From Hyphomicrobiales bacterium (GTDB lineage: Bacteria > Pseudomonadota > Alphaproteobacteria > Rhizobiales > Xanthobacteraceae): a stretch of 64,000 nucleotides of DNA. This document shows positions 1 through 64,000 of this stretch, piece after piece (the first letter of the stretch is position 1; the number at the start of each line of letters is the position of its first letter). The notes under the pieces were generated by a model. It did no database searches and was not told the origin of the DNA. It saw only the letters and a list, made by a program, of their open reading frames with translations. The stretch is from the NCBI GenBank assembly GCA_017305665.1, contig JAFKKH010000023.1, positions 53,492-117,491 on the forward strand. The letters run 5' to 3'. The position numbers and the translations under genes were made by a program.

Positions 1-257
1 TAGACGGTGCAGTGAAACAGCCGGGCGAAGCTGCGCAGCTTCCGCACCTCGTCCACCTCGAATATCAGCCCCTCGGGATAAATGGTTTTCGCCTTCACGT
101 CGAAAGCCACCATGCCGACGCCGGGAATGCCGACGATGTAGTCGGGGCGTTTGATTTGCCCGCGCAACGGCACCGGCACGGTCAGGGGTGATTGTTCGAC
201 ATAGATGTGTGGCAGCACGGCTGCGTCGAGCCAGCGTCGGCGCAGCCGTGCTGCCAT
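1..257 (-). CDS. Nuclease-like hypothetical protein, 3' part cut by window edge
   Basis: The reading frame is open from the window edge to an ATG at 257, so only the first 85 residues are visible. The visible part has a basic start (MAARLRRRWLD), then PDYIVGIPGVGMVAFDVKAK. An Asp followed about 14 residues later by DxK resembles the D...(D/E)xK core of the restriction-endonuclease fold; that is inference from pattern only. The ATG overlaps a TGA (TGATG) that ends a possible 25-residue ORF (257-334, minus), which would suggest translational coupling, but that upstream ORF is too short to call. The IS at 393-1885 sits just upstream and may have cut off its original promoter. Confidence 0.55.
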   Translation of the reverse strand, partial: MAARLRRRWLDAAVLPHIYVEQSPLTVPVPLRGQIKRPDYIVGIPGVGMVAFDVKAKTIYPEGLIFEVDEVRKLRSFARLFHCTV

Positions 258-392
258 CAGATGTGACGCAGCACAAGCGCGTGGCCGAGCGGCCTAGGCG
301 GTGTGTAGTACAGCAATAATCGCGTCGGCCTCATCACACGAGCCAAATGCTAACTGAGGTCCCCAAGGGGCAGGTCGAGTTTAGCGGCGCTT

Positions 393-412
393 TAGCAGGC
401 TGTTGAAGAAGT
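393..412. repeat. Left terminal inverted repeat of the IS
   Basis: This 20-base end is an exact reverse complement of 1866-1885. It marks the left boundary of the IS. Confidence 0.9.
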
Positions 413-471
413 CGGTAGCGAAGCGTTTCGTATCGTGATTCTCTAGAACCAGGATTTGTCTGGAGGACGCG

Positions 472-1575
472 ATGCGGGGAAGTGATGAACGGTCCGGCTC
501 GCTTTTCAGTTATGTCGACCTGGAGGCCCGGGTTCGCGGCGACCACCCGCTACGGGTGATCCGGAACTTGGCGAATGCGGCGTTGGGCGACCTTTCTGGA
601 GAGTTGGGCGAACTCTACACAGACTTCGGCCGCCCCTCGATCGCACCGGAGAAGTTGCTCCGGGCGATGCTGCTGCAGGCGTTTTATGGGGTTCGCTCGG
701 AACGGCATCTGATGGAACGGATGGAGTTCGATCTTCTATTTCGCTGGTTCGTCGGGCTCGGCGTGGACGATGCGGTTTGGGACCATTCGACGTTCTCGAA
801 GAACCGCGACCGACTGCTTGAGGGCGAGGTTGCGGCCAAGTTCCTGAATGCGCTTTTGGCGCAGCCGAGGGTCAAGCGTCTGCTATCGAGCGATCACTTC
901 TCGGTGGATGGTACGCTGATTGAAGCCTGGGCTTCGATCAAGAGCTTCCGGAGGAAGGATGGTAGCGACAATGACCAGGACGGTCCGGGACGCAATGCCG
1001 AGCGCAGCTTCCACAAGGAGAAGCGATCCAACGAGACCCATGCCAGCACGACCGATCCCGAGGCTCGGCTCTACAAGAAGGGTGACGGCCAGCCGGCCAA
1101 GCTGAGCTATATGGGCCATGCGCTGATGGAGAACCGCAATGGTCTGGCGGTTTTGGGTGGGGTCAGCCAAGCCACGGGCACCGCCGAACGGGAGGTTGCG
1201 CTTGCCATGATCGACAGGCGCGGCGGCGCGCAGCGGATCACCCTGGGGGCGGACAAGGCCTACGACGTCACGCAGTTCGTCCACGACCTGAGAGATAGAT
1301 CCGTTACTCCGCATATCGCGATTGATGGACGTCTGAGTAAGACCGGCAAGCGGCGCAAGACAGCGATCGACGCGCGGACCACGCGTCACAGTGGTTACGA
1401 CGTCAGCCAGCGTTGCCGCAAACGCATCGAAGAAATCTTCGGCTGGATCAAGAGTTCCGCTGGCTTGGCCAAGGTCAAGCTGCGAGGTCGCGACCGGGTG
1501 GATGCTGTCTTCGTCCTGGCGCTTGCGGCCTATAATTTGATCCGGCTTCCCAAGCTTCTGGCGGCACCGGCATGA
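472..1575 (+). CDS. IS5-family-like DDE transposase
   Basis: This 367-residue protein catalyses cut-and-paste movement of the surrounding IS. The N-terminus (roughly residues 1-110: SYVDLEARVRGDHPLR, APEKLLRAMLLQAFYGVRSER) matches the DUF772-type domain of IS5-group transposases. Likely DDE residues are the Asp in FSVDGTLIEAW (about residue 145), the Asp in LGADKAYD (about 262) and the Glu in RKRIEEIFGWIKS (about 320). A strong GGAGG lies 6 bases before the ATG. Length fits the family and no frameshift is visible. Its stop overlaps the start of the passenger gene (ATGA). Confidence 0.92.
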   Translation: MRGSDERSGSLFSYVDLEARVRGDHPLRVIRNLANAALGDLSGELGELYTDFGRPSIAPEKLLRAMLLQAFYGVRSERHLMERMEFDLLFRWFVGLGVDDAVWDHSTFSKNRDRLLEGEVAAKFLNALLAQPRVKRLLSSDHFSVDGTLIEAWASIKSFRRKDGSDNDQDGPGRNAERSFHKEKRSNETHASTTDPEARLYKKGDGQPAKLSYMGHALMENRNGLAVLGGVSQATGTAEREVALAMIDRRGGAQRITLGADKAYDVTQFVHDLRDRSVTPHIAIDGRLSKTGKRRKTAIDARTTRHSGYDVSQRCRKRIEEIFGWIKSSAGLAKVKLRGRDRVDAVFVLALAAYNLIRLPKLLAAPA

Positions 1576-1886
1576 GCATTCGGGGCAGATGGCAGGTCGT
1601 CGAGACACCGGGCTATGACATGGCCTTGGCGAGCGCCTATATCCTGTTCAATGAGGCCGGCGGCGAATTCGCCTTCGACTGCCTCACGGGCTCTATTGAT
1701 GGAGTCTGCCACGGCGATGCCGTCGAGTTCGGCTGGCAAGGAAACGACGAAATGGAGCCCGCCGAGGGGAACGGCTGGGCTGAACTGCAGGATGACGACT
1801 CACTCGAAGGAGAGATTTGCCTCATCAACGGCGACAACATCCCCTTCATCGCCCGACGTCCAAACACTTCTTCAACAGCCTGCTAG
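1572..1886 (+). CDS. IS passenger protein of unknown function
   Basis: This 104-residue acidic protein starts inside the transposase stop (ATGA overlap), so it is probably translationally coupled. It lies wholly inside the IS, and its last residues (TSSTAC) are encoded by the right terminal inverted repeat, with the stop TAG formed at the element edge. The sequence (RWQVVETPGYDMALASAYILF, FGWQGNDEMEPAEGNGWAEL) looks like a real folded protein, with alternating hydrophobic segments and an E/D-rich C-terminal half. I do not recognise a family. A role in regulating transposition is possible but unproven. Confidence 0.7.
   Translation: MSIRGRWQVVETPGYDMALASAYILFNEAGGEFAFDCLTGSIDGVCHGDAVEFGWQGNDEMEPAEGNGWAELQDDDSLEGEICLINGDNIPFIARRPNTSSTAC
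1866..1885. repeat. Right terminal inverted repeat of the IS
   Basis: Exact reverse complement of 393-412. It also encodes the C-terminus of the passenger gene. Confidence 0.9.
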
Positions 1887-1920
1887 AGCTAGAGACCACC
1901 ACGGCGTTCCATTACGGCCA

Positions 1921-3603
1921 TCAGGCCGCCTGCACGCTGGAAGGGAACTTGTGCACTTCCACCTTTAGGCGAGTGCTGTCACTGGAAAGCGTCCGAGCCG
2001 CAGAAAGGACCTGTCCCGAAGCAGCACCGGTCTCGCCAGCGCCACGGCTGACATCCGAAATGCTTTGAGCGACCTCCCCGGAGCGCTGTGCTGCCTGCTG
2101 CACGTTGCGAGCAATTTCCTGAGTTGCGGCGCCTTGTTCTTCCACTGCAGCGGCTATGGTCGAGGAAATTTCCGACATCAGGCCGATGGTAACGCTAATT
2201 TCCTGAATGGTTGCCACGGAATCCCGCGTCGCCGCTTGCATGCCTGCAATCTGTGCGCTGATCTCATCAGTTGCCTTGGCGGTCTGCGCGGCCAGCGCCT
2301 TGACTTCGGAGGCGACCACCGCAAAACCCCGGCCGGCCTCACCGGCGCGGGCTGCCTCAATAGTTGCATTTAATGCAAGCAGGTTGGTCTGCTCGGCGAC
2401 TGCAGTGATCAACTTGACCACATCCCCGATTCGGCTTCCCGCTTGTGACAGCTGGTTGATGCTGGCGTCTGTTTTCTGCGCTTGCCCAACAGCCGTTTGG
2501 GCTACTCGGCTGGCTTCCTGCACCTGACGCCCGATCTCGTTTACAGAGGAGGTGATCTCCTCGGTCGCTGCAGCGGTCGATTGCACGTTGTGGAAAACGT
2601 CTTGCGATGCTTCGGCGGCCTTTTCCGACGTTTTTCCAGTGGTCTCGGCAGTGGTAGTGAGGGTACTAGCCGCGGCCTCCAGCTCAGTCGAGGATGAGGA
2701 GAGCGACTCGATCAGCTCGCCGATAAGGTATTCAAATTCGTGGATCAGACGAGCCACCTCCTGTTGCGACCGCTCCCGCTCCGCTTGGGTCTGGCTACGC
2801 TCGGCCTGCATTTTTTCGTTCGCAATACCATTTTGCTTGAACACAACAACAGCACGCGCCATGTCTCCGATTTCGTCCTGACGATCGTGGTGCGGGACGT
2901 CGGTGCTGTAATCGGCATCGGCAAGCCGTGCTACGGCTTTTTGCATCTGAAGGAGCGGCTTAACGGTGCGCTGGCCAAAAACGAAATAGATAATGGAAAT
3001 GAAGCTGGCAGCGGCCAGGACCAGCATGACGTCGGCCAGCGTCATCATTGTGGAAGCTGCGCTGCGAGCAGCAGCGACCGCTGCAGTCGCGCGATGGTTC
3101 AGCTTGTCCTGGAATGCCTATATCAAACCCGATATCTTGGCTTTGCCTGAATTGTAGTCATCGCCATAAACGTAGCTGCGAGCTTGATCCAGATCATCTG
3201 CGGCAACAGCCTTCATGGCCTTGTCTTCGAGCTTGATGAGCGCATCGGAGTTGGCCTTGGCCTGATCAATCAAGCTCAGTTCATCCGGCGCCGCACCGAG
3301 CTCCTTCAATCGCGATATGACACGATCGCGACTTTTGGTCTCATTCACCTCGCGCCAGTAGTTGTCGAAATGCTGTTTCTGGCCGGTCACCGTATAGGTT
3401 CGCACTTCGTCGGTCAGATAATCGGAAGCTTCCGCAAGGTCGAGCCCCAGTTGCTTGAATTCAGCCGATCGCCCAAGTGCCGCTCGCTCCGCTTCAACGT
3501 TCACCTGTTCCCGGTAGATGAAGATGCCTGTCAGAACCGATAGCACCACTGTTGCGCCGAGAGACAATTTGGCGATCGTTGCAAGCCGCATTCTGGGTTC
3601 CAC
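1921..3603 (-). pseudogene. Methyl-accepting chemotaxis protein interrupted by an amber codon
   Basis: Reading from 3603 gives a start, a first membrane segment (about residues 13-31) and a helical periplasmic sensor region (AEFKQLGLDLAEASDYLTDEV), then TAG at 3118-3120. Exactly 23 sense codons later, in the same frame, comes MMTLADVMLVLAAASF (second membrane segment), a HAMP domain (RTVKPLLQMQKAVARLADAD) and a complete signalling domain with the hairpin region EQTNLLALNATIEAARAGE. Total would be about 560 residues, normal for the family. A single base change (for example GAG to TAG) explains the break. Without read-through, the 375-residue C-terminal part could only be made from an internal start at 3048. 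Signal source is unknown. Confidence 0.9.
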
Positions 3604-3807
3604 CTTTCTGGTTTCACGAATTTTCGCTCCGATTGAGCAACTTTAGCTGTGCGCGAGATTTCCTAATTTGTGCTTAAAAAGGCGTTGTCGCCCTGCCCGC
3701 TTAAATCGGCCCGCGCATGAACATCTTTACGATTTTGCGGCGCTCTTCATAAATGCCGCTTGACGAGGCACTTCGGGTGCCAGCCTTTCCATCTCGTGCA
3801 ATCGTAA

Positions 3808-3823
3808 TTGCGACAAATCGCAA
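3808..3823. promoter_or_regulatory. Small palindrome upstream of parA
   Basis: TTGCGA-CAAA-TCGCAA is a 6+6 inverted repeat 13 bases before the parA ATG at 3837. Its position suits an autorepression operator or partition site; this is inference. The rest of 3604-3807 shows no gene. Confidence 0.35.
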
Positions 3824-3836
3824 AGACGGAAGCACG

Positions 3837-4193
3837 ATGATTATTGGCGTTCTTAATCAGAAAGGCGGCGTGGGCAAAACCACCATCGCCATCAACCTGG
3901 CAGCGGTCGACGCCCGAAGCGGGCAGCGCGTGCTGTTCATCGATGCGGACCCGCAGGGTAGCGCGCTCGCCTGGTCAACGGCACGCGAGGCCGATCCCCT
4001 GTTTACCGTCGTCGGCATGGCCAAGCCCACGCTGCACAGGGAGCTGCCGCACATGAGCGGCGACTACGACGTGGTCATCATCGACGGCGCACCGCGGGTC
4101 AGTGAACTGGCACGATCGGCCATCATGGCCAGCGACCTGGTGATCATTCCGGTACAGCCGTCGCCGTATGACGTGTGGGCAACCACCGCCTGA
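3837..4193 (+). pseudogene. parA: ParA-family partition ATPase, truncated
   Basis: The N-terminus [16 protein letters not shown] is the deviant Walker A of ParA/MinD ATPases; [10 protein letters not shown] and [10 protein letters not shown] are the A' and Walker B motifs. The frame ends after [13 protein letters not shown] at 118 residues, whereas ParA proteins of this type are usually about 210. The missing part includes the C-terminal helices needed for dimer/DNA interaction. The ATG at 3837 was chosen because the family begins with [10 protein letters not shown]. The truncation coincides with the cut end of a minus-strand gene, so a deletion or recombination junction near 4180-4190 is likely. 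No parB partner is visible. Confidence 0.85.
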
Positions 4194-4372
4194 ACCAAAT
4201 CAGGGATATCCAGTGAAAGCTGACCGGACTGGTATGCAGTGAACACCGCTTCGCGGAGTGCGCTGTCAAAGGCCGGAATCGATGGTTCGCCGCGCTCGCG
4301 CTTGCGCTGACGGCATGCACGCTGGCGGTCGGCCGGTGAAATGGCTGTTGGTGATGCTGCGTCGTCGCTCAT
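4064..4372 (-). pseudogene. Hypothetical protein, 3' end lost at the parA junction
   Basis: The first about 63 residues (MSDDAASPTAISPADRQRACRQRKRER... [10 protein letters not shown]) look like a genuine small basic/helical protein of mobile elements. From about 4187 on, the frame merely reads antisense through the parA fragment ([12 protein letters not shown]...), so its native C-terminus is missing. The 5' region at 4373-4582 contains two GTGAC-N2-GTCAC palindromes and a hairpin. I do not recognise a function. Confidence 0.5.
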
Positions 4373-4417
4373 GTCGGCGACGCTGAAGGCGGACAGCTAA
4401 TTAAACTACAGCGGAAT

Positions 4418-4429
4418 GTGACAGGTCAC
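4418..4429. promoter_or_regulatory. Palindrome GTGAC-AG-GTCAC, copy 1
   Basis: A perfect 5+5 dyad 46 bases upstream of the ATG at 4372. A second copy with the same arms and spacing is at 4575-4586. Two matching dyads in a 170-bp stretch suggest a dimeric regulator site. Confidence 0.4.
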
Positions 4430-4446
4430 GCTGGCTGCGGACGCAA

Positions 4447-4480
4447 AGAAGCCCTTGCGGAGTGGTCAGCAAGGGCTTCT
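4447..4480. terminator. Strong stem-loop, probable transcription terminator
   Basis: AGAAGCCCTTGC pairs perfectly over 12 bp with GCAAGGGCTTCT around a 10-base loop. There is no long U tract on either side. It lies between the ends of the 4064-4372 and 4583-4993 units and would act mainly on minus-strand transcripts leaving 4583. Confidence 0.55.
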
Positions 4481-4574
4481 CCGATTGTGCTCACAAACCT
4501 CGCCAAAGGACCGTGACACTCAGATAAGATTGCCGCTGGTCCGGCAAGTCGCAAGAGTCAGTCGAAAATATTTT

Positions 4575-4586
4575 GTGACACGTCAC
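4575..4586. promoter_or_regulatory. Palindrome GTGAC-AC-GTCAC, copy 2
   Basis: Same arms and spacing as 4418-4429. It overlaps the final codons of the 4583-4993 gene. Confidence 0.4.
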
Positions 4587-4993
4587 CGTGAAGGTGACTC
4601 CCCGACCTTCCGGTCATCCGGCAGGAGCCGATTACGGAGCCGGCGCAGAACCAGCAGCACCTGATCTCGCGCGAAACCGCGGGCCTCGAGATCAGCCAGC
4701 GCCGCGGTAACGAAGCCAACCTCAGCACTGGTCAGGTTCAACAAATCCGACGTCACCAGCGCAGCGACCAATGACATGCCGATCTCATGGGCCTCCGGCC
4801 GCCTTAGGCGATCGAGATCATTACGCCAGGCTGCCGTTCGCGCACGGGTCTTGGCCCGTCGGACTCGGATGTCCTCTCGCTGACGGGGTTTAACGAAGAC
4901 CGTCGACGGCCGATCCGGATTCCGAAAAAGCGACGACTCCCGCTCATGGTCGATCTCGGCGACCAGCTGATCGACATCCGAAGACCGCATCAT
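4583..4993 (-). CDS. Hypothetical protein of the plasmid-like module
   Basis: This 136-residue protein has a charged N-terminal half with a very basic stretch (VKPRQREDIRVRRAKTRARTAAWRNDLDRLRRP, residues 34-67) and a helical C-terminal half (LVAALVTSDLLNLTSAEVGFVTAALADLEARGF). The basic segment suggests nucleic-acid contact; no family recognised. It lies downstream of rep on the same strand, separated by the GACCACCGGA repeats, and might be co-transcribed with it. Confidence 0.65.
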   Translation of the reverse strand: MMRSSDVDQLVAEIDHERESSLFRNPDRPSTVFVKPRQREDIRVRRAKTRARTAAWRNDLDRLRRPEAHEIGMSLVAALVTSDLLNLTSAEVGFVTAALADLEARGFARDQVLLVLRRLRNRLLPDDRKVGESPSR

Positions 4994-5082
4994 GATTCAG
5001 CTTCCCGCCACATTGAACCGAGTTCCGACACTGAATCTCGATCCAGCAAGGATCAAGGCTTTCAAGGATTGATTCCAACACA

Positions 5083-5237
5083 GACCACCGATGACAGCCT
5101 CTACACACGAGACCACCGGAGCTAACAGCTGACCACCGGATCACCGGCTGACAGATGAAATGGAATAATGAAACTGGAAGACCGAGACCACCGGAAGCAT
5201 GCTGACGTCGGCCTACACGATGCTTACGACCACCGGA
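5083..5237. repeat. Iteron-like direct repeats (GACCACCGGA x5)
   Basis: GACCACCGGA occurs exactly at 5111, 5131, 5186 and 5228, with a one-mismatch copy (GACCACCGAT) at 5083, all in the same orientation. Spacings are 28, 20, 55 and 42 bases. The last copy lies inside the 3' end of the rep frame. Clustered direct repeats beside a Rep gene are typical of iteron origins; here it is a candidate origin or Rep-binding region. Otherwise 4994-5212 contains no gene. Confidence 0.6.
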
Positions 5238-7417
5238 TCGCGAACACGGTCGACCGTCGACAGGCATGCTTCCGCTGGCCTGTCGGCATGATTGTGCTGC
5301 TGACAGCCTGGTGGACCTGCTGTTGAACTCGGATAATCGATATCCGGGGCACCGGAATCTACTGTTCTGATCAGCTGACACCCGGAATCGGTGTTGATGA
5401 CACCAGAATTGCTGGCAAGGAAGGAAGCAAGAGCAGGTGAAGTGGTGATCACCTTCACCGTGGTAGGTCTTGCTTTTTCTCTATACACACCTTCGCGGAA
5501 TTCCAGATCCAGTTCCGCGCAGAGGTCGTCCCAGTGTTTGTACGCCGCGGATTTGCCGACGGTACCGAGGCTCTTGATGAACTCGGTCTTATCGATCGCG
5601 CCATACTTCTTGAGCGCGACGACCATCTCCTTGCAGATGTTCCATTTGAAGACAGCGCTGCGGTGGTCGGCTGACCGCGCGAACGCCTGCTGCTGCCGTT
5701 CCTTCAGGCTCATGCAGTCGTCGATGACGTCGCGATCGCGTCCTCGGACCTTCCGCTTCCATGGCTTCGCCAGCCGTTCGATGCAGTACCGCGCCGCGAA
5801 CTCGCAGCGCTTGGCCAGCAGGCGGTCGAGTGCTTCGCTGGGGCCGAGCTCGGCCTCGACGTCAGCGCGGATGCTGTCGTCGAACCAGGCGGCCAGGGTG
5901 CCGACGCCGGCCTTGGCGGCCGCCATGAAGTCGTCCTCGCGCACCGCCAGCTGCGTGCGCGCCCGCGGCTCGATCAGATGGCCGATGGTTTTCCAGGCCA
6001 GGTTCGATGGGGTCTGTGCCGGCAGGTCACCGGCGGCATCGGCGCGAATGGTCGCAGCGGCCTTGGCCAGCGAGTGCTCATCGACCTTCCGTGGCCAGCC
6101 TGGGATCGACTCGAAGTCGGAAAGCTCGTGCCAGACGTCGTCGTTAGCGACGACCGTCGTCCAGAAAGGCGACAGCGCATTTTTCGGCTTCAGGATGTTG
6201 TGGAATGACGGATCGGCGCCGAGCGGCAGCAGCAGCTGCGTCAGCGCCCGCTGGACGGCGTGAAGCTTCTTGATTGGCTTTGTTTTGCACCTCTTGTCGC
6301 CGCCGGAGGTGACTACGCCCGTCGACGGGTCGACGCGCTCCCAGTACGGGTCGGTCCAGACCGGGTTTTTCAGGATCCAGATCAGGTGCGGCCGGCTGAG
6401 GAAGCCGGACGGCGTGATGCGGCCGACGATCAAGTTCGGCATGCGGTGCGGACCTAGGATCGCGAGCAGCTGGATGCGGAACTCCTCGATACGAAGCACG
6501 CTGTCGAGATCGACGACGATGCAGCCGGCAACCTTGCGGTTCAGTTCAACATAAGGCGCGTCGAGCGCGAAGAGCTTGCAGGTCGCGTCATGCAGCGCGG
6601 CCTTGTCGTAGCCAGCGCGCAGCCCCGACGCGACCGTCGGACAAAGAGCCGCCATTCGAGCGAGGCTCGGCGACCCCAGACGCGAGCGCAGAACGCCGGC
6701 GCCGAAAAATTCGAAGAGCCGGCCGCAGACTTCGCCGGCGACGACGGCGCCGCCGGCGTGATAGAAGCCCCACCGCAGGCGGTCTCGAATCTCTTCTTTG
6801 CGCTCGCGAGTGACGCCGGCCCACTTTTCTCGCTCCTTGAGCGCCTTGGCCGCCTCGGCTGGATCTACCTTGCCGGCGGCTATGTCTTCTGTCTTGTAGC
6901 CGGCGCGCAAGGCGCGGCGCCGGTTCTTGGCGGCGCGATCGGCACGCTTCTTCTCGTGCTCGCGGTCGGCCTTTTCCTGAGCGGCGGTTTGAAAGCCGAC
7001 GAGGGCTTGGTGTTCGCTTCCTTCGATGTAGTCGAAGTGCCGGAATGCATCTTTGCTGTAAACGAGCTTGGCCTCGTCCACGACCGCTTCCAGTTCGGCC
7101 GGCTCGAAGAACTTCCGGTCATCAGGATGGACGGTCGCCTCCATGGTGATCCGGCGCAAAATCTGAACCGACTGCGCGTTCTCGCTCTCGTGCTCCAACG
7201 GCGGAGCGGCGGGGATGTCGGCCGGCTGCGTCTCAGTGAACAGCCGGTAATTCATGCGCTGGATCACGTCGCCGTTCGGATCGCGATCTGCAAGCTGCAG
7301 GTCATGCAGCTGCAGCCTCGAAAGCACGCAACATTCGTGCTCATCGAGCAGCTTTCGGCGTGACGTGTTTAACTGTTTGAAGCGCATCACTCGATCCGGG
7401 TGGCGAGGTGAGCGCAT
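5213..7417 (-). CDS. Plasmid-type replication initiator (replicase/primase-like Rep)
   Basis: This 734-residue frame contains, around residues 300-365, VVDLD...MPNLIVGRITPSGFLSRPHLIWILKNPVW, resembling the Replicase family (primase-like Rep proteins of ColE2-type and related plasmids, PF03090), which recognises the origin and primes replication. Upstream (residues about 130-200) is a K/R/E-rich helical segment. The last about 60 residues are low-complexity and overlap the GACCACCGGA repeats. The start is uncertain: 7417 or the Met at 7387 (MRFKQLN) are both possible. Family assignment is by motif memory, so moderate certainty. Truncated parA nearby and an RHH gene upstream support a plasmid-derived module. 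Confidence 0.65.
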   Translation of the reverse strand: MRSPRHPDRVMRFKQLNTSRRKLLDEHECCVLSRLQLHDLQLADRDPNGDVIQRMNYRLFTETQPADIPAAPPLEHESENAQSVQILRRITMEATVHPDDRKFFEPAELEAVVDEAKLVYSKDAFRHFDYIEGSEHQALVGFQTAAQEKADREHEKKRADRAAKNRRRALRAGYKTEDIAAGKVDPAEAAKALKEREKWAGVTRERKEEIRDRLRWGFYHAGGAVVAGEVCGRLFEFFGAGVLRSRLGSPSLARMAALCPTVASGLRAGYDKAALHDATCKLFALDAPYVELNRKVAGCIVVDLDSVLRIEEFRIQLLAILGPHRMPNLIVGRITPSGFLSRPHLIWILKNPVWTDPYWERVDPSTGVVTSGGDKRCKTKPIKKLHAVQRALTQLLLPLGADPSFHNILKPKNALSPFWTTVVANDDVWHELSDFESIPGWPRKVDEHSLAKAAATIRADAAGDLPAQTPSNLAWKTIGHLIEPRARTQLAVREDDFMAAAKAGVGTLAAWFDDSIRADVEAELGPSEALDRLLAKRCEFAARYCIERLAKPWKRKVRGRDRDVIDDCMSLKERQQQAFARSADHRSAVFKWNICKEMVVALKKYGAIDKTEFIKSLGTVGKSAAYKHWDDLCAELDLEFREGVYREKARPTTVKVITTSPALASFLASNSGVINTDSGCQLIRTVDSGAPDIDYPSSTAGPPGCQQHNHADRPAEACLSTVDRVRDPVVVSIV

Positions 7418-7506
7418 AAGATTGAGCTGGCGCCGGAAAGCGTCAAGCTCGCTCGTGAAAAAAATCGTGCAAAAACAACGGCCAAGGTGCCATCATTGGT
7501 GTGACG

Positions 7507-7545
7507 GGACTTTGTCCGATAACCCAACTTATCAGGACAAAGTCC
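7507..7545. promoter_or_regulatory. 39-bp near-perfect palindrome upstream of rep
   Basis: Arms GGACTTTGTCC (7507-7517) and GGACAAAGTCC (7535-7545) are exact complements, and the next five bases GATAA/TTATC also pair, leaving one unpaired A and a 6-base centre. It lies 90 bases before the rep frame, suiting an operator, origin hairpin or recombination site. Confidence 0.55.
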
Positions 7546-7546
7546 T

Positions 7547-7574
7547 CGGGAAGCTAAGTCGAGTTAGCTTCCCG
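7547..7574. terminator. Perfect 11-bp hairpin (CGGGAAGCTAA stem)
   Basis: CGGGAAGCTAA and TTAGCTTCCCG pair fully around GTCGAG. It follows the previous palindrome after one base. The core GGAAGCTA...TAGCTTCC recurs at 13183-13206 at the other end of the cassette. There is no U tract, so terminator versus protein site is open. Confidence 0.45.
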
Positions 7575-7587
7575 ATGACGTGCGGAA

Positions 7588-7786
7588 AATAGGTGCGGGT
7601 TCGAACCTATTCCTGACATTTCGACTCTTTGATGATCTGAATCTCGAAATTTCAGCGTCACGCGAACGCCGGCATCGACGCCACGTCAAAAACTAAGTCA
7701 TTGAAAAAAAGAGCCGCTTTCTGAATCCAACATTTCGAGAGTCGAAATATCAGTCATCGAAAATAGGTTCGGGTTCGAGCCTATTT
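7588..7786. repeat. Imperfect long inverted repeat, each arm with its own hairpin
   Basis: The left arm (7588-7628) and right arm (7738-7786) are inverted copies: ATTTCGACTCT pairs exactly with AGAGTCGAAAT, and AATAGGT...ACCTATT hairpins occur in both. The right hairpin (AAATAGGTTCG/CGAGCCTATTT, loop GGTT) overlaps the stop codon of the RHH gene and is followed by TTTC on the minus strand, so it can terminate that transcript. The 110-bp core has no ORF. Confidence 0.6.
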
Positions 7787-8251
7787 CTTTTTCCTCGGCC
7801 ACTCTGCGCCGCCACCCTCGTCAGCGAAATCGCTTGGATCGGGCTCGTAGCCCGGCGGCAGCGGCGGCGGCTTCCAGCCTGGCGGACGCACCGGCGGTGG
7901 CGGCATTCCTCGGCGCGGCGCCGGCGCCGGTGCGCCACCGATGACTTTTCCCCACAGTTGAGCGAATGAATCCGGCGTGCCCAGAGGCGGTGCCGACGGC
8001 GCCTCGCGCTGGATCCGCCGACCACCGTGGTCAAGCAAAGGCTCGGCTGCCTGCTGGTTCACGAGCGCGATCATGCTCCGCTCGACCAGCAACGACCGCG
8101 TGATGCCGTTGTCGCCCGCCAGGCGGGTCAACTCGTCCATCAGGTCCGGATGAACCCGAATGACGAGCCTTTCGGTCCTCAGCGTGGATGGATCCTGCCG
8201 CGGACGGCCGCCGACGTTCTCGCGGGGTTTCCTTGTCGCCTTCTTAACCAT
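7781..8251 (-). CDS. Ribbon-helix-helix DNA-binding protein with proline-rich tail
   Basis: The 156-residue protein has a basic N-terminus (MVKKATRKPRENVGGRPRQD) followed by TERLVIRVHPDLMDELTRLAGDNGITRSLLVERSMIALV, the strand-helix-helix pattern of MetJ/Arc-type plasmid repressors or copy-control proteins (residues about 25-70). The C-terminal third is rich in proline and glycine (PAPAPRRGMPPPPVRPPGWKPPPLPPGYEPDP), presumably disordered. The Met at 8251 was preferred over an upstream start at 8314 because the conserved-looking basic region begins there. It is upstream of rep on the same strand and divergent from the AAA+ cassette, so it may regulate both. Confidence 0.75.
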   Translation of the reverse strand: MVKKATRKPRENVGGRPRQDPSTLRTERLVIRVHPDLMDELTRLAGDNGITRSLLVERSMIALVNQQAAEPLLDHGGRRIQREAPSAPPLGTPDSFAQLWGKVIGGAPAPAPRRGMPPPPVRPPGWKPPPLPPGYEPDPSDFADEGGGAEWPRKKK

Positions 8252-8334
8252 GCACAGCCTTAGTGTTTGCTTTTTAGGTCTTTCTGTTGCACCAATAACC
8301 GTCAATGATGGCATCTTGGCACACCGGCAGTACC

Positions 8335-8460
8335 ATGGATTTCAAGGATTCGAAAGCAGCAGCACTGGAAGCCTACTGGCTCCAGACCGTGCTCGATGAC
8401 CGTGCTGAATCTGCTCCGCCACCGGCGCCCGTCGATCGGGAGGCCAGCGATGAACAGTGA
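8335..8460 (+). CDS. Small acidic 41-residue protein overlapping the AAA+ gene start
   Basis: ATG at 8335 opens a 41-codon frame (MDFKDSKAAALEAYWLQTVL, then a proline/acid-rich tail) ending in TGA at 8458-8460. The AAA+ start at 8450 lies inside it, giving an 11-base overlap in another frame, a common sign of translational coupling. The first 20 residues form a plausible amphipathic helix. There is no strong ribosome site, so it remains tentative. It would be the first gene of the cassette. Confidence 0.45.
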   Translation: MDFKDSKAAALEAYWLQTVLDDRAESAPPPAPVDREASDEQ

Positions 8461-9838
8461 TTTCGAAGCTGCCAATCTCCCGTTGCCGATCGCACTGTTG
8501 CTGCTGGATCGATGGGATGACGCCTATGCGTATTTGCTAAATGAGACCAAGCTGACGCTGGCTGGCCGCTTCCTCGTGATGCCGGAAAGCATCAAATACG
8601 ACCCCACCATTGTGGATCGCGAGCCACTGCGACAGGCGATGCTGTTGTTCGCCGAATCCTTGGCCGGGCACGGTGAGCGCGATAGAGGCTTGCTGGCGCT
8701 GGCGTGGCGCATGCTCACGGTCGATCCGCAAAAGCCGGATACGTTCGCTGCAGTGATGCCGCCGCTGGCGTTCCTCGCGAAGCATTTCACCGACGTCACC
8801 GACACGAAGCTGCGCGAACAGATCGATGCGCGCCTGCGCGTCTGGTGGCGTGCCGCGGATGGCAAATATAAAGACTCCGATGTTTCGATGTTTCGCATCG
8901 CGGACGTCGACACACGCCCGTCAGCGCTCTGCATCGACGATCCAGATGTCGCCACTGACAGCCCGCAGCAGCCGGAGGTGAAGGGTCCAAGTGTTGTCGT
9001 GCTGTCGAAGGCCGGCGCCGTGACGAAGGGTCTTGCGAACGACTGGAAGTCCATGATCGGCCAGGCGATCCCATTGGTCGTCTGCGCCGATGCCGCAGCC
9101 GTGCGTCGCGATCTCTACGTCGAGTATCCGCACGCCACCCAGGCTATTGACCTGCTGACACGCGACCTGCGCGATGACCAGCCCGTGCGTCTGCGGCCAA
9201 CGTTGCTTGTCGGCCCGCCCGGCGGCGGAAAGTCGCGTCTCGTGCGACGCCTCGGCGAAATCCTCGGCCTCTATATGTACCGTTACGATGCCACCGCAGT
9301 TGCAGACAACATGTTCGGCGGACTGTCCAAAGGCTGGGGGAGTGCGCATCCGTCGGTGCCTGCGCGCGCAGTTCAAACGTCGATGCAGGCCAATCCGATC
9401 GTGATGGTTGATGAGATCGAGAAGGCCGCCGACAGCACGTACAACGGCAACCTTTGGCATTCCTTGGTGCCGTTTTTAGAAAAAGAGACTTCGTCTCGAT
9501 ACCGAGAAGTCGGCATCGATGCTGAGCTCGATCTCTCGCACGTCAATCATGTCGCCACCGCCAACGCCGTCGACCGTTTGCCGTCGCCGCTGCGGGATCG
9601 CTATCGCATGATCCGCGTGCCGTCTCCGACTCTGGCGCACCTGCCGGCGCTGGCCGTCCAGGTGATGCGGGATCTCGCGCGCGATGACGATGCGAGGTCT
9701 TACGACGAGCCGCTGGCCGGCGATGAACTCGACATCATCGGCCGGGCCTGGGCGCGGGAGCGGTTCTCCATGCGCAAGCTGCAGCGCCTGGTCGCCGCGA
9801 CGCTCGATGCGCGCGACGCCTGCGCACCGCGGCACTGA
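8450..9838 (+). CDS. Lon-like AAA+ ATPase without protease domain
   Basis: This 462-residue protein has an unrecognised N-terminal half (about residues 1-220) and a C-terminal AAA+ module: Walker A GPPGGGKS (255-262), Walker B IVMVDEIEKA (about 317-326), a sensor-like HVATANAVDRLPSPLRDRYR and a lid helix region (FSMRKLQRLVAATLDAR). The module resembles the ATPase of Lon, but no Ser-Lys protease domain follows. The start at 8450 has GGGAGG 7 bases upstream and is preferred over an in-frame GTG at 8396. It probably remodels a protein or nucleoprotein complex; the target could be one of the downstream unknown proteins. It is followed after 14 bases by the next cassette gene. Confidence 0.8.
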   Translation: MNSDFEAANLPLPIALLLLDRWDDAYAYLLNETKLTLAGRFLVMPESIKYDPTIVDREPLRQAMLLFAESLAGHGERDRGLLALAWRMLTVDPQKPDTFAAVMPPLAFLAKHFTDVTDTKLREQIDARLRVWWRAADGKYKDSDVSMFRIADVDTRPSALCIDDPDVATDSPQQPEVKGPSVVVLSKAGAVTKGLANDWKSMIGQAIPLVVCADAAAVRRDLYVEYPHATQAIDLLTRDLRDDQPVRLRPTLLVGPPGGGKSRLVRRLGEILGLYMYRYDATAVADNMFGGLSKGWGSAHPSVPARAVQTSMQANPIVMVDEIEKAADSTYNGNLWHSLVPFLEKETSSRYREVGIDAELDLSHVNHVATANAVDRLPSPLRDRYRMIRVPSPTLAHLPALAVQVMRDLARDDDARSYDEPLAGDELDIIGRAWARERFSMRKLQRLVAATLDARDACAPRH

Positions 9839-9852
9839 ATGGAGTTGTCTAT

Positions 9853-10143
9853 ATGCACAGCGTTAAACAACTCAAATCCGATTTCGACAGCTACCTCCGC
9901 GGCGAAGGTCCGTCGGTAGTCGAGCTCGCGCCGGCGCCGCTGCTCGATGAGTGGAATGTCGTCATTTCAGACTACTGTGGCGACTATCAGTTGTATCTCT
10001 CCGGTGAGGTCTCTGGACATCCATCCATCGATAACGGCCATTGTTCTACGTCGGCTGTCGTCTGGCTCGATCCGAAAGAGCGCTGGGCCCGCACGACGTC
10101 GCGCGTGTACCAGCTCGGCAAGCGCGCGGAGACGGCAGAATGA
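9853..10143 (+). CDS. Cassette protein 1, unknown (DUF6634-like pattern)
   Basis: 96 residues. The middle and end, GEVSGHPSIDNGHCSTSAVVWLDPKERWARTTSRVYQLG, has the pattern GHP...TS..V.LD...RWART.SR.Y.LG that I associate, without certainty, with the DUF6634 family of small rhizobial proteins. GGAG lies about 9 bases before the ATG. Its stop overlaps the next start (ATGA at 10140). It has no signal peptide and is probably cytoplasmic. Confidence 0.7.
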   Translation: MHSVKQLKSDFDSYLRGEGPSVVELAPAPLLDEWNVVISDYCGDYQLYLSGEVSGHPSIDNGHCSTSAVVWLDPKERWARTTSRVYQLGKRAETAE

Positions 10144-10406
10144 GCCGCGAGTACATCTGGCTGAAGTGGCGCACGCTGAAGGAGGTCGCCTCCGACGATC
10201 CGCGCGTGCTCGCAGCCCTGCGGAAGTACCACGCCGACGAGGTCATGATGGGAGCTGCGACGCAGGAGGACACGCCGGCGCAGAAGGACGCCCTGTGCGA
10301 GATGATCGACGCGATCGCTGAGAACGGCGGTGCGATCATCAACGCCTGGACCATGCGGCCGATGACGGCGGAGCAGGCGAAGAAGTACGTGAAGGAGTCG
10401 ACATGA
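10140..10406 (+). CDS. Cassette protein 2, unknown
   Basis: 88 residues (MSREYIWLKWRTLKEVASDDPRVLAALRKYHADEV...). It is mostly helical with balanced charge; no motif recognised. The start is fixed by the ATGA overlap with the previous stop and the same arrangement with the next gene at 10403. A longer in-frame version from 10041 would overlap the previous gene by 100 bases and is unlikely. Confidence 0.7.
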   Translation: MSREYIWLKWRTLKEVASDDPRVLAALRKYHADEVMMGAATQEDTPAQKDALCEMIDAIAENGGAIINAWTMRPMTAEQAKKYVKEST

Positions 10407-10876
10407 GAGCTTTCACGCTGCTGGAGGGTGAGACAAGCGCGCGGATGATCCGCGTGCGCGGCAACGGTACCATCATCGTACACGAGGGCGGAAGACGCAG
10501 GCTGCACGCGCGGGTCACCGACCTCGACCGTAACGCTTCGACCTGGGCACTCCTAGCCCGGGTGGTGCCGGCGATCGCGCATGCGGAGTCGGTCCGCTCG
10601 AAGATCGACCGCCTGGTCGAGCGTGCGATGACCGGATGGACGCCGGCTTCCGACGAGATCGACGCGGACATCCCACAACGGACGCTGAAGGAGGCGGTCT
10701 TCGCCACCGATCTGCTCGCATTCCCCGACGATCCCGACCTGATGCACTACAGCCGCGCGTACAGGCTGCTCGGCCGCGACGAGAGCGGATTCGGAGCCTC
10801 GGTCGGTGAGATCCTCTGGATCGCCGCTAACCGCGAGTGGGCGATTTGCGACGACGGTTTCTGGTGGCTGCCATGA
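10403..10876 (+). CDS. Cassette protein 3, unknown; paralogue of cassette protein 6
   Basis: 157 residues. An N-terminal beta-rich part (MIRVRGNGTIIVHEGGRRRL) is followed from about residue 68 by IDRLVERAMTGWTPASDEID and ends in GEILWIAANREWAICDDGFWWLP. The same two blocks recur in the gene at 12086 (IERLLERLQTGWTPSASEID; DFALTTDAFLWL), so both carry a shared domain of about 80-90 residues. It overlaps both neighbours by ATGA. No family recognised. Confidence 0.7.
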   Translation: MRAFTLLEGETSARMIRVRGNGTIIVHEGGRRRLHARVTDLDRNASTWALLARVVPAIAHAESVRSKIDRLVERAMTGWTPASDEIDADIPQRTLKEAVFATDLLAFPDDPDLMHYSRAYRLLGRDESGFGASVGEILWIAANREWAICDDGFWWLP

Positions 10877-11532
10877 GACGCCGAGATATCCTGCGCGGCG
10901 TCTCGATGACCGCGCTGACGGCAGCCTGGTCGCGCGTGGCGCGTGCCGCCGGCATTGCTCGAGTGCCGGCGGAACCACCTGCTCCGATTCCGCCGCGATA
11001 TCTAACAGCTGGTGACCACGTCGATCGCATGTGGCGTGACGTCTACCGGCGTAAAATTGACGGTGACCATTTCTTGAGGGCGGTTTTCAACAACTACATC
11101 GAGGAATTGCGCAAGCTCAATCGAGGCGAGGTCGATGAAGCCACCGCGGCGGCGCGAATGCTGGCGCTGCATTCCGAGGCCCTGTGTCATCCGCCGTCTC
11201 CGCGCGAGATTCCGCCGCTGCCGGCGGACGAGGTCGGCGTCGACGAGGTCATGGCGCTGCTGCGCCGCGCAATTGCCGGCGAGGTTCGCATCGTCGTCGC
11301 GCAGCCGTGGTCCGACGTTTGCCACACCCACGGGGATCTCTCGATCTACGGATGGCGGCTGACGGGATTCAGGCGAAACTACGGGATCAAATACATCGAG
11401 AGCGCGACGTCACCCGACAGTCGTCGTGGAACTCGTGAAAGCTGGAGTGCGCGCGAGGGTAACCCCGTGTATCTGCTCGCTGATGACGAGCAGGATGCGC
11501 TTGACGATTTGATAGAGAAATTGGTGCCATGA
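10873..11532 (+). CDS. Cassette protein 4, unknown, Tat-like N-terminus
   Basis: 219 residues. MRRRDILRGVSMTALTAAWSRVARA resembles a short twin-arginine signal followed by a weakly hydrophobic stretch and AxA, so periplasmic export is possible though the hydrophobic core is poor. The rest is charged with a helical N-terminal part (VDRMWRDVYRRKIDGDHFL) and an alpha/beta C-terminal part. The ATG at 10873 overlaps the previous stop; the alternative at 10837 would overlap more and lose the RR start. No family recognised. Confidence 0.65.
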   Translation: MRRRDILRGVSMTALTAAWSRVARAAGIARVPAEPPAPIPPRYLTAGDHVDRMWRDVYRRKIDGDHFLRAVFNNYIEELRKLNRGEVDEATAAARMLALHSEALCHPPSPREIPPLPADEVGVDEVMALLRRAIAGEVRIVVAQPWSDVCHTHGDLSIYGWRLTGFRRNYGIKYIESATSPDSRRGTRESWSAREGNPVYLLADDEQDALDDLIEKLVP

Positions 11533-12089
11533 GCAGAGGCATTGAAATTGTCGTGCTGCCGGATCCGCAGCCCGCGGAGGGCACGGTGCTTGCGAAGATC
11601 CAGATGTCGCCACACGGCACCGTCGATGCATGGCGCCTCGATCGCGACGGTGCGCACATTGGATTCCGGATGAATCCGGTACCCGATCTCGGGAAGCTGA
11701 CGATGTTCGAAGTGGTCGAGTTGCTGGCGAAGTCGTGCAGGACGGTGGACGCCGACGGAGGCGTCGTCATCATGCACGCCGTCCTGTCGACGGCGCACGA
11801 CTGCCCGCAGCCAGGCCAGCGTCTGCTGATCGCGATGCCGACACCTGACACCAATCCGCACGCTGTCGGACGCATCGTCGCGGCGGAAGAGCGACCAGGC
11901 CGGTGGGCGATGCCGACGTTTACGCTGACCGTCGCCGTCGACAACGCCGACGATACAGCGGCGCGTGCCGAGTTTCCGCATGCGGCTGTGCTCGATTGTT
12001 ATCCGACGGTCATCGAAGCCGAACGCTGGCACGCGATCGACGAATGGCATGTCAAGCTGCACGGATATGGCAGGAATCACTGGTCATGA
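11529..12089 (+). CDS. Cassette protein 5, unknown
   Basis: 186 residues, beta-rich by inspection (GIEIVVLPDPQ, RLLIAMPTPD, PTFTLTVAVDNADDT), acidic, with several His and Trp near the end (IDEWHVKLHGYGRNHWS). No signal peptide or known motif. ATGA overlaps join it to genes on both sides. Confidence 0.65.
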   Translation: MSRGIEIVVLPDPQPAEGTVLAKIQMSPHGTVDAWRLDRDGAHIGFRMNPVPDLGKLTMFEVVELLAKSCRTVDADGGVVIMHAVLSTAHDCPQPGQRLLIAMPTPDTNPHAVGRIVAAEERPGRWAMPTFTLTVAVDNADDTAARAEFPHAAVLDCYPTVIEAERWHAIDEWHVKLHGYGRNHWS

Positions 12090-12586
12090 GTGAAGCCATC
12101 GAACGCCTTCTTGAGCGCTTGCAGACCGGCTGGACGCCTTCCGCAAGCGAGATCGACCGCGACATCGTGCAGGTCGATGCGCTCACGTGGGAATGGAGCC
12201 ACGATGGTCGATCGATCTTGTCCAGATCGGCTGATCAACGTCCGCAGATCCACGGCGGCATCCTTTACGTCAGCGAGCGGCTCGACTTCGCGCTGACGAC
12301 CGATGCGTTCCTCTGGCTCGAACGTCAACGTCAGAGCACCGTGATCGAGTACAACATCCCCGACGATCTGCTTGGCTATGACACTTCGCAACCTGGCTAT
12401 ATCCGACAAATGGCGCGCGACGCGCTGACAGGTCGCAACGAGGCCGCTGTCGAAGCAGAATTGGAGCGCGTGCGGGCGCGACTAATGCTTCCGCGGCATC
12501 ATCCCACGCGCCGACAGCGTCTGCGACGATGGCTGTCGCATCGGTACTGGCGCGCCAGATTCTGGATCAAAGATCTCATAAAATGA
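12086..12586 (+). CDS. Cassette protein 6, unknown; paralogue of cassette protein 3
   Basis: 166 residues. The first about 80 repeat the domain of the gene at 10403 (IERLLERLQTGWTPSASEID and GGILYVSERLDFALTTDAFLWL). The C-terminal part differs: a helical charged segment followed by a strongly basic end (RRQRLRRWLSHRYWRARFWIKDLIK), which could bind nucleic acid or a membrane surface. The start at 12086 is set by the ATGA overlap; 12583 overlaps in the same way. Confidence 0.7.
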   Translation: MSEAIERLLERLQTGWTPSASEIDRDIVQVDALTWEWSHDGRSILSRSADQRPQIHGGILYVSERLDFALTTDAFLWLERQRQSTVIEYNIPDDLLGYDTSQPGYIRQMARDALTGRNEAAVEAELERVRARLMLPRHHPTRRQRLRRWLSHRYWRARFWIKDLIK

Positions 12587-13050
12587 AAACACTTGCCCCT
12601 TGCGTCGTATGCGACCGAGAGCTCGATGATGAATCCGCCGGCAACAATCAGCCGGTCGGCGGCCTGGCATTCCAGTGCGGCGGGCACTGGCCATCATCCG
12701 TTTTCGATCGTGGAGATGGCACTTGGCTTGAAATCAATGTCTGCGAGCCGTGCCTTCGGACAGCGACTGCGCAGCGTCGTGTGCTGCATGGTGACCGCGA
12801 GCATCGGCGTGCTCGCGCCACGTATAAAATATGGGACTGGCCAGCCACTCGGACTCCAGATTCGCTCGTGGAGCAGGCGCTGGCAATCCTCGACATGTCA
12901 CCAGACGTCCTGCCGGAGTCCGGCGATGAGATCGTGGGCGACGTCTGGATCCTGCAGCGCGACGCCGACGAGAGCGACGAGGACTATGTGGAGCGCGCAG
13001 CAATGCTCGGATGCGACGCCGAGGGTCGGCTGCGACTACAGCGATCATGA
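12583..13050 (+). CDS. Cassette protein 7, zinc-ribbon-like unknown
   Basis: 155 residues. CVVC near the N-terminus (residues 7-10) and CEPC (about 53-56) form a probable four-Cys zinc site of ribbon type. The C-terminal half is acidic (SGDEIVGDVWILQRDADESDEDYVERA). It closes the ATGA-linked run; the next gene is 182 bases away beyond a hairpin. An in-frame start at 12529 lies inside the previous gene and is less likely. Confidence 0.68.
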   Translation: MKTLAPCVVCDRELDDESAGNNQPVGGLAFQCGGHWPSSVFDRGDGTWLEINVCEPCLRTATAQRRVLHGDREHRRARATYKIWDWPATRTPDSLVEQALAILDMSPDVLPESGDEIVGDVWILQRDADESDEDYVERAAMLGCDAEGRLRLQRS

Positions 13051-13182
13051 TTTGCTGATTTATTGCCGATCCCGATTTCGAAATTCAGTCGCACTGCCAA
13101 TGGCCTGATCGCTGGCAGCGGATAATTCTGCCGATGTTCGTTGCCGATACCACCGACTTTACGCGATCAACTTCGCCGAAAA

Positions 13183-13206
13183 GGAAGCTATCTCGCGTTA
13201 GCTTCC
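13183..13206. terminator. Hairpin sharing the GGAAGCTA stem with 7547-7574
   Basis: GGAAGCTA and TAGCTTCC pair over 8 bp with an 8-base loop. It lies in the 182-bp gap after the ATGA-linked run and 27 bases before the next gene. It could end the long transcript or be a regulator site. Confidence 0.4.
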
Positions 13207-13232
13207 CATAACCAGCACAAGGAGACCAGTAC

Positions 13233-13457
13233 ATGCGTAGCCTTCTGATACTCGCCGCTCTCATCGTCACCACCGCCGTCGCCCATGCCGAGCAATGCCG
13301 CTTCGGCAGCAATCGCCCGGCAATCGACACCATGGAGCGCCGCATCACGCCCGGCGGCACCACGATCTCATGCGACATGAAGACCGTGACGATGCAGGCG
13401 CCGTCGGGCCGGCGGCATGACGTCAAGGTCTGGACGTTCCAGAAGACCAATAAGTGA
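13233..13457 (+). CDS. Small secreted protein, unknown
   Basis: 74 residues with a clear Sec signal peptide (MRSLLILAALIVTTAVAHAE, cleavage after AHA). The mature part of about 55 residues has two cysteines (EQCRF, ISCDM) that could form a disulfide, and a basic C-terminus. An AAGGAG-like site is upstream. No family recognised. Confidence 0.65.
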   Translation: MRSLLILAALIVTTAVAHAEQCRFGSNRPAIDTMERRITPGGTTISCDMKTVTMQAPSGRRHDVKVWTFQKTNK

Positions 13458-13459
13458 GC

Positions 13460-13526
13460 GGATCAAAGAATTGAGACGTCACGACGTCAGGTTGAACGAT
13501 TTGAGGCCTGATTGAAGGATTTGAGA
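13460..13526. repeat. Three degenerate direct repeats in an intergenic gap
   Basis: GGATCAAAGAATTGAGAC (13460), GGTTGAACGATTTGAGGC (13490) and GATTGAAGGATTTGAGAC (13510) align over 17-18 bases. GACGTC occurs twice between the first two copies. They precede the gene at 13552 and may be a regulator array. Confidence 0.4.
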
Positions 13527-13551
13527 CCTTGTTCGCAAAGAGAGTGACGCT

Positions 13552-13980
13552 ATGAACCGTCGCGAGATCGTTGTTGGAGTCGCCGTGGCGGCCGCTGTTG
13601 CAGCTATGCCAGCAGTGGCGATTACGAAGGTTTCGGATGAGGCACCATTTCCTCTGCCGCCGTACATTGGCAGGCAGACATTTTTGATGGTCGCATCGAC
13701 TGGACCTTTTACACGCGCCGGCTTGAATGGGTCAGAGAGCGCGCTTGATCGCTTGATGCCTGAAGTCCACCGCAAGCTGGAGGTCACCTTCTCGAAGGCC
13801 GAGATCCAGGCGATCCTGGCCGAGAAGGCGCGAGCGCTGGTTCTGAAGCGAAGGGATGTCAATCGCGTCGAACTCAAGCAGGTGCAGCACGTCGAGGGCG
13901 AGGCCGTTGTGACGCTGGTGATCGGCAACAAGGTCGTCACGGATCACACATGGCCGTTCAAAAAGAAGAGTGCAAAATGA
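13552..13980 (+). CDS. Exported protein, unknown, Tat-like signal
   Basis: 142 residues starting MNRREIVVGVAVAAAVAAMPAVA, an RR-containing hydrophobic signal with AVA cleavage, consistent with Tat or Sec export. The mature part has a helical charged middle (VHRKLEVTFSKAEIQAILAEKARAL) and a short beta end. No family recognised. Its stop overlaps the next small start (ATGA). Confidence 0.62.
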   Translation: MNRREIVVGVAVAAAVAAMPAVAITKVSDEAPFPLPPYIGRQTFLMVASTGPFTRAGLNGSESALDRLMPEVHRKLEVTFSKAEIQAILAEKARALVLKRRDVNRVELKQVQHVEGEAVVTLVIGNKVVTDHTWPFKKKSAK

Positions 13981-14051
13981 CGGATAGCATGATGGCGTTT
14001 CACAAGCACCCGCACATCGATATCGAGAAATGCAAGATTTCGGGGGCATAG
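13977..14051 (+). CDS. Possible 24-residue peptide
   Basis: An ATG overlapping the preceding TGA (ATGA) opens 24 codons (MTDSMMAFHKHPHIDIEKCK, then ISGA) ending at TAG 14049-14051. The overlap style matches the cassette, but length makes it speculative. GGGGGCA at the end pairs with TGCCCCC just beyond (14041-14073), which may terminate transcription. Confidence 0.3.
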   Translation: MTDSMMAFHKHPHIDIEKCKISGA

Positions 14052-14121
14052 TTTGAATGCTGCCCCCGGATTCTTACATCACTCCTCCGCCTCACCACCG
14101 TCCGACTTCACGCCGTTGTTG

Positions 14122-14165
14122 AGTTTCAACACTTGCGACGAAAATCGATCCCAAGTGTTGAAACT
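14122..14165. promoter_or_regulatory. 14-bp perfect inverted repeat upstream of the Fic fragment
   Basis: AGTTTCAACACTTG (14122-14135) and CAAGTGTTGAAACT (14152-14165) pair exactly around 16 bases. It may be an operator or RNA hairpin; the rest of 14052-14361 shows no convincing gene. Confidence 0.45.
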
Positions 14166-14361
14166 TCTCGGCTGCGGAAGTCGGGCCAGCAGCCATCCTC
14201 TTCATGTCGGGCATAACGCGCGCCCTAATAAAAGAGCCCCCTACTTCGGTTGAGTGCCTCCTACCGGGCCCTCTAAGCGCCGGTGAGAGGCAGAATCGCG
14301 GCGGGCCTTGGCCTCCGCCGCGAAGATACAAAGCGAAAGCGATCGCGAGACAAAGAATGCG

Positions 14362-14964
14362 ATGGCGGCGAAAGGTTATTGGGATGCCTTCCAAGAAGTA
14401 CGGAAATCCGTTAGCCAAATTCTGGACGGTGAAGACGCCGCCGGCGTTGTCGAGCAAGAGCACCTGAGTTGGTATCGCGCGCTCTTCCAGCCGTCGCTCG
14501 CCGCAGGCATCGTGAAGCCGGAGAACCTGGCGGGGTACCGACAGCATTTCGTCCGCATTAGCGGTTCGGTGCACGCACCGGCGAGCTGGGAGTCGGTGCC
14601 AGACGGGATGGATGCGTTCTTTGAATGCCTCCGCGACGAAAAAGACCCGAGAGTGCGTGCGGTCCTCGGCCATTTCATCTTCACTTTCATCCACCCATTA
14701 CCAGACGGAAATGGACGGTCCGGTAGGTTCATCATGAATGCGATGTTGGCTTCTGCAGGTATCCCCTGGACAATCATTCCTGTAGACCGGCGCGACGAGT
14801 ATATGGAGGTGCTGGACGACGCGAGCGTCCGGGGCGACATCAAGCCGTTTGCCGCCTTCGTGGCGGATTGTGCCAGGCATGAGCCCCCTCCGCCACGGCG
14901 CAAGAAGCCTGGCGAAGTTCAGCCTGAGATCAATCTGGACGCGCCGGTCGGACTGAAGCCGTAG
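14362..14964 (+). pseudogene. Fic-domain protein, probably 5'-truncated
   Basis: The 200-residue frame contains the Fic catalytic loop HPLPDGNGRSGR (His about residue 101), which in intact enzymes transfers AMP or another nucleotide to a target hydroxyl. The visible part (KGYWDAFQEVRKSVSQILDGED...) matches what is normally the C-terminal half of longer Fic proteins, so the N-terminal half appears to be missing. No good ribosome site precedes the ATG at 14362; a TTG at 14308 is in frame. A shorter functional Fic is possible, since all core residues are kept. No recognisable (S/T)xxxE(G/N) inhibitory helix or separate antitoxin is seen. Confidence 0.7.
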
Positions 14965-15260
14965 GCCTGCAGGCATCGTACCCATGCGACGGCCGCGGCG
15001 TGGCGGCACGCGGATCTGCGAGCACCGAATCCCACCAGCATTCCTCGTCCGTCCTGGTCGGTGTTGCATTGGCACACAGGCGCCTGGTCCTCTCCTCGGC
15101 GCGGGCTTGTTTTCAGTCGGAAAGCGCCAGTCGGCGCATCGGCGAGAGGCCATGTTCTCGGCTCCAAATTTTGGCAACAGCCTGCTGCCCAACTCGCCCA
15201 TAACGAGAACAAAGGAGTCAGGTCTCAATATCTCAGCGGCGGCTGATAATTGACCTCGTC
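14965..15260. other. Intergenic gap without recognisable gene
   Basis: Short frames exist on both strands but none shows a ribosome site or protein-like composition. The gap lies between convergent genes. Confidence 0.5.
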
Positions 15261-15605
15261 TCAATCCGAATCCGGGATGTCCACACGTCGACGGCGAGCC
15301 ACCAGCCGTGCACGGCTTCGATCGAGCACGCTGAAGAACCCGTTGTCCACGTGTTCGCCACGTGCGATCCGCTCCAGGTCTTCACGACGGGAAGCTTCTT
15401 TCTCAGCGCGCCGTTGCTCGTAAAGGTGTTCCACGACCACTTCGTCGTCAGCCAGCATTTTCTCGTCGACTTTGACAGCAGCGCGCGAAGCCATCGCGGC
15501 AGACGTCTGTTCGTAGCGTCGCCTAGCTTCAGCAAATCGAGTGCGTCGTTCGGCTTCTGCGACGACCGGATTTTTCACGAGTTCGTTGGCCATAAGTGCA
15601 GTCAT
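15261..15605 (-). CDS. Small charged helical protein, unknown
   Basis: 114 residues dominated by Ala, Arg, Glu and Asp with long helical stretches (AEAERRTRFAEARRRYEQTSAAMASR; EHLYEQRRAEKEASRREDLER), suggesting a coiled coil. The alternative Met at 15593 is equally plausible. It lies between the Fic fragment and the tRNA fragment. No family recognised. Confidence 0.55.
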   Translation of the reverse strand: MTALMANELVKNPVVAEAERRTRFAEARRRYEQTSAAMASRAAVKVDEKMLADDEVVVEHLYEQRRAEKEASRREDLERIARGEHVDNGFFSVLDRSRARLVARRRRVDIPDSD

Positions 15606-15774
15606 ATCATCTGCCGGCAGCCGATAGAATGATACTTTGAAGGGGCGAGAGCTCGGTTCGGCCCCGCCAATGTATCATGCGCCGATCGTCCGTACAGAAT
15701 CTGTACAGCGTGAAATCTGCCGGGGATCGCACTGAGAGTGGAGTATATAAGCGGCTGATTTTGCGACGGAAACT

Positions 15775-15807
15775 TGGTAGCCGAGGGAGGGATTTGAACC
15801 CCCGACC
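15775..15807 (-). other. tRNA 3'-end fragment (candidate attachment site)
   Basis: On the minus strand GGGGGTTCAAATCCCTC forms a T-arm with the TTCAAAT loop, followed by CCTCGGCTACCA, like an acceptor 3' strand with CCA. No D- or anticodon arm is found at 15808-15858, so this is not a whole tRNA. Such fragments mark integration into tRNA 3' ends. The spacing between T-stem and CCA is one base longer than standard. Confidence 0.5.
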
Positions 15808-15858
15808 AGCGCAACATCGGTATTGCAATGCGCAAGGTTCGGTCAACAAATATGGAGA

Positions 15859-17370
15859 TCACGTCACCGCCGGGTTCCACAACCGTCGTACATTGCCGAA
15901 GGCTTTGTCGATCAGCGGCCAGAACAACAGCGCGATCGCTAGTGTCGTGATCGAACCGACAAGACCGTTCGACCAGAACACGCCCATACTGCCGCCTGAA
16001 CCGATCATCGATTGCCGGAACGCATCCTCGGCGCGGCTGCCGAGCACCAACGCCAGCGTGAACGGCGCAAGCGGGATGCCGATCTTCTTGAACACATAGC
16101 CGACGACGCCGAACAGCAGCATCAGCCAGATATCGAACATCGCGTTCTGGATCGCATAAGCGCCGATCGCACATGACACCACGATCATCGGCGCGATGGC
16201 CGCGAACGGCACACGCAGGATCGAGGCGAAGATCGGTACCGTCGACAGCACCAGCACGAGACCGACGATGTTGCCGAGATACATCGAGGCGATCAGGCCC
16301 CAGACGAAATCCTTGTGCTCGACGAACAACAGCGGGCCGGGATTGAGGCCCCATACCATGAGGCCGCCGAGCAGGATGGCCGCAGTGCCGGAGCCGGGAA
16401 TGCCGAGCGCCAGCATCGGCAGCAGCGCTGCGGTGCCCGAGGCATGCGCGGCCGTCTCCGGCGCGAACACGCCCTCGATGCGGCCCTTGCCGAAACTATC
16501 GGGATCCTTGGAGAACCGCTTGGCGAGATTGTAGCCCATGAACGAGGCGGCAATGGCGCCACCCGGCGTGATGCCGAGCCAGCATCCGATGAAGGACGAG
16601 CGCACCAACGTGACCCAATATTTCGGCAGATCCTTCCAGACGCCGAGGACCACGCGCATACTGATGCTGGCGGCATGACCGCGCAGCGCCAGGCGCTCTT
16701 CCATCGTCAGCAAAATCTCGCTGATGCCGAACAGGCCGATCACAGCGACCAGGAAGTTGATGCCGCGCAGCAGATCCGTCGATCCAAACGTCATGCGCAA
16801 CTGCCCGGAGATCGTATCCATCCCGATGCCGGTCAGCAGAAGGCCGAGCGCCATGGAGATGATGGTCTTGTGCTTGGCCTCGCGGCCGAGGCCGACAAAG
16901 GAGCAGAATGTCAGCAGATAAACGGCGAAAAACTCCGGCGGCCCGAATCTCAATGCAAAGGACGAGATCATCGGCGCAAGGAACGTGATCAGCAACACCG
17001 CGCAGAGCGATCCAATAAACGACGAGGTGAAGGCCGCCGTCAACGCCTGCGCCGCCTGCCCTTGCTGCGCCATCGGATAGCCGTCGAAGGTGGTCGCGAC
17101 CGACCACGCCTCACCTGGAATATTGAACAGGATCGAAGTGATCGCACCGCCGAACAACGCGCCCCAGTAGATGCAGGACAGCATTACGATGGCCGAGGTC
17201 GGATCCATCGTAAACGTCAGCGGCAACAGGATCGCGACCCCGTTGGGGCCGCCAAGCCCGGGTAGCACACCGACGAAGATGCCGAGCACGAGCCCGACCA
17301 TCATCAACAGCAGCGTCTTTCCCGTGAGCAGAACGCCGAAACCGTGCAGCAGCAGACCGAAAGCTTCCAT
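15859..17370 (-). CDS. tctA: TctA-type permease of a tripartite tricarboxylate transporter
   Basis: 503 residues, the usual TctA length, with about 11-12 membrane segments. The hallmark motifs PGLGGPNGVAILLPLTF (about residues 38-54) and HASGTAALLPMLALGIPGSGTAAILLGGLM (about 315-345) are the paired glycine-rich signatures of the large TTT permease. It moves carboxylates across the inner membrane together with TctB, using cargo from TctC. The ATG at 17370 was chosen because the membrane protein begins there; upstream codons read through tctB in another frame. It is last in the tctC-tctB-tctA order. Confidence 0.92.
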   Translation of the reverse strand: MEAFGLLLHGFGVLLTGKTLLLMMVGLVLGIFVGVLPGLGGPNGVAILLPLTFTMDPTSAIVMLSCIYWGALFGGAITSILFNIPGEAWSVATTFDGYPMAQQGQAAQALTAAFTSSFIGSLCAVLLITFLAPMISSFALRFGPPEFFAVYLLTFCSFVGLGREAKHKTIISMALGLLLTGIGMDTISGQLRMTFGSTDLLRGINFLVAVIGLFGISEILLTMEERLALRGHAASISMRVVLGVWKDLPKYWVTLVRSSFIGCWLGITPGGAIAASFMGYNLAKRFSKDPDSFGKGRIEGVFAPETAAHASGTAALLPMLALGIPGSGTAAILLGGLMVWGLNPGPLLFVEHKDFVWGLIASMYLGNIVGLVLVLSTVPIFASILRVPFAAIAPMIVVSCAIGAYAIQNAMFDIWLMLLFGVVGYVFKKIGIPLAPFTLALVLGSRAEDAFRQSMIGSGGSMGVFWSNGLVGSITTLAIALLFWPLIDKAFGNVRRLWNPAVT

Positions 17371-17381
17371 CGCGAGGAGCC

Positions 17382-17924
17382 CTAGTAACCGAACGCCGCT
17401 TCGAGCGGGCCTTTCGGCATGATGACGTCGAAGGCGATATCGAAGGTGACGAACATCGCAGCCGTGAAAATGAAAGCGGTGAGCAGCGACTTCCACCATG
17501 CAATCCGCCCGATGATCCGCATGAATCCAGCGGTCAGCAGAAAACTCGCGACATAGAGACCGAGGAACTGCATGGCAAGGCAGAACAGCAACGTCGGCAC
17601 GAACACCTGGAGGACGCGGCGAAGTTGCGCTCGGGTGACAAACGTTTCGGTGGCCGTCGTGCGATCGCGCAAGGCGGCGACGATCCCGTAGAGACTGGCC
17701 CCACCCAGGATCACGCACAGATAAAATGGGAAGTAACCGGCCTGCGGGCCCGTCGAATCCCAGGAGATGCCAGTCCGCCAGTTGTCGTAGCCCAGGAGTG
17801 CTGCGAGCCCGACGAGCAGCAGCGAAACGACGATTTCCACGCTGCGGTTATTGGTCACCGCTGGCGAATCTGCCTCCGGCGCCGTGGGATCATCGACGGA
17901 GATTTCGGTATCCGTGAGAGACAT
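17382..17924 (-). CDS. tctB: TctB-type small membrane subunit
   Basis: 180 residues with four predicted membrane segments: EIVVSLLLVGLAALLGY, AGYFPFYLCVILGGASLYGIV, LQVFVPTLLFCLAMQFLGLYVA, and WKSLLTAFIFTAAMFVTFDIAF. This is the DUF1468/TctB architecture. ATG at 17924 has AAGG 8 bases upstream and is preferred over a GTG at 17948. Eleven bases separate it from tctA, so the two are co-translated. Confidence 0.88.
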   Translation of the reverse strand: MSLTDTEISVDDPTAPEADSPAVTNNRSVEIVVSLLLVGLAALLGYDNWRTGISWDSTGPQAGYFPFYLCVILGGASLYGIVAALRDRTTATETFVTRAQLRRVLQVFVPTLLFCLAMQFLGLYVASFLLTAGFMRIIGRIAWWKSLLTAFIFTAAMFVTFDIAFDVIMPKGPLEAAFGY

Positions 17925-17954
17925 GGGTATGGCCTTATTGAGAGGCACAACGCA

Positions 17955-17988
17955 GTCCCGCCCTCTCCCCGTCGGAAAAGAGCGGGAC
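17955..17988. terminator. Intercistronic hairpin between tctC and tctB
   Basis: GTCCCGC (17955-17961) pairs with GCGGGAC (17982-17988). It lies in the 97-bp gap after tctC. Such hairpins often lower permease expression relative to the binding protein or protect the upstream mRNA. Confidence 0.5.
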
Positions 17989-18021
17989 GTGTTGTCTATT
18001 GAGCAGTCAACGCGACCGCAA

Positions 18022-19005
18022 TCACTTCGCCACGAAGCCCGCTTCGGTCATCAATTGCGTATTGAGTTTGTCGTCCTGCTCGAGGAACTCGACCATGTCC
18101 TTGCCCTCGAACCAGACGGGCTTCAACGCCTGCTTCTCCATGTACTCTTTGTACTCAGGCGTCTGCGACACCTTCTTGAACAGGTCGACATAGAACGCGG
18201 TCTGCTCCGGCGTCACCTTGCCCGGCAGGAACATCGCGCGCAGCATCAGGTACTGCACATCGAGCCCCTCTTCCTTGCAGGTCGGAACATCGTTCCATGA
18301 TTGCGTCGCGGTGACCTTGGTCTTGTAATCGATGCGCTCGCTGTCGAACACACAGAGCGCATTGACCTGACCCGCACGCCAGACCTCGAGGTTCTCCGAT
18401 GGATTGTTGACGTTGGATTCGGTGTGCTTGCCGACCAGTTGCGTCGCGGCCTCGCCGCCCGACTTGTAAGGCAGATAGGCGAACTTCGCGCCGGTCTTCT
18501 TTTCCATGAACACGGTCAGCACGTTATCTTCGCGCTTGGAACCGGTGCCGCCCATCTTGAACGGCACGCTGGATGCTTTTGCCGCCGCGATGAAATCCTT
18601 CACGGTTTTCGGACCGCTGGCGTTGTCCCACAGCACGAATTGATCCATCGCGATGACAGACACCGGTGTCAGTTCACGCCAGTTGAACGGAATCTTCGCG
18701 GACAGCGGCAGCATGTAGATCAGCGAATAGGCGATCAGCACCTTGTTCGGATCGCCCTGACTCGACTTCATGTAGATCAGAGCTTCGGCGCCGGATGCGC
18801 CGCCCTTCAGCGACACCACCATCGGCTGCTTCATCAGGTTGTGCTTCTGGATCGCCGCCTGGATCATCCGCGCCATCTGGTCGGACGCGCCGCCGGCGCC
18901 CGCCGCCACCACGATTTCGACTGGCTTGGTCGGCTCCCACGCCTTCGCCGGGACCGCGGTGAGCAACAAGGCTGCCGCGCCCGCGGCCGTAATCAAGTTC
19001 CGCAT
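18022..19005 (-). CDS. tctC: TctC-type periplasmic substrate-binding protein
   Basis: 327 residues with a Sec signal (MRNLITAAGAAALLLTAVPAKA, cleavage after AKA) and the Bug/TctC start PVEIVVAAGAGGASDQMARMIQAA. The family fold has two lobes closing on a carboxylate; GGASD and MGGTGSKREDN are likely ligand contacts. First gene of the TTT operon. The ligand cannot be told from sequence, but the neighbouring enoyl-CoA hydratase suggests an organic acid that is later CoA-activated. Confidence 0.9.
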   Translation of the reverse strand: MRNLITAAGAAALLLTAVPAKAWEPTKPVEIVVAAGAGGASDQMARMIQAAIQKHNLMKQPMVVSLKGGASGAEALIYMKSSQGDPNKVLIAYSLIYMLPLSAKIPFNWRELTPVSVIAMDQFVLWDNASGPKTVKDFIAAAKASSVPFKMGGTGSKREDNVLTVFMEKKTGAKFAYLPYKSGGEAATQLVGKHTESNVNNPSENLEVWRAGQVNALCVFDSERIDYKTKVTATQSWNDVPTCKEEGLDVQYLMLRAMFLPGKVTPEQTAFYVDLFKKVSQTPEYKEYMEKQALKPVWFEGKDMVEFLEQDDKLNTQLMTEAGFVAK

Positions 19006-19099
19006 CGATCTTCCTCCCCGTTAATCGTTATGTCGCCCGTTAGGCAGGGCTTTCTCGCCGATGAAAATCCAAGGCTCGGTCGAAGCGGCCTTGGAAGAC

Positions 19100-19897
19100 C
19101 TATTTGCCCTTCCAGTTGGGTTTCCGCTTGTTCAGGAAAGCATCCATGCCCTCTCGGAAATCCTCGCTCATGTAGGCCTTGAGGATCAGATCCTGCCCTT
19201 CCTCGCGCGATAGCGTGCGGCGCAGGCGAAGCACCGCTTCCTTCGCGGTCTCCATGGTCAGCGGGGCGTGGCTCGCGACCAGTTGCGCCATCTCCAGCGC
19301 GCGGCGCTGCAGCGTTTCGACGTCGGGCACGATCTCGTTGAGCAGGCCGAGCGCCATCGCCTCCGGCGCCTCGATCAGGCGGGCGGTGAAGATCAGGTCC
19401 TTGGTCCGGGCCGGGCCGATCAGCGCGATCAGGCGGCTGAAATTCGACATCGAGAGGCAATTGCCGAGGGTGCGAGCGATCGGAAATCCCATCCGGGTCG
19501 AGGCGGTCCCAATCCGCAGGTCGCAGCACGCGGCAATGCCGGCCCCCCCGCCGGTGCAGGCGCCGGCAATGGCGGCGATGGTCGGTACGCGGCAGCGCTC
19601 GAGCGAGCCGAGCACGCGATCGATCCGCGCCTCATAATCCAGTGCATCCTGCGGGGTCTTGAAAGCACGAAACTGGGAAATGTCGGTTCCCGAGGCAAAC
19701 GCCTTATCCCCGGCCCCGGTCAAGATCATCGCCTTGATCGAACGGTCGCCGTTGATGGTGTCGCAAATCTCCGCCATGCGCTCGTACATCGCGAACGTCA
19801 TCGCATTGCGCGCCTGCGGGCGATTGAAGGTCAGATGTGCGATGCCGTCGTTAACGACGTAGATCAGGTCTTCATTGACGGTGGTCGGGGCGTTCAT
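19100..19897 (-). CDS. Enoyl-CoA hydratase/isomerase family protein
   Basis: 265 residues with crotonase-fold signatures: LTFNRPQARNAMTFAMYERM (about 22-41), AFASGTDISQF (oxyanion hole 1), AAIAGACTGGGAGIAACCDLRIGT (oxyanion hole 2) and a C-terminal ALEMAQLVASHAPLTMETAK helix. In crotonases the two catalytic Glu lie after GGG; here the equivalent positions look substituted, so hydratase chemistry is not certain. ATG at 19897 has AGGAAG about 10 bases upstream; 19906 is possible. Same strand as the TTT genes but 94 bases away. Confidence 0.85.
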   Translation of the reverse strand: MNAPTTVNEDLIYVVNDGIAHLTFNRPQARNAMTFAMYERMAEICDTINGDRSIKAMILTGAGDKAFASGTDISQFRAFKTPQDALDYEARIDRVLGSLERCRVPTIAAIAGACTGGGAGIAACCDLRIGTASTRMGFPIARTLGNCLSMSNFSRLIALIGPARTKDLIFTARLIEAPEAMALGLLNEIVPDVETLQRRALEMAQLVASHAPLTMETAKEAVLRLRRTLSREEGQDLILKAYMSEDFREGMDAFLNKRKPNWKGK

Positions 19898-20005
19898 CGC
19901 GTCCATTCTTCCTATTGTTGCGCAGATTTGAACCATAAAGACGGGCAAAGCAAAAACGTCGGGGCAGATGGTTTTCCATCACCCCGACGAGCTCGCATCG
20001 TCACC

Positions 20006-21205
20006 TCAGGCGACAGCAGCCTTCGGCATCGCGACCACGTCGCGCCCCTTCAGCACCTCCATGGCCGCAGCCACGCCACCCGTGCGATGCGGCACCTTGG
20101 CGAGGTCGAGACCCATCTCGACGCCGGCCAGCGTTCCCATCAGCATCAGGTCGTTGAAATGGCCGAGGTGGCCGATACGGAAAGCCTTGCCCTTGATCTT
20201 GCCAAGGCCGGTGCCGAGCGACATGTCGAAATTGTCGAGCACCACCTTGCGGAAGGCATCGGCGTCGTGGCCTTGGGGCACCATGACGGCGGTCAGCGCG
20301 GGGGAATAGGCCTGCGGGTCCTGACAGACCGGCTCGAGGCCCCAGGCCTTCACGGCGGCCCGGGTCGCGGCGCCATGGCGCTTGTGGCGTGCCCAGACGT
20401 TCTCGAGCCCCTCCTCCTCCAGCATCGCGACCGCGACCTTGAGGCCGTACAGCAGGTTGGTGGCGGGCGTATAGGGGAAGGTACCCTGCTTGTTGATGGC
20501 GATCATGTCGTGCCAGTCCCAGTAGGACCGCGTCGACGTGTTGGCCTTCGAGACGGCCAGCGCCTTTTCCGAGACCGCGTTGAAGCCGAGGCCCGGCGGC
20601 AGCATCATGCCCTTCTGCGAACCCGCGATCGACACGTCGATACCCCAGGCGTCGTGCTCGTACTCGAGCGAAGCCAAACCGGAGATGGTGTCGACCATCA
20701 AAAGCGCGGGATGCTTCGTCCGATCGAGGATCTTGCGGACCTCGAGCGGGTGAGTGACGCAGCTCGTCGAGGTCTCGTTATGCACCACCATGACGGCCTT
20801 GATCTTGTGCTCGCGGTCGGCCTTGAGCCGCTCCTCGATCAGATCTAGCGGGGCGCCGTGCCGCCAGTCGGTCGGCAGCATGTCAACGTCGAGCCGGAAC
20901 TTGTTGGCGATACCGAGCCACAGCGCCGCGAACTGGCCGGTCTCGGACATCAGCACCTTGTCACCCGGCGACAGCGTGTTGACGATGGCCGCCTCCCAGG
21001 CGCCTGTGCCGGACGAGGGATAGATGATGACCGGCTGCTTGGTGCGGAACACGCGCTGAACCGCAGCCAGCACGTCGTGACCCAGCACGGCGAATTCCGC
21101 GCCGCGATGGTCGAGGGTCGGCATGTCGATGGCACGCAGCACCCGGTCGGGCACGTTGGTGGGGCCTGGAATCTGGAGAAAATGCCGTCCTGTATGCAGC
21201 GTCAT
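20006..21205 (-). CDS. Serine/alanine-glyoxylate-type aminotransferase (class V)
   Basis: 399 residues, full length. IPGPTNVPDRVLRA opens the family; PSSGTGAWEAAIVNTL binds PLP phosphate, VDTISGLASLEYEHDAWGID carries the PLP-ring Asp, and GSQKGMMLPPGLGF has the Schiff-base Lys. The family transfers an amino group from serine or alanine to glyoxylate. Glyoxylate and 2-hydroxyacid metabolism would fit the divergent large dehydrogenase. Its promoter region holds palindromic repeat copy A (21241-21408). Confidence 0.9.
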   Translation of the reverse strand: MTLHTGRHFLQIPGPTNVPDRVLRAIDMPTLDHRGAEFAVLGHDVLAAVQRVFRTKQPVIIYPSSGTGAWEAAIVNTLSPGDKVLMSETGQFAALWLGIANKFRLDVDMLPTDWRHGAPLDLIEERLKADREHKIKAVMVVHNETSTSCVTHPLEVRKILDRTKHPALLMVDTISGLASLEYEHDAWGIDVSIAGSQKGMMLPPGLGFNAVSEKALAVSKANTSTRSYWDWHDMIAINKQGTFPYTPATNLLYGLKVAVAMLEEEGLENVWARHKRHGAATRAAVKAWGLEPVCQDPQAYSPALTAVMVPQGHDADAFRKVVLDNFDMSLGTGLGKIKGKAFRIGHLGHFNDLMLMGTLAGVEMGLDLAKVPHRTGGVAAAMEVLKGRDVVAMPKAAVA

Positions 21206-21240
21206 CTGGCGTCCTTCCCGGAGGAAATCTCGTGGCTTGG

Positions 21241-21408
21241 CTGGTGTGGTGATTCAGAAGTTCGCTTCCCACCTTCGGCAAGTCTATCAAAGCGAACTTC
21301 TGAATCCAAACCACACCAGAATCGTAAATTTGCTGGTGTCCTTTCGAATCCGAAGTTCGCAAAAAACGTGCTGCGAAGGGAGGCGAACTTCAGGTTCGGG
21401 ACACCAAG
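21241..21408. repeat. Double-palindrome intergenic element, copy A
   Basis: Two adjacent hairpins fill the gap between divergent genes. The first has arms CTGGTGTGGT and ATTCAGAAGTTCGCTT matched by AAGCGAACTTCTGAAT and ACCACACCAG. The second has TGGTGTCC and CGAATCCGAAGTTCGC matched imperfectly by GCGAACTTCAGGTTCG and GGACACCA. The same two-hairpin layout with similar sequence and length is at 51327-51492. Confidence 0.85.
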
Positions 21409-21503
21409 GATCAAATATCACCCTTCGACGGGCTTGTCCCGCGCCTGCAAGCATCCGTCAATGCTCAAGAATACCGGTCATGCCTTGCAAAGGCGAATAG
21501 CGG

Positions 21504-24500
21504 ATGCAAGACAGAACCCCCTTACGCGAGATCGAACCGATGGCGACGCCGCGGGCCACAAAAGCCCCAGATTCCCTTGAAAACAGCGCCCTCGCCGCGC
21601 GTCTGTCCCGCGAGATCACCGGCGACGTGCTGTTCGATGCTTTCAGCCGCGGCCGCTATGCTACCGACGCCTCGTTCTACCAGATCATGCCGGCGGGCGT
21701 GGTTGTGCCCCGCAGCATGGACGAGGCGTTACGAGCGCTGGCGATTGCACGCGATGATGGGCGGATCGTCACCCCGCGCGGCGGCGGCACCTCGCAATGC
21801 GGCCAGACCGTCAACGACGGCCTCGTCATCGACTTTTCCAAGCACCTGAACCGCATCGTTTCGCTCGACGCGAAAGGGCGCACCTGCCGCGTCGAGCCCG
21901 GCATCGTGCTCGACGATCTCAACCGCCAGCTCAAAAAGCACGGCCTGTGGTTCCCGGTCGATGTCTCCACCGCCTCCCGTGCCACCATCGGCGGCATGGC
22001 CGGCAACAACTCCTGCGGCGGCCGCTCGCTACGCTACGGCACCATGCGCGACAACACATTGTCCATGGACGCAGCTCTTGCCGACGGCACCCGTTTGCAT
22101 TTCGGTCCGATCGATGACGACGCCACGCTCCGCAACAACGGCGATGCCGGCGCGGCACTGTTTCGCGACATGCTGGCGCTTGGCGCGCGTGAGGCAACCG
22201 AGATCGCCGAACGGTTTCCAAAGGTGCAGCGCCGCGTCGGCGGCTACAATCTCGATGCGCTGGTGCCGGGCAACGCGGCGAACAACATGGCGCATCTTCT
22301 GGTCGGCTCCGAAGGTACCCTCGCCTTCACCACCGAAATCGAACTGAAGCTGTGGCCGCTGATCGGCAACAAGGTGTTCGGCGTCTGCCACTTCGGCAGC
22401 TTCTACGAGGCGATGGATTCGGCGCAGCATCTCGTCAGGTTGAAGCCGATCGCGGTCGAACTGGTGGATCGCACCATGATCGCGCTCGGCCGCGACATCG
22501 CGATGTTCAGGCCCGTGATCGAGGCCACCGTGCGCGGCGATCCCGATGCGCTGCTGATCGTCGAGTTCGCGGAAGAAGATCAAGCCGACAACCTGCGCAA
22601 GCTGAAGCAGCTTTCCGAACTGATGGCCGATCTCGGTTTCGGCTGGACCAATCCGCAACGCAAATGGGGCGGCGTGGTGGATGTGGTCGAGCCGGCGACG
22701 CAGACCGCTATATCCGACTTCCGCACCTCTGGCCTCAACGTCATGATGTCCATGAAGCAGGAGGGCAAGCCGGTTTCGTTCGTCGAGGATTGCGCGGTAC
22801 CGCTGCCGCATCTCGCCGACTACACGCAGCGCCTCAACGATGTGTTCGCAAAGCACGGCACTCACGGCACCATGTATGCCCATGCATCCGAGGGCTGCCT
22901 GCACGTGCGCCCGGTTCTCAATCTCCGGCTGGAGAAGGACGTCAAGGCGATGCGCGCCATCGCCGAGGAAGCCTTTGCGCTGGTGCGCGATTACAAGGGG
23001 TCGCATTCCGGCGAACACGGCGACGGCCTTGTCCGCTCGGAATTCCACGAGACCATGTTCGGAAGCCGTATCGTCGCCGATTTCCGCGAGGTGAAGCACC
23101 GCTTCGATCCCGGCAACACGCTCAATCCCGGCAAGATCGTCGATCCTCCAAAAATGGACGATCGCTCGCTGTTCCGCTACGCACCGGATTATCGCGTCAA
23201 TGAGCTGAAGACCGTGCTGGACTGGTCGGCCTATCCGGGCGCCGGCGGCGGCTTTCAGGGCGCGATCGAGATGTGCAACAACAACGGCGCCTGCCGCAAG
23301 CTCGAGGGCGGCGTGATGTGCCCGTCTTACCGCGCCACCCACAATGAGAAGGATGTCACACGAGGACGTGCGAATACCTTGCGTCTCGCGATCTCCGGGC
23401 AACTCGGTCCCGACGCGCTCACCTCGGACGAGATGATGGAGACGCTGAAACTCTGCGTTTCCTGCAAAGCCTGCCGCCACGAGTGCCCCACCGGCGTCGA
23501 CATGGCCAAGATGAAGATCGAGGTACTGGCCGCGCGGGCGGCCAAGCACGGCCTTTCGCTGCGCGACCGTCTCATCGCCTACCTGCCGCATTACGCGGGT
23601 CTTGCTGCGCGTTTCGCACCCTTGGCGAACCTGCGCAACAGCAGCTCATTGCTGCGCAGACTGTTCGAAGCCTTCGCCGGCATCAGCGCCAAGCGCAACC
23701 TGCCCGCCTGGCGCCGCGACACGTTCGCACCTGGCACTGACGTTGTTGGGCCGACGGATGGCCGCGAGGTCGTACTATTCGCGGATACCTTCAATCGCAC
23801 CTATGAGCGCGAGAATCTTGACGACGCGCTGCGTGTGCTGGTCGCAGGTGGCTATCGCGTGCATCTGCCGAAGCCGGCCGATGCAAGCAGTCGCCCACTC
23901 TGCTGTGGCCGCACGTTTCTCTCGGCAGGGCTAGTGAATAAGGCGCGAACAGAACTCGACCGCCTCGTTGCGACCTACGCGCCATTCGCGACGCGCGGTG
24001 TACCGATCGTCGGCCTCGAACCGAGCTGCCTACTCACGCTGCGTGACGAATTGTTGTCCTTGCGTCGCGACGAGGCCGCGCAATCCGTCAGCGCGCACGC
24101 ACTGTTGTTCGAGGAGTTTCTGGCGCGCGAAGCGGCGGCGGGACGGCTACAACTCCCGCTCGGCAGAATCGCCGACCGGGCGGTCGTTCACGGGCACTGC
24201 CATCAGAAATCGTTCGGCGCGTTCAAACCGGTGGAGCAGGTGCTGCGGCTCGTCCCCGATCTCACGGTCGAGACCGTCTCATCGAGCTGCTGCGGCATGG
24301 CCGGTGCGTTCGGCTACGGCGCCGAGACCTACGACGCCTCGATCCAGATGGCCGAGCTGTCGCTGCTTCCGGCGATACGCAAGGCCGATGCCGCAACCCT
24401 TGTGGTTGCCGACGGCACCTCATGTCGCCATCAGATCGCCGATGGCACGAACCGCACCGCGCTGCATGTCTCCCGCGTGCTGGCGATGAGCCTCGACAGC

Positions 24501-24554
24501 GCACAATTCAACTCAACCTCTCACGCCACTTCAAAGGACCCCGTTCATGGCTGA
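21504..24554 (+). CDS. FAD- and Fe-S-dependent 2-hydroxyacid dehydrogenase (YdiJ/GlcD-GlcF-like)
   Basis: 1,016 residues, close to E. coli YdiJ. Order: FAD-binding (PRGGGTSQCGQTVNDGLVID; ATIGGMAGNNSCGGRSLRYG), FAD-linked oxidase C-terminal part to about residue 560, a Fe-S ligand segment CVSCKACRHECPTG (about 652-665), and a CCG domain region (CCGRTFLS, SSCCGMAGAFGYG). The family oxidises D-2-hydroxyacids such as 2-hydroxyglutarate or lactate, passing electrons to the respiratory chain. Only one clear CxxCxxC...CP cluster plus a separate Cys pair was identified. Start 21504 or 21540 cannot be resolved. It overlaps the next gene by 8 bases. Confidence 0.88.
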   Translation: MQDRTPLREIEPMATPRATKAPDSLENSALAARLSREITGDVLFDAFSRGRYATDASFYQIMPAGVVVPRSMDEALRALAIARDDGRIVTPRGGGTSQCGQTVNDGLVIDFSKHLNRIVSLDAKGRTCRVEPGIVLDDLNRQLKKHGLWFPVDVSTASRATIGGMAGNNSCGGRSLRYGTMRDNTLSMDAALADGTRLHFGPIDDDATLRNNGDAGAALFRDMLALGAREATEIAERFPKVQRRVGGYNLDALVPGNAANNMAHLLVGSEGTLAFTTEIELKLWPLIGNKVFGVCHFGSFYEAMDSAQHLVRLKPIAVELVDRTMIALGRDIAMFRPVIEATVRGDPDALLIVEFAEEDQADNLRKLKQLSELMADLGFGWTNPQRKWGGVVDVVEPATQTAISDFRTSGLNVMMSMKQEGKPVSFVEDCAVPLPHLADYTQRLNDVFAKHGTHGTMYAHASEGCLHVRPVLNLRLEKDVKAMRAIAEEAFALVRDYKGSHSGEHGDGLVRSEFHETMFGSRIVADFREVKHRFDPGNTLNPGKIVDPPKMDDRSLFRYAPDYRVNELKTVLDWSAYPGAGGGFQGAIEMCNNNGACRKLEGGVMCPSYRATHNEKDVTRGRANTLRLAISGQLGPDALTSDEMMETLKLCVSCKACRHECPTGVDMAKMKIEVLAARAAKHGLSLRDRLIAYLPHYAGLAARFAPLANLRNSSSLLRRLFEAFAGISAKRNLPAWRRDTFAPGTDVVGPTDGREVVLFADTFNRTYERENLDDALRVLVAGGYRVHLPKPADASSRPLCCGRTFLSAGLVNKARTELDRLVATYAPFATRGVPIVGLEPSCLLTLRDELLSLRRDEAAQSVSAHALLFEEFLAREAAAGRLQLPLGRIADRAVVHGHCHQKSFGAFKPVEQVLRLVPDLTVETVSSSCCGMAGAFGYGAETYDASIQMAELSLLPAIRKADAATLVVADGTSCRHQIADGTNRTALHVSRVLAMSLDSAQFNSTSHATSKDPVHG

Positions 24555-24978
24555 TCTCACTCTCGACGTTGCCCGCAAGATTCTGGATGTCGCCCTCGCC
24601 AAGGGCGTCGAAAAGAAACTGAAGCCGCTGGTCGTCACCATTCTCGATGCGCGCGGCTGCGTGAAGATCACGGCGGCCCAGGATGGCACCAGCCTGCTGC
24701 GCAGCGAAATCGCCCATGGCAAGGCCTACGGCGCGCTGTCGCTTGGAATGGGGTCGCGCGCGATCTTTCAGCGCGCGCAGGAGCAGGCCTATTTCGTCGA
24801 TGCCGTGAACGCCCTGGCGCAGGGACGCCTCGTGCCGGTGCCGGGCGGCGTTCTGATCCAGGACGGGAGCGGCAAGCTGCTCGGCGCGGTCGGCATCAGC
24901 GGCGACACCTCCGACAACGACGAGGCCTGCGCCATCGCCGGCATCGAGGCGGCGGGTCTGAAGGCCAATCCGGGTTGA
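24547..24978 (+). CDS. GlcG/HbpS family heme-binding-like protein
   Basis: 143 residues: LDVARKILDVALAKGVEKKL, VVTILDARG, and the end GGVLIQDGSGKLLGAVGISGDTSDNDEACAIAGIEAAGL are the family's characteristic blocks. GlcG proteins are often encoded beside glycolate/2-hydroxyacid oxidases, as here. The start overlaps the dehydrogenase stop by 8 bases, indicating coupled translation. Function in that complex is not established. Confidence 0.88.
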   Translation: MADLTLDVARKILDVALAKGVEKKLKPLVVTILDARGCVKITAAQDGTSLLRSEIAHGKAYGALSLGMGSRAIFQRAQEQAYFVDAVNALAQGRLVPVPGGVLIQDGSGKLLGAVGISGDTSDNDEACAIAGIEAAGLKANPG

Positions 24979-25002
24979 TCCGGCGTCACGCGCAACCGTC
25001 TC

Positions 25003-25656
25003 TCAATAGACCCGGCGGGGAATACCCTGCCGGTCGCTGGCGAGATTTTCCGCCTCCACGGCGCGGCGATAGCCGTCGCGCTTCTGCAGCCTTTGCCAGT
25101 AGTCCGCGACATTGGGGGTAAAATCCTTGGCGAGGCCAATGCGGGACGCCAACAGCAGCGCATAGCCGACCGACACGTCGGCTACTGTGAAGCGGCCACC
25201 GCACAGCACCTCGCGATCGGCCAGCGCGGCCTCGATGCCGCGCAGACGGCCATGGAACCATTTTGCGTAGTCGGTCGCCACTTGCGGATTGCGCCGCTCC
25301 TCCGGCTCGAGCTGCGAATAGCGCAACACCAGCGTCTGCGGGAACGTCAGCGTTGCCTCACCGAAATGCAGCCAGTTGAGAAACGCACCGTAGTCCGGCT
25401 CATTGGTCGCGAGCGACAGCGGCGTCGGGCCATAGCGCGTGACCAGATAGTGCGAGATCGCCGCCGATTCCGTCATGCGCGTGTTGCCGTCCAGCAGCAA
25501 CGGGATGGTGCCGAGCGGATTGATCTCGAGGTAATCCTTGGCCATCACCCGCGGCGGAAACGGGAGCATCCTGAGGTCATAGGACAGTCCAAGCTCCTCC
25601 AGCGTCCACAGCGGGCGGAACGAGCGGGCGGCGGCACAATGATAGAGCGTGATCAA
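25003..25656 (-). CDS. Glutathione S-transferase family protein
   Basis: 217 residues with a thioredoxin-fold N-terminal domain (MITLYHCAAARSFRPLWTLEE; INPLGTIPLLLDGNTRMTESAAISHYL, the latter with the glutathione-binding ES pair) and an all-helical C-terminal domain (FTVADVSVGYALLLA). The likely activating residue is one of the early Ser/Cys residues. Convergent with the GlcG gene; probably detoxification or isomerisation of a metabolite. Confidence 0.9.
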   Translation of the reverse strand: MITLYHCAAARSFRPLWTLEELGLSYDLRMLPFPPRVMAKDYLEINPLGTIPLLLDGNTRMTESAAISHYLVTRYGPTPLSLATNEPDYGAFLNWLHFGEATLTFPQTLVLRYSQLEPEERRNPQVATDYAKWFHGRLRGIEAALADREVLCGGRFTVADVSVGYALLLASRIGLAKDFTPNVADYWQRLQKRDGYRRAVEAENLASDRQGIPRRVY

Positions 25657-25856
25657 TCAGGTATCCTCGGATGGTACTTGGTGCTGAGCAGGAGGACTCA
25701 AGCGTACTTGGCATTTCCCGATACTTGAAGGGGTGGTCAACAACTGCCGGTCATCGTTGACAGAGAGTTAGGCCGCCCTGAACATGGAACCGATAGTGCC
25801 GATCCCAGTTGACTAGCGCGATGCCATCTCGATCTCGCAACCGAGGAACCCGCACA

Positions 25857-26120
25857 ATGACGACCATCAGACTTCTGACCATCACCGCAGCGGTTTCGAT
25901 GGCTCTTTCGGTGCCGGCACTGGCGCGCTCGCATCACCACAGGCATCACCATCACCACCGACATCATTCGGCTGCGACCGATATCTACCTCCACAACTAC
26001 GGGCCGAGTTTCCGGCCGGATCGGCCCTTCGCCTATTACGACGGATCGGCCCGTGTGCGCTGCGAGCAGAGCGCGGCGTCCTACCGCGGGCAGGATGGCC
26101 GCAGACATCCCTGCAACTGA
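25857..26120 (+). CDS. Small secreted histidine-rich protein
   Basis: 87 residues. The signal peptide MTTIRLLTITAAVSMALSVPALA is followed by SHHHRHHHHHRHHS, nine... to ten histidines in fourteen residues, then an aromatic stretch with two Cys (VRCEQ, HPCN) that may form a disulfide. A periplasmic metal-binding or buffering role is plausible by composition only. An upstream in-frame Met at 25809 would spoil the signal peptide. Confidence 0.7.
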   Translation: MTTIRLLTITAAVSMALSVPALARSHHHRHHHHHRHHSAATDIYLHNYGPSFRPDRPFAYYDGSARVRCEQSAASYRGQDGRRHPCN

Positions 26121-26251
26121 CCGCCCTTGAGCGTAGAACGCATAGTCGCAAGGCCTGATTCACCAAAGTTGTGAACAGAGCGTGGCGCTGCCGCGAACGT
26201 CCGCGTATGATCGTTGCCCAACAAGAAGCGGGCATCGCGGGGCGCGGGCAC

Positions 26252-26437
26252 ATGACGGAACGGGAACAGGGATACGACTACGACCGCTATCGGAAGCTGC
26301 TGGCCGAGGCGACCGATGAATCGAAGCGGCTGGCCTTGATCGATCTCTTGATCGAGGAAGGCGCACGGGACCAGCTTACCCGCGACCGGATCAGCCGGCT
26401 CGGCCTGACGCGACCGCTGGAGCGGCGCCGCGACTAG
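26252..26437 (+). CDS. Small helical protein, unknown
   Basis: 61 residues (MTEREQGYDYDRYRKLLAEA...), charged and helical. Starts at 26171 and 26207 are in frame; 26252 gives the most protein-like N-terminus. Resembles small hypothetical proteins widespread in Bradyrhizobium, without known role. Convergent with the racemase-like gene with a 2-base gap. Confidence 0.55.
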   Translation: MTEREQGYDYDRYRKLLAEATDESKRLALIDLLIEEGARDQLTRDRISRLGLTRPLERRRD

Positions 26438-26439
26438 CT

Positions 26440-27096
26440 TCAACCTTTGACGAGACCACGCATCCGCTCGACCGCGGCATGCGGCGCCGTCAGCACGGGC
26501 ACGGACACTGCCGCGCGTACCTTCTCGGCCGCCCGCGATGTCGAGAAATGCGCAAGCATGATCGCGTCGCAATCCTTCAGATCTGGAGCGCGTGCAGCCA
26601 CGAGACGATTGTGAGCCTCCGCGTCGCCGCTACGAAGCAGCCGCATGGCATCGTCCACCACAATGGTCTTCAGCGTTGCTTGCTTGCCGCTGCGCGACAC
26701 ATAGTCATCGAACTCATCGGTCATGGTGCTGACCGACGGCGCGAAGGTGGCCAGCATTCCGATGCGGCTGCCTTGCGCGACGGCCGCCTCGAACATCGCC
26801 TCGTTCGGCTTCAGAACCGGCACCGGCAATGAATCCGCCAGCCGCTCGATAGCGGGACCGAACGCCGAGCACGTCACCAGAATGCCGTCGGCGCCCATGC
26901 GCGCACCATATTGTCCGAAACCGACGAACCGCTCGATCATGGCCGAGGTCAAATCGGCGTCGCGGGCTCTGTCGATCGACAGGCCGTCATCCAGCAAGTT
27001 GATGGTTTCCGCTTCCGGCCAGCGCTGCTCGAACGCGGCTTGAATGGGTTGCATCGCAACCGGAGTTGCATGAAGCAGCACGATGCGAGGCGCCAT
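26440..27096 (-). CDS. Asp/Glu/hydantoin racemase family protein
   Basis: 218 residues. ILVTCSAFGPAIERLAD has the first catalytic Cys region and the later DCDAIMLAHFSTSRA aligns with the second-Cys region, where Ala-His-Phe replaces the usual Cys, so classical two-base racemisation is doubtful. PVLKPNEAMFEAAV and GSRIGMLATFAPSV are typical of maleate isomerase/Asp-Glu racemase-like folds. The start at 27096 (MAPRIVLLHATP) begins the first strand; 27168 is in frame but lacks a role. Confidence 0.8.
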   Translation of the reverse strand: MAPRIVLLHATPVAMQPIQAAFEQRWPEAETINLLDDGLSIDRARDADLTSAMIERFVGFGQYGARMGADGILVTCSAFGPAIERLADSLPVPVLKPNEAMFEAAVAQGSRIGMLATFAPSVSTMTDEFDDYVSRSGKQATLKTIVVDDAMRLLRSGDAEAHNRLVAARAPDLKDCDAIMLAHFSTSRAAEKVRAAVSVPVLTAPHAAVERMRGLVKG

Positions 27097-27248
27097 GGTT
27101 GGTGTCCTTTGTCTGGTGCCATCCGGATTAAAGCTGCCCTCCTTCGTCGTCAATGCAGCCTCGCGCACGGGACACCTTCCAGCAAATGCGTATTGACGGC
27201 ATTGTCAGGCTCCGCAACAAGCCACAAACATAACAGGAGACGACGAAG

Positions 27249-27953
27249 ATGACCGGTCAACCCACGCCGCTGAAGGTCATGTGTGCGCTGGCGATCCGCC
27301 AGGCCTTCGATCAGGTCATCGTGCCCGACCTCGCGGCGGCCGGCGTCATGCTCGAGATCGACTGGAATCCGACAACCGTCATCATGAAGACCATCGAAGG
27401 CGGCGGTCGGGCCGACGCACTGGTGATCATGACGGAAGCCATGGATGAACTGTCGGCGCAAGGCATCATCGATCCGGCCAGCCGGTTCGAGGTAGTACAG
27501 AGTCGCGTCGGCATCGCCGTTCCCAAAGGCGCGCCGCATCCTGACATTTCGACCACCAGTGCCTTCAGGCAGACACTGCTGAATGCCCGTTCGATCGCCT
27601 ATTCGCAGGCCGGCGCGAGCGGCATCCATTTCCGCAACGTGCTGGACCAGCTCGGTATCGCCGAGACCATCAAGGCAAAAGCCACCGTCATTCCTGCTGG
27701 CTTCACCGCAGAAAAGCTGCTCACCGGCGAAGCCGACATCGCCGTGCAGCAGATCAGCGAATTGATGACCGTGCCGGACGTGGACATCGTCGGTCGCTTT
27801 CCGGAAGAGGTGCAGAAGGCGTCGCGGCTCGCAGGAGCGTTGTTCGCCGATACACCAAACCGCGCCGCTGCCGAGAAATTCCTCGACACGCTTCGCTCGG
27901 AGCGCGCCATCGAGGCCTATCGATCGACGGGACTGGACGTCGTTCCCCGCTGA
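27249..27953 (+). CDS. ModA-like substrate-binding-fold protein lacking a signal peptide
   Basis: 234 residues resembling the molybdate/extracellular solute-binding family: LKVMCALAIRQAFDQVIVPDL, VGIAVPKGAPHPDISTTSAFRQTLLNARSIAYS, ADIAVQQISELM. AGGAG lies about 9 bases before the ATG. No signal peptide or lipobox precedes the fold, and no permease or ATPase is adjacent, so a periplasmic transport role is doubtful; a cytoplasmic sensor or binding role is possible. Confidence 0.8.
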   Translation: MTGQPTPLKVMCALAIRQAFDQVIVPDLAAAGVMLEIDWNPTTVIMKTIEGGGRADALVIMTEAMDELSAQGIIDPASRFEVVQSRVGIAVPKGAPHPDISTTSAFRQTLLNARSIAYSQAGASGIHFRNVLDQLGIAETIKAKATVIPAGFTAEKLLTGEADIAVQQISELMTVPDVDIVGRFPEEVQKASRLAGALFADTPNRAAAEKFLDTLRSERAIEAYRSTGLDVVPR

Positions 27954-27956
27954 CCG

Positions 27957-28703
27957 CTATCCGGCCTCGCTGCCGAGCCAGGTTCCGCCAAGCGCGCGCG
28001 TCAATTGGACCGCGGTGGAACGCAGCATCGTCTTCATGCGCGCAATATCGGCGGGCGTGAAACGATCGCTTGGACCAGACAACGACAGCACGCCGGCCAA
28101 CCCATCCCGCGCCCCGAACACCGGCGCGGCCACAGCAGCGCAACTCGGGTCGCGTTCGCCCAGCGAGATATTGCAGCGTTCGGCACGAATGGCATCGTAG
28201 CGGGGACCCACCGCGCCATCGAAAGCCAGGATGATGTGTCCGGCCGCGCCGGCCCGCAGCGGATAAACGCGGCCTGCCTCGACGCGATCCAGCGTCTCAT
28301 GATGCGAATTCACCCGGAACAGGCACAACCGGTTCTCGGCATCCTGCCGGACATGAAACGACGCGCTCTCCGTACCGCGGTCGACCAGATCCTGAAGGGC
28401 GGGCTCGACGTGATGGCCCAGTGCGTTCTTGCGCGTGAAGGCGGCGCCGAGCCGGAATGCGGTCGGTCCCAGTTCGTAGCGGCCATCGCGCAGCCGAGTG
28501 ACATAGCCGGACCCCATCAGCGTGGATAACAGACGCAGGATGGTGCTTTTGTAGAAGCCCGTGGCCAGCGCGAGCTCCGCCAGCGTCGCGGGGCGATCAC
28601 GGACCTCAACAGCGCCGACAATGGCCAGCGCCCGCTCGACGGCGGCAACGCCCTCGCCTCGCGCCGGCGGATCCGGCATCGCTTTCGCTGCGGAGCTTTT
28701 CAT
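27957..28703 (-). CDS. IclR-family transcriptional regulator
   Basis: 248 residues: winged helix at the N-terminus (VERALAIVGAVEVRDRPATLAELALATGFYKSTILRLLSTL, about 20-60) and a GAF-like effector domain (PLRAGAAGHIILAF; VAAPVFGARDGLAGVLSLSGP). It overlaps the upstream dehydrogenase by ATGA, so the two are one operon. The palindrome at 29636-29656 in the shared promoter is a candidate site for autoregulation. Confidence 0.9.
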   Translation of the reverse strand: MKSSAAKAMPDPPARGEGVAAVERALAIVGAVEVRDRPATLAELALATGFYKSTILRLLSTLMGSGYVTRLRDGRYELGPTAFRLGAAFTRKNALGHHVEPALQDLVDRGTESASFHVRQDAENRLCLFRVNSHHETLDRVEAGRVYPLRAGAAGHIILAFDGAVGPRYDAIRAERCNISLGERDPSCAAVAAPVFGARDGLAGVLSLSGPSDRFTPADIARMKTMLRSTAVQLTRALGGTWLGSEAG

Positions 28704-29602
28704 GCGGCACCCGTTTCGGTTTGACTGCGAGACGCGATCACGCGCGACACCGCGGGCCAGTAGAGATCGCCAAATCCCTGATCGATGGCCGCAGCCAGCA
28801 ACCGGTCCGCCAGTTCAGCGCCTTCCATTTTGATATCGACGGATCGTGCGAGGTCGAGCGCGTAGCCGAGATCCTTGCGGGCGTATTGCGTCGAAAACGC
28901 TCGCTCCGGGAAGGTGTCGACCAGCATCGCCTTCATACCGTGATTGCGCAGCGCAAAACTGTCGGCCGACCCTTTCATCAGCGTTTCGAACAACAATCGT
29001 CCGTCGAGCCCGGCACGCTTCGCGGCTTCCAGCGCTTCGGCCAGCGCCACCACCGTCTGCATCAGCACCATGTTGTTGAGGATTTTCACCACCTGTCCCG
29101 ATCCGACCGGGCCGCAATGGGTGATGTCGGTGGCGAAGGTCTCGATCAGTGGCTTGATCTTCGCAAACGTGGCCCGGTCTGCGCCGACCATGACGCTGAG
29201 CGTGCCCTCCTCTGCCGCCTGCCGCGTGCGCGCAATCGGCGCGTCCGCATAAGCCGCACCTTTGGCGGCAAAGCGCCCCGCCAACTGGCGCGTGAGGTCC
29301 ACAGCAGAGGTGCCGAGATCGACGATCGTGTGCCGCGCCGTGGCGTGGGCCAGGAGCCCATCCGACCCGTCGCACACCGCCTCGACATGCTTGCCGCTCG
29401 GCAGGGCGAGGAAGATCACGCCGCATTGCTCAGCGAGCGAGGCCAGCGACGCGACGCGCGCGACGCCGGCGCCCGCGAGCCGCTGTAACGGCGCATCGGC
29501 AAGATCGAAGCCGACGACCGATTTGCCGCTCTTGCGGGCCAGGTTGCGACATATCGGCTCGCCCATGACCCCGAGACCGATGAAGCCGATTGCATCCGCC
29601 AT
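28700..29602 (-). CDS. NAD(P)-dependent beta-hydroxyacid dehydrogenase (HIBADH/GarR type)
   Basis: 300 residues. The start IGFIGLGVMGEPICRNL is the GxGxMG dinucleotide loop plus family signature; DAPIARTRQAAEEGTLSVMVG is the substrate segment and GSGQVVKILNNMVL carries the catalytic Lys. The family reduces or oxidises 3-hydroxyisobutyrate, tartronate semialdehyde or similar. ATG at 29602 matches the family start. With a glyoxylate-type aminotransferase elsewhere in the window, tartronate semialdehyde is a tempting but unproven substrate. Confidence 0.9.
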   Translation of the reverse strand: MADAIGFIGLGVMGEPICRNLARKSGKSVVGFDLADAPLQRLAGAGVARVASLASLAEQCGVIFLALPSGKHVEAVCDGSDGLLAHATARHTIVDLGTSAVDLTRQLAGRFAAKGAAYADAPIARTRQAAEEGTLSVMVGADRATFAKIKPLIETFATDITHCGPVGSGQVVKILNNMVLMQTVVALAEALEAAKRAGLDGRLLFETLMKGSADSFALRNHGMKAMLVDTFPERAFSTQYARKDLGYALDLARSVDIKMEGAELADRLLAAAIDQGFGDLYWPAVSRVIASRSQTETGAA

Positions 29603-29635
29603 AGGCACCACTTCCTCATCGTTCGAATTGCAATG

Positions 29636-29656
29636 ATGTTCTGTCTGGCAGAACAT
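29636..29656. promoter_or_regulatory. Palindromic operator candidate for the IclR operon
   Basis: ATGTTCTG-N5-CAGAACAT is a perfect 8+8 dyad 34 bases before the dehydrogenase ATG. On the minus strand CTATACCTATAAAAG lies just upstream, so the dyad would overlap or follow the core promoter, as expected for a repressor. Confidence 0.55.
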
Positions 29657-29835
29657 TTGTTCTTTTATAGGTATAGTTCTAAGGGCTGAGTAGACGGTGG
29701 CGCAAGCGGGATCATCCGCGCCCGCCGACGTTTCGGCTCATGGTCAGATCGATTGTGGGGAAAACGCCGGCGGCTTCGGCGCCGCCGTGGACTGCTGCGC
29801 TACAACAATCGTGCGCGCAACGACAGGATGGAACA

Positions 29836-30264
29836 ATGCCGGCCTACGACGACCAGAACATCTTCGCCAAAATCCTTCGCCGCGAGATTCCGTGCCTCAA
29901 GGTCTACGAGAACGACCGCACGTTCGCGTTTCTCGACATCATGCCACGCTCGCCGGGCCACACGCTGGTGATCCCGAAAGCTCCTGCCCGCGGCATTCTC
30001 GATATTTCGGCTGACGATTTCGCCGAAGTCGCGCGAACCGCGAAGACGATCGCAGTCGCCGCCATGAAGGCTTTCAACGCGGAGGGCATCATCGTCCAGC
30101 AGTTCAGCGAAGCCGCCAGCGGACAGGTGGTGTTTCACCTCCACATGCACGTCATGCCCATGAGATCGGGCGTCGAGCTGCTGCCGGCGCAGAGCCGGAC
30201 CGAGGATATGAAAGTACTCGAGGATCACGCGGCCCGGCTGATCGCCGCGCTTGGCGGCAACTAG
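29836..30264 (+). CDS. HIT-family nucleotide-binding protein
   Basis: 142 residues with the complete histidine triad VFHLHMHVMP (about residues 98-107) and the family start IFAKILRREIPCLKVYEND. Acts as a nucleoside-phosphoramidate or dinucleotide hydrolase. ATG at 29836 begins exactly where the family does; upstream frame is not protein-like. Confidence 0.92.
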   Translation: MPAYDDQNIFAKILRREIPCLKVYENDRTFAFLDIMPRSPGHTLVIPKAPARGILDISADDFAEVARTAKTIAVAAMKAFNAEGIIVQQFSEAASGQVVFHLHMHVMPMRSGVELLPAQSRTEDMKVLEDHAARLIAALGGN

Positions 30265-30284
30265 CAGACCGGCCGAGTGCCGCC
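30253..30284. terminator. Hairpin between convergent HIT and livF genes
   Basis: GGCGGCA pairs with TGCCGCC around an 18-base loop. It may terminate transcription from both sides, though no U tract is present. Confidence 0.35.
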
Positions 30285-30983
30285 TTACACGCCGAGATAG
30301 CGCTGCAGCACATCGGGCTGCGCCTTGATTTCCTGCGCCGGCCCCTCGTGCACGATGTGACCGTTGTTGATGATGTAGATGCGCTGGGCGAGCGCCAGCG
30401 TCGCTGCCAGATTCTGCTCCACCAGCACGATGGTCTGGCCGGCCGCAGCGAGATCGCGGCAAGCCCGCATCAGATCCTTGACGATGACCGGAGCCAGTCC
30501 CTCGAACGGCTCATCCAGGAGGATGATCTTGGGATCACGCACCAATGCGCGTGCGATCGCCAGCATCTGCTGCTCGCCGCCGGACAGTTCATTGCCGCGA
30601 TTGGACCGCCGTTCCCTGAGCCGCGGGAACATTTCGTAGACGCGGTCGAGCGGCCAGCGCTTGGATGCCGTCAGTCCCGCGATCACGATGTTTTCCTCGA
30701 CGCTGAGGCTGCCGAAAATGCGGCGCTCCTCGTGCACGAGCTGCATGCCGGCTTGGGCGATCTTGTGGCTCTTGCGGCCAGCGACGTCGGTGCCGTCGAA
30801 AATCACGGTACCGTTGCGCGGCGTGACCACACCCATCAGGCTCTTCAGCGTCGTACTCTTGCCGGCGCCGTTGCGCCCGAGCAGCGCCACCACCTCGTTG
30901 CGTTCGACACGCAAGGAGACGTCGAAGAGGATATGGGAATCCCCGTAATAGCTGTTCAGACCATTGACCTCGAGCAGACTCAT
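30285..30983 (-). CDS. livF: Branched-chain-type ABC transporter ATPase (LivF)
   Basis: 232 residues, normal LivF length. Walker A GRNGAGKST, signature LSGGEQQML and Walker B IILLDEPFEGL are all intact. It drives uptake through the LivH/LivM permeases; its ATG overlaps the stop of the fused livMG gene (ATGA). Ligand in this family ranges from amino acids to urea, amides and aromatic acids. Confidence 0.93.
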   Translation of the reverse strand: MSLLEVNGLNSYYGDSHILFDVSLRVERNEVVALLGRNGAGKSTTLKSLMGVVTPRNGTVIFDGTDVAGRKSHKIAQAGMQLVHEERRIFGSLSVEENIVIAGLTASKRWPLDRVYEMFPRLRERRSNRGNELSGGEQQMLAIARALVRDPKIILLDEPFEGLAPVIVKDLMRACRDLAAAGQTIVLVEQNLAATLALAQRIYIINNGHIVHEGPAQEIKAQPDVLQRYLGV

Positions 30984-32857
30984 GCGTCGAGTTCTCCATG
31001 CACGCCGCCAAGATAAGCTTCCTGAACCGCGGCGTTGTTCTTGATTTCGTCCGGCGTTCCCTCGACCAGCACCCGGCCTTCCTGCAGCACGGTGACGCGC
31101 TCGGCGAGTTCGAACAGCGCGTCCATGTCGTGGTCGATGATGATCATGGTGCGGCCCTTGCTGATGGATTTCAGCAGCTTGACCGTTTCCACGCGCTCAC
31201 GCGGGCTCATGCCGGCGAGCGGCTCGTCGAGCAGCAACAGGCTTGGCGAGGTGGCGAGCGCCAGACCGATCTCCAGCCGGCGCTTTTCGCCATAGGCAAG
31301 CTCGGACACCGGCGTATCCGGCCGCTTGGTGAGGTTGACCAGCTCGAGGGTGCGCTCGACCTGCTCGGACAAGCCCGGAATGCTGTCGAGACTGCGGAAC
31401 ATGTCGAGACGGAATTTGCCGCGCAGTTCGGAGAGCGCCGCAATGGTGAGGTTTTCGCGCACCGTCAGGCCGGTGAAGAGCTGGTTGACCTGATAGCTCT
31501 TGGTCAGGCCGAGCTGGCAGACGTCGGTGACGTTCATGCCGGTGATATCGCGCCCCTCGAACACGATCTTGCCCGAGGTCGGCGGAATCTCGCAGGTCAG
31601 CATCTTGAAGAACGTCGACTTGCCGGCACCGTTCGGGCCGATGATGCCGCGCAGTTCACCGTGATTGACCGTGAAATCGATATCGCTGTTGGCCAAAAGG
31701 CCGCCATATCGCTTGGTGAGGCCGGTCGCCTGCAGGATCGGGCCGGAATAGTTGTCACCTGATCGCTTCGGCGGTGCCATTGCTGGCGCATCAGGCTCCT
31801 TCGCGATCTCGGCTTCCGCGACCTTTTGCTCTTCCTCGGCGGTCAAAGCCGTCGTCGCCTCCTCGGCGGGCTCCCGATGTTTGCGCTTGCCGGAAACGAG
31901 CGCATAGAGATCGATGAAGCCCCCAATGATGCCACGCCGGAGGAAGCAGACCAGAAGAACGAACACGACGCCCAGCACCAGCTTCCACGCGGCGCCGAGG
32001 CCAAGGGCCGATTGCAGGAAATCCTGCAGGAACAGCCAGACCGCCGCACCAACCAGTGGACCGAACAACGTTCCGGGACCCCCGATCGCAGTCTGCATGA
32101 TGAGCTGGCCGGAAGTATCGAACATGAAGGCATCCGGCGGCATGAACGCCTGCATGGACCCGAGAAGGCCGCCAGCAAATCCGGCATAGGCGGCAGCAAT
32201 CACGAACGCGGTCAGCTTGTAACCGTGGATATTGTGGCCGACCGCAGTTGCACGCAGCGGATTATCGCGGATGGCGCTGAAGATGGCCCCCACCGGAGAA
32301 CGCACGATGCGGAGCGCGATGACGACGCCGATGAAATAGCACGCCGCCAGGAATACGTAGAGCGACCAGCCTGTCGTGAAATGAAACGAGGTGAAGCCGA
32401 GATCGATGCTGGGCGTCGGCACGCCCGGCAATCCATTTTCGCCGCCGGTCCAATGCGCCAGCGGATTGAACTCCACGAAATAGAACACTTCGGCGATCGC
32501 GACCGTAATCATCGCGAAATAGATACCGGTCCGGCGCAGCGCGATCAGCCCGACAAGGTAGCCGGTGACGGCCGCAGCGATCATACCGATCACAAGCGCC
32601 AGAAGCACGTTGGGAAAGCCGGCTCGGGTGAGCAGATACGCCGCGACGAAACCGCCGGTGCCGTAGAACGCCGACTGGCCGAACGACAGCAGGCCGGTGA
32701 ACCCGAACAGAATGTCGAAGCCGAGGCCGAACAGGCCCCAGACCAGGATGCGATTCACGGTGTTGGGCGCAAAGCCGAGATGCGGCAACACGAACGGCGC
32801 GACAATCAAACCAACCGCCGTGAGGATCTCGACCAGAAAGGGACGTTGCTTCAGCAT
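30980..32857 (-). CDS. Fused LivM permease-LivG ATPase
   Basis: 625 residues. The first about 330 are a LivM-type permease (GLLSFGQSAFYGTGGFVAAYLL; GGPGTLFGPLVGAAVWLFLQD). A charged linker of about 50 residues (AEEEQKVAEAEIAKEPDAPAM) leads into a LivG ATPase with Walker A GPNGAGKST, signature region LAYGEKRRLEIGLA and Walker B LLLLDEPLAGMSP. The usual two genes are thus one polypeptide. ATG at 32857 is the start of the first membrane region and lies 13 bases after livH. Confidence 0.92.
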   Translation of the reverse strand: MLKQRPFLVEILTAVGLIVAPFVLPHLGFAPNTVNRILVWGLFGLGFDILFGFTGLLSFGQSAFYGTGGFVAAYLLTRAGFPNVLLALVIGMIAAAVTGYLVGLIALRRTGIYFAMITVAIAEVFYFVEFNPLAHWTGGENGLPGVPTPSIDLGFTSFHFTTGWSLYVFLAACYFIGVVIALRIVRSPVGAIFSAIRDNPLRATAVGHNIHGYKLTAFVIAAAYAGFAGGLLGSMQAFMPPDAFMFDTSGQLIMQTAIGGPGTLFGPLVGAAVWLFLQDFLQSALGLGAAWKLVLGVVFVLLVCFLRRGIIGGFIDLYALVSGKRKHREPAEEATTALTAEEEQKVAEAEIAKEPDAPAMAPPKRSGDNYSGPILQATGLTKRYGGLLANSDIDFTVNHGELRGIIGPNGAGKSTFFKMLTCEIPPTSGKIVFEGRDITGMNVTDVCQLGLTKSYQVNQLFTGLTVRENLTIAALSELRGKFRLDMFRSLDSIPGLSEQVERTLELVNLTKRPDTPVSELAYGEKRRLEIGLALATSPSLLLLDEPLAGMSPRERVETVKLLKSISKGRTMIIIDHDMDALFELAERVTVLQEGRVLVEGTPDEIKNNAAVQEAYLGGVHGELDA

Positions 32858-32870
32858 TTGACAACCACGC

Positions 32871-33746
32871 TCATTCGCGACCCTGGGTGCCAAGCAACCC
32901 GTGCGGCCGCAGCACCAGCACAAGCGTCATTGCAACGAACAGCATGACATAGGCGTAGCTCGGATCAATCATTGAAGTAATACTGATGATTTCACCGGCG
33001 ATCAGACCACCGAGAATGGCGCCAGGGAACGAACCGACGCCACCGATCACGACGACGACGAAGGTCTGAACCAGAATGTCGTCGCCGATTCCCGGCGTCA
33101 GCGACACGACGGGTGCGTTGACGATGCCCGCGAAACCCGCCGCCATGGCGCCGATGCCGAATACGATCATGAAAACGCGATAGACGTTGATTCCGAGCGA
33201 ATCCACCATCACCGAGTCTTCAATGCCGGCGCGCACAATCATGCCAAGCCGGGTGCGATAGAGCACAATGAACAGGACAGCGAGCGCGATCGCAACGATG
33301 CCGACCACCGCCAGGCGATAGGTCGGATAGAACATGAAACCGAGCGAGGTGATACCCTGGAACAACGACGGCGGCGGGACGATCTGCGACTGGCTCGAGA
33401 AAATGAACCGGACGATCTCGACGAAGCAGATGCCGAGTCCGAACGTCACCAGAAGCTGATCTTCATGCGGCCGATGATAGAAGTGGCGAATGATGACCCG
33501 CTCCATCACGATCCCGAGGATCATGACGAACAATGATCCCGCGATGACGGCGAGAATGAACGAGCCGGTGTAGGTATAAGCCACGTAGCCGGCGTAGCCG
33601 CCAACCATGAACATCGCGCCGTGCGCAAGGTTCAGCACGCCGAGCGTGCCGTAGATGATCGTCAGCCCGGAACTGATCAGCGCCAGCAGTGCGCCGAGCG
33701 CCAGTCCGTTGAAAAGCTGGGAAACGAAATTTGGCCAGTTGATCAT
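32871..33746 (-). CDS. livH: Branched-chain-type ABC permease (LivH)
   Basis: 291 residues with eight or so membrane segments; GLALGALLALISSGLTIIYGTLGVLNLAHGAMFMVGGY is the LivH signature. Pairs with the LivM half of the fused neighbour to form the pore. Follows the binding-protein gene after a 117-bp gap holding a strong hairpin. Confidence 0.92.
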   Translation of the reverse strand: MINWPNFVSQLFNGLALGALLALISSGLTIIYGTLGVLNLAHGAMFMVGGYAGYVAYTYTGSFILAVIAGSLFVMILGIVMERVIIRHFYHRPHEDQLLVTFGLGICFVEIVRFIFSSQSQIVPPPSLFQGITSLGFMFYPTYRLAVVGIVAIALAVLFIVLYRTRLGMIVRAGIEDSVMVDSLGINVYRVFMIVFGIGAMAAGFAGIVNAPVVSLTPGIGDDILVQTFVVVVIGGVGSFPGAILGGLIAGEIISITSMIDPSYAYVMLFVAMTLVLVLRPHGLLGTQGRE

Positions 33747-33811
33747 GAAAGGCAAACGCCGGGCTTGATTAAAAAGGAACCGTGGTCATCGAACACATAC
33801 TAACACGCGAA

Positions 33812-33851
33812 ACCGGCGCCGCAGGTCGTAACGACCACCCGCGGCGCCGGT
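33812..33851. terminator. GC-rich stem-loop between the binding-protein gene and livH
   Basis: ACCGGCGCCGC pairs over 11 bp with GCGGCGCCGGT, and inside it GGTCGT pairs with ACGACC. On the transcribed (minus) strand TTTCG follows. A partial terminator here would keep binding-protein mRNA in excess over permease mRNA. Confidence 0.65.
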
Positions 33852-33863
33852 ATCTCGGTTGGA

Positions 33864-35219
33864 TCAGGTATAGTCGCCGAGCTTGCAGCCGAAGGCGTCT
33901 GGCTTCTGCATCAGACCGTCACCCGGGACGATCTCGACGATGTCGTAGTAGTCTTCCTTGTTCTTCATCGCCTTCGGATCCTTGCCCTTGACGATGATGA
34001 CAGGACGGACACACTGGTGATCTTCCTTGCGGTAGTGCACGTTGCCGAGCAGAGACGGAATGGTCTCGCTCTTCTCGTAGGTCTTGATGACGTCCGGCGG
34101 ATAGAAGGTGCCGGCTTCTTCGACCATGCGCGCCCAGTGTGCAAAGCTGACATAGGCGTTTTCAGCACCCCACTCCGGCTGATAGCCGAACTTCTTGTTG
34201 AACGCCTCGTTGAACATCTTGGCGAGCGGATACTTGTCCTCAACCGTCCACCAATAGTCGGTCGCAGCGTAGACGCCGGCCATCAAGCCACCGCCGACTT
34301 CGCGCGCCAGGAACGGCACCTGATACGGAACGACGAGCTTCATCTTGTCGAGCACGCCGAACTGCTTGGCCTGCTGGATCGACAACACCGCGTCGTGACC
34401 CCAATTGACGTTGATGAGGAGGTCGGCGCCCGAGTTGGCGACGTTGAGCAGATAGGACGAGTAATCCGGCGCGCCAAGCGGCGAGACCTGGTTGGTCACC
34501 GTGGTCCAGCCGGCGTCCTTGGTCATATCCTGCATCGATTTGGTCACCGTATGGCCGTACGTATAGTCCGGCGTCATGTAGGCGACTTTCTTGTTCTTGC
34601 CGAACTGCTTGACCAGCACCGGCGCGATCGCCGCCGCGGCCGTCTGGCCGTAGAAGCCCTGACGGAAGCCGTAACGCACGCAATCCTTGCCCGTGGTGTC
34701 ATTGGAACCGGAGATGGCGGCCACGTACAGCACGTGCTCGCGCTGCGCCAGCTTGTTGAGCGCCACCGCGACCGCACTCGAGGTCGATCCGGTCATAAGC
34801 ACAACCTTGTTCTCGGTGATGAAGCGCTGCTGCGCCTGCACCGCTTCGTTCGGCTTGGCACCGGAGTCCGCGACCACCAGCTTCACTTCCTTGCCGAGAA
34901 CGCCCTTCTTGGTCTTGGGCGACAGCTTCTTCATCAGATCGTGGCCGGAGTTCAGATGCTCGACCGCGAGTTGCATGCCCTTGAGCTCGTCCTCGCCCTG
35001 CACCGCGTAGGTGCCGGTACGCGGCACCGCAGCGCCGATCGTGACCGACGAGCCCGACGAGCCTGCCGGCCAGGTGCCGATCGCCGGCTTGTCATCGGCG
35101 AAGGCGGGCATGACCAAGCCCATCGGCAGCATTGCACCGCCGACCAGGCCCGCGCCACCCTGCAACAGGGAGCGGCGCGATACCGCCAAATTCATTGCCT
35201 GCTTAAATGTGTCCTTCAT
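33864..35219 (-). CDS. Branched-chain-type ABC substrate-binding protein
   Basis: 451 residues. The N-terminus has a twin-arginine-type signal (SRRSLLQGGAGLVGGAMLP) ending AFA, so export is probably by Tat. The type I periplasmic fold (TIGAAVPRTGTYAVQGEDELKGMQLAVEHLN; VLMTGSTSSAVAVALNKLA) is complete. ATG at 35219 has GGGAGGAC 8 bases upstream; 35270 is less likely. First gene of the Liv operon. Confidence 0.9.
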   Translation of the reverse strand: MKDTFKQAMNLAVSRRSLLQGGAGLVGGAMLPMGLVMPAFADDKPAIGTWPAGSSGSSVTIGAAVPRTGTYAVQGEDELKGMQLAVEHLNSGHDLMKKLSPKTKKGVLGKEVKLVVADSGAKPNEAVQAQQRFITENKVVLMTGSTSSAVAVALNKLAQREHVLYVAAISGSNDTTGKDCVRYGFRQGFYGQTAAAAIAPVLVKQFGKNKKVAYMTPDYTYGHTVTKSMQDMTKDAGWTTVTNQVSPLGAPDYSSYLLNVANSGADLLINVNWGHDAVLSIQQAKQFGVLDKMKLVVPYQVPFLAREVGGGLMAGVYAATDYWWTVEDKYPLAKMFNEAFNKKFGYQPEWGAENAYVSFAHWARMVEEAGTFYPPDVIKTYEKSETIPSLLGNVHYRKEDHQCVRPVIIVKGKDPKAMKNKEDYYDIVEIVPGDGLMQKPDAFGCKLGDYT

Positions 35220-35510
35220 CACGAACAGTCCTCCCAAAAGACACCTTGACGTGGTGTCAATTTCACTCACTGCGGGCCCGGCGTATCGGATGGCGCACGC
35301 CCATTAACCGCTGCCAGCCACAGTGCATCGTTGTCGGCACTAGAAGTCCTTTCGCCACAAGTCTGTCAATGTGCCTTTCGTCGAAGGACGAACTGCCTAT
35401 CCGTCCGGAATCAGGCCACTTTACCGCCTTGGGCAATGGGAGCGCTCGCCGCCATTTTTCAAGACATGATGTTGCAGGTTCCTGCGCACGAAGGGTTATA
35501 GCGGGACAAC

Positions 35511-35538
35511 CCATTCTGCCTGATCGAATGCAGAATGG
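35511..35538. promoter_or_regulatory. 28-bp palindrome in a divergent promoter region
   Basis: CCATTCTGC (35511-35519) and GCAGAATGG (35530-35538) are exact complements with a 10-base centre. It lies between the Liv operon and the dehydrogenase operon; the rest of 35220-35755 holds no convincing gene. Candidate operator. Confidence 0.45.
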
Positions 35539-35755
35539 TGCCCACGCTGTGGAGCGTGAAGCAATCGCCGCGCCAATAATACGGTTCCTTGTTCATCCGT
35601 GCGACGGAATGTTTGTCACCACCAGCGCATGCCTGATCCGCCTTTAGTTTGATCCGTTGCCAAGGTGACGTCGCCTTGAAAGAATAAGGCCGTCGCAATG
35701 GCCACCCGGCCTGACCAAGATTCGCTTCGCGCGGACGCTGTAGAGAGGAAACGCG

Positions 35756-36808
35756 ATGCCGATTGTCCAGGTCGACCGCCTTACCCATATCGGCGCTGCG
35801 CTTCTGAAGGCCGCCGGCGCGTCGGACGAGGAGGCGACGGCGGTCGCAACTGGGTGCGTCAACGCCAATCTGGCCGGACACGACTCCCACGGCGTGATCG
35901 CGATCCCCACCTACATCGATCGTATCAAAGTCGGACATATCGTCCCCGGCGCGCCCTGGACCATCGTGCAGGAGTCTCCAACCACCACAGTGATCGACGG
36001 TCAGTGGGGATTTGGCTTCCACGTCAACGCCAAGGCGATGGAACTCACGATCAAGAAGGCAAGGACAGCCAACGTCGCCGCCTGCACCGTGTTTCGCCAA
36101 AGTCACGTGGGCCGTCTCGCGGCCTATCCGCTGATGGCGATGCGGGAAGGCATGATCGCGCTGGCTACCGCGGATTCCGGCCGCTCGCCCAAGCACGTCG
36201 CGCCGTTCGGCGGCCGCGAGGCGCGGCTCGGCACCAATCCGATCTCGATCGCGGTGCCGTCCGATCTCGAGGCTCCGTTTTATCTGGACATGGCGACGTC
36301 GGCCGTCGCCGCCGGGAAGATCAACCTCGCCGCCGCGCGTGGCGACAGCATTCCAACCGGCTGGATCGTCGACAAGGACGGACGTCAGACCACCGACCCC
36401 ACCCAGTTCAAGAAGGGCGGCGCGCTGCTGCCGCTCGGCGGGACTGAAGGTTACAAGGGCAGTGGCCTCGCCGCCATGGTGGAGGTGCTGTGTGGCCTTC
36501 TGACCGGGCTAGGCTTTGGCGTCGAACCAACGGGGCGGCATAACGACGGCGTATTCATGGCTGTCTTTAACGTCGCTGCCTTCCGTCCGCTCGCTGATTT
36601 CAAGAAGGAAGTCGCCGAGTTCGCGCGCTACCTGAAATCCACGCCCGCGTCGGAAGGCAGTCCCGGCGTGATGTATCCGGGCGAGGTCGAATACCTGCGC
36701 GAGCAGCAGCGTCGCAAATCCGGCATCGAGATCGAAGACGCGACGTGGGACAAGCTGCGCAAACTCGCGGATGACTATAAGATCGCCGCGCAACTCGACC
36801 TGCACTAA
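35756..36808 (+). CDS. Malate/L-lactate/ureidoglycolate dehydrogenase family (Ldh2)
   Basis: 350 residues with family marks GHDSHGVIAIPTYIDRI (catalytic His), NVAACTVFRQSHVGRLAAYPL, FGGREARLGTNPISIAVPSDLEAPFYLDMATSAVAAGKI. NAD(P)-dependent oxidation of a 2-hydroxyacid. GAGAGGAAACGCG gives the ribosome site. First of three co-directional genes (gaps 31 and 21 bases) forming a catabolic operon divergent from the Liv system. Confidence 0.92.
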   Translation: MPIVQVDRLTHIGAALLKAAGASDEEATAVATGCVNANLAGHDSHGVIAIPTYIDRIKVGHIVPGAPWTIVQESPTTTVIDGQWGFGFHVNAKAMELTIKKARTANVAACTVFRQSHVGRLAAYPLMAMREGMIALATADSGRSPKHVAPFGGREARLGTNPISIAVPSDLEAPFYLDMATSAVAAGKINLAAARGDSIPTGWIVDKDGRQTTDPTQFKKGGALLPLGGTEGYKGSGLAAMVEVLCGLLTGLGFGVEPTGRHNDGVFMAVFNVAAFRPLADFKKEVAEFARYLKSTPASEGSPGVMYPGEVEYLREQQRRKSGIEIEDATWDKLRKLADDYKIAAQLDLH

Positions 36809-36839
36809 CATCGCTTCAAATTCCCGCACGGAGACTGGC

Positions 36840-38207
36840 ATGACACGACAGATGGTGATGGTCGGATTTCTGCAGGCGCAGAACTGCACCAACCTGCCAA
36901 GTTCGTGGCGTCACCCCGACTCGCGCGACGATTCCATGTCCGCGGACTACTACCAGGAGATCGCTCGCATCCTCGAAGCAGGCAAGTTCCACATGGCATT
37001 CTTCGACGATCGCCTGGCCATGCCGGACCGGCTTGGCAACGACCATGCCCACACCGTCGAGTACGGCATCCGATGCGTGAAGATGGATCCGCTGATCGTG
37101 CTCACCACCATGGGCATGGTCACCGAAAAACTCGGCCTCGCCTCGACCTGCTCCACCACCTATTACGAGCCGTTTGACGTGGCGCGCCGCTTCGCCACCC
37201 TCGATCTGATGAGCGGCGGCCGCGCCGCCTGGAACGTGGTTACCTCGGTCAACGATGGCGAAGCCCAGAATATGGGCAAGGACGAGCACCTCGCCCACGA
37301 CCTGCGCTACGACCGCGCCGACGAGTTCCTGGAGGTGGTGCTCGGCCACTGGGACTCCTGGGAGGACGGTTCGCTGTTGATGGACAAGGCATCCGGCCGC
37401 TTCGCCGACCCAAGCAAGGTCAAACGCCTCGATCACAGCGGGCAATTCTTCAAATCGCGCGGTCCGTTCACGGTGCCGCGTTCGCCGCAGGGCCACCCGG
37501 TCATCGTCCAGGCCGGCGCCAGCGGGCGTGGCCAGCATTTCGCCGGACGCTGGGGCGAAGTCATCTTCACGGCGGCGCGTAACCTGACGAACGCCAAGCA
37601 AGGCTATGCCGCGATCCGCACTGAAGCGGAGAAAATGGGCCGCAATCCTGACCACATGTTCCTCTGCAATCTGATCACGCCGATCGCTGGTGCGACGAAA
37701 GCGGAAGCAGAGGACAAAATGGCCCTGATCGAAAAACTGCCGCTTGAGATCGACGCGCTGTCGCTGCTGGCTGAAGCGCTAAATTTCGATTTCGCGGCCA
37801 AGGATATCGACGAGCCACTGACCACGGCTGAGCTGCAGGGAATGCAAGGCATGCTCGGCATGCGTGACGGCGTGCTCAAGCTGAGCGGTAAGCCCAATCC
37901 CAGCGCGCGCGATTTCGTGAAATTCTCCGGCCGCGGTCAGACCCAGGACGCCATCGTCGGAGGCCCAAAGGAAATCGCGGACCGGCTGGAAGAGATGTTC
38001 GTCGAACGCGGATGCGACGGCTTCGTCATCGCCGCAACATACGTGCCGGGCTCCTATGCCGACTTCGTGAAATATGTTGTGCCCGAGTTGCAGCGCCGCG
38101 GCTTGTTCCACAAGGACTACGCTGGCAAGACCTTGCGCGAAAATCTTGGCCTACCCCGCCCGGCCGCAGGCGCATGGAAAATCCCGGCGCAGGCCGCTGC
38201 TGAATAA
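36840..38207 (+). CDS. FMN-dependent monooxygenase, NtaA/SnaA/DszA type (LLM class)
   Basis: 455 residues. HMAFFDDRLAMPD, the LASTCSTTYYEPFDVARRFATLDLMSGGRAAWNVVTS segment and SPQGHPVIVQAGASGRGQHFAGRWGEVIFT are typical of the nitrilotriacetate/dibenzothiophene-sulfone monooxygenase branch of bacterial luciferase-like enzymes. Needs reduced FMN from a separate reductase, not present nearby. GGAG lies upstream of ATG 36840. Substrate unknown. Confidence 0.92.
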   Translation: MTRQMVMVGFLQAQNCTNLPSSWRHPDSRDDSMSADYYQEIARILEAGKFHMAFFDDRLAMPDRLGNDHAHTVEYGIRCVKMDPLIVLTTMGMVTEKLGLASTCSTTYYEPFDVARRFATLDLMSGGRAAWNVVTSVNDGEAQNMGKDEHLAHDLRYDRADEFLEVVLGHWDSWEDGSLLMDKASGRFADPSKVKRLDHSGQFFKSRGPFTVPRSPQGHPVIVQAGASGRGQHFAGRWGEVIFTAARNLTNAKQGYAAIRTEAEKMGRNPDHMFLCNLITPIAGATKAEAEDKMALIEKLPLEIDALSLLAEALNFDFAAKDIDEPLTTAELQGMQGMLGMRDGVLKLSGKPNPSARDFVKFSGRGQTQDAIVGGPKEIADRLEEMFVERGCDGFVIAATYVPGSYADFVKYVVPELQRRGLFHKDYAGKTLRENLGLPRPAAGAWKIPAQAAAE

Positions 38208-38228
38208 TCAGACAAACAGGAACCACAG

Positions 38229-39011
38229 ATGCGCTGGCTGAAATTCACTGCGGACGGAAAGACCTCGTGGGGCATCGTCGAGCAGGAGCGTGTCATCGCA
38301 ATCATTGGCGATCCCTTTGGCGAATGGGAGCGTTCGCCGCGCACCTATCCGCTCGCTGACGTCAAGATCGAGTTGCCGCTGGTGCCGCGCACCTTCTACT
38401 GCGTCGGGCTAAACTACCTGAAGCATCTCAAGGAAGCCGCCGACAAGGCAGGCACCGTCCCCAATATTCCGGATCGACCGGAGATCGGCTATCGCGCGCA
38501 GAACGCATTGATCGCGCACGATGAGGACGTCATCATTCCACGCACCGCGACTGAAAAGATTCACTATGAAGGCGAACTCGTGGTCGTCATCGGCAAGAAG
38601 GTCAAACACCTTTCTGAAACCGATGCCATGTCCTGCGTGTTCGGCTACACCATCGGCAACGACGTCAGCGAGCGCACTTGGCAAAAGGCTGATCGTGGCT
38701 TGTGGCGCGCCAAGAACGCCGACACCTTCAAGCCGATGGGCCCGTGGATCGAGACCGACGTCGATCTCGACAAGATGGAGACCATCGTCAAGGTCAACGG
38801 CAAGCAGACCGGACGTTTTCACACCAAGGATATGATCTTCGGCATCGTGCCGTTCATCGTCGAATTGACGAAGTATTTTACGCTGTGGCCGGGCGACGTG
38901 ATCTGGATGGGCACCGACGGTGCCTCGCCGGACCTGAAGGCGGGAGATGTGGTCGAGATCGAACTCACAGGGATCGGCACGCTGCGCAACCGGTTCGTGG
39001 CCGAGGCCTGA
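38229..39011 (+). CDS. Fumarylacetoacetate-hydrolase-fold protein
   Basis: 260 residues. YCVGLNYLKHLKEA, EKIHYEGELVVVIGKK (metal-binding Glu pair) and YTIGNDVSERTWQKADRGLWRAKNADTFKPMGPWI are the conserved blocks of the FAH superfamily, whose members hydrolyse or decarboxylate oxo-acids with Mg or Mn. Third gene of the operon; likely a late step in breaking down the compound imported or oxidised by its neighbours. Confidence 0.9.
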   Translation: MRWLKFTADGKTSWGIVEQERVIAIIGDPFGEWERSPRTYPLADVKIELPLVPRTFYCVGLNYLKHLKEAADKAGTVPNIPDRPEIGYRAQNALIAHDEDVIIPRTATEKIHYEGELVVVIGKKVKHLSETDAMSCVFGYTIGNDVSERTWQKADRGLWRAKNADTFKPMGPWIETDVDLDKMETIVKVNGKQTGRFHTKDMIFGIVPFIVELTKYFTLWPGDVIWMGTDGASPDLKAGDVVEIELTGIGTLRNRFVAEA

Positions 39012-39039
39012 GCGCACGATCTCGCGTTGACGTTACCGT

Positions 39040-40101
39040 CTAGTGGAAGAGTTGAACCAGTCCGAGGCTGATCCCCAGCAACAGAACCAATGAGAGCGTG
39101 ACCGCCGCGGTCACCCTCCCCCCGACGCCCGCCAAAACCCGAATATCGACGCCGAGACCGAGCGCGGCCATCGACACGACCGTCAGGAAGCCGGTGAGTT
39201 TCGTCAGGGGATCGACGACGCTTGCAGGAACGATCTCGATCGAACGCAGCGTCGCCAATGCGAGAAACCCGAGAATGAACCAGGGCACGAACCGGAAAAA
39301 TCCAACGGGCTTCGCCGCGCCTGAGCCTCCCGGCAGTCGCGGTGCGATCAGCGAGAGAACAATCGTGACCGGCCCCAGCATCAGCACCCGCATCAGCTTC
39401 ACCAACGTCCCCATCTGGGTGGCGAGCAGACCAGCGGGCACCGTCGCGGCCAGCACCTGCGGGACCGCATAAACCGTCAGTCCGGCCAGAATTCCGTACT
39501 GCGTCGCCGTCAGTTGCAGAAGCGGGATCAGCAGCGGAAGCCCGAGCACCGTGAGCACGCCGAGAATCGCGGTGAAGGAAATGGACGACGCGATATCATC
39601 ACTATCCGCGCCGATGATCGGAGCCACGGCCGCAATCGCCGAATTGCCGCAGATCGAATTGCCGCAGGCAATCAGGATCGATAACCGCAGCGGCAGACCG
39701 AGCGCGCGGCTGATGCCAAAACTGATGCCGAGGGCAACGACAACCGTCGCTGCGACCAGGCCAAGCAACATGACGCCGGACGACGCAATGGCGGCAAAGC
39801 TGATGGACGCACCGAGCAGCATCACGGCGGCCTCGAGCAACTGTTTAGCGCTGAAAGCAATGCCCGCCTGCCAGCGATCGGACGGTGCCCAGATGCTGCG
39901 CACGGCAATACCGACGAGGATAGCGATCACCAGCGCTTCCACATAGGGGTGGCCCAGCGCGCGCGCTTCCACGCCTTCGAGAGCAGATGAAAGGATCGCG
40001 ACGAAACTGCAGAGAAGAATGCCAGGGACCAACCCGGCAAGGCGGCTGACATGGCCGGCCGTCTGCTCTTTTTCAGCGGCCAAAACGTCCCTTTGCGGCA
40101 C
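39040..40101 (-). CDS. YeiH-type putative sulfate exporter family membrane protein
   Basis: 353 residues with about 10 membrane segments; the segment ILIACGNSICGNSAIAAVAPII is the family signature (UPF0324/YeiH). Family members have been proposed to export sulfate in sulfite/taurine metabolism. GTG start at 40101 with GGAGG 6 bases upstream. Divergent from a LysR gene, as yeiH is in many genomes. Confidence 0.9.
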   Translation of the reverse strand: MPQRDVLAAEKEQTAGHVSRLAGLVPGILLCSFVAILSSALEGVEARALGHPYVEALVIAILVGIAVRSIWAPSDRWQAGIAFSAKQLLEAAVMLLGASISFAAIASSGVMLLGLVAATVVVALGISFGISRALGLPLRLSILIACGNSICGNSAIAAVAPIIGADSDDIASSISFTAILGVLTVLGLPLLIPLLQLTATQYGILAGLTVYAVPQVLAATVPAGLLATQMGTLVKLMRVLMLGPVTIVLSLIAPRLPGGSGAAKPVGFFRFVPWFILGFLALATLRSIEIVPASVVDPLTKLTGFLTVVSMAALGLGVDIRVLAGVGGRVTAAVTLSLVLLLGISLGLVQLFH

Positions 40102-40189
40102 GGAAATCCTCCAAGATGGAGAATATTTTTATTCGCAATGGCCGCTTATGGGGTAATACATTTTCAGTCTGGCCCGATAAAGGCAGGTT

Positions 40190-41098
40190 ATGTCCCTGAA
40201 TCTGCATCTGCTTCGTCTGTTCACAACGGTCGTCAAAGCCGGCAGCTTTTCGCGCGCGGCCGACGCGCTCCACATCAGCCAGCCGGCGATCTCCAAAGGG
40301 GTGCGCGATTTCGAGCTTCAGGTCGGCTGCCGCCTGCTCGACCGCACCCCGCGCGGCGTTCGTCCCACGCGCGAGGGTCAGGCGCTCATCGGACATGCGG
40401 AAGCGTTGTTTGCGGCGGAACGTGCCGCCGAGGACGAGTTGCAGTCGCTGCGCAGCCTCGACAGCGGATCGCTTCGCATCGGCGCCTCCACCACGATCGC
40501 GACCTACATGATCGCCGATTATCTGGGGCGCTTTCACCGGACCTACCCCGGCGTCGACCTGCATGTGGTCAGCGCGAACACCCGCGACGTGGCCGAACTG
40601 ATGGCCGCGCATGAGATCGAGATCGCGCTGGTCGAAGGTCCCGTCGACAGCGACGAGTTGGTCAGCCATCCCTGGCGCACCGACGTCATGAGCCTGATCG
40701 TCGGTCCGCAACATCGCTTCGCCAGATCGAAGACTCCCGTGCAGGCTACCGCGCTGAACGACGAAATCCTGATCGTCCGCGAGCCCGGCTCGGGCACGCG
40801 CGAGATCGTCGCGCAGGCCCTTGCAGCACAGGATATCGAGCCGTCCCGTACGCTTGAGATCGGCAGCACCGAGGCAATCAAGCAGGCCATCGCCGCCGGC
40901 CTCGGCGTCTCGATCATCTCAACAGCCGCGATTGCGGATCAGCTCAGTCTCGGACGGCTGAAGGTCGTCAAGATGCAGGATTTGCGGATCGAGCGGACGC
41001 TTTGGCAACTCAGGATGCCCGGCCGGATCGACATTCCGGTCGCGGCAGCTTTCGAACGGCTGTTGTGGGACGATGGATCCGCCGCGCAGATCGCCTAG
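40190..41098 (+). CDS. LysR-family transcriptional regulator
   Basis: 302 residues. N-terminal winged helix LNLHLLRLFTTVVKAGSFSRAADALHISQPAISKGVRDFE; C-terminal periplasmic-binding-like effector domain (LRIGASTTIATYMIADYLGRF). Resembles CysB/CbbR/YeiE-type regulators. Divergent placement over an 88-bp gap suggests it controls the YeiH gene. Its end overlaps the next convergent gene by 4 bases. Confidence 0.9.
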   Translation: MSLNLHLLRLFTTVVKAGSFSRAADALHISQPAISKGVRDFELQVGCRLLDRTPRGVRPTREGQALIGHAEALFAAERAAEDELQSLRSLDSGSLRIGASTTIATYMIADYLGRFHRTYPGVDLHVVSANTRDVAELMAAHEIEIALVEGPVDSDELVSHPWRTDVMSLIVGPQHRFARSKTPVQATALNDEILIVREPGSGTREIVAQALAAQDIEPSRTLEIGSTEAIKQAIAAGLGVSIISTAAIADQLSLGRLKVVKMQDLRIERTLWQLRMPGRIDIPVAAAFERLLWDDGSAAQIA

Positions 41099-41334
41099 AA
41101 GGTGCCGAGCAATCCTCTGGCCAGGGCCGCGACCTGAAGCCCGTCGAAATTCCATGGCTGGAAATAAATCGCGCGCGCGGTGACGATGACTGCCAGCAAA
41201 ATCCAGAACAGGCCTGCGCCAACGCGCGCGAAAATGCGCGAGGTGCGCGACTGCGGCGCATTCCTCATTTCCGCATCGACACGTTCGCCAAAAGGCTCGT
41301 AACGCACGCTTTGCTCCGCGATCGGCATGCTCAT
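41095..41334 (-). CDS. Small single-pass membrane protein, unknown
   Basis: 79 residues with one membrane segment (VGAGLFWILLAVIVTARAIYF) after a charged cytoplasmic N-terminus. Convergent with the LysR gene. Composition and clean start suggest a real gene; function unknown. Confidence 0.6.
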   Translation of the reverse strand: MSMPIAEQSVRYEPFGERVDAEMRNAPQSRTSRIFARVGAGLFWILLAVIVTARAIYFQPWNFDGLQVAALARGLLGTF

Positions 41335-41644
41335 TTATATGTCGCTGCCGAACGGCCGAGCAATGAAATGGATCGCTGTTGTTGCAGGCGGGCGGGGAAT
41401 TTCCTTCCGCCGGGGAAGGAAAGAAGGAAAGGAGTGTCTGGAGAGCAGGCTCGCGATCCTGATATCGCACGCAAAGCATTTCGTGAGCTGGCGGTAAGGC
41501 CGTTTCATGCAACCGAAATCCTCACCGCATTCAAATCCAACTAGCCGGACGTGGCGATTTCGACTCTTAACAATCAATTCTGATCAACTGCGCCAACCGA
41601 CGATGAAACGAAGCGTAGGACGCACAACAAGTGCAACCAGCGCC

Positions 41645-42676
41645 TCACAGACTTTTTGGGTTCGCCGCCAGCCGTACTGCATAGTCGATCGCTTCCACCA
41701 TGCTGCGTTCATTGGCGATGCCACGGCCTGCTATATCGAAGGCCGTGCCGTGATCGACCGAGGTCCGAATGATGGGTAGGCCGAGCGTGATATTGACACC
41801 CGACAGTTCCCGCCAATGTCCGGTGGCCGGATCGACTTCGAATCCGAGTAGCTTGACCGGAATGTGCCCCTGATCGTGATACATGGCGACCACGGCGTCG
41901 AACTGACCGGCGCGCAGCTTGACGAAGACCGTATCGCCAGGGATCGGCCCAAAGACATTGAGACCGTCGGCGACGGCCTTCGCGATGATCGGCTCCGAAA
42001 CCTCGATATCTTGCCGGCCGAACAAACCACCCTCGCCGGCATGCGGATTCAGTGCGGCTACTGCAATTCGCGGCGCGGCCACGCCGAGGTCGCGTAAAGC
42101 CTTGTTCGTCAGGTCGATCACATAGCGCAGGCGGTCCGGCGTCAACCGCTTGGGAACATCTTCGAGTGCCACATGCGTGGATACATGGCTGACGCGCATG
42201 TTTCCGTGCGCAAGCATCATGACGGATCCCCGCGCGCCGGTCAGTTCAGCGAGCATCTCGGTGTGACCCGGATAATGATAGCCGGCCTTGTTCAAAGCCT
42301 CCTTATTGAGGGGAGCAGTTACGATCCCGCTGACGCGGCTCGCCTGAGCCAATCTCACCCCCTGCTCCACCGCCTTGAAGGCAAAGCGACCGCCTTCCGC
42401 CGACAAATGTCCTGGGCTAATCGGATCGCCCTCCACATCGGCCTGCAGAAAACTGAGATGTGGCCAGACAGCGTTAGCCGTTGTCACCTCTGAAATGTCA
42501 GTGTCCGCATCCAGATCGGCCATGGCCCGTCTCAATGCCGCGCCGCTGCCGATGATGAGAAGCTTCAAATCACCCGCCTCAATTCGCGCGCGCAACTTTT
42601 GACACGCCTTGACGATAATCTCCGGGCCTATTCCGGCCGGATCGCCCATCGTGACCGCAAGATGCAAATTCGTCAT
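41645..42676 (-). CDS. pdxA2: PdxA-family dehydrogenase, probably 4-phospho-threonate/erythronate type (PdxA2)
   Basis: 343 residues. AVTMGDPAGIGPEIIVKA, GIVTAPLNKEAL, PGHTEMLAEL and HDQGHIPVKLLGF are PdxA signatures including metal-binding His residues. Coupling to the adjacent four-carbon-acid sugar kinase points to PdxA2, which oxidises 4-phosphorylated D-threonate or D-erythronate, rather than vitamin B6 synthesis. Start at 42676 is one base past the kinase stop. Confidence 0.88.
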   Translation of the reverse strand: MTNLHLAVTMGDPAGIGPEIIVKACQKLRARIEAGDLKLLIIGSGAALRRAMADLDADTDISEVTTANAVWPHLSFLQADVEGDPISPGHLSAEGGRFAFKAVEQGVRLAQASRVSGIVTAPLNKEALNKAGYHYPGHTEMLAELTGARGSVMMLAHGNMRVSHVSTHVALEDVPKRLTPDRLRYVIDLTNKALRDLGVAAPRIAVAALNPHAGEGGLFGRQDIEVSEPIIAKAVADGLNVFGPIPGDTVFVKLRAGQFDAVVAMYHDQGHIPVKLLGFEVDPATGHWRELSGVNITLGLPIIRTSVDHGTAFDIAGRGIANERSMVEAIDYAVRLAANPKSL

Positions 42677-42677
42677 T

Positions 42678-43805
42678 CTACCGCTCGATGATGAGGCCGT
42701 TGTCCAATAGCAATTTCCGCCACAGATCCGATGGGCCAAAAGCTCCAGATTTGGAGATGACATCTACACCATGCCATCGTCCACCCTGAATGGTTGATCG
42801 CGGAAGTCCAGGGAACACGCGACCGGTTACCTTCAGGGCGCGCGCTTCCACGGCAAGGCATACCGCCTTCAAGGTTTCGCCTCCCGCAACGATCAACGTC
42901 CCCGGCGGATCGAGATCAGCCGTCAGTCGTTCGAGTTCGCGCGCAATCCGTTTTGCCGCATCGCGACGGTCCAGCCCCCGTGACAGATTAAACGCAACCA
43001 TGGCGATGGCGTCCGCCGCCAGCCGCTTGCGTACAATTTCAGCATTCGAAGCATTGTTGTCGAAAAGCGTCACAACGGCAGGTCCACAAGCCGTGAGTTG
43101 CGCGACCGTCGTGGGGTGATCGGATCCGAACACGCCGAGGACCGGACCGCGCATATGGTGAGACGATGGCGCCTCATTGTCTCTCGCGAGCGCGCTGGCG
43201 AGCCCGCCGCTCCCACACCACAGCACCGGTCCTGGAGCACGTTTGCCGATATCCACAATCCGATCGAGGTCGGCCTCGTTCTCGGCATCGAAAACAGAAA
43301 CGCCGGCATCCGGATCGCCGTTCATCGGCCCCATAGACGCGGTAATTCCTTCACTCTTCAATTGAGCCAGGAGCGTGTTGCCGACACGCGACCAACTGCC
43401 GTCATGGGAACGCGCATATTGTTGACCATTGAACGTGCGGCGTCCCTGATAGGCGAATGCCGGCGCCAAAATGCATGACCGCCAGGGGCCGGATCGCAGG
43501 CACGCGCCCAATTCAGCCGCCCAGAATCCCCTCAGCAAGCTATCGATTTTCTTGTAGGCAAGACTGCCATCCTTCAACAGGGGTACGAGCCGGTCTATGA
43601 TGGCGAGACTTTCGGCCTTGTTGCGCTCTCGTGTCCCGGAGTCGATGGCCACGGATGGCGGAATTTGCGACGGAAGAACGTCGCACGACATAACGTCCAG
43701 CGGACCACAAACGCCGACAAATTCGGCGGAAGTATCAAGCGCGCCGGTGAGATCGTCAGCAAGAAGACGCAGGAACAATGTCACTGGGCTGTTTCCCAAA
43801 ACCAC
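42678..43805 (-). CDS. Four-carbon acid sugar kinase (DUF1537, DtnK/OtnK type)
   Basis: 375 residues, slightly shorter than usual (about 420). LRLLADDLTGALDTSAEF is the N-terminal signature; YKKIDSLLRGFWAAEL and the C-terminal GGETLKAVCLAV region form the substrate and ATP sites. It phosphorylates D-threonate/D-erythronate or similar acids at O4; the product goes to PdxA2. GTG starts at 43805 or 43784 are both possible. Confidence 0.88.
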   Translation of the reverse strand: MVLGNSPVTLFLRLLADDLTGALDTSAEFVGVCGPLDVMSCDVLPSQIPPSVAIDSGTRERNKAESLAIIDRLVPLLKDGSLAYKKIDSLLRGFWAAELGACLRSGPWRSCILAPAFAYQGRRTFNGQQYARSHDGSWSRVGNTLLAQLKSEGITASMGPMNGDPDAGVSVFDAENEADLDRIVDIGKRAPGPVLWCGSGGLASALARDNEAPSSHHMRGPVLGVFGSDHPTTVAQLTACGPAVVTLFDNNASNAEIVRKRLAADAIAMVAFNLSRGLDRRDAAKRIARELERLTADLDPPGTLIVAGGETLKAVCLAVEARALKVTGRVFPGLPRSTIQGGRWHGVDVISKSGAFGPSDLWRKLLLDNGLIIER

Positions 43806-44121
43806 CCCGAACTCATGGGTTGTATCAAGAGTTACATTTCATGCCAAATCCAATTCCGGACTCCAGTCGTTAGGCTCACTGCTCGGCCTGCGGCTTTTTC
43901 GAAGCGACGGCGCAGAGCGATGCAAGACATTTTTATAGATGCTTCTGCCGACGGGGCCGCGCCGGCATCACCGCATGCGGAAGACGAGCGCCGCTGATCG
44001 AAATTCAGCGCTCCGGTCGACGGCGTCGGCCTTGCTGAAATCCGTGATCTTCGTCACTGAATTCAAGCCTCAGTAGCTCAACACTCCCTGACTGTCGTTC
44101 CAACAGTCGGAGGTATCGAAC
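43806..44121. other. Intergenic gap upstream of the kinase and peptide genes
   Basis: A 316-base gap that must hold the promoter of the PdxA2/kinase operon (minus) and that of the peptide gene (plus). A 25-codon frame at 43920-43997 has no ribosome site and is not called. Confidence 0.5.
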
Positions 44122-44325
44122 GTGACGCAAGTCGAACCAACCAGAGTTTTGTCGCTTGAAGAAATCGACGAAGTCGGCGGTGGCGGCGCGGTCCTGGGAA
44201 GCGCCACTTCCAGTCTGGGCGATGAGTACGGCACTGTTCCCTCCGGCGCGGAGAGTCTTCAAAACACCTATGTGGTCACACGACCATTGCCGCCTGCCAT
44301 CAGCGCAACGCTGTTCCACTTGTGA
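44122..44325 (+). CDS. Small GG-leader-like peptide (candidate exported peptide)
   Basis: 67 residues starting at GTG with CGGAGG 9 bases upstream. RVLSLEEIDEVGGGG (residues 8-22) matches the double-glycine leader pattern LS.EEI..V.GG of secreted bacteriocin-type peptides, cleaved after GG by C39-peptidase transporters. The remaining about 45 residues are small, Gly/Ser-rich and weakly hydrophobic (AVLGSATSSLGDEYGTVPSG). No C39 transporter or maturation enzyme is adjacent; the next gene is an outer-membrane efflux factor on the other strand. Function inferred from leader pattern only. Confidence 0.55.
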   Translation: MTQVEPTRVLSLEEIDEVGGGGAVLGSATSSLGDEYGTVPSGAESLQNTYVVTRPLPPAISATLFHL

Positions 44326-44353
44326 TGGTCGCTCACGCTGCGAACGCACGATC

Positions 44354-45895
44354 TTAAAACGATGGGCCGGCGTGTTGCGGATCATCCCGATTCCACCATC
44401 CGCCGCCAAGGGCCTGGAACAGCGCGACCGTATTAGCCAGTTGCGCAGCCTGCGCATCGAGACGCGCGAGAGAGGTCTGCAGATAAGCCTGTTGCGCGGC
44501 GAGCAGAAGCGGCACGCTGATCTGTCCCTGATCGACCTGCTTGCGCAGCAGCGTAATGCTCTGTGACGCAGAACGCTCCGCATCGGTCGCGGCACGGATC
44601 GCGCGCGTGCCCGCCTGGAGAGCCCGCAGCACGTCCGCGACATTCTGGAATGCGGCGAGAACCGTGCTGCGATACAAGGCGAGCGACTGATCGGCCTCTG
44701 CCTCCGCCGCGCGCTGCTTGTTCTCCAGCGCTCCCGCATCGAAAATGGTCTGAGCCGCGTTGCCGGCGATCATCCACAACCCTGCCCCCGGCGCGGCCAG
44801 CTGCGCAAAGCTCGCGGCCGCTGCGCCGACATTGCCGGTCAAGGTGATCTGCGGCAAGCGATTGGCGATCGCCACACCGATCATGGCGTTGCTGGCATGA
44901 AAGTTGGCCTCGGCAGCCTGAATGTCAGGGCGCTGTCTTACGAGGTCCGCCGGCAAGCTGAGAGGCAGGCGGCGCGGCATCCGGAACGAGCCGAGATTGA
45001 ACGTTTCCCCCGGAGCGTCGCTCGACACGCGTCCGGTCAGAAACGACAACAGATGGCGCTGTTGCGCGAGTTGCTTCTCGAGCGGCGGCAGCAGGAGCCT
45101 GGTCTGCGCAACGGCGGTCTCCTGCGCAGCAACGTCCGTCAAGGCGATCTGCCCCTGCTCTTGCTGCCGCTTCAACAGCCTCAAGACCTCGGACTGCAGA
45201 TCGATGACACGACGGGTCGCCGAGATCTGCCCGCGCAGCCGGCCTTCCTCGATCGCCGCGAGTGCGATGTTGCTGGCCAGCGTCAGGTAGACGCCCTCGC
45301 GCTGAAACGCACGCATCTTGGCCTGCGCATCCATGGATTCGACCTGACGGCGAGTTCCGCCCCACACATCGGCGACGTAAGACACGGTGACCTGGCCGGT
45401 ATGCAGGTTGAAGATGTTCGCACCCGACTCAAGGGGCGACGACAGATCGACCGCCACCTGCTGGCGCGAGGAGTTGAAATTGCCCGTCACACTGGGAAAG
45501 AGCGCGCCGCGCTGGGCGAGCGCATTCGCTTGCGCCACCCTGACCGCGGCCTCTGCGGCCGCGAGATCGGTATTGTGCGCGATCCCGTCTGCCACGATGC
45601 GGTTGAGCGCGGGGGAACGGAACAATTCCCACCACTGGGGCGGAATTTCCGCGGTGTGCACAATCGGATGCCCCGGCACGCGATCCCCGGCCCGGTCGGA
45701 CAGATAACGCGAGGTGTCCGGCACCGCCTGAGGCTTGAAGTCAGGCCCGACCGCGCAACCCGCCAGCGCGGACGATGCGACAGCAAAACACGCCACAACG
45801 AAAAATCGGACATGGGCCGCCGGCCCTGATCCGAAATTTATTGAATCGGCTTTCGATCCATTCTGTTGGCTTGACCGCACGAAATGCCCCTTCAT
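44354..45895 (-). CDS. Outer-membrane efflux lipoprotein, NodT/OprM family
   Basis: 513 residues. A signal peptide ending in ASSALAGC is a lipobox (Cys about residue 50). Two repeated outer-membrane efflux domains follow (NALAQRGALFPSVTGNF; RQRPDIQAAEANFHASNAMIGVAIANRLPQITLTGN). It forms the trimeric outer-membrane channel for the RND pump encoded upstream. ATG 45895 is preferred over in-frame upstream starts that lie inside the pump gene. Confidence 0.92.
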   Translation of the reverse strand: MKGHFVRSSQQNGSKADSINFGSGPAAHVRFFVVACFAVASSALAGCAVGPDFKPQAVPDTSRYLSDRAGDRVPGHPIVHTAEIPPQWWELFRSPALNRIVADGIAHNTDLAAAEAAVRVAQANALAQRGALFPSVTGNFNSSRQQVAVDLSSPLESGANIFNLHTGQVTVSYVADVWGGTRRQVESMDAQAKMRAFQREGVYLTLASNIALAAIEEGRLRGQISATRRVIDLQSEVLRLLKRQQEQGQIALTDVAAQETAVAQTRLLLPPLEKQLAQQRHLLSFLTGRVSSDAPGETFNLGSFRMPRRLPLSLPADLVRQRPDIQAAEANFHASNAMIGVAIANRLPQITLTGNVGAAAASFAQLAAPGAGLWMIAGNAAQTIFDAGALENKQRAAEAEADQSLALYRSTVLAAFQNVADVLRALQAGTRAIRAATDAERSASQSITLLRKQVDQGQISVPLLLAAQQAYLQTSLARLDAQAAQLANTVALFQALGGGWWNRDDPQHAGPSF

Positions 45896-45915
45896 GGCCC
45901 ACACGAATCGACGTC

Positions 45916-48900
45916 CTATTCTGCCGGTTCGAACGCCGATTCGAGAGTCGCTGCTGCTGCTTTTCGGTGGGAAAACAGCGCGATCAGAGCCGGAAGCGCA
46001 ACGAGGATCACCAGCGGGGCGACCATCATTCCGCCCACCACCACGACAGCCAGCGGCTTCTGTACCTGCGATCCGATTCCGGTCGACACCGCAGCCGGCA
46101 ACAGGCCGATTCCCGCAATCACGCACGTCATCAGGACCGGGCGCATTTGAGCCTCTCCAGCCCGGATGATCGCATCGACGCGCTGCAGGCCGGACTCAAT
46201 CAACTCGTTGTACTGCGACAGGATCAGAATCCCGTTCATCACCGAAATGCCAAACAGTGCGATGAAACCGATGGCGGCCGAGACACTGAATGGAATGCCC
46301 ATCACGAACAGCCCGAACACACCACCGATTACCGCCATCGGGATGACGCTCAGCGCCAGCAGCATGTCGCGCACGGATGCGAAATTGATCCACAACAGCA
46401 GTCCGATAATCGCAAGACTGAACGGCACCACAATCTGCAACCGCCCGATCGCCTCCTGCAGGTTGCGGAATTCGCCGACCCATTGGAGATGGGTTCCGGC
46501 CGGCAACTGCACTTCCTGCGCGATCCGCTGCTCGGCCTCCTTGATGGTGCTGCCAAGGTCGCGGTCGCGAACGCTGAACTTGATCGGCAGATAACGCTCC
46601 TGCTGTTCCCGATAGATGTATGAAGGGCCGGTCACGAGCCGGATACGCGCGACCTCGCTCAACGGGATCTGCGTAATTCCCTTCGGCCCGGATGCGCCGA
46701 TCGTCAGCTTGCTGATGGCCTCCGCGCTCTGGCGATACTGCGGAGCCAGTCGCACGACGATCGGGAAATGGCGATCGCTACCCGGCTCATAAACGTCGCC
46801 TGCCGATTCGCCACCGACCGCCGTCCGGATCACAGAATTGATGTCACCGGGCGACAGTCCGTAGCGCGCGGCGCGCTCGCGATCGATATCGATCTGTATG
46901 GTCGGCTGACCAAGCGATGCGAACACGCCAAGATCCGTTATGCCCGGAACAGTCGCCAACACCGCCTTGATCTTGTCGGCGGTGTCCGTCAGTTCCTGCA
47001 AATCATTGCCAAAGACCTTGATCGAGTTCTCGCCTTTGACGCCCGACACCTGTTCGGCAACGTTATCCTGCAGATACTGCGAGAAATTGAACTCGACTCC
47101 CGGAAATTCGGCCTCAAGCCGCGCCTGGATTTCCTCCGTCAACTTTTCCTTGTCCAATCCGGGACGCCACTGGCTGATCGGCTTCAGCGGTGTGAAGAAC
47201 TCGACGTTGAAAAAGCCCGCTGCATCCGTTCCGTCGTCGGGGCGGCCATGCTGGCTGACGACCGTCTCCACTTCTGGGAAGCTGCGGATCACCTTGCGCA
47301 TCCGGTTCGCGTAACCATTCCCCTCCTGAAGAGAGATCGTGGCCGGCATGGTCGCGCGTATCCAAAAATTGCCCTCCTCCAGCTTGGGAAGAAACTCCAA
47401 TCCCAGGAAGCGGATCGCGACGCCTGCCAGAATGAACACCGCCAGCGTCACAGTGGCCGTTGTCTTTCGGTTCGCGACAGCAAGCCGCAGAACCGGGCTG
47501 TAGAAGCGATGCAGCGTACGCACCAGCCACGTTTCAGTCTCCTGAACATGCTCCGGCAGCAGAAGCGCGCTGAGCGCGGGGGTGACCGTGAAGGTCGCGA
47601 GCAAGCCTCCCGCGATGGCGTAGGCATAGGTCTTCGCCATCGGGCCAAAGATATGCCCTTCCACGCCGCTCATGGTGAACAGCGGAATGAATCCGGCAAT
47701 GATGATTCCGGTCGCGAACAGGATCGAACGATTGACGCTGGTTGCCGCGATATAAATAGCGTGCAGTTTCCCGCGGAATCCGGACGTGTCGTCATCCGCT
47801 GGCGAAGCCGTCGCGCTGACGTGCCCGAGCTGCCGGAATATTCGCTCGACCATGATCACCGTCGCATCGACGATCAGGCCGAAGTCGATCGCGCCGACGG
47901 ATAGCAGATTGGCGGACTCCCCGCGTAGAACCATGATTCCTATGGCGAAGAACAACGCGAACGGAATCGTCGCGCCCACGATCAATGCGCTGCGCAGATT
48001 GCCGAGGAATAGCCACTGCAGCACGAAGATCAGCAGGATGCCGATCATCATGTTGTGCAAGACGGTATGCGTGGTGATGTCGATAAGATCCTGACGATCG
48101 TAGATACGCTCGATCCGAACACCGGGCGGCAGGATGCCGGAGCTATTGATATGTTCGACCTCGGCCTTCACCCGCTTGATGGTCGGAGTGCTTTGCTGGC
48201 CGCGGCGCATCAGGACGATACCTTCGACGATATCGTCGTCGTTATCCTGACCTGCGATCCCGAGGCGGGGCTGATGACCGACGATCACGTTGGCGACATC
48301 GCGGATCAAGACAGGATTGCCGCCGACCTGCGTCAGCATGGTGTTGTTGATGTCATCGACCGACCGGATGAGGCCGACACCGCGCACGACCGCCGACTGT
48401 GTGCCGAGATTGACGATATTGCCACCGACATTCAGGTTGCTGCTGCGCAGCGTCTGCAGCAACTGCGGCAGCGTCAAGCCATGCGCGATCAGCTTGTCGA
48501 AATCGACCTGCAACTCGAAAGTCTTGGTTTTCCCGCCCCAACCAACGACATCGATAATGCCGGGAACAGCGCGGAAGCGGCGCTGCAGAACCCAATCCTG
48601 AAGCGTCTTCAGGTCGAGGACGCTGTAGCCTGGCGGACCGACCAGTCTGTAGCGATAGATTTCACCGATGGGGCTGACCGGGCTGATGGTGGGCTGGACT
48701 CCGTCCGGCAACCCGGAGAGTTGTCCGAGGCGATTGAGGACCTGCTGAAGCGCCTCGTCATAGCTATAGGCGTAAGTGAACTGCAGCTTGACGTCCGACA
48801 ACCCGTAAAGAGAAATGGTTCTCATCACATGCAGGTTCGGGACGCCGGAGAGCTGCGTCTCGATCGGGATCGTGATGTAGCGCTCGATCTCCTCGGCCGA

Positions 48901-49068
48901 AAGCCCAGCGCTCTGGGTGACCACATCCACCATCGGAGGAACGGGATCGGGATAGGCCTCGATATTCAGGACCCTGAACGCAACGAGCCCGCCGGCCAGC
49001 GTCAGGATGAACACGACCAGCATCAGAACGCGTTGCCTCAATGCGAACGCGACGACCGGATTGATCAT
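45916..49068 (-). CDS. RND efflux pump, heavy-metal (CzcA/CusA) type
   Basis: 1,050 residues, normal for RND pumps with 12 membrane segments. SVGAIDFGLIVDATVIMVE (TM4, about 395-413) has the DFG..VD arrangement of the HME subfamily, and ALRQRVLMLVVFILTLAGG, AYPDPVPPMVDVVTQSAGLS and SAAIGFIALFGISVMNGILILSQ are its usual blocks. Works with the adaptor upstream and the channel downstream. Metal or other substrate cannot be assigned: methionine-cluster residues typical of Cu/Ag CusA were not checked residue by residue. Confidence 0.92.
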   Translation of the reverse strand: MINPVVAFALRQRVLMLVVFILTLAGGLVAFRVLNIEAYPDPVPPMVDVVTQSAGLSAEEIERYITIPIETQLSGVPNLHVMRTISLYGLSDVKLQFTYAYSYDEALQQVLNRLGQLSGLPDGVQPTISPVSPIGEIYRYRLVGPPGYSVLDLKTLQDWVLQRRFRAVPGIIDVVGWGGKTKTFELQVDFDKLIAHGLTLPQLLQTLRSSNLNVGGNIVNLGTQSAVVRGVGLIRSVDDINNTMLTQVGGNPVLIRDVANVIVGHQPRLGIAGQDNDDDIVEGIVLMRRGQQSTPTIKRVKAEVEHINSSGILPPGVRIERIYDRQDLIDITTHTVLHNMMIGILLIFVLQWLFLGNLRSALIVGATIPFALFFAIGIMVLRGESANLLSVGAIDFGLIVDATVIMVERIFRQLGHVSATASPADDDTSGFRGKLHAIYIAATSVNRSILFATGIIIAGFIPLFTMSGVEGHIFGPMAKTYAYAIAGGLLATFTVTPALSALLLPEHVQETETWLVRTLHRFYSPVLRLAVANRKTTATVTLAVFILAGVAIRFLGLEFLPKLEEGNFWIRATMPATISLQEGNGYANRMRKVIRSFPEVETVVSQHGRPDDGTDAAGFFNVEFFTPLKPISQWRPGLDKEKLTEEIQARLEAEFPGVEFNFSQYLQDNVAEQVSGVKGENSIKVFGNDLQELTDTADKIKAVLATVPGITDLGVFASLGQPTIQIDIDRERAARYGLSPGDINSVIRTAVGGESAGDVYEPGSDRHFPIVVRLAPQYRQSAEAISKLTIGASGPKGITQIPLSEVARIRLVTGPSYIYREQQERYLPIKFSVRDRDLGSTIKEAEQRIAQEVQLPAGTHLQWVGEFRNLQEAIGRLQIVVPFSLAIIGLLLWINFASVRDMLLALSVIPMAVIGGVFGLFVMGIPFSVSAAIGFIALFGISVMNGILILSQYNELIESGLQRVDAIIRAGEAQMRPVLMTCVIAGIGLLPAAVSTGIGSQVQKPLAVVVVGGMMVAPLVILVALPALIALFSHRKAAAATLESAFEPAE

Positions 49069-49087
49069 GACGAACTACCAGTATCTG

Positions 49088-50344
49088 TCAGGTTCGATTG
49101 GCAACTGTCATCCGGTCGATGAACAGGCTTCCCCGCGTGACGATCTTCTCGCCCACGTTGAGTCCGCCCAGAACCTGGATCAGCCCGTTGTCCGTTTGTC
49201 CAAGTTTGACCTGGCGCAATTCGACCGATTGATCGTCGCCGACGGCCCAGACGCGCGCGTTGCTGCCTTCATAGATCACCGCCTCAAGAGGCACCGCCGG
49301 CGTTGGCGTCCCCTCGCTGGTGACAATCGTGACGCTCGCGAACATTTCGGGTTTAAGCAAACCGTCCGCGTTATCGATGCTGGCGCGGACCAGAAGCCGC
49401 CGACTGTCCGGATCAATTCCCGGCGCGACATAATCAATCCGCGTTTCGAATGAACGATCCGGCTGGGTCAGCACCTTGAATATCAGACGCTCCCCGATTT
49501 TCACCTTGGCCACATCGGTCTCGCGCACATAGGCCGTGATCCAAACCTTCGAGGTATCTCCGATCAGGAATACCGGATCACCATCGCCTGCCCCGGCGCT
49601 GACATACTGCCCAGGGCCGACCTTGCGCTGCAGAACCGTTCCGGCGAGCGGCGCGTACACCGGAGCGTCCGGCGTGAGTGCGCCTGTTTTCTCGAACGCA
49701 TCGATTTCGGCGTCGGTTTTTCCAACCAGCCGCAACCGATTGCGCGCCGCCTGAAGGGCGATCTCCGCCGAACGGGAATCGTTTTCCGCCGCGGTGAGAT
49801 TGGCCTGGGCTTCCTGCCATTCCCTCTGCGACGCCGCCTTGTCCTTCGCCAGATTCGCCATTCTTCGCTCGACGATCTGGGCAAGATTGACTTGCGAAAC
49901 GGCTTTGTTCCGGGCCGTCAAGGCAACCACGAAATCCTTCTGGGCGTCGACGGAGTCGGCCGCCGCGATCACGAACAGAAGCTGCCCTTTCTTAACCTCG
50001 TCGCCGGGCGCGGCCATCAATTCCGTCACCCGGCCCGCGTAGGGCGGAAAGATGCGGGTGGAGCGGTTCTGATCGATTGCGATCTTGCCTTCGGTACGGA
50101 ATTCGGACCGGAAAGCATGTTGCTCGACGGGCTGCACCGTCACGGTACCCCATTGCAACGCCGTAAGGCGGAGCTTGCCGTCAGCCCGACTAATTTCGCT
50201 ATCCAAAGCAGCATTATGGGCGGCGCGGCCACGATCGACCTTCAAAACGATCGCCGCCGCCGCAACCATGATCAACGCGGTCATCAGGCCGATGACAGTC
50301 CGCCGGATTGCCCACGTTCGCCAGAGCTCCGCCACACGAAGCAT
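49088..50344 (-). CDS. RND periplasmic adaptor (membrane fusion protein)
   Basis: 418 residues with one N-terminal membrane segment (VIGLMTALIMVAAAAIVL) and the adaptor order barrel-sandwich (GRVTELMAAPGDEVKKGQLLFVI), long helical hairpin, second lipoyl half (VYAPLAGTVLQRKVGPGQYV) and beta-barrel (PVFLIGDTSKVWITAYV). ATG 50344 (MLRVAELWRTW) starts just before the anchor. First gene of the efflux operon, 19 bases before the pump. Confidence 0.92.
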   Translation of the reverse strand: MLRVAELWRTWAIRRTVIGLMTALIMVAAAAIVLKVDRGRAAHNAALDSEISRADGKLRLTALQWGTVTVQPVEQHAFRSEFRTEGKIAIDQNRSTRIFPPYAGRVTELMAAPGDEVKKGQLLFVIAAADSVDAQKDFVVALTARNKAVSQVNLAQIVERRMANLAKDKAASQREWQEAQANLTAAENDSRSAEIALQAARNRLRLVGKTDAEIDAFEKTGALTPDAPVYAPLAGTVLQRKVGPGQYVSAGAGDGDPVFLIGDTSKVWITAYVRETDVAKVKIGERLIFKVLTQPDRSFETRIDYVAPGIDPDSRRLLVRASIDNADGLLKPEMFASVTIVTSEGTPTPAVPLEAVIYEGSNARVWAVGDDQSVELRQVKLGQTDNGLIQVLGGLNVGEKIVTRGSLFIDRMTVANRT

Positions 50345-50511
50345 TATTCGTATCTCCACTTCCGGTGTCCTGCCAGATGTCCCGAGGCGTTCCGCTTCGT
50401 CAGGACTCGATGTGTTTGCGCGAACTCGAGATTCTTCCGGCTCAAGCAATGTCCGGACGAAAGCGATGAAAACTCGATCCGATGCAGCGCCATCTGCTAT
50501 AGGAATTGCAT

Positions 50512-50563
50512 CTTACGGCAGCCTTACAGCGATCTTCACGATGCGACCTTACACACAGCTTAC
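50512..50563. promoter_or_regulatory. Two pairs of CTTAC direct half-sites
   Basis: CTTAC occurs at 50512, 50523, 50548 and 50559. Within each pair the spacing is 11 bases and the pairs are 25 bases apart. Eleven-base direct repeats are typical of OmpR/PmrA/QseB-class response regulators, and the site lies between the efflux operon and the response-regulator gene. Confidence 0.6.
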
Positions 50564-50655
50564 AATCAGAGCCTCCGCGAAGCCGCAATGACGCCGGCAT
50601 CCCGCCGCCTACTGCGAGCCACGTTGAGAAGTGAACCCAAGGGATCACCGCACCC

Positions 50656-51330
50656 ATGAGAGTCCTGATTGTCGAGGATAGCGAAGAACTGGGTGACCTT
50701 CTGGCGAAGGGGTTACGGACGGCCGGCTATGAGAGCGACCTTTTGACCAATGTCTCCGACGCATCGAGCGCGCTGGGAACCACCCGCTACGCAGCATTGA
50801 TTCTGGATCTCGGTCTGCCCGATGGTGATGGGCTTTCGATCCTGCGCGAACTGCGACACCGCAAGGACCCCATCCCGATTCTCGTGCTCACTGCGCGTGG
50901 AGGCGTCGAGGATCGGGTTAGCGGACTCCGGAGCGGGGCCGACGACTATCTCGTCAAGCCTTTTGCCTTTGACGAACTGATGGCGCGACTCGAGGCGCTG
51001 CTCAGGCGCCCGGGGCAGATGCTCGGGAGTACATTGCGGCTCTCGAACGTGACTTTCGACACCGATGGCCGACAGGTGTTTGTGGACATGAAGCCTCAAA
51101 ATCTTTCGGCTCGGGAGATCGCAGTCCTCGAACTGCTGTTGCGCCGCAAGGGCAGCGTCGTGTCCAAAAAACTTCTCGAAGATCAGATCTTCGGCCTGAC
51201 TGGAGATGTCGCCTCCAACGCCGTCGAGGTTTATGTGCATCGCCTGCGCAAGCAACTTCTGGATATCGGCGCGGAGGTGAGGATCACCACCATCCGAGGA
51301 GTTGGTTATGTGATGATGGAAAGCGACTAG
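50656..51330 (+). CDS. OmpR-family response regulator
   Basis: 224 residues. Receiver domain MRVLIVEDSEELG (acidic pair), ALILDLGLPDGDG (phospho-Asp about 51), TARGG and YLVKPFAFDEL (Lys about 101); C-terminal winged helix LSAREIAVLELLLRRKGSVVSKKLLEDQIFG. Closest in style to QseB/PmrA/TctD. Divergent from the RND operon, which it probably controls. Its stop codon TAG lies in the edge of palindromic repeat copy B. Confidence 0.93.
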   Translation: MRVLIVEDSEELGDLLAKGLRTAGYESDLLTNVSDASSALGTTRYAALILDLGLPDGDGLSILRELRHRKDPIPILVLTARGGVEDRVSGLRSGADDYLVKPFAFDELMARLEALLRRPGQMLGSTLRLSNVTFDTDGRQVFVDMKPQNLSAREIAVLELLLRRKGSVVSKKLLEDQIFGLTGDVASNAVEVYVHRLRKQLLDIGAEVRITTIRGVGYVMMESD

Positions 51331-51492
51331 CGTGGTGGTTCAGAAGTCCGCTTCATTATTGCTGCAAACTCTGCAAGCCAACTTCTGAACCTAAACCACA
51401 CTAGAATTATAGGGTTGCTAGTGTCCTTGCGAATCCGAAGTTCGCAATGGAAGCGCTGCAAATCGGGCAAACTTCGGATTCGGGGACACTAG
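51327..51492. repeat. Double-palindrome intergenic element, copy B, splitting a two-component operon
   Basis: Runs from CTAG (sharing the regulator's stop codon) to CTAG directly before the kinase GTG. Hairpin 1 pairs GTGGTGGTTCAGAAG with CTTCTGAAC and AACCACAC; hairpin 2 pairs GTGTCC and CGAATCCGAAGTTCGC with the inverse AACTTCGGATTCG and GGACAC. Same architecture as 21241-21408. Confidence 0.85.
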
Positions 51493-52851
51493 GTGGCACT
51501 GCGAAAATCCGTCCTGTCACGCATCGTTGCTCTTCATGTCGTAGCGGTCATCGTTGCCGCGGTTCTCCTGCGGTCGGTGCTGCACTGGTCGCTGGCATCG
51601 GACGTCGCGAAACTTCAGTTGAGTACGATGGCGGCTCAGATCGAAATGTTCGCCCGCTGCCTCGACAGACCAGCGACGGGGGGATGGTCCTTGCGCCTTC
51701 CGGAGGGCACGCGCGATCAGTATTCGGACAGCTATGGTCGATATCGATATGCGATCATTGACGATGCAGGCGCAGTGATTTTCTCGTCGCGCCCGGACAA
51801 GCAGCCACTCTTTGCCATCGATCCGAATGCCACCGGAATTGTCCCCCATAAAGCGCGCACCCCCGGCGGAGCCCAGACCATCGCCGGCGCAAGCGAGCGT
51901 AAGGACATCGATGGTCATCCCGTCTGGATACAGGTCTCGGAGGAACTGTCACATCGCGACGTGATCGTCGACGACGTTCTCACCGACTTCCTGCAGCAGG
52001 TTGTATGGATCATCGTCCCCGTTCTGCTCCTCCTGCTTGGTGCCGACATCGTCATTTTCCGCCTAGCGATGCGGCCGCTGCATCGGGCATCGGACCGCGC
52101 CAAGCATATCAGCCCGACGCGCCTTGATGTCCGCCTGCCGACCGACGACATGCCTTCCGAAATCCTGCCTCTCGTGGAAGCTGTGAACCGAGCCTTCGAT
52201 CGAATCGAGAAGGGTTTCCGCAGCCAGCGCGAGTTTGCCGCCGATGCGGCGCATGAATTACGCACGCCGCTCGCCATCTTGCGGACGAGAATCGAAACCC
52301 TCCCGCATAGCGAGGCAAGCCATGCCCTAGAGCGCGACGTCGAGAACATGAGCCGTGTCGTCAGTCAGTTGCTTGATATGACGGAACTGGAGACGGTGAT
52401 GGTCGATCCAGACGCCGTTGCAGACCTTCACGAGGTTTGCGTCGAGGTTGCGGAGTTCATCGCCCCGCTGGCGTTGAGGCGAGGAAAGGGTATCGAGTTG
52501 ATCGGCGCCGACGAGCCCGTTCTCATCAAAGGAAACGCCGAGATGATCCGGCGCGCGACGCGAAACCTTGTCGAAAACGCTCTTCATCACACCCCCGAAG
52601 GCACGGCCATCGAAATCATTGTCGACCCTGATAAATCTATCAGTGTGGTCGACAATGGCCTTGGCGTACCTTTGGCGGACCGCAAATCAGTTTTTCAGCG
52701 ATTCTGGCGACAATCCCAGGGCTCTGCCGGAGGCGCAGGCCTGGGGTTATCGATCGTCGAAAAAATTGTGAGTGCTCATCACGGGAACATCGCGATCGAG
52801 GACGCTCCCGGCCGCGGAGCCAAATTCACAATGCGCTTTCCGGATAGCTGA
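51493..52851 (+). CDS. Sensor histidine kinase (QseC/TctE-like)
   Basis: 452 residues: membrane segment about 8-30, periplasmic sensor to about 160, second membrane segment (VVWIIVPVLLLLLGADIVIF), HAMP-like linker, H-box FAADAAHELRTPLAIL (phospho-His), N-box RRATRNLVENALHHT, G1 VVDNGLGVP and G2 GGAGLGLSIVEKIV. GTG at 51493 directly follows the repeat element, whose last bases GGGGACACTAG may serve as ribosome site. Partner of the preceding regulator. Confidence 0.92.
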   Translation: MALRKSVLSRIVALHVVAVIVAAVLLRSVLHWSLASDVAKLQLSTMAAQIEMFARCLDRPATGGWSLRLPEGTRDQYSDSYGRYRYAIIDDAGAVIFSSRPDKQPLFAIDPNATGIVPHKARTPGGAQTIAGASERKDIDGHPVWIQVSEELSHRDVIVDDVLTDFLQQVVWIIVPVLLLLLGADIVIFRLAMRPLHRASDRAKHISPTRLDVRLPTDDMPSEILPLVEAVNRAFDRIEKGFRSQREFAADAAHELRTPLAILRTRIETLPHSEASHALERDVENMSRVVSQLLDMTELETVMVDPDAVADLHEVCVEVAEFIAPLALRRGKGIELIGADEPVLIKGNAEMIRRATRNLVENALHHTPEGTAIEIIVDPDKSISVVDNGLGVPLADRKSVFQRFWRQSQGSAGGAGLGLSIVEKIVSAHHGNIAIEDAPGRGAKFTMRFPDS

Positions 52852-53018
52852 CGGCGATGGCGTCTCCGCCGTCGGCCACAACGTCCGACGCATCCTCGAT
52901 TGCCTTAATCGCTCCGATCGCCCGGAAGACCGCGCCGAAACTCCACCGATCATGGATCGCATCAATGAGTGGCGTGACAAATAGCTCAACGGTTAATGCG
53001 ACGAGCTGCGCGGAGCGG

Positions 53019-53465
53019 TCAATACACGACCAACACCGGTACGCTCCCGTCCGCGAGAACCTCCGAAGTTTGACTTCCCAAGATTAGCTTCCTGAGGCCA
53101 CGACGCCCATGAGAGCCCATGACGATGAGGTCACAGCCTTTGGACTTTGCTGTTTCGATGATCTTGGTGGCTGGGTGCGCGTTCGGAACATGCAGGAATT
53201 CTGCAAGCATTCCGCCTGTCATCGATCGAGCTTCATCGAGCACTTTGTTGGCACGTTCGTTGCTAGCCGCTTCAAAGTGATCAAGCTCTGCCTTCGAGGG
53301 AATCCATCCCGCGCCGATTCCGGCCGCATATTCCGCGAAAATCGGTTCCGTTACGGTCATGACTGTCACCTTGGCCTTCAAGGCCTTCGCCAAGGCAATC
53401 CCATGCTTAAGACCGTTTCTCGCGATATCCGATCCGTCCGTGCTCAAGAGAATATTCGCATACAT
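53019..53465 (-). CDS. Universal stress protein (UspA family)
   Basis: 148 residues. YANILLSTDGSDIARNGLKHGIALAKALKAKVTVM begins the fold and IVMGSHGRRGLRKLILGSQTSEVL carries the ATP-binding G-x2-G-x9-G(S/T) motif. Met at 53465 matches the family start. Monocistronic; stress-induced role expected. Confidence 0.92.
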   Translation of the reverse strand: MYANILLSTDGSDIARNGLKHGIALAKALKAKVTVMTVTEPIFAEYAAGIGAGWIPSKAELDHFEAASNERANKVLDEARSMTGGMLAEFLHVPNAHPATKIIETAKSKGCDLIVMGSHGRRGLRKLILGSQTSEVLADGSVPVLVVY

Positions 53466-54070
53466 TTGGTCGCTCCCGTGCTCACCAATGCGTCCCGTGC
53501 CCAAGTACAATCGAGCCGCTCTGAAGTACCGAAGTTGCTGTTGCTCGGACGGCAGTGTGCAAAAGGCCGTCAGAAACCTGGATTAGTGATGACCTGATTG
53601 AAGTGAGATTATGATGTTGGGCCAACTCGTCGTCCAGGCATGAACGAGAGATGAATAATTAATCCAGCTTTAAACTTGAAACGTATCCTTCGGCGACTGG
53701 CCGGCAAGGTCGTCAAGTAAAAGAGATTCCGACTTATCATTGGAATGTAAGCTGGTTCGACTTCCGCCCCACATCCAGTCGCGACTGTGAGATGTCTTGC
53801 CAGCAGTCTCATTGATCGGGATGACGACGAAGCTCGCTTTGCCGCTACGCAATATATCGGTAGGCCAAAGAGCCAAAGAATTGTGTATCCAGCAAAGCGC
53901 GCTGCTGGATCGAGCCGATCCGCATAGAAAGTTTGCTGATCAACCAGGTGCGCTGACCTTGGCGGATCCCATGCCATTCAATTCAATCAACTGCGCGTGA
54001 TGCAACCAGATCTCCGATATCCGGTTGAGGTCTTCGTCGAAGGCAACCCACCCCTTGCGAGGAGGATGCA
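53466..54070. other. 605-base gap without a convincing gene
   Basis: Overlapping short frames exist on both strands (for example minus 53609-53977) but their composition is not protein-like and none has a ribosome site. The region is lower in GC than its surroundings, in keeping with decayed or regulatory DNA. Confidence 0.5.
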
Positions 54071-54544
54071 ATGCGCAAAATTTGTCTGACATTGGCCGCT
54101 ACGCTCGCGGTTGTAAGTGCAGCGATAGGTACGCGGGCCTATGCGGCCGTGATGGACCCTCACTCCATCCGCGCCGCGGCGGATACACTTGCTGCCGTAG
54201 AGACCGTTCAGTTCGTTTGGAGGGGAAGACGTTATTGCTGGTACGACGCTGGCTGGCGTGGACCTGGGTGGTATTGGTGCGGCTATCGGCTGCGCCGCGG
54301 CTTCGGCTGGGGTGGCCCGGTAGGCTGGCACGGTTGGCGTAGGCCGGTTCATCGTCCCGGCATCCGAAGGCCTGGCGTCGGTCGTCCCGGCATCCACCGA
54401 CCCGGCGGTAGTCGCCCAGGTATGAACAGACCGGGCAGCGGCCGCCCCGGCGCCAGCAGGCCCGGCGGCAACCGGCCAAGCATGAACAGGCCGGGTGGCG
54501 GTCGCCCGAGTATGAACAGGCCAGGCAGAAATCGCTCGCGCTAA
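54071..54544 (+). CDS. Secreted Arg/Pro/Gly repeat protein
   Basis: 157 residues. Signal peptide MRKICLTLAATLAVVSAAIGTRAYA; a middle segment rich in Trp/Tyr/Cys (RRYCWYDAGWRGPGWYWCGY) of a kind common in small exported Bradyrhizobium proteins; then from about residue 92 about 14 short units of RPG(I/V/G/S/M)xRPG type to the end. The tail is basic and presumably disordered. AGGAGGATGCA gives a strong ribosome site. Function unknown; surface or cell-wall association is a guess. Confidence 0.75.
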   Translation: MRKICLTLAATLAVVSAAIGTRAYAAVMDPHSIRAAADTLAAVETVQFVWRGRRYCWYDAGWRGPGWYWCGYRLRRGFGWGGPVGWHGWRRPVHRPGIRRPGVGRPGIHRPGGSRPGMNRPGSGRPGASRPGGNRPSMNRPGGGRPSMNRPGRNRSR

Positions 54545-54696
54545 TGGATCAAAGTGACATCTTGATCAGCGAGGTGGCCAGTCCAGACGCTTTCGCGCCT
54601 TCCGAAACCCTGATGCCGGGTGACGGAGGGCGGCGTCTGCGTCGAAAGAATGTTGGCCTGCAAAGATCGAAAGATGGGAGCGATGAAGCTGATTGA

Positions 54697-54891
54697 TTAA
54701 GCGGCTTCTCGTTCCGCTGCCTTAACGGCAATGCAACTCAATTCCTCTTGGCGGTGAATGCCCTGCGCGGCCGCTCGCAGAATCTGCTCTGCCATGAAGG
54801 CCTTCATGGAAGAGTCCGACTGGGTTCGAACTATAGCATCATCAAGGGCTGCACGTAGCGTTTGGGTCAGTTCCGGTGAGAATCGCGACAT
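54697..54891 (-). CDS. Small helical protein, unknown
   Basis: 64 residues (MSRFSPELTQTLRAALDDAIVR...). The start at 54891 is fixed by GGAGGAGCGGG just upstream; a Met at 54906 lies before that site. Helical with a repeated Ala-rich pattern; resembles small rhizobial proteins of unknown role. Confidence 0.65.
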   Translation of the reverse strand: MSRFSPELTQTLRAALDDAIVRTQSDSSMKAFMAEQILRAAAQGIHRQEELSCIAVKAAEREAA

Positions 54892-55390
54892 CCCGCTCCT
54901 CCACATTTGCCGTTGGAGGTTCTAGAGGTTCTTCGTGTCACGACGGTTGCAGAAACCCGGCAACGATAGGGCCGACAGTTAACTTTCCTTCACATTGATT
55001 AGCGATGAAGGCAGCAGGCTATGTGCAACGGCTGCCCGCCTCATCCATCCCTCTTCGTTCTAGCCCGATCGGGGATTGATGGCGGCGACCGCCATCCGCG
55101 CCTCGTGCTCTCCCTGGTTGGTCCTATTCCTCGAATGAAACAAGATAGAGAAATTAATTGTCAACGAAACTTGCCAGCGCGAGTCTGGCTAGACGTCGCA
55201 CGATAACCTCCATCAGATTTCGGAAAGTTTCGACCGCTCAAAATTTGCACGAGGGCGTATCTTATTCCTCTACGTCACGCCGTCGATACCGAGTGGGACG
55301 CTCGGCATCGCCTCGACGATTTACCTTACCTGCGCTACCATTGGGTACGGTCCGAAGCTTGACGAACAGCACCAATGCGCGAGGCCGCGA
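54892..55390. other. Intergenic gap of about 500 bases
   Basis: No frame with coding character seen. It contains the promoter of the small minus-strand gene and presumably that of the AI-2E-type transporter. Confidence 0.45.
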
Positions 55391-56485
55391 GTGGATACTG
55401 CAAAAGCCCGCACTGAGCCTGACGCCGACGTCTCCGGCATTGATCACGGGGCGCCGATTCGCGTGCAGTGGCGACTGAGCGGCCTCCAAACCGGGCTCGG
55501 GCTGCTGGCCGCAACCACCGGTCTTTTCCTGATCTGGCAGATGTCCTCCAGTCTTTTGCTCATCTTCGCCGGCGTTCTGTTCGCAGCCTTTCTCGATGGC
55601 TGCGCGCGGGCGCTTCGGCCCGTCATTCCCGCAGGACATACTTGGCGGCTCGCGCTGATCGTTCTCATTTTGACGAGCCTGCTTGTGCTGAGCTTGGTCT
55701 GGGGCGCAGCCAAGCTGCCCGAGCAAACACGGCTGCTATATCAAGTCATGAATGCGCAGCTCGACGTTCTGCAGCAACACCTGCAATCGGTTGGTGTCGA
55801 CCTGTTTGGGCCGGAAGGCGGCCGTGATTTTTCGCAATGGCTGCCTGACCGCGGCGAGTTGTTCGGTCACGCGCAGACCGCGGTTGGAACAACAACTGGC
55901 TTTCTCGCCAGCACTCTCATCATCCTGTTTCTCGGCATACTTTTTGCTTTTAATCCGGCAACGTATCGCGATGGCTTCATCACCTTCGTCAAGATCCCCT
56001 ATCGCGCTCGCGTCCGGGAGGTAATGGACGAGATGGGTAGTGTCCTGCGCTACTGGCTCATTGGGCAAGTCTTCCGCATTGTGCTCATGACGCTTGTCGT
56101 CTGGCCCATGCTTTATCTCCTCGGCGTGCCCGGCGCCTTCCTGCTCGGCCTGCAGGCCGGGCTCTCGAACTTCGTCCCGTACCTTGGTCCCATTGTTGCA
56201 GCGTTCCCCATCGCGCTGGTCGCCATGCCGCTCGGTGTATCAAAGGTAGTGTGGGCGGTCGGGCTTTATACGATCATTCAGTCCATCGAAGGCTATATCA
56301 TCGGTCCGTTGATCCAACGCCACGCGGTCGACGTGCCGCCGGCCTGGACACTGGTGGCCATCGTCCTGTTCGGTTCGCTGTTCGGCGTTATGGGCATAGC
56401 TCTGGCGATGCCGCTGCTGGCCCTCGGCCGCATTGCGGTTCTGCGGCTCTACGTGGAAGATTGTCTCGGCGACAAACTCGATTGA
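55391..56485 (+). CDS. AI-2E-type (PerM-like) membrane transporter family protein
   Basis: 364 residues with about 8 membrane segments. LLLIFAGVLFAAFLDG, GILFAFNPATYRDGFI and the C-terminal GLQAGLSNFVPYLGPIVAAFPIALVAM ... SIEGYIIGPLIQRHAVDVPPAWTLVAIVLFG are the family's signatures (PF01594). GTG start at 55391. Members export small molecules or act as Na/H antiporters; substrate here unknown. Confidence 0.9.
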   Translation: MDTAKARTEPDADVSGIDHGAPIRVQWRLSGLQTGLGLLAATTGLFLIWQMSSSLLLIFAGVLFAAFLDGCARALRPVIPAGHTWRLALIVLILTSLLVLSLVWGAAKLPEQTRLLYQVMNAQLDVLQQHLQSVGVDLFGPEGGRDFSQWLPDRGELFGHAQTAVGTTTGFLASTLIILFLGILFAFNPATYRDGFITFVKIPYRARVREVMDEMGSVLRYWLIGQVFRIVLMTLVVWPMLYLLGVPGAFLLGLQAGLSNFVPYLGPIVAAFPIALVAMPLGVSKVVWAVGLYTIIQSIEGYIIGPLIQRHAVDVPPAWTLVAIVLFGSLFGVMGIALAMPLLALGRIAVLRLYVEDCLGDKLD

Positions 56486-56493
56486 ACCCGTCG

Positions 56494-58284
56494 TCACGCA
56501 GTCGCTCTCTTCACACCGGCAATCTCTACCTTTTCCGGCGCGAGCAAACAAAGTTTGCCATCCAGACCACTTGCGAGGGTGTGGATATGAAAATGCCTGG
56601 TTTGCTCATCGGTCGCATTCATCACCGGCGACGGCGCGGAGATGATCCTCATCGCACCGCAAACGCCGACCCAATCGATATGGCGATGGCCATGCATGAT
56701 GACGATGCGGCTTGCGAACGGCTTCAGCTTCCGGACAAACCAGCTTCCGTTGACGAGCGCCGTCCCCACCCGCTCTGAGAACTTAACGCCCGGCATCGGG
56801 TACTCCATCAGGTGATGATGCAACGCTATGATCCATCGTGCCTTGGGATACGTCCTCATGACCGCAACGAGACGTCGCGACTGCTCCACAGACATGAGAC
56901 CCAATGCGTTAGTAAACGAGAAATGCGTCTGCGCATTCGAATTGAGGATGATCATCCCCAATCCGTCCTCTCCGTCCGGCGGTAGCAGCATTGGAAACTG
57001 ATTGTCGAAAACATCTCTCAACCTCAACGCACGCAGTACGCCGCCACTCTGCGCGAATGCCGCCATATCAGACCGGTGCGCGCTCAGATTTTCGGCGAAC
57101 GTGCGCGCGGCCTGCGCAGGCTCATCACCGACAACATGCACCCGTGCGCCCTGTACTGCCATCATGGCCGACAACGTCCGCATCTGGCGAAAACATTTGC
57201 CCGGACTGAATGGCAGATCGAGCCGCGCGGGGTTGGCCCGGTCGACGATGTTCAAGTCATGATTGCCTGGCAGAAGAACCATTCGCGCAAGAAGCGTGGG
57301 ATGCTTCGCTACAGCATCAAGGAATTCAGCCCATTCCGTTGACAGCCCGGCATCGGTCATATCGCCCGAGATAAGAACGACATCCAGTGGATTGCCGACA
57401 TGAATAGCTGCGAGACGAGCCAGCAGTCGCTCCAGACGATCGTTGCCGCGTGGGCCGCCGCGCCCACTCTCCATGCGGAAACCATAGCGTTCCCCGACTA
57501 CATGAATGTCCGACAGGTGCGCCACGCGCCAGGTTCGGCTCCCCACAGGCGCGATATCGAATTCGTCGAGATCGAGAAGCTGATCCATGCTCGCGTCCGC
57601 AAAGCCCCACAAGAGGGCAGCGACGGCGAGATAAAGCGATGTCAGAACCATAGCGTTGGCAATGGTCGGAACGAGCAGTCGATGCGGCGATATCAGATCG
57701 CTGATACTCCCAAGCCAACGCGAGTTGGGCCACACTACGGCAGCAATCAGCACTGCAGCGATGCAAACGACTATTCCCGCGACAGCAGAACTTGCTGCTC
57801 GCAACCGCGCGTGCTGCATGGTCGAGTGTTTTGCGCCGAACCGCCGCTCCATGAGATGGCGGATTGCTTCTCGACAAAACACATAACTCGGCTGGACTGC
57901 CAGCGCATTCAGCGACCAGAAATTCGCTTCTGCCATTCGAAAGAGCGGTCGCCAACCGATCCAGCCTAGAGCCAGCACGATGATCACGCCAACTGCGGCG
58001 CCTATCGAAGTCAGGTATCGCATCTGCGCCGTCGCTGTCGTGGCCCAGCCGGTGGCCACCAGAGGGGCAAGGCCGAGCAGCATCGCAGGCAACGTCAGCG
58101 ACACCGTCCAGGCCAGTAGCAGCTTCGGCAGGCTGATCTCGACCAACAGCCCGCCTGCGATAGCAAACAGGGAGCGCTGCTTGGTGGCGGCGATGTCGTT
58201 CTCGGCATCGCCTTCGCGTGGATCGACTAGCAGGACCTCGCGCTCCCCAGCATCCGTCTTCGCTGTGGCGTCGTGCTGCATCAT
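56494..58284 (-). CDS. Membrane-anchored metallophosphoesterase
   Basis: 596 residues. Four or five membrane segments lie in the first about 250 residues. The calcineurin-like catalytic domain follows with all motifs: VAHLSDIHV (D-x-H), VLISGDMTDAG (GD), LLPGNHDLN (GNHD), WIIALHHHLM and IVMHGHRHIDWVG (GHxH). It hydrolyses a phosphoester using two metals, probably on the cytoplasmic side. The Met at 58284 avoids overlap with the next gene; an upstream in-frame start at 58524 would overlap it. Confidence 0.85.
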   Translation of the reverse strand: MMQHDATAKTDAGEREVLLVDPREGDAENDIAATKQRSLFAIAGGLLVEISLPKLLLAWTVSLTLPAMLLGLAPLVATGWATTATAQMRYLTSIGAAVGVIIVLALGWIGWRPLFRMAEANFWSLNALAVQPSYVFCREAIRHLMERRFGAKHSTMQHARLRAASSAVAGIVVCIAAVLIAAVVWPNSRWLGSISDLISPHRLLVPTIANAMVLTSLYLAVAALLWGFADASMDQLLDLDEFDIAPVGSRTWRVAHLSDIHVVGERYGFRMESGRGGPRGNDRLERLLARLAAIHVGNPLDVVLISGDMTDAGLSTEWAEFLDAVAKHPTLLARMVLLPGNHDLNIVDRANPARLDLPFSPGKCFRQMRTLSAMMAVQGARVHVVGDEPAQAARTFAENLSAHRSDMAAFAQSGGVLRALRLRDVFDNQFPMLLPPDGEDGLGMIILNSNAQTHFSFTNALGLMSVEQSRRLVAVMRTYPKARWIIALHHHLMEYPMPGVKFSERVGTALVNGSWFVRKLKPFASRIVIMHGHRHIDWVGVCGAMRIISAPSPVMNATDEQTRHFHIHTLASGLDGKLCLLAPEKVEIAGVKRATA

Positions 58285-58454
58285 CGAGTGGCTTTCATGA
58301 ACTGGACGAACAACCGCGTCAGCGAGCCCTGCTTCTTGCGCCGGGGCAGACGGTTCAGTCCGCACGACGCTGCACCTGAATCTGCAATACCAGTTGCACT
58401 CATCTTTCTTCCCCTCCGTCGCGGTGTTTCCGGCCAGGGCATCGGTTTCGATTG

Positions 58455-60122
58455 TCAGGTTTTCTGGTCGATCGCATCCACCGCATGTTCGCCTCGGCCG
58501 AGCAGATGCGCCGACGTGCGCCACGCATGATGCACGATCCGGTCGAACCGCCGCGCAGCATCGATCCGCGCAAACGCTTCGGCGGTGGTCAATTTTCCGG
58601 GAGCGACAGCGGCAAGAGTTGCGACGCGGTGACCGCGCTGCATGGCGTCGACCTCCTTCGCCGCGCGTTCAATCTCCGCAAGCGAGGCGCCAACCTCGGC
58701 TGAAACGGTCCAGCTGATCGACTCTGCCCGCTCGGTGAGCGCAGATTCCGCCGTAATGGACTCCCCAACTGCTCGCGTCGCCCGCATGGCCTGTTCGTAA
58801 AGCGCGCCGGCACGAGTATCGTGGAAGGCTCCGGATACTCCTCCAGGGAAGCCGGGCTCGCTGAGAATTTCGACGAGCCGCGCGGCGTGATCGAGCGCGT
58901 GCAACGTGCTCGTCATGCGAAACCGTTCCTCCTTTACCTCCGGCAGCTCTTTCAATTCGGACAAGAAATCCCGTGCCTTCGCAAGGGTGGCGGCCGCCTT
59001 TGCAGCGCCTTGCGTTGCGCCATCATCCACTACCGAAAGCGCCGGAGCCGTTGCCTTAAGGATCTCCGCCACGACGCGCCGGGTAACCTCGATCGCAATC
59101 ACTGGATTGACGAGTGCGCTCGGATCGAGCGCCCCCTCGAGCGCTGTCTCCCTAGAGGGCAGGAGGCGCTCGACCACACGGGTAAACCACTGCGTGGCCG
59201 GAAGAAGTACGGCAACCCCTGCGACATTGTAAGCAGTGTGGTACGCGGCAAGGAGCGTCGTTCCGTCGACCGACGCGGTGGACGCCTTCATCAGCGCAAC
59301 AGTAAACAGAAAGGCAACGATCGCAATAAGCGCGGCGATGATCTTGAACAGCACATAGGCAACGGCAAGACGTTTGGCTGTCACGCTGGCACCGATGGCC
59401 GCCAATGCGGAGCTCGTCGCTGTTCCAATATTCTGGCCGATGATTAAGGCTGCGCCTTGCTCCAGGCCTACTGCACCGGCGTAGAAGGCTGAGATCGTGA
59501 CGGCGATAGCAGCCGTTGAGGACTGCATGACCGCGGTCATCGTCAGGCCGACGACAATCAGGATCATAAGACCAATCAATCCGTTGGCCCAACCGACACC
59601 GGGCTCACCGATCACCGCCGGTAGGTCAGACGGATGCAGGCTCTCCGCGAGCCCGCCCATGCCTTGCTGGAGGGTCGTGAGGCCGTAAAGCACGAGCGCG
59701 AAGCCTGCGAGCGCGCTTCCCGCCGCTGCGATCCGCCCACCCGCGAGCAGCTTAGCCAGAGCACCGACGAAAATCATCGGCAGCGCGTAGGACGACAACG
59801 AAACGCGTACCCCGAAAAGCGCCACCAGCCAGCCCGTCCCCGTCGTGCCAACATTGGCGCCGAATACGAGGCCGAGTCCTTGCGGAAAAGTCAGAAGTCC
59901 GGCGCTGACGAGACCGATCGTCGTCATGGTCACGGCACTTGACGACTGTACAAGCAACGTGATCAGCGCGCCCCATGAAACTCCTTTGAGTGGTGTGGCT
60001 GCGGCCTTGCCGAGTATCGTGCGTAGAGCCGATCCGGCCAGCGCCTTCAGTCCATCGGTCATGACGGCCATGCCGAGCAGGAACAACCCGACGCCACCGA
60101 GAATTGCGATTATTGTCGACAT
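58455..60122 (-). CDS. Na/Pi cotransporter family protein (NptA/YjbB type)
   Basis: 555 residues. Two inverted repeats each carry a QSSS/T motif: ITLLVQSSSAVTMTTIGLVSAGLL and TAVMQSSTAAIAVTISAFYAG. The C-terminal about 200 residues are helical and PhoU-like. Imports or exports phosphate with sodium. Lies before the metallophosphoesterase on the same strand, a possible functional pair in phosphate turnover. Confidence 0.9.
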   Translation of the reverse strand: MSTIIAILGGVGLFLLGMAVMTDGLKALAGSALRTILGKAAATPLKGVSWGALITLLVQSSSAVTMTTIGLVSAGLLTFPQGLGLVFGANVGTTGTGWLVALFGVRVSLSSYALPMIFVGALAKLLAGGRIAAAGSALAGFALVLYGLTTLQQGMGGLAESLHPSDLPAVIGEPGVGWANGLIGLMILIVVGLTMTAVMQSSTAAIAVTISAFYAGAVGLEQGAALIIGQNIGTATSSALAAIGASVTAKRLAVAYVLFKIIAALIAIVAFLFTVALMKASTASVDGTTLLAAYHTAYNVAGVAVLLPATQWFTRVVERLLPSRETALEGALDPSALVNPVIAIEVTRRVVAEILKATAPALSVVDDGATQGAAKAAATLAKARDFLSELKELPEVKEERFRMTSTLHALDHAARLVEILSEPGFPGGVSGAFHDTRAGALYEQAMRATRAVGESITAESALTERAESISWTVSAEVGASLAEIERAAKEVDAMQRGHRVATLAAVAPGKLTTAEAFARIDAARRFDRIVHHAWRTSAHLLGRGEHAVDAIDQKT

Positions 60123-60209
60123 ACACGTCTCGTCGAGACTTCCACCTTAAACTCCTTGCGCCACGCCATGAGATTCCTCCTCTGCTCCGGCGTGACCTAT
60201 CTAGTCGGC

Positions 60210-61673
60210 TCAGAAGGAGCCGAACATTGAACCCACGACCACCACGACAGCCAGCGCAATCATGGCGCCAACGATTCCAACAATGACAATGTCGCGATAG
60301 CTCTCGCGGTGCGTCGAGCCGCAGACCGCAAGCAGCGTCACCACCGCGCCATTGTGTGGCAAGCTGTCGAGGGTACCGGATCCGATCACCGCCACGCGAT
60401 GCAACAGCGCCGGGTCGAGCCCGATCGCCATCGCCCGCTCCAGATAAGTCGAGCCAAGCGCGTCCAGTGCAATCGTCAGCCCGCCCGATGCCGATCCAGT
60501 AAGCGCGGCAAGCGAATTGGTGGCGACCGCCAGCGACACCAGCGGGCCACCGCCGATACTCAGCACGGCATCGCGCACCACGGCAAAAGCAGGCATTGCA
60601 GCCACCACCGCTCCGAAACCGACCAAGCTCGCCACACTCAACGCCGGCAGAACGGCCGCATTGGCACCGGCATCCATGGTTGCGCGGAGTGCGGGCAATC
60701 GTCGGTGGCTCACCACCAGTACCGTGACGATGGCGCAGGTGAGCGCTGTGATCACCGCCCAGACACCGCCCAAATCAGCAAGCGTAACGCCGCCGAAACG
60801 AGGATCCGCGAGATAGCGCGTATCAAGTGCAGGCAGGATGAACAGCGACATCGCGAGATTGACCGCAATCACCACGAGAAGCGGCAGGATAGCGGACGTG
60901 ATGGGCGGTGGCGTATCGGTTTGTTCGCCATGCAGGATTTCCGCCGGATCGAACTCACGTGCGGTGGTGGCTCGCTCTCGCAATTTTTCGTCGGTCGCGA
61001 GCCGATCAGTCGGCATCGGTGCGCCGACGCCAAAGCCTTCGGAGCGCTTCCTCGCTCGCTTCTCTTCGCGATTGAGCCACCATAGGCCGAACCCCACCAT
61101 GATCAGCGAGGCCAGAATACCGAGCCCCGGCGCGGCGAATGGCGTAGTGCCGAAGAACGGCATCGGAATCGCATTCTGGATCGATGGCGTACCCGGCAGC
61201 GCCGACATGGTGAAAGTCGACGTGCCGAGCACGATTGCCGCAGGCATCAGCCGCCGCGGAATATTTGCGCTGCGAAACAGTTCCTGAGCCATCGGCGCAA
61301 GAACGAAGAAAGCCACAAATAGGCTAACTCCCCCATAAGTAACCAACGCACCTGCAAGCACGACCGCCAGCATCGCCCGCTGCGAACCCAGTTGCCGGGT
61401 AATGAAGGTCGCAATGGCGGTCACCGAGCCGCTATCTTCCATTAATTTGCCGAAGATCGCGCCAAGCAGAAACAGAGGAAAGAAGCGGGCAAGAAACTCT
61501 GCAGCACCGCCCATGAACGTTTGGGTCCAGTGCGCAAGAAGAGGTTCGCCGGAGAACAGCGCCGCGATAAGGGCGGCGATTGGCGCGAGCAGCAACACGC
61601 TCCAACCGCGAAACGCCAATAAGATCAAAAGACCGAGCCCGCCAAGTATTCCGGCAAGTCCGATCAAGGTCAT
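60210..61673 (-). CDS. GntP-family/H+ symporter-type permease
   Basis: 487 residues with 12-14 membrane segments; LFSGEPLLAHWTQTFMGGAAEFLARFFPLFLLGAIFGKLMEDSGS and GSGTLDSLPHNGAVVTLLAVCG are typical of the gluconate permease superfamily. Takes up sugar acids or hydroxyacids. Starts 4 bases after the patatin stop, so the two are co-transcribed. Confidence 0.87.
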   Translation of the reverse strand: MTLIGLAGILGGLGLLILLAFRGWSVLLLAPIAALIAALFSGEPLLAHWTQTFMGGAAEFLARFFPLFLLGAIFGKLMEDSGSVTAIATFITRQLGSQRAMLAVVLAGALVTYGGVSLFVAFFVLAPMAQELFRSANIPRRLMPAAIVLGTSTFTMSALPGTPSIQNAIPMPFFGTTPFAAPGLGILASLIMVGFGLWWLNREEKRARKRSEGFGVGAPMPTDRLATDEKLRERATTAREFDPAEILHGEQTDTPPPITSAILPLLVVIAVNLAMSLFILPALDTRYLADPRFGGVTLADLGGVWAVITALTCAIVTVLVVSHRRLPALRATMDAGANAAVLPALSVASLVGFGAVVAAMPAFAVVRDAVLSIGGGPLVSLAVATNSLAALTGSASGGLTIALDALGSTYLERAMAIGLDPALLHRVAVIGSGTLDSLPHNGAVVTLLAVCGSTHRESYRDIVIVGIVGAMIALAVVVVVGSMFGSF

Positions 61674-61677
61674 CGGT

Positions 61678-62733
61678 TCAGCACTCCGTCAACAGCACAT
61701 CAAGGTCGACGGTCGAACGTCGGCCAAGATCATCGCCATGTCTCAAGAGGAATTCATCGGCGCAGCGACGTCCCTCCTCCTTGAGGAGTATGATGAACGA
61801 CCTCTCGACATTCAACTTCGATGACGCGCCGAATTCCGCGAGTCGATCACTTTTGACGCTGTGCATCCGCATCCGGGCCCAACGCGCACCTTCCCCGTCT
61901 CCCGGATCGGCGACCTGACGCAGAAGCGCAATCATGCGCAGCTCCTTCATCAGCGGCGAATTGAAAGAAATTTCGTTGAGGCGGTTCAGTATCTCAGCAG
62001 CGGAGCGCGGTAAATCAGCACGCTCGCGCGGGTTGATTTGCACCAGGACGGTGTCTTCCCCGCCGGTTTCCCGGATTAGCGGCGTGATAGTGGGATTTCC
62101 GACATAACCGCCATCCCAGTAAAAATCGCCGTCTATCTCAATCGCCTGGAACATTGTCGGCAGACAGGCTGACGCGAGCAGCACATCGGGTGTGATTTCA
62201 GCATTGCGGAAGATACGACCGCGACCAGTGCGCACACTCGTTGCGGTAATGAAAAGCTTCATCGGGACTCGTTTAAGACAATCGAAATCGATGCTTTCCA
62301 GAAGGATGGCACGCAGCGGATTGAAGCCGAGCGGATTTAAATCATAAGGTGAGAGCATCCGCGACATCAGGTCAAACGCGACGTAGGCTGGGGAGGTGTC
62401 GAGAGTCCAGCGGTCCATCAAACGATCCAGTGGCGAGCGTTGCAACGGGCTAAACGCAGCCACGCGCGTCACACCTTCCCAGTAGGCATCGAGCGCCGCC
62501 TTCGCACCTGTGGCGTCGCCACTTGCCCATCCACTCGCCAGCACGGCAGCATTCATCGCCCCGGCCGAGGTGCCGGAAATACCCTCGATTCTCAGCCACG
62601 GCTCCTCGACGAAACGATCAAGGACGCCCCAGGTGAACGCGCCATGTGAACCGCCGCCCTGCAACGCGATATCTATCAAAACCTGCTTTCGTGCAGTCGC
62701 ATTCGATAACTTTGGCTCCACCCGGATCTCCAA
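61678..62733 (-). CDS. Patatin-like phospholipase
   Basis: 351 residues. Oxyanion loop LQGGGSHGAFTWGVLD, nucleophile elbow GISGTSAGAMNAA (GxSxG) and catalytic Asp in DGGYVGNPTI are all present, so it is probably an active serine lipase of the RssA/patatin type acting on membrane lipids. Similar genes sit near polyhydroxybutyrate and lipid genes in rhizobia, but no such context is seen here. Confidence 0.92.
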   Translation of the reverse strand: MEIRVEPKLSNATARKQVLIDIALQGGGSHGAFTWGVLDRFVEEPWLRIEGISGTSAGAMNAAVLASGWASGDATGAKAALDAYWEGVTRVAAFSPLQRSPLDRLMDRWTLDTSPAYVAFDLMSRMLSPYDLNPLGFNPLRAILLESIDFDCLKRVPMKLFITATSVRTGRGRIFRNAEITPDVLLASACLPTMFQAIEIDGDFYWDGGYVGNPTITPLIRETGGEDTVLVQINPRERADLPRSAAEILNRLNEISFNSPLMKELRMIALLRQVADPGDGEGARWARMRMHSVKSDRLAEFGASSKLNVERSFIILLKEEGRRCADEFLLRHGDDLGRRSTVDLDVLLTEC

Positions 62734-62817
62734 ACTAACCTACAACATACTGCTTTCACCCGAAGTATCATGGCCGTCGGGCACGATAGCGCAACCGCAA
62801 TGATGTCAGGCCCACGG

Positions 62818-63408
62818 TCAAGCCGTGCGTGAAGCAGGAACGCGATGCAAACCGAGGCCGAGCCCGATCCATCCTGCCCCCGCCATAATAAGATCGATAC
62901 CTAGAAATAGGCCGAGAATGTAGACGCTGTTGATCGGCCAGCGAGCCAAGATCAGAAGTCCTAGCAGCAGCGTGATGACGCCGGAGACCGCCACCCAGAT
63001 CCATGGCGTCTCACGTTTCATGTTGAAAGCCAGAAAGATCCGCACGATCCCGGAAGCAACCAGTGACGCCCCTAACATCAGCGTAAGCAGCACGGCGGTA
63101 AACAGCGGATTTTCGAACGTCACAAGACCGGCGACAACGTAGAGCAAGCCAAGCAGGGCCCAGACCAGGAACTTCCTCCAACTCTTGATCTGGAATGCGT
63201 TGATCAGTTCAGCTACGCCGGCAACGATCATCATGACGCCGACGACGAGAACACTTGCCATCGTCGCCGTCAAAATGCTCCCGAGAGCAACAAAGCCCAC
63301 GATGACATAAACAACACCGAGCGCGACGATCCAGCCCCATTTTGCACGGAGCGGCGCCACGTCCGTTCCGGTGCGAGGATCTTGCAGAGCGTCTGAAGAA
63401 CTCGTCAT
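62818..63408 (-). CDS. HdeD family membrane protein
   Basis: 196 residues with six membrane segments in three pairs (WIVALGVVYVIVGFVALGSI; SVLVVGVMMIVAGVAELINAF; LVWALLGLLYVVAGLVTFENPL...), the DUF308/HdeD pattern linked to acid resistance. Monocistronic. Confidence 0.9.
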   Translation of the reverse strand: MTSSSDALQDPRTGTDVAPLRAKWGWIVALGVVYVIVGFVALGSILTATMASVLVVGVMMIVAGVAELINAFQIKSWRKFLVWALLGLLYVVAGLVTFENPLFTAVLLTLMLGASLVASGIVRIFLAFNMKRETPWIWVAVSGVITLLLGLLILARWPINSVYILGLFLGIDLIMAGAGWIGLGLGLHRVPASRTA

Positions 63409-63866
63409 GACGGTCCTCCAAGCGAAAACCCATCCGACGTCGACCTCAAGAGATGCAGCAGGATAACGGAAGTGCAGTGGCGGTCACAATACGATTCTTC
63501 AAAAACATTCGGACCGGGGGAACAGAGTACTGTCGCGTGAGTTTATGCCAAATCGGCCAAGCGCATGTCCCGCTTTTGTCGTTCCGGAAACGCCGATATT
63601 TTGAGTTAATGATGAGCTTTCGTGTTGCTGTAAGTAGTCACAACAGACATCATGTGCCGATACGGCGCAGGTTACTGTCGCGTTAAGTTGACCTCTCAAA
63701 GAGGCAAAGCAAAGCTAGTTCGCAGAGACCTGTCAGTTTTCTGCGCAGTAGCGGCATGAGAGACGCAGTAGCGGCATGAGAGATCAGGTGCCCTTCACTG
63801 CTGGTAAGCCAAAGACGGTAATGCCTCAATACGGCATCGGACCAACAAAACTCATCCGTCCCAGGC
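63409..63866. other. Gap with an exact 20-bp tandem duplication
   Basis: No gene is supported. CGCAGTAGCGGCATGAGAGA occurs twice in tandem at 63744-63763 and 63764-63783. Confidence 0.5.
63744..63783. repeat. 20-bp perfect tandem repeat, two copies
   Basis: Two identical adjacent 20-base units with no coding context; probably a slippage product. Confidence 0.85.
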
Positions 63867-64000
63867 TTAAATCGCAAGATACTTCTGCATGATCTCATCC
63901 TGCGAGATTTCATCGGGCAGTCCGCTGGCGACGATCCTGCCCTTCTCCAGAATGATGCAACGCTGAGCCATGCTCATCACCATAGGCACGTTCTGCTCAA
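63867..64000 (-). CDS. Branched-chain-type ABC ATPase (LivF-like), C-terminal end, cut by window edge
   Basis: The last 43 residues are visible: EQNVPMVMSMAQRCIILEKG, then RIVASGLPDEISQDEIMQKYLAI. The EQN H-loop-adjacent segment and the ending with YL are typical of LivF. It implies a second Liv transporter begins beyond the right edge. Confidence 0.8.
   Translation of the reverse strand, partial: EQNVPMVMSMAQRCIILEKGRIVASGLPDEISQDEIMQKYLAI

Follow-up and report, generated by a model that had tools for sequence, protein, structure and literature searches.

The described systems closest to the locus considered here are the Lon proteases, the FtsH-type AAA proteins bearing a Peptidase_M41 domain, the IetAS anti-phage system, the DUF6634 family, and operons coupled through ATGA overlaps. 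Lon proteases are defined by their peptidase and Lon substrate-binding domains, and IetAS is a two-part system. DUF6634 and DUF7693 are named families without an assigned function, and no paper naming DUF6634 was found in a literature search. An excerpt of PMC10666635 describes 4- or 1-nt overlaps as by far the commonest spacing of prokaryotic genes; the same excerpt ties short overlaps to precise subunit stoichiometry and reports their enrichment in genes of heteromeric complexes. For three operons, an excerpt of PMC6728339 indicates that downstream genes may exceed upstream genes several-fold.

The window, the whole 64-kb stretch of DNA that was analyzed, harbors seven small genes directly preceded by the gene of an AAA+ ATPase, in agreement with an earlier note that placed them in one cassette. 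A second copy of the operon is present on contig C16 of the same genome. The seven genes seem to be a variable extension of a poorly known set of motor and partner genes, and not a single invariant machine, because the C16 copy aligns without gene 3, encodes a gene 5 product shorter by ∼75 N-terminal residues, and joins genes 6 and 7 into one reading frame. Given these differences, the view of the earlier note that the genes are ‘locked together’ at fixed stoichiometry is not supported. The better conserved core is the upstream part, consisting of a 41-aa leader, a protease-less Lon-type AAA+ ATPase, and gene 1. The features are as follows.

5213..7417, reverse strand: replicase-like protein of the surrounding replicon (PF03090, 1.2e-5, 25.8 bits, just under the cut-off of 26)
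7781..8314, reverse strand: divergent small protein with a weak ribbon-helix-helix match, candidate regulator
8252..8334, no strand: intergenic region between the divergent genes, candidate promoter/operator
8335..8460, forward strand: gene of the 41-aa leader peptide, with an 11-nt overlap with the likely AAA start
8450..9838, forward strand: Lon-type AAA+ ATPase without a protease domain (PF00004, 2.9e-11)
9853..10143, forward strand: gene 1, DUF6634 (PF20339, 3.9e-14, 53.2 bits, cut-off 27)
10140..10406, forward strand: gene 2, orphan of 88 aa, 95% identical between copies
10403..10876, forward strand: gene 3, paralogue of gene 6 and possible distant DUF6634 relative (similarity and profile comparison)
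10873..11532, forward strand: gene 4, DUF7693 C-terminal domain (PF24745, 2e-13, 50.8 bits, cut-off 27)
11529..12089, forward strand: gene 5, orphan in the searches, shorter in the C16 copy
12086..12586, forward strand: gene 6, paralogue of gene 3; forms a single fused gene with gene 7 in the C16 copy
12583..13050, forward strand: gene 7, two CxxC pairs, which we take to be zinc-ribbon-like; its C-terminal tail also occurs on another protein

The six ATGA overlaps listed in the earlier note, at 10140, 10403, 10873, 11529, 12086, and 12583 on the forward strand, are all borne out by the ORF coordinates; stop and start codons overlap at each joint, as in translationally coupled operons. The interval 10140-12586 given there is the span of the joints, and the seven genes span 9853-13050. 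The starts at 10140, 10873, 12086, and 12583 differ from the longest-ORF starts; the one at 10873 is backed by the C16 copy and the one at 12583 by a distant homologue with a start at about the equal position. In a scan of both strands for ATGA-joined ORFs of at least 60 aa, this was the single six-joint chain in the window. The longest chain elsewhere in eight comparison groups (∼1.83 Mb) has four joints and is the C16 copy itself, with all others at three or fewer, and fifty order-3 Markov windows (3.2 Mb) reached a maximum of three joints, five times. The run is thus exceptional in the DNA sampled, as had been claimed. Likewise, the absence of any product of recognized function holds, with only DUF6634 (gene 1) and DUF7693 (gene 4) as named families. 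The overlaps make translational coupling of the tail genes plausible, and re-initiation at the joints may plausibly occur. Equal output is not implied, since gene 3 has its own strong Shine-Dalgarno-like site (-8.7 kcal/mol) and those of genes 5 and 7 are weak (-2.9 and -3.1).

The tail differences between the copies leave frames open and joints in place, with ATGA present at all four joints of the C16 copy. The two copies in one genome are a natural pair and illustrate that gene content can vary in a long ATGA-joined operon with the joints unbroken. The genes are real, with a dN/dS of 0.15-0.33, gene 3 being excluded as it has no counterpart. Calculated between the two copies over aligned codons only, the ratio is 0.22 for the AAA gene and 0.28, 0.33, 0.31, 0.15, 0.30, and 0.31 for genes 1, 2, 4, 5, 6, and 7, consistent with purifying selection on every gene compared. 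The intact seven-gene order, whose recurrence the earlier note had proposed as a test, was found nowhere else among 150 genomes (289 in the class for gene 2), the incomplete C16 copy in the same genome being the only relative. Gene 5 matched only its own genome among the 150, and gene 2 only the two copies in its own genome among the 150 and the 289, with no plasmid match.

The ORF of the ATPase opens at 8396, and a better Shine-Dalgarno-like site lies at 8450 (-10.3 versus -1.8). The protein contains Walker A and Walker B motifs and matches Lon AAA domains in the PDB at 7.8e-17. The NCBIfam lon profile matches at 1.4e-18 and 66.8 bits, far under its cut-off of 608, and only positions 357-516 of 795 are covered. 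No peptidase or Lon substrate-binding domain was matched in Pfam, and neither Peptidase_M41 (Pfam) nor an HExxH motif is present. The leader retains 38 of 41 residues in the C16 copy and also precedes the AAA gene, with an ATGA joint, on Bradyrhizobium japonicum p1S06B. No other short frame in the remaining loci examined carries its motif; a looser candidate of 67 aa is found in genome G053.

The divergent gene likely starts near 8251. Its product matches RHH_1 at E 0.022 and 15.2 bits, below the cut-off of 20.5, and its C16 counterpart is 86% identical with a dN/dS of 0.16. In 8252..8334, two 60-base blocks are 95-97% identical between the copies and four surrounding blocks 75-92%; blocks of 97-100% also lie inside genes, and this conservation is thus weak support for a promoter or operator. 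No sigma-70 consensus was detected in 7600-13700. The replicase-like protein matches six plasmid records, four of them at proteins annotated as replication initiation proteins, and the Rep, RHH, AAA, and DUF6634 genes occur together again in C16 and G053. The ParA in the window is truncated.

Homologues of the AAA+ ATPase, metallophosphoesterases, or both are present in 31 of 36 loci found through DUF6634 versus 1 of 37 control stretches (AAA+ 26 versus 1; phosphoesterase 18 versus 0), with queries partly drawn from tested loci (L034, L092, L094, L097, L099) and with L092, L093, L098, and L153-L158 sharing one Rhodobacterales arrangement and hence not independent. Adding five AAA-found loci gives 31/41 for the AAA+ homologue and 20/41 for the phosphoesterase. 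These 41 are distinct from the window itself, the AAA-found loci without DUF6634 (9/15), and L036, which has both genes with a weaker DUF6634 match; two of the 28 DUF6634 matches (G171:C13 and G027) were left out of the neighborhood count. The pairing is one-sided: DUF6634 stands without an AAA partner in 10/41 loci and is present in only 6/15 AAA-found loci. Scans of genome contigs returned six loci with DUF6634 and no relative with the AAA protein.

The partner ATPases are of two kinds. Among ten examined, Peptidase_M41 matched above its cut-off in five and below it in one, and HExxH is kept in all six. Cereibacter encodes a phosphoesterase-DUF6634 fusion protein. B. japonicum p1S06B carries the leader, the AAA gene, a DUF6634-like gene, and a gene similar to genes 3 and 6, arranged in this order and with ATGA at the joint to the final gene; the P-loop pattern found no match in its ATPase. 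The AAA homologues of Bradyrhizobium plasmids are located near virB genes. DUF6634 appears recurrently associated with AAA+ ATPases and with phosphoesterases, both on plasmids and on chromosomes of alphaproteobacteria. No paper on this association was found in the literature searches made, nor one linking Peptidase M41 and AAA ATPases of alphaproteobacterial plasmids to a metallophosphoesterase.

Genes 3 and 6 are paralogues by sequence similarity (34% over 89 aa, E 2e-6) and are perhaps distant DUF6634 relatives. Neither matches Pfam, and a DUF6634 HMM of 42 sequences scores them at -1.0 and 2.5 bits. The suggested link draws on an intermediate from B. japonicum, for which Pfam likewise gave no match and which scores 17.5 bits (E 1.6e-4) against the same HMM (best of 273 shuffles reported out of 300 made, 9.1), and on one profile-profile score (E 4.4e-5, probability 69%; an earlier run was negative, with E 0.054 and probability 1%). 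AlphaFold models of genes 1 and 6 are weak (pLDDT 69 and 53), and one Foldseek search gave no match at E 0.001. A match to gene 3 in G104 (E 5.7e-4) was set aside as probably due to chance, the other ORFs there reading as a different gene.

The reading tentatively adopted, which we rate somewhat below an even prospect, is an accessory operon beside a plasmid-type replication gene, in which a better conserved AAA+/DUF6634 core is followed by a lineage-specific ATGA-joined tail. The leader peptide, the protease-less ATPase, and the DUF6634 protein would form the core, and a ribosome ending each tail gene would restart at the overlapping ATG. Given its Walker motifs and Lon similarity, the AAA+ protein may form a ring that uses ATP to unfold or remodel proteins. 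The product of gene 1, and perhaps those of genes 3 and 6, would as DUF6634-type proteins be adaptors or regulators of this motor, picking or presenting its clients, a role suggested solely by gene neighborhood because DUF6634 is recurrently paired with two different kinds of AAA+ motors. Genes 2, 4, 5, and 7 would be accessory and replaceable. A broader and doubtful extension is that DUF6634 proteins constitute a so far undescribed group of adaptors serving AAA+ unfoldases both with and without a protease, in many cases alongside a phosphoesterase; the adaptor set would be multiplied here (genes 1, 3, and 6), with the ATGA joints as seams where genes, domains, and fusions come and go while coupling is kept.

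Other readings differ in what the motor would act on, or dispense with joint function. The AAA+ and small proteins could serve plasmid maintenance by acting on the adjacent Rep/ParA replication system, as a replicase-like gene adjoins the AAA gene in the window, C16, and G053, and Rep matches occur in L041 (a Roseomonas plasmid) and, with RHH matches, in L161. This seems rather unlikely, as Rep matches are found in only 3/41 DUF6634 loci, contigs longer than 3.9 Mb carry 5/20 stretches of one examined set, and the ParA is truncated. That the tail is neutral cargo, in which orphan genes have gathered downstream of an active promoter and are joined by ATGA simply because compact overlaps are common (the commonest spacing in the excerpt of PMC10666635), would account for the lack of matches to genes 2 and 5 outside their own genome in the searches made and for the strong difference in content between copies. 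We hold it unlikely in view of the dN/dS values, the open frames and retained joints of the differing copies, and a chain length unmatched in the DNA sampled.

By analogy with AAA-plus-protease systems, an anti-phage or anti-plasmid defense module built on the AAA+ motor might be proposed. M41-bearing partner ATPases do exist, PADLOC IetA profiles match 9 of 90 ORFs in DUF6634 neighborhoods, as AAA homologues, and HerA, SspA, SspB, DndA, BrxF, and MTase profiles match one ORF each among the best 25 of 80 families. These defense neighbors are single matches, however, no nuclease family is matched in the operon, and the PADLOC matches of the operon itself are weak and confined to the AAA protein (PtuA1 1.1e-4, IetA 0.039); we consider defense unlikely. 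A prophage was rejected as the main reading: PHROGs matches of genes 1-7 are weak (the best, at E 0.0017, is that of gene 1 to an entry of unknown function), gene 1 has no phage match at E 0.01, and IMG/VR scans returned no relative with the single AAA or gene 1 proteins and one contig with the DUF6634 alignment. A conjugative element was also rejected, the VirB4-type ATPase (PF03135) being absent from the whole genome.

Compared with known systems, the accessory operon favored here shares an AAA ATPase core with IetAS, but its IetA match is weak, and no IetS partner was matched, genes 1-7 matching no PADLOC model. The ATPase core aligns with Lon protease, in the NCBIfam profile and PDB chains, and shares both Walker motifs, whereas the window ATPase has no peptidase domain match. 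With the FtsH-type M41 partners it has the DUF6634 neighbor in common, but not the M41 match or HExxH. The 4-nt overlap is that of ATGA-coupled operons working by termination-reinitiation; here, coupling is predicted from the overlaps, and the gene content between joints varies between copies. Gene 1 is a member of DUF6634, which elsewhere lies near AAA+ ATPase and metallophosphoesterase genes, whereas in the window it stands at the front of a long series of ATGA-joined genes, perhaps with divergent paralogues among them.

An earlier note on this DNA described seven genes of unrecognised function locked together by six ATGA overlaps, with fixed stoichiometry through re-initiation. The seven ORFs (g1 to g7) and all six joints were borne out in the window sequence, where a search of ORFs of at least 60 aa on both strands gave this single chain of six. 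Comparison DNA of ∼1.83 Mb in eight groups, including further parts of this genome, same-genus and same-family chromosome samples, relatives' loci, and named plasmids and contigs, yielded one chain of four, which is a second copy of the operon on contig C16 of the same genome; all others had three joints or fewer. The longest chain in 3.2 Mb of Markov-random DNA was three. The six-joint run is real and is rare within the sampled DNA.

The C16 copy reveals which properties of the operon are retained. Base-by-base alignment shows that the order of divergent regulator, AAA gene, g1, g2, g4, g5, g6, and g7 is kept, while g3 is missing, with the gap falling exactly between two ATGA joints. The g5 gene is short of ∼75 N-terminal residues and has its ATGA start; the end of g6 and the start of g7 are absent, leaving one in-frame fused gene (locus L024, 11087-11725) with an additional in-frame gap in the g7 portion. 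ATGA is present at four of the four joints that exist in this copy, and dN/dS between the copies is 0.15-0.33 for each compared operon gene. Proteins, frames, and joints are thus kept by selection and the gene set is not, which counts against a fixed seven-subunit stoichiometry. The earlier interpretation is supported for the joints and unsupported for the stoichiometry, given a copy that lacks g3, has a shorter g5, and has g6 and g7 as one gene.

The operon begins upstream of the point earlier reported, with a 41-aa leader.

Features of the operon and its surroundings (window positions; strand in brackets where assigned)
472-1575, transposase (domains DUF772 and DDE)
3753-4193, truncated ParA-like ATPase of 146 aa
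8335-8460, leader, 41 aa, 11-nt overlap with the likely AAA start at 8450
8450-9838 (+), AAA gene
9853-13050 (+), g1 to g7
14308-14964, Fic/DOC family protein just 3' of the operon (PF02661, 3.2e-13)

The leader is nearly identical in the C16 copy, and a clear homologue lies 5' of the B. japonicum AAA gene, to which it is ATGA-joined. A motif search of the other loci found no further short frame like it; genome G053 carries a looser 67-aa candidate at the corresponding place. The ATPase core of the AAA+ protein is Lon-like, and the protein gave no protease match. In the short stretch that separates the AAA+ gene from the divergent regulator, identity of the two copies is 95-97% versus 75-92% in surrounding blocks, a signal weakened by blocks inside genes that reach the same level. 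The operon adjoins a replicase-like gene and the truncated ParA, for which no continuation was found in the three forward frames after it. Rep, RHH, AAA, and DUF6634 genes recur as a group in C16 and G053; no VirB4-type ATPase was found in the whole genome. Small proteins 3' of both copies (window 13552-13980; L024 12555-13178) carry twin-arginine stretches that we take to be Tat-like.

Within the tail, g1 is a DUF6634 protein and the C-terminal end of g4 is DUF7693. The g3 and g6 proteins are paralogues (34% over 89 aa) with a common TGWTPxxxEID motif. On B. japonicum p1S06B the order is AAA, a DUF6634-like gene, then a g3/g6 relative (45% to g3), with an ATGA joint between the last two. This relative has no Pfam match; it scores 17.5 bits (E 1.6e-4) against a DUF6634 HMM of 42 sequences, for which the top score among 300 shuffles (273 reported) was 9.1. 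Neither g3 nor g6 itself scores against that HMM. A first profile comparison, of 13 versus 4 sequences, was negative; a later profile-profile comparison was collinear (E 4.4e-5, probability 69%). We consider it likely, short of proof, that g1, g3, and g6 descend from one ancestor. The g7 protein has two CxxC pairs, retained in an Arthrobacter plasmid protein, and its C-terminal tail also closes an otherwise different protein in genome G110, where that protein shares a stretch of under 4 kb (L103, 8236-12070) with a DUF7693 protein and a metallophosphoesterase. In same-genus genome G001 the C-terminal end of AAA, pieces of the DUF6634 C-terminus, and the g7 tail follow one another in order as apparent remnants (L102, 3598-4468, reverse strand). 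Relatives of g2 and g5 outside their own genome numbered zero among 150 genomes and the plasmid collection, and for g2 also among 289 genomes of the class.

DUF6634 occurs in 20 of 200 related genomes and DUF7693 in 2 of 248, own genome counted in both. The neighbourhood of DUF6634 was compared across 41 loci, 5 found through AAA and 36 through DUF6634 itself; the latter comprise 9 plasmid regions chosen from 35 plasmid records, 6 genome contigs, 1 viral-collection contig, and 20 stretches covering 22 of the 28 matches from a DUF6634 search of related genomes. An AAA homologue is present in 31 of the 41 (26/36 DUF6634-found), a metallophosphoesterase in 20 (18/36), and one or the other in 36 (31/36), with queries drawn partly from tested loci (L034, L092, L094, L097, L099) and one Rhodobacterales arrangement common to nine loci. 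Control stretches of 12 kb, set against DUF6634-found loci of 7-13 kb, gave 1/37 for AAA and 0/37 for metallophosphoesterase. On a Cereibacter plasmid the metallophosphoesterase and DUF6634 are fused in one 605-aa protein (L099, 2543-4360), and the operon's own contig, C12, has a phosphoesterase gene pair ∼32 kb before the operon (L073, 8668-10201, reverse strand). On Paracoccus pMARC5 an AAA homologue sits among genes of the multiubiquitin, E2, and ThiF types, along with drmA of DISARM (L040, 569-16630).

Our tentative preference, which falls short of probable, is for an AAA+ motor with DUF6634-type partners and a coupled, changeable tail. The AAA+ protein would act as an ATP-driven remodelling ring, DUF6634-type proteins may be its adaptors or regulators, and the divergent RHH-like protein would repress the operon. 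Ribosomes would cross the joints by termination-reinitiation, a process on record for overlaps of this kind (PMC6728339, PMC10666635). Shine-Dalgarno-like strength is unequal (g3 -8.7, g2 -6.6, g4 -6.3, g6 -5.5, g7 -3.1, and g5 -2.9 kcal/mol, against a median of -3.1 and a strongest 5% of -8.5 in random windows of the operon), so g5 and g7 would lean most on coupling and g3 least. A bolder reading, rather unlikely in our judgement, takes DUF6634 as an undescribed adaptor class for AAA+ unfoldases, multiplied here with the ATGA joints as seams. The reverse view of the association is weaker, with DUF6634 in only 6 of 15 AAA-found loci; both readings lose slightly by this count, and the alternative that the tail genes are neutral cargo with no shared function gains. 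We consider such cargo somewhat less likely again, and it has to be read beside the selection on frames and joints.

The DUF6634 partner ATPases are of two kinds: Peptidase_M41 is found above the cut-off in 5 of 10 examined and below it in 1 more, and HExxH is kept in all six M41-bearing proteins. The main interest lies in the association of AAA+, DUF6634, and phosphoesterase behind the overlaps, more than in the six overlaps themselves.
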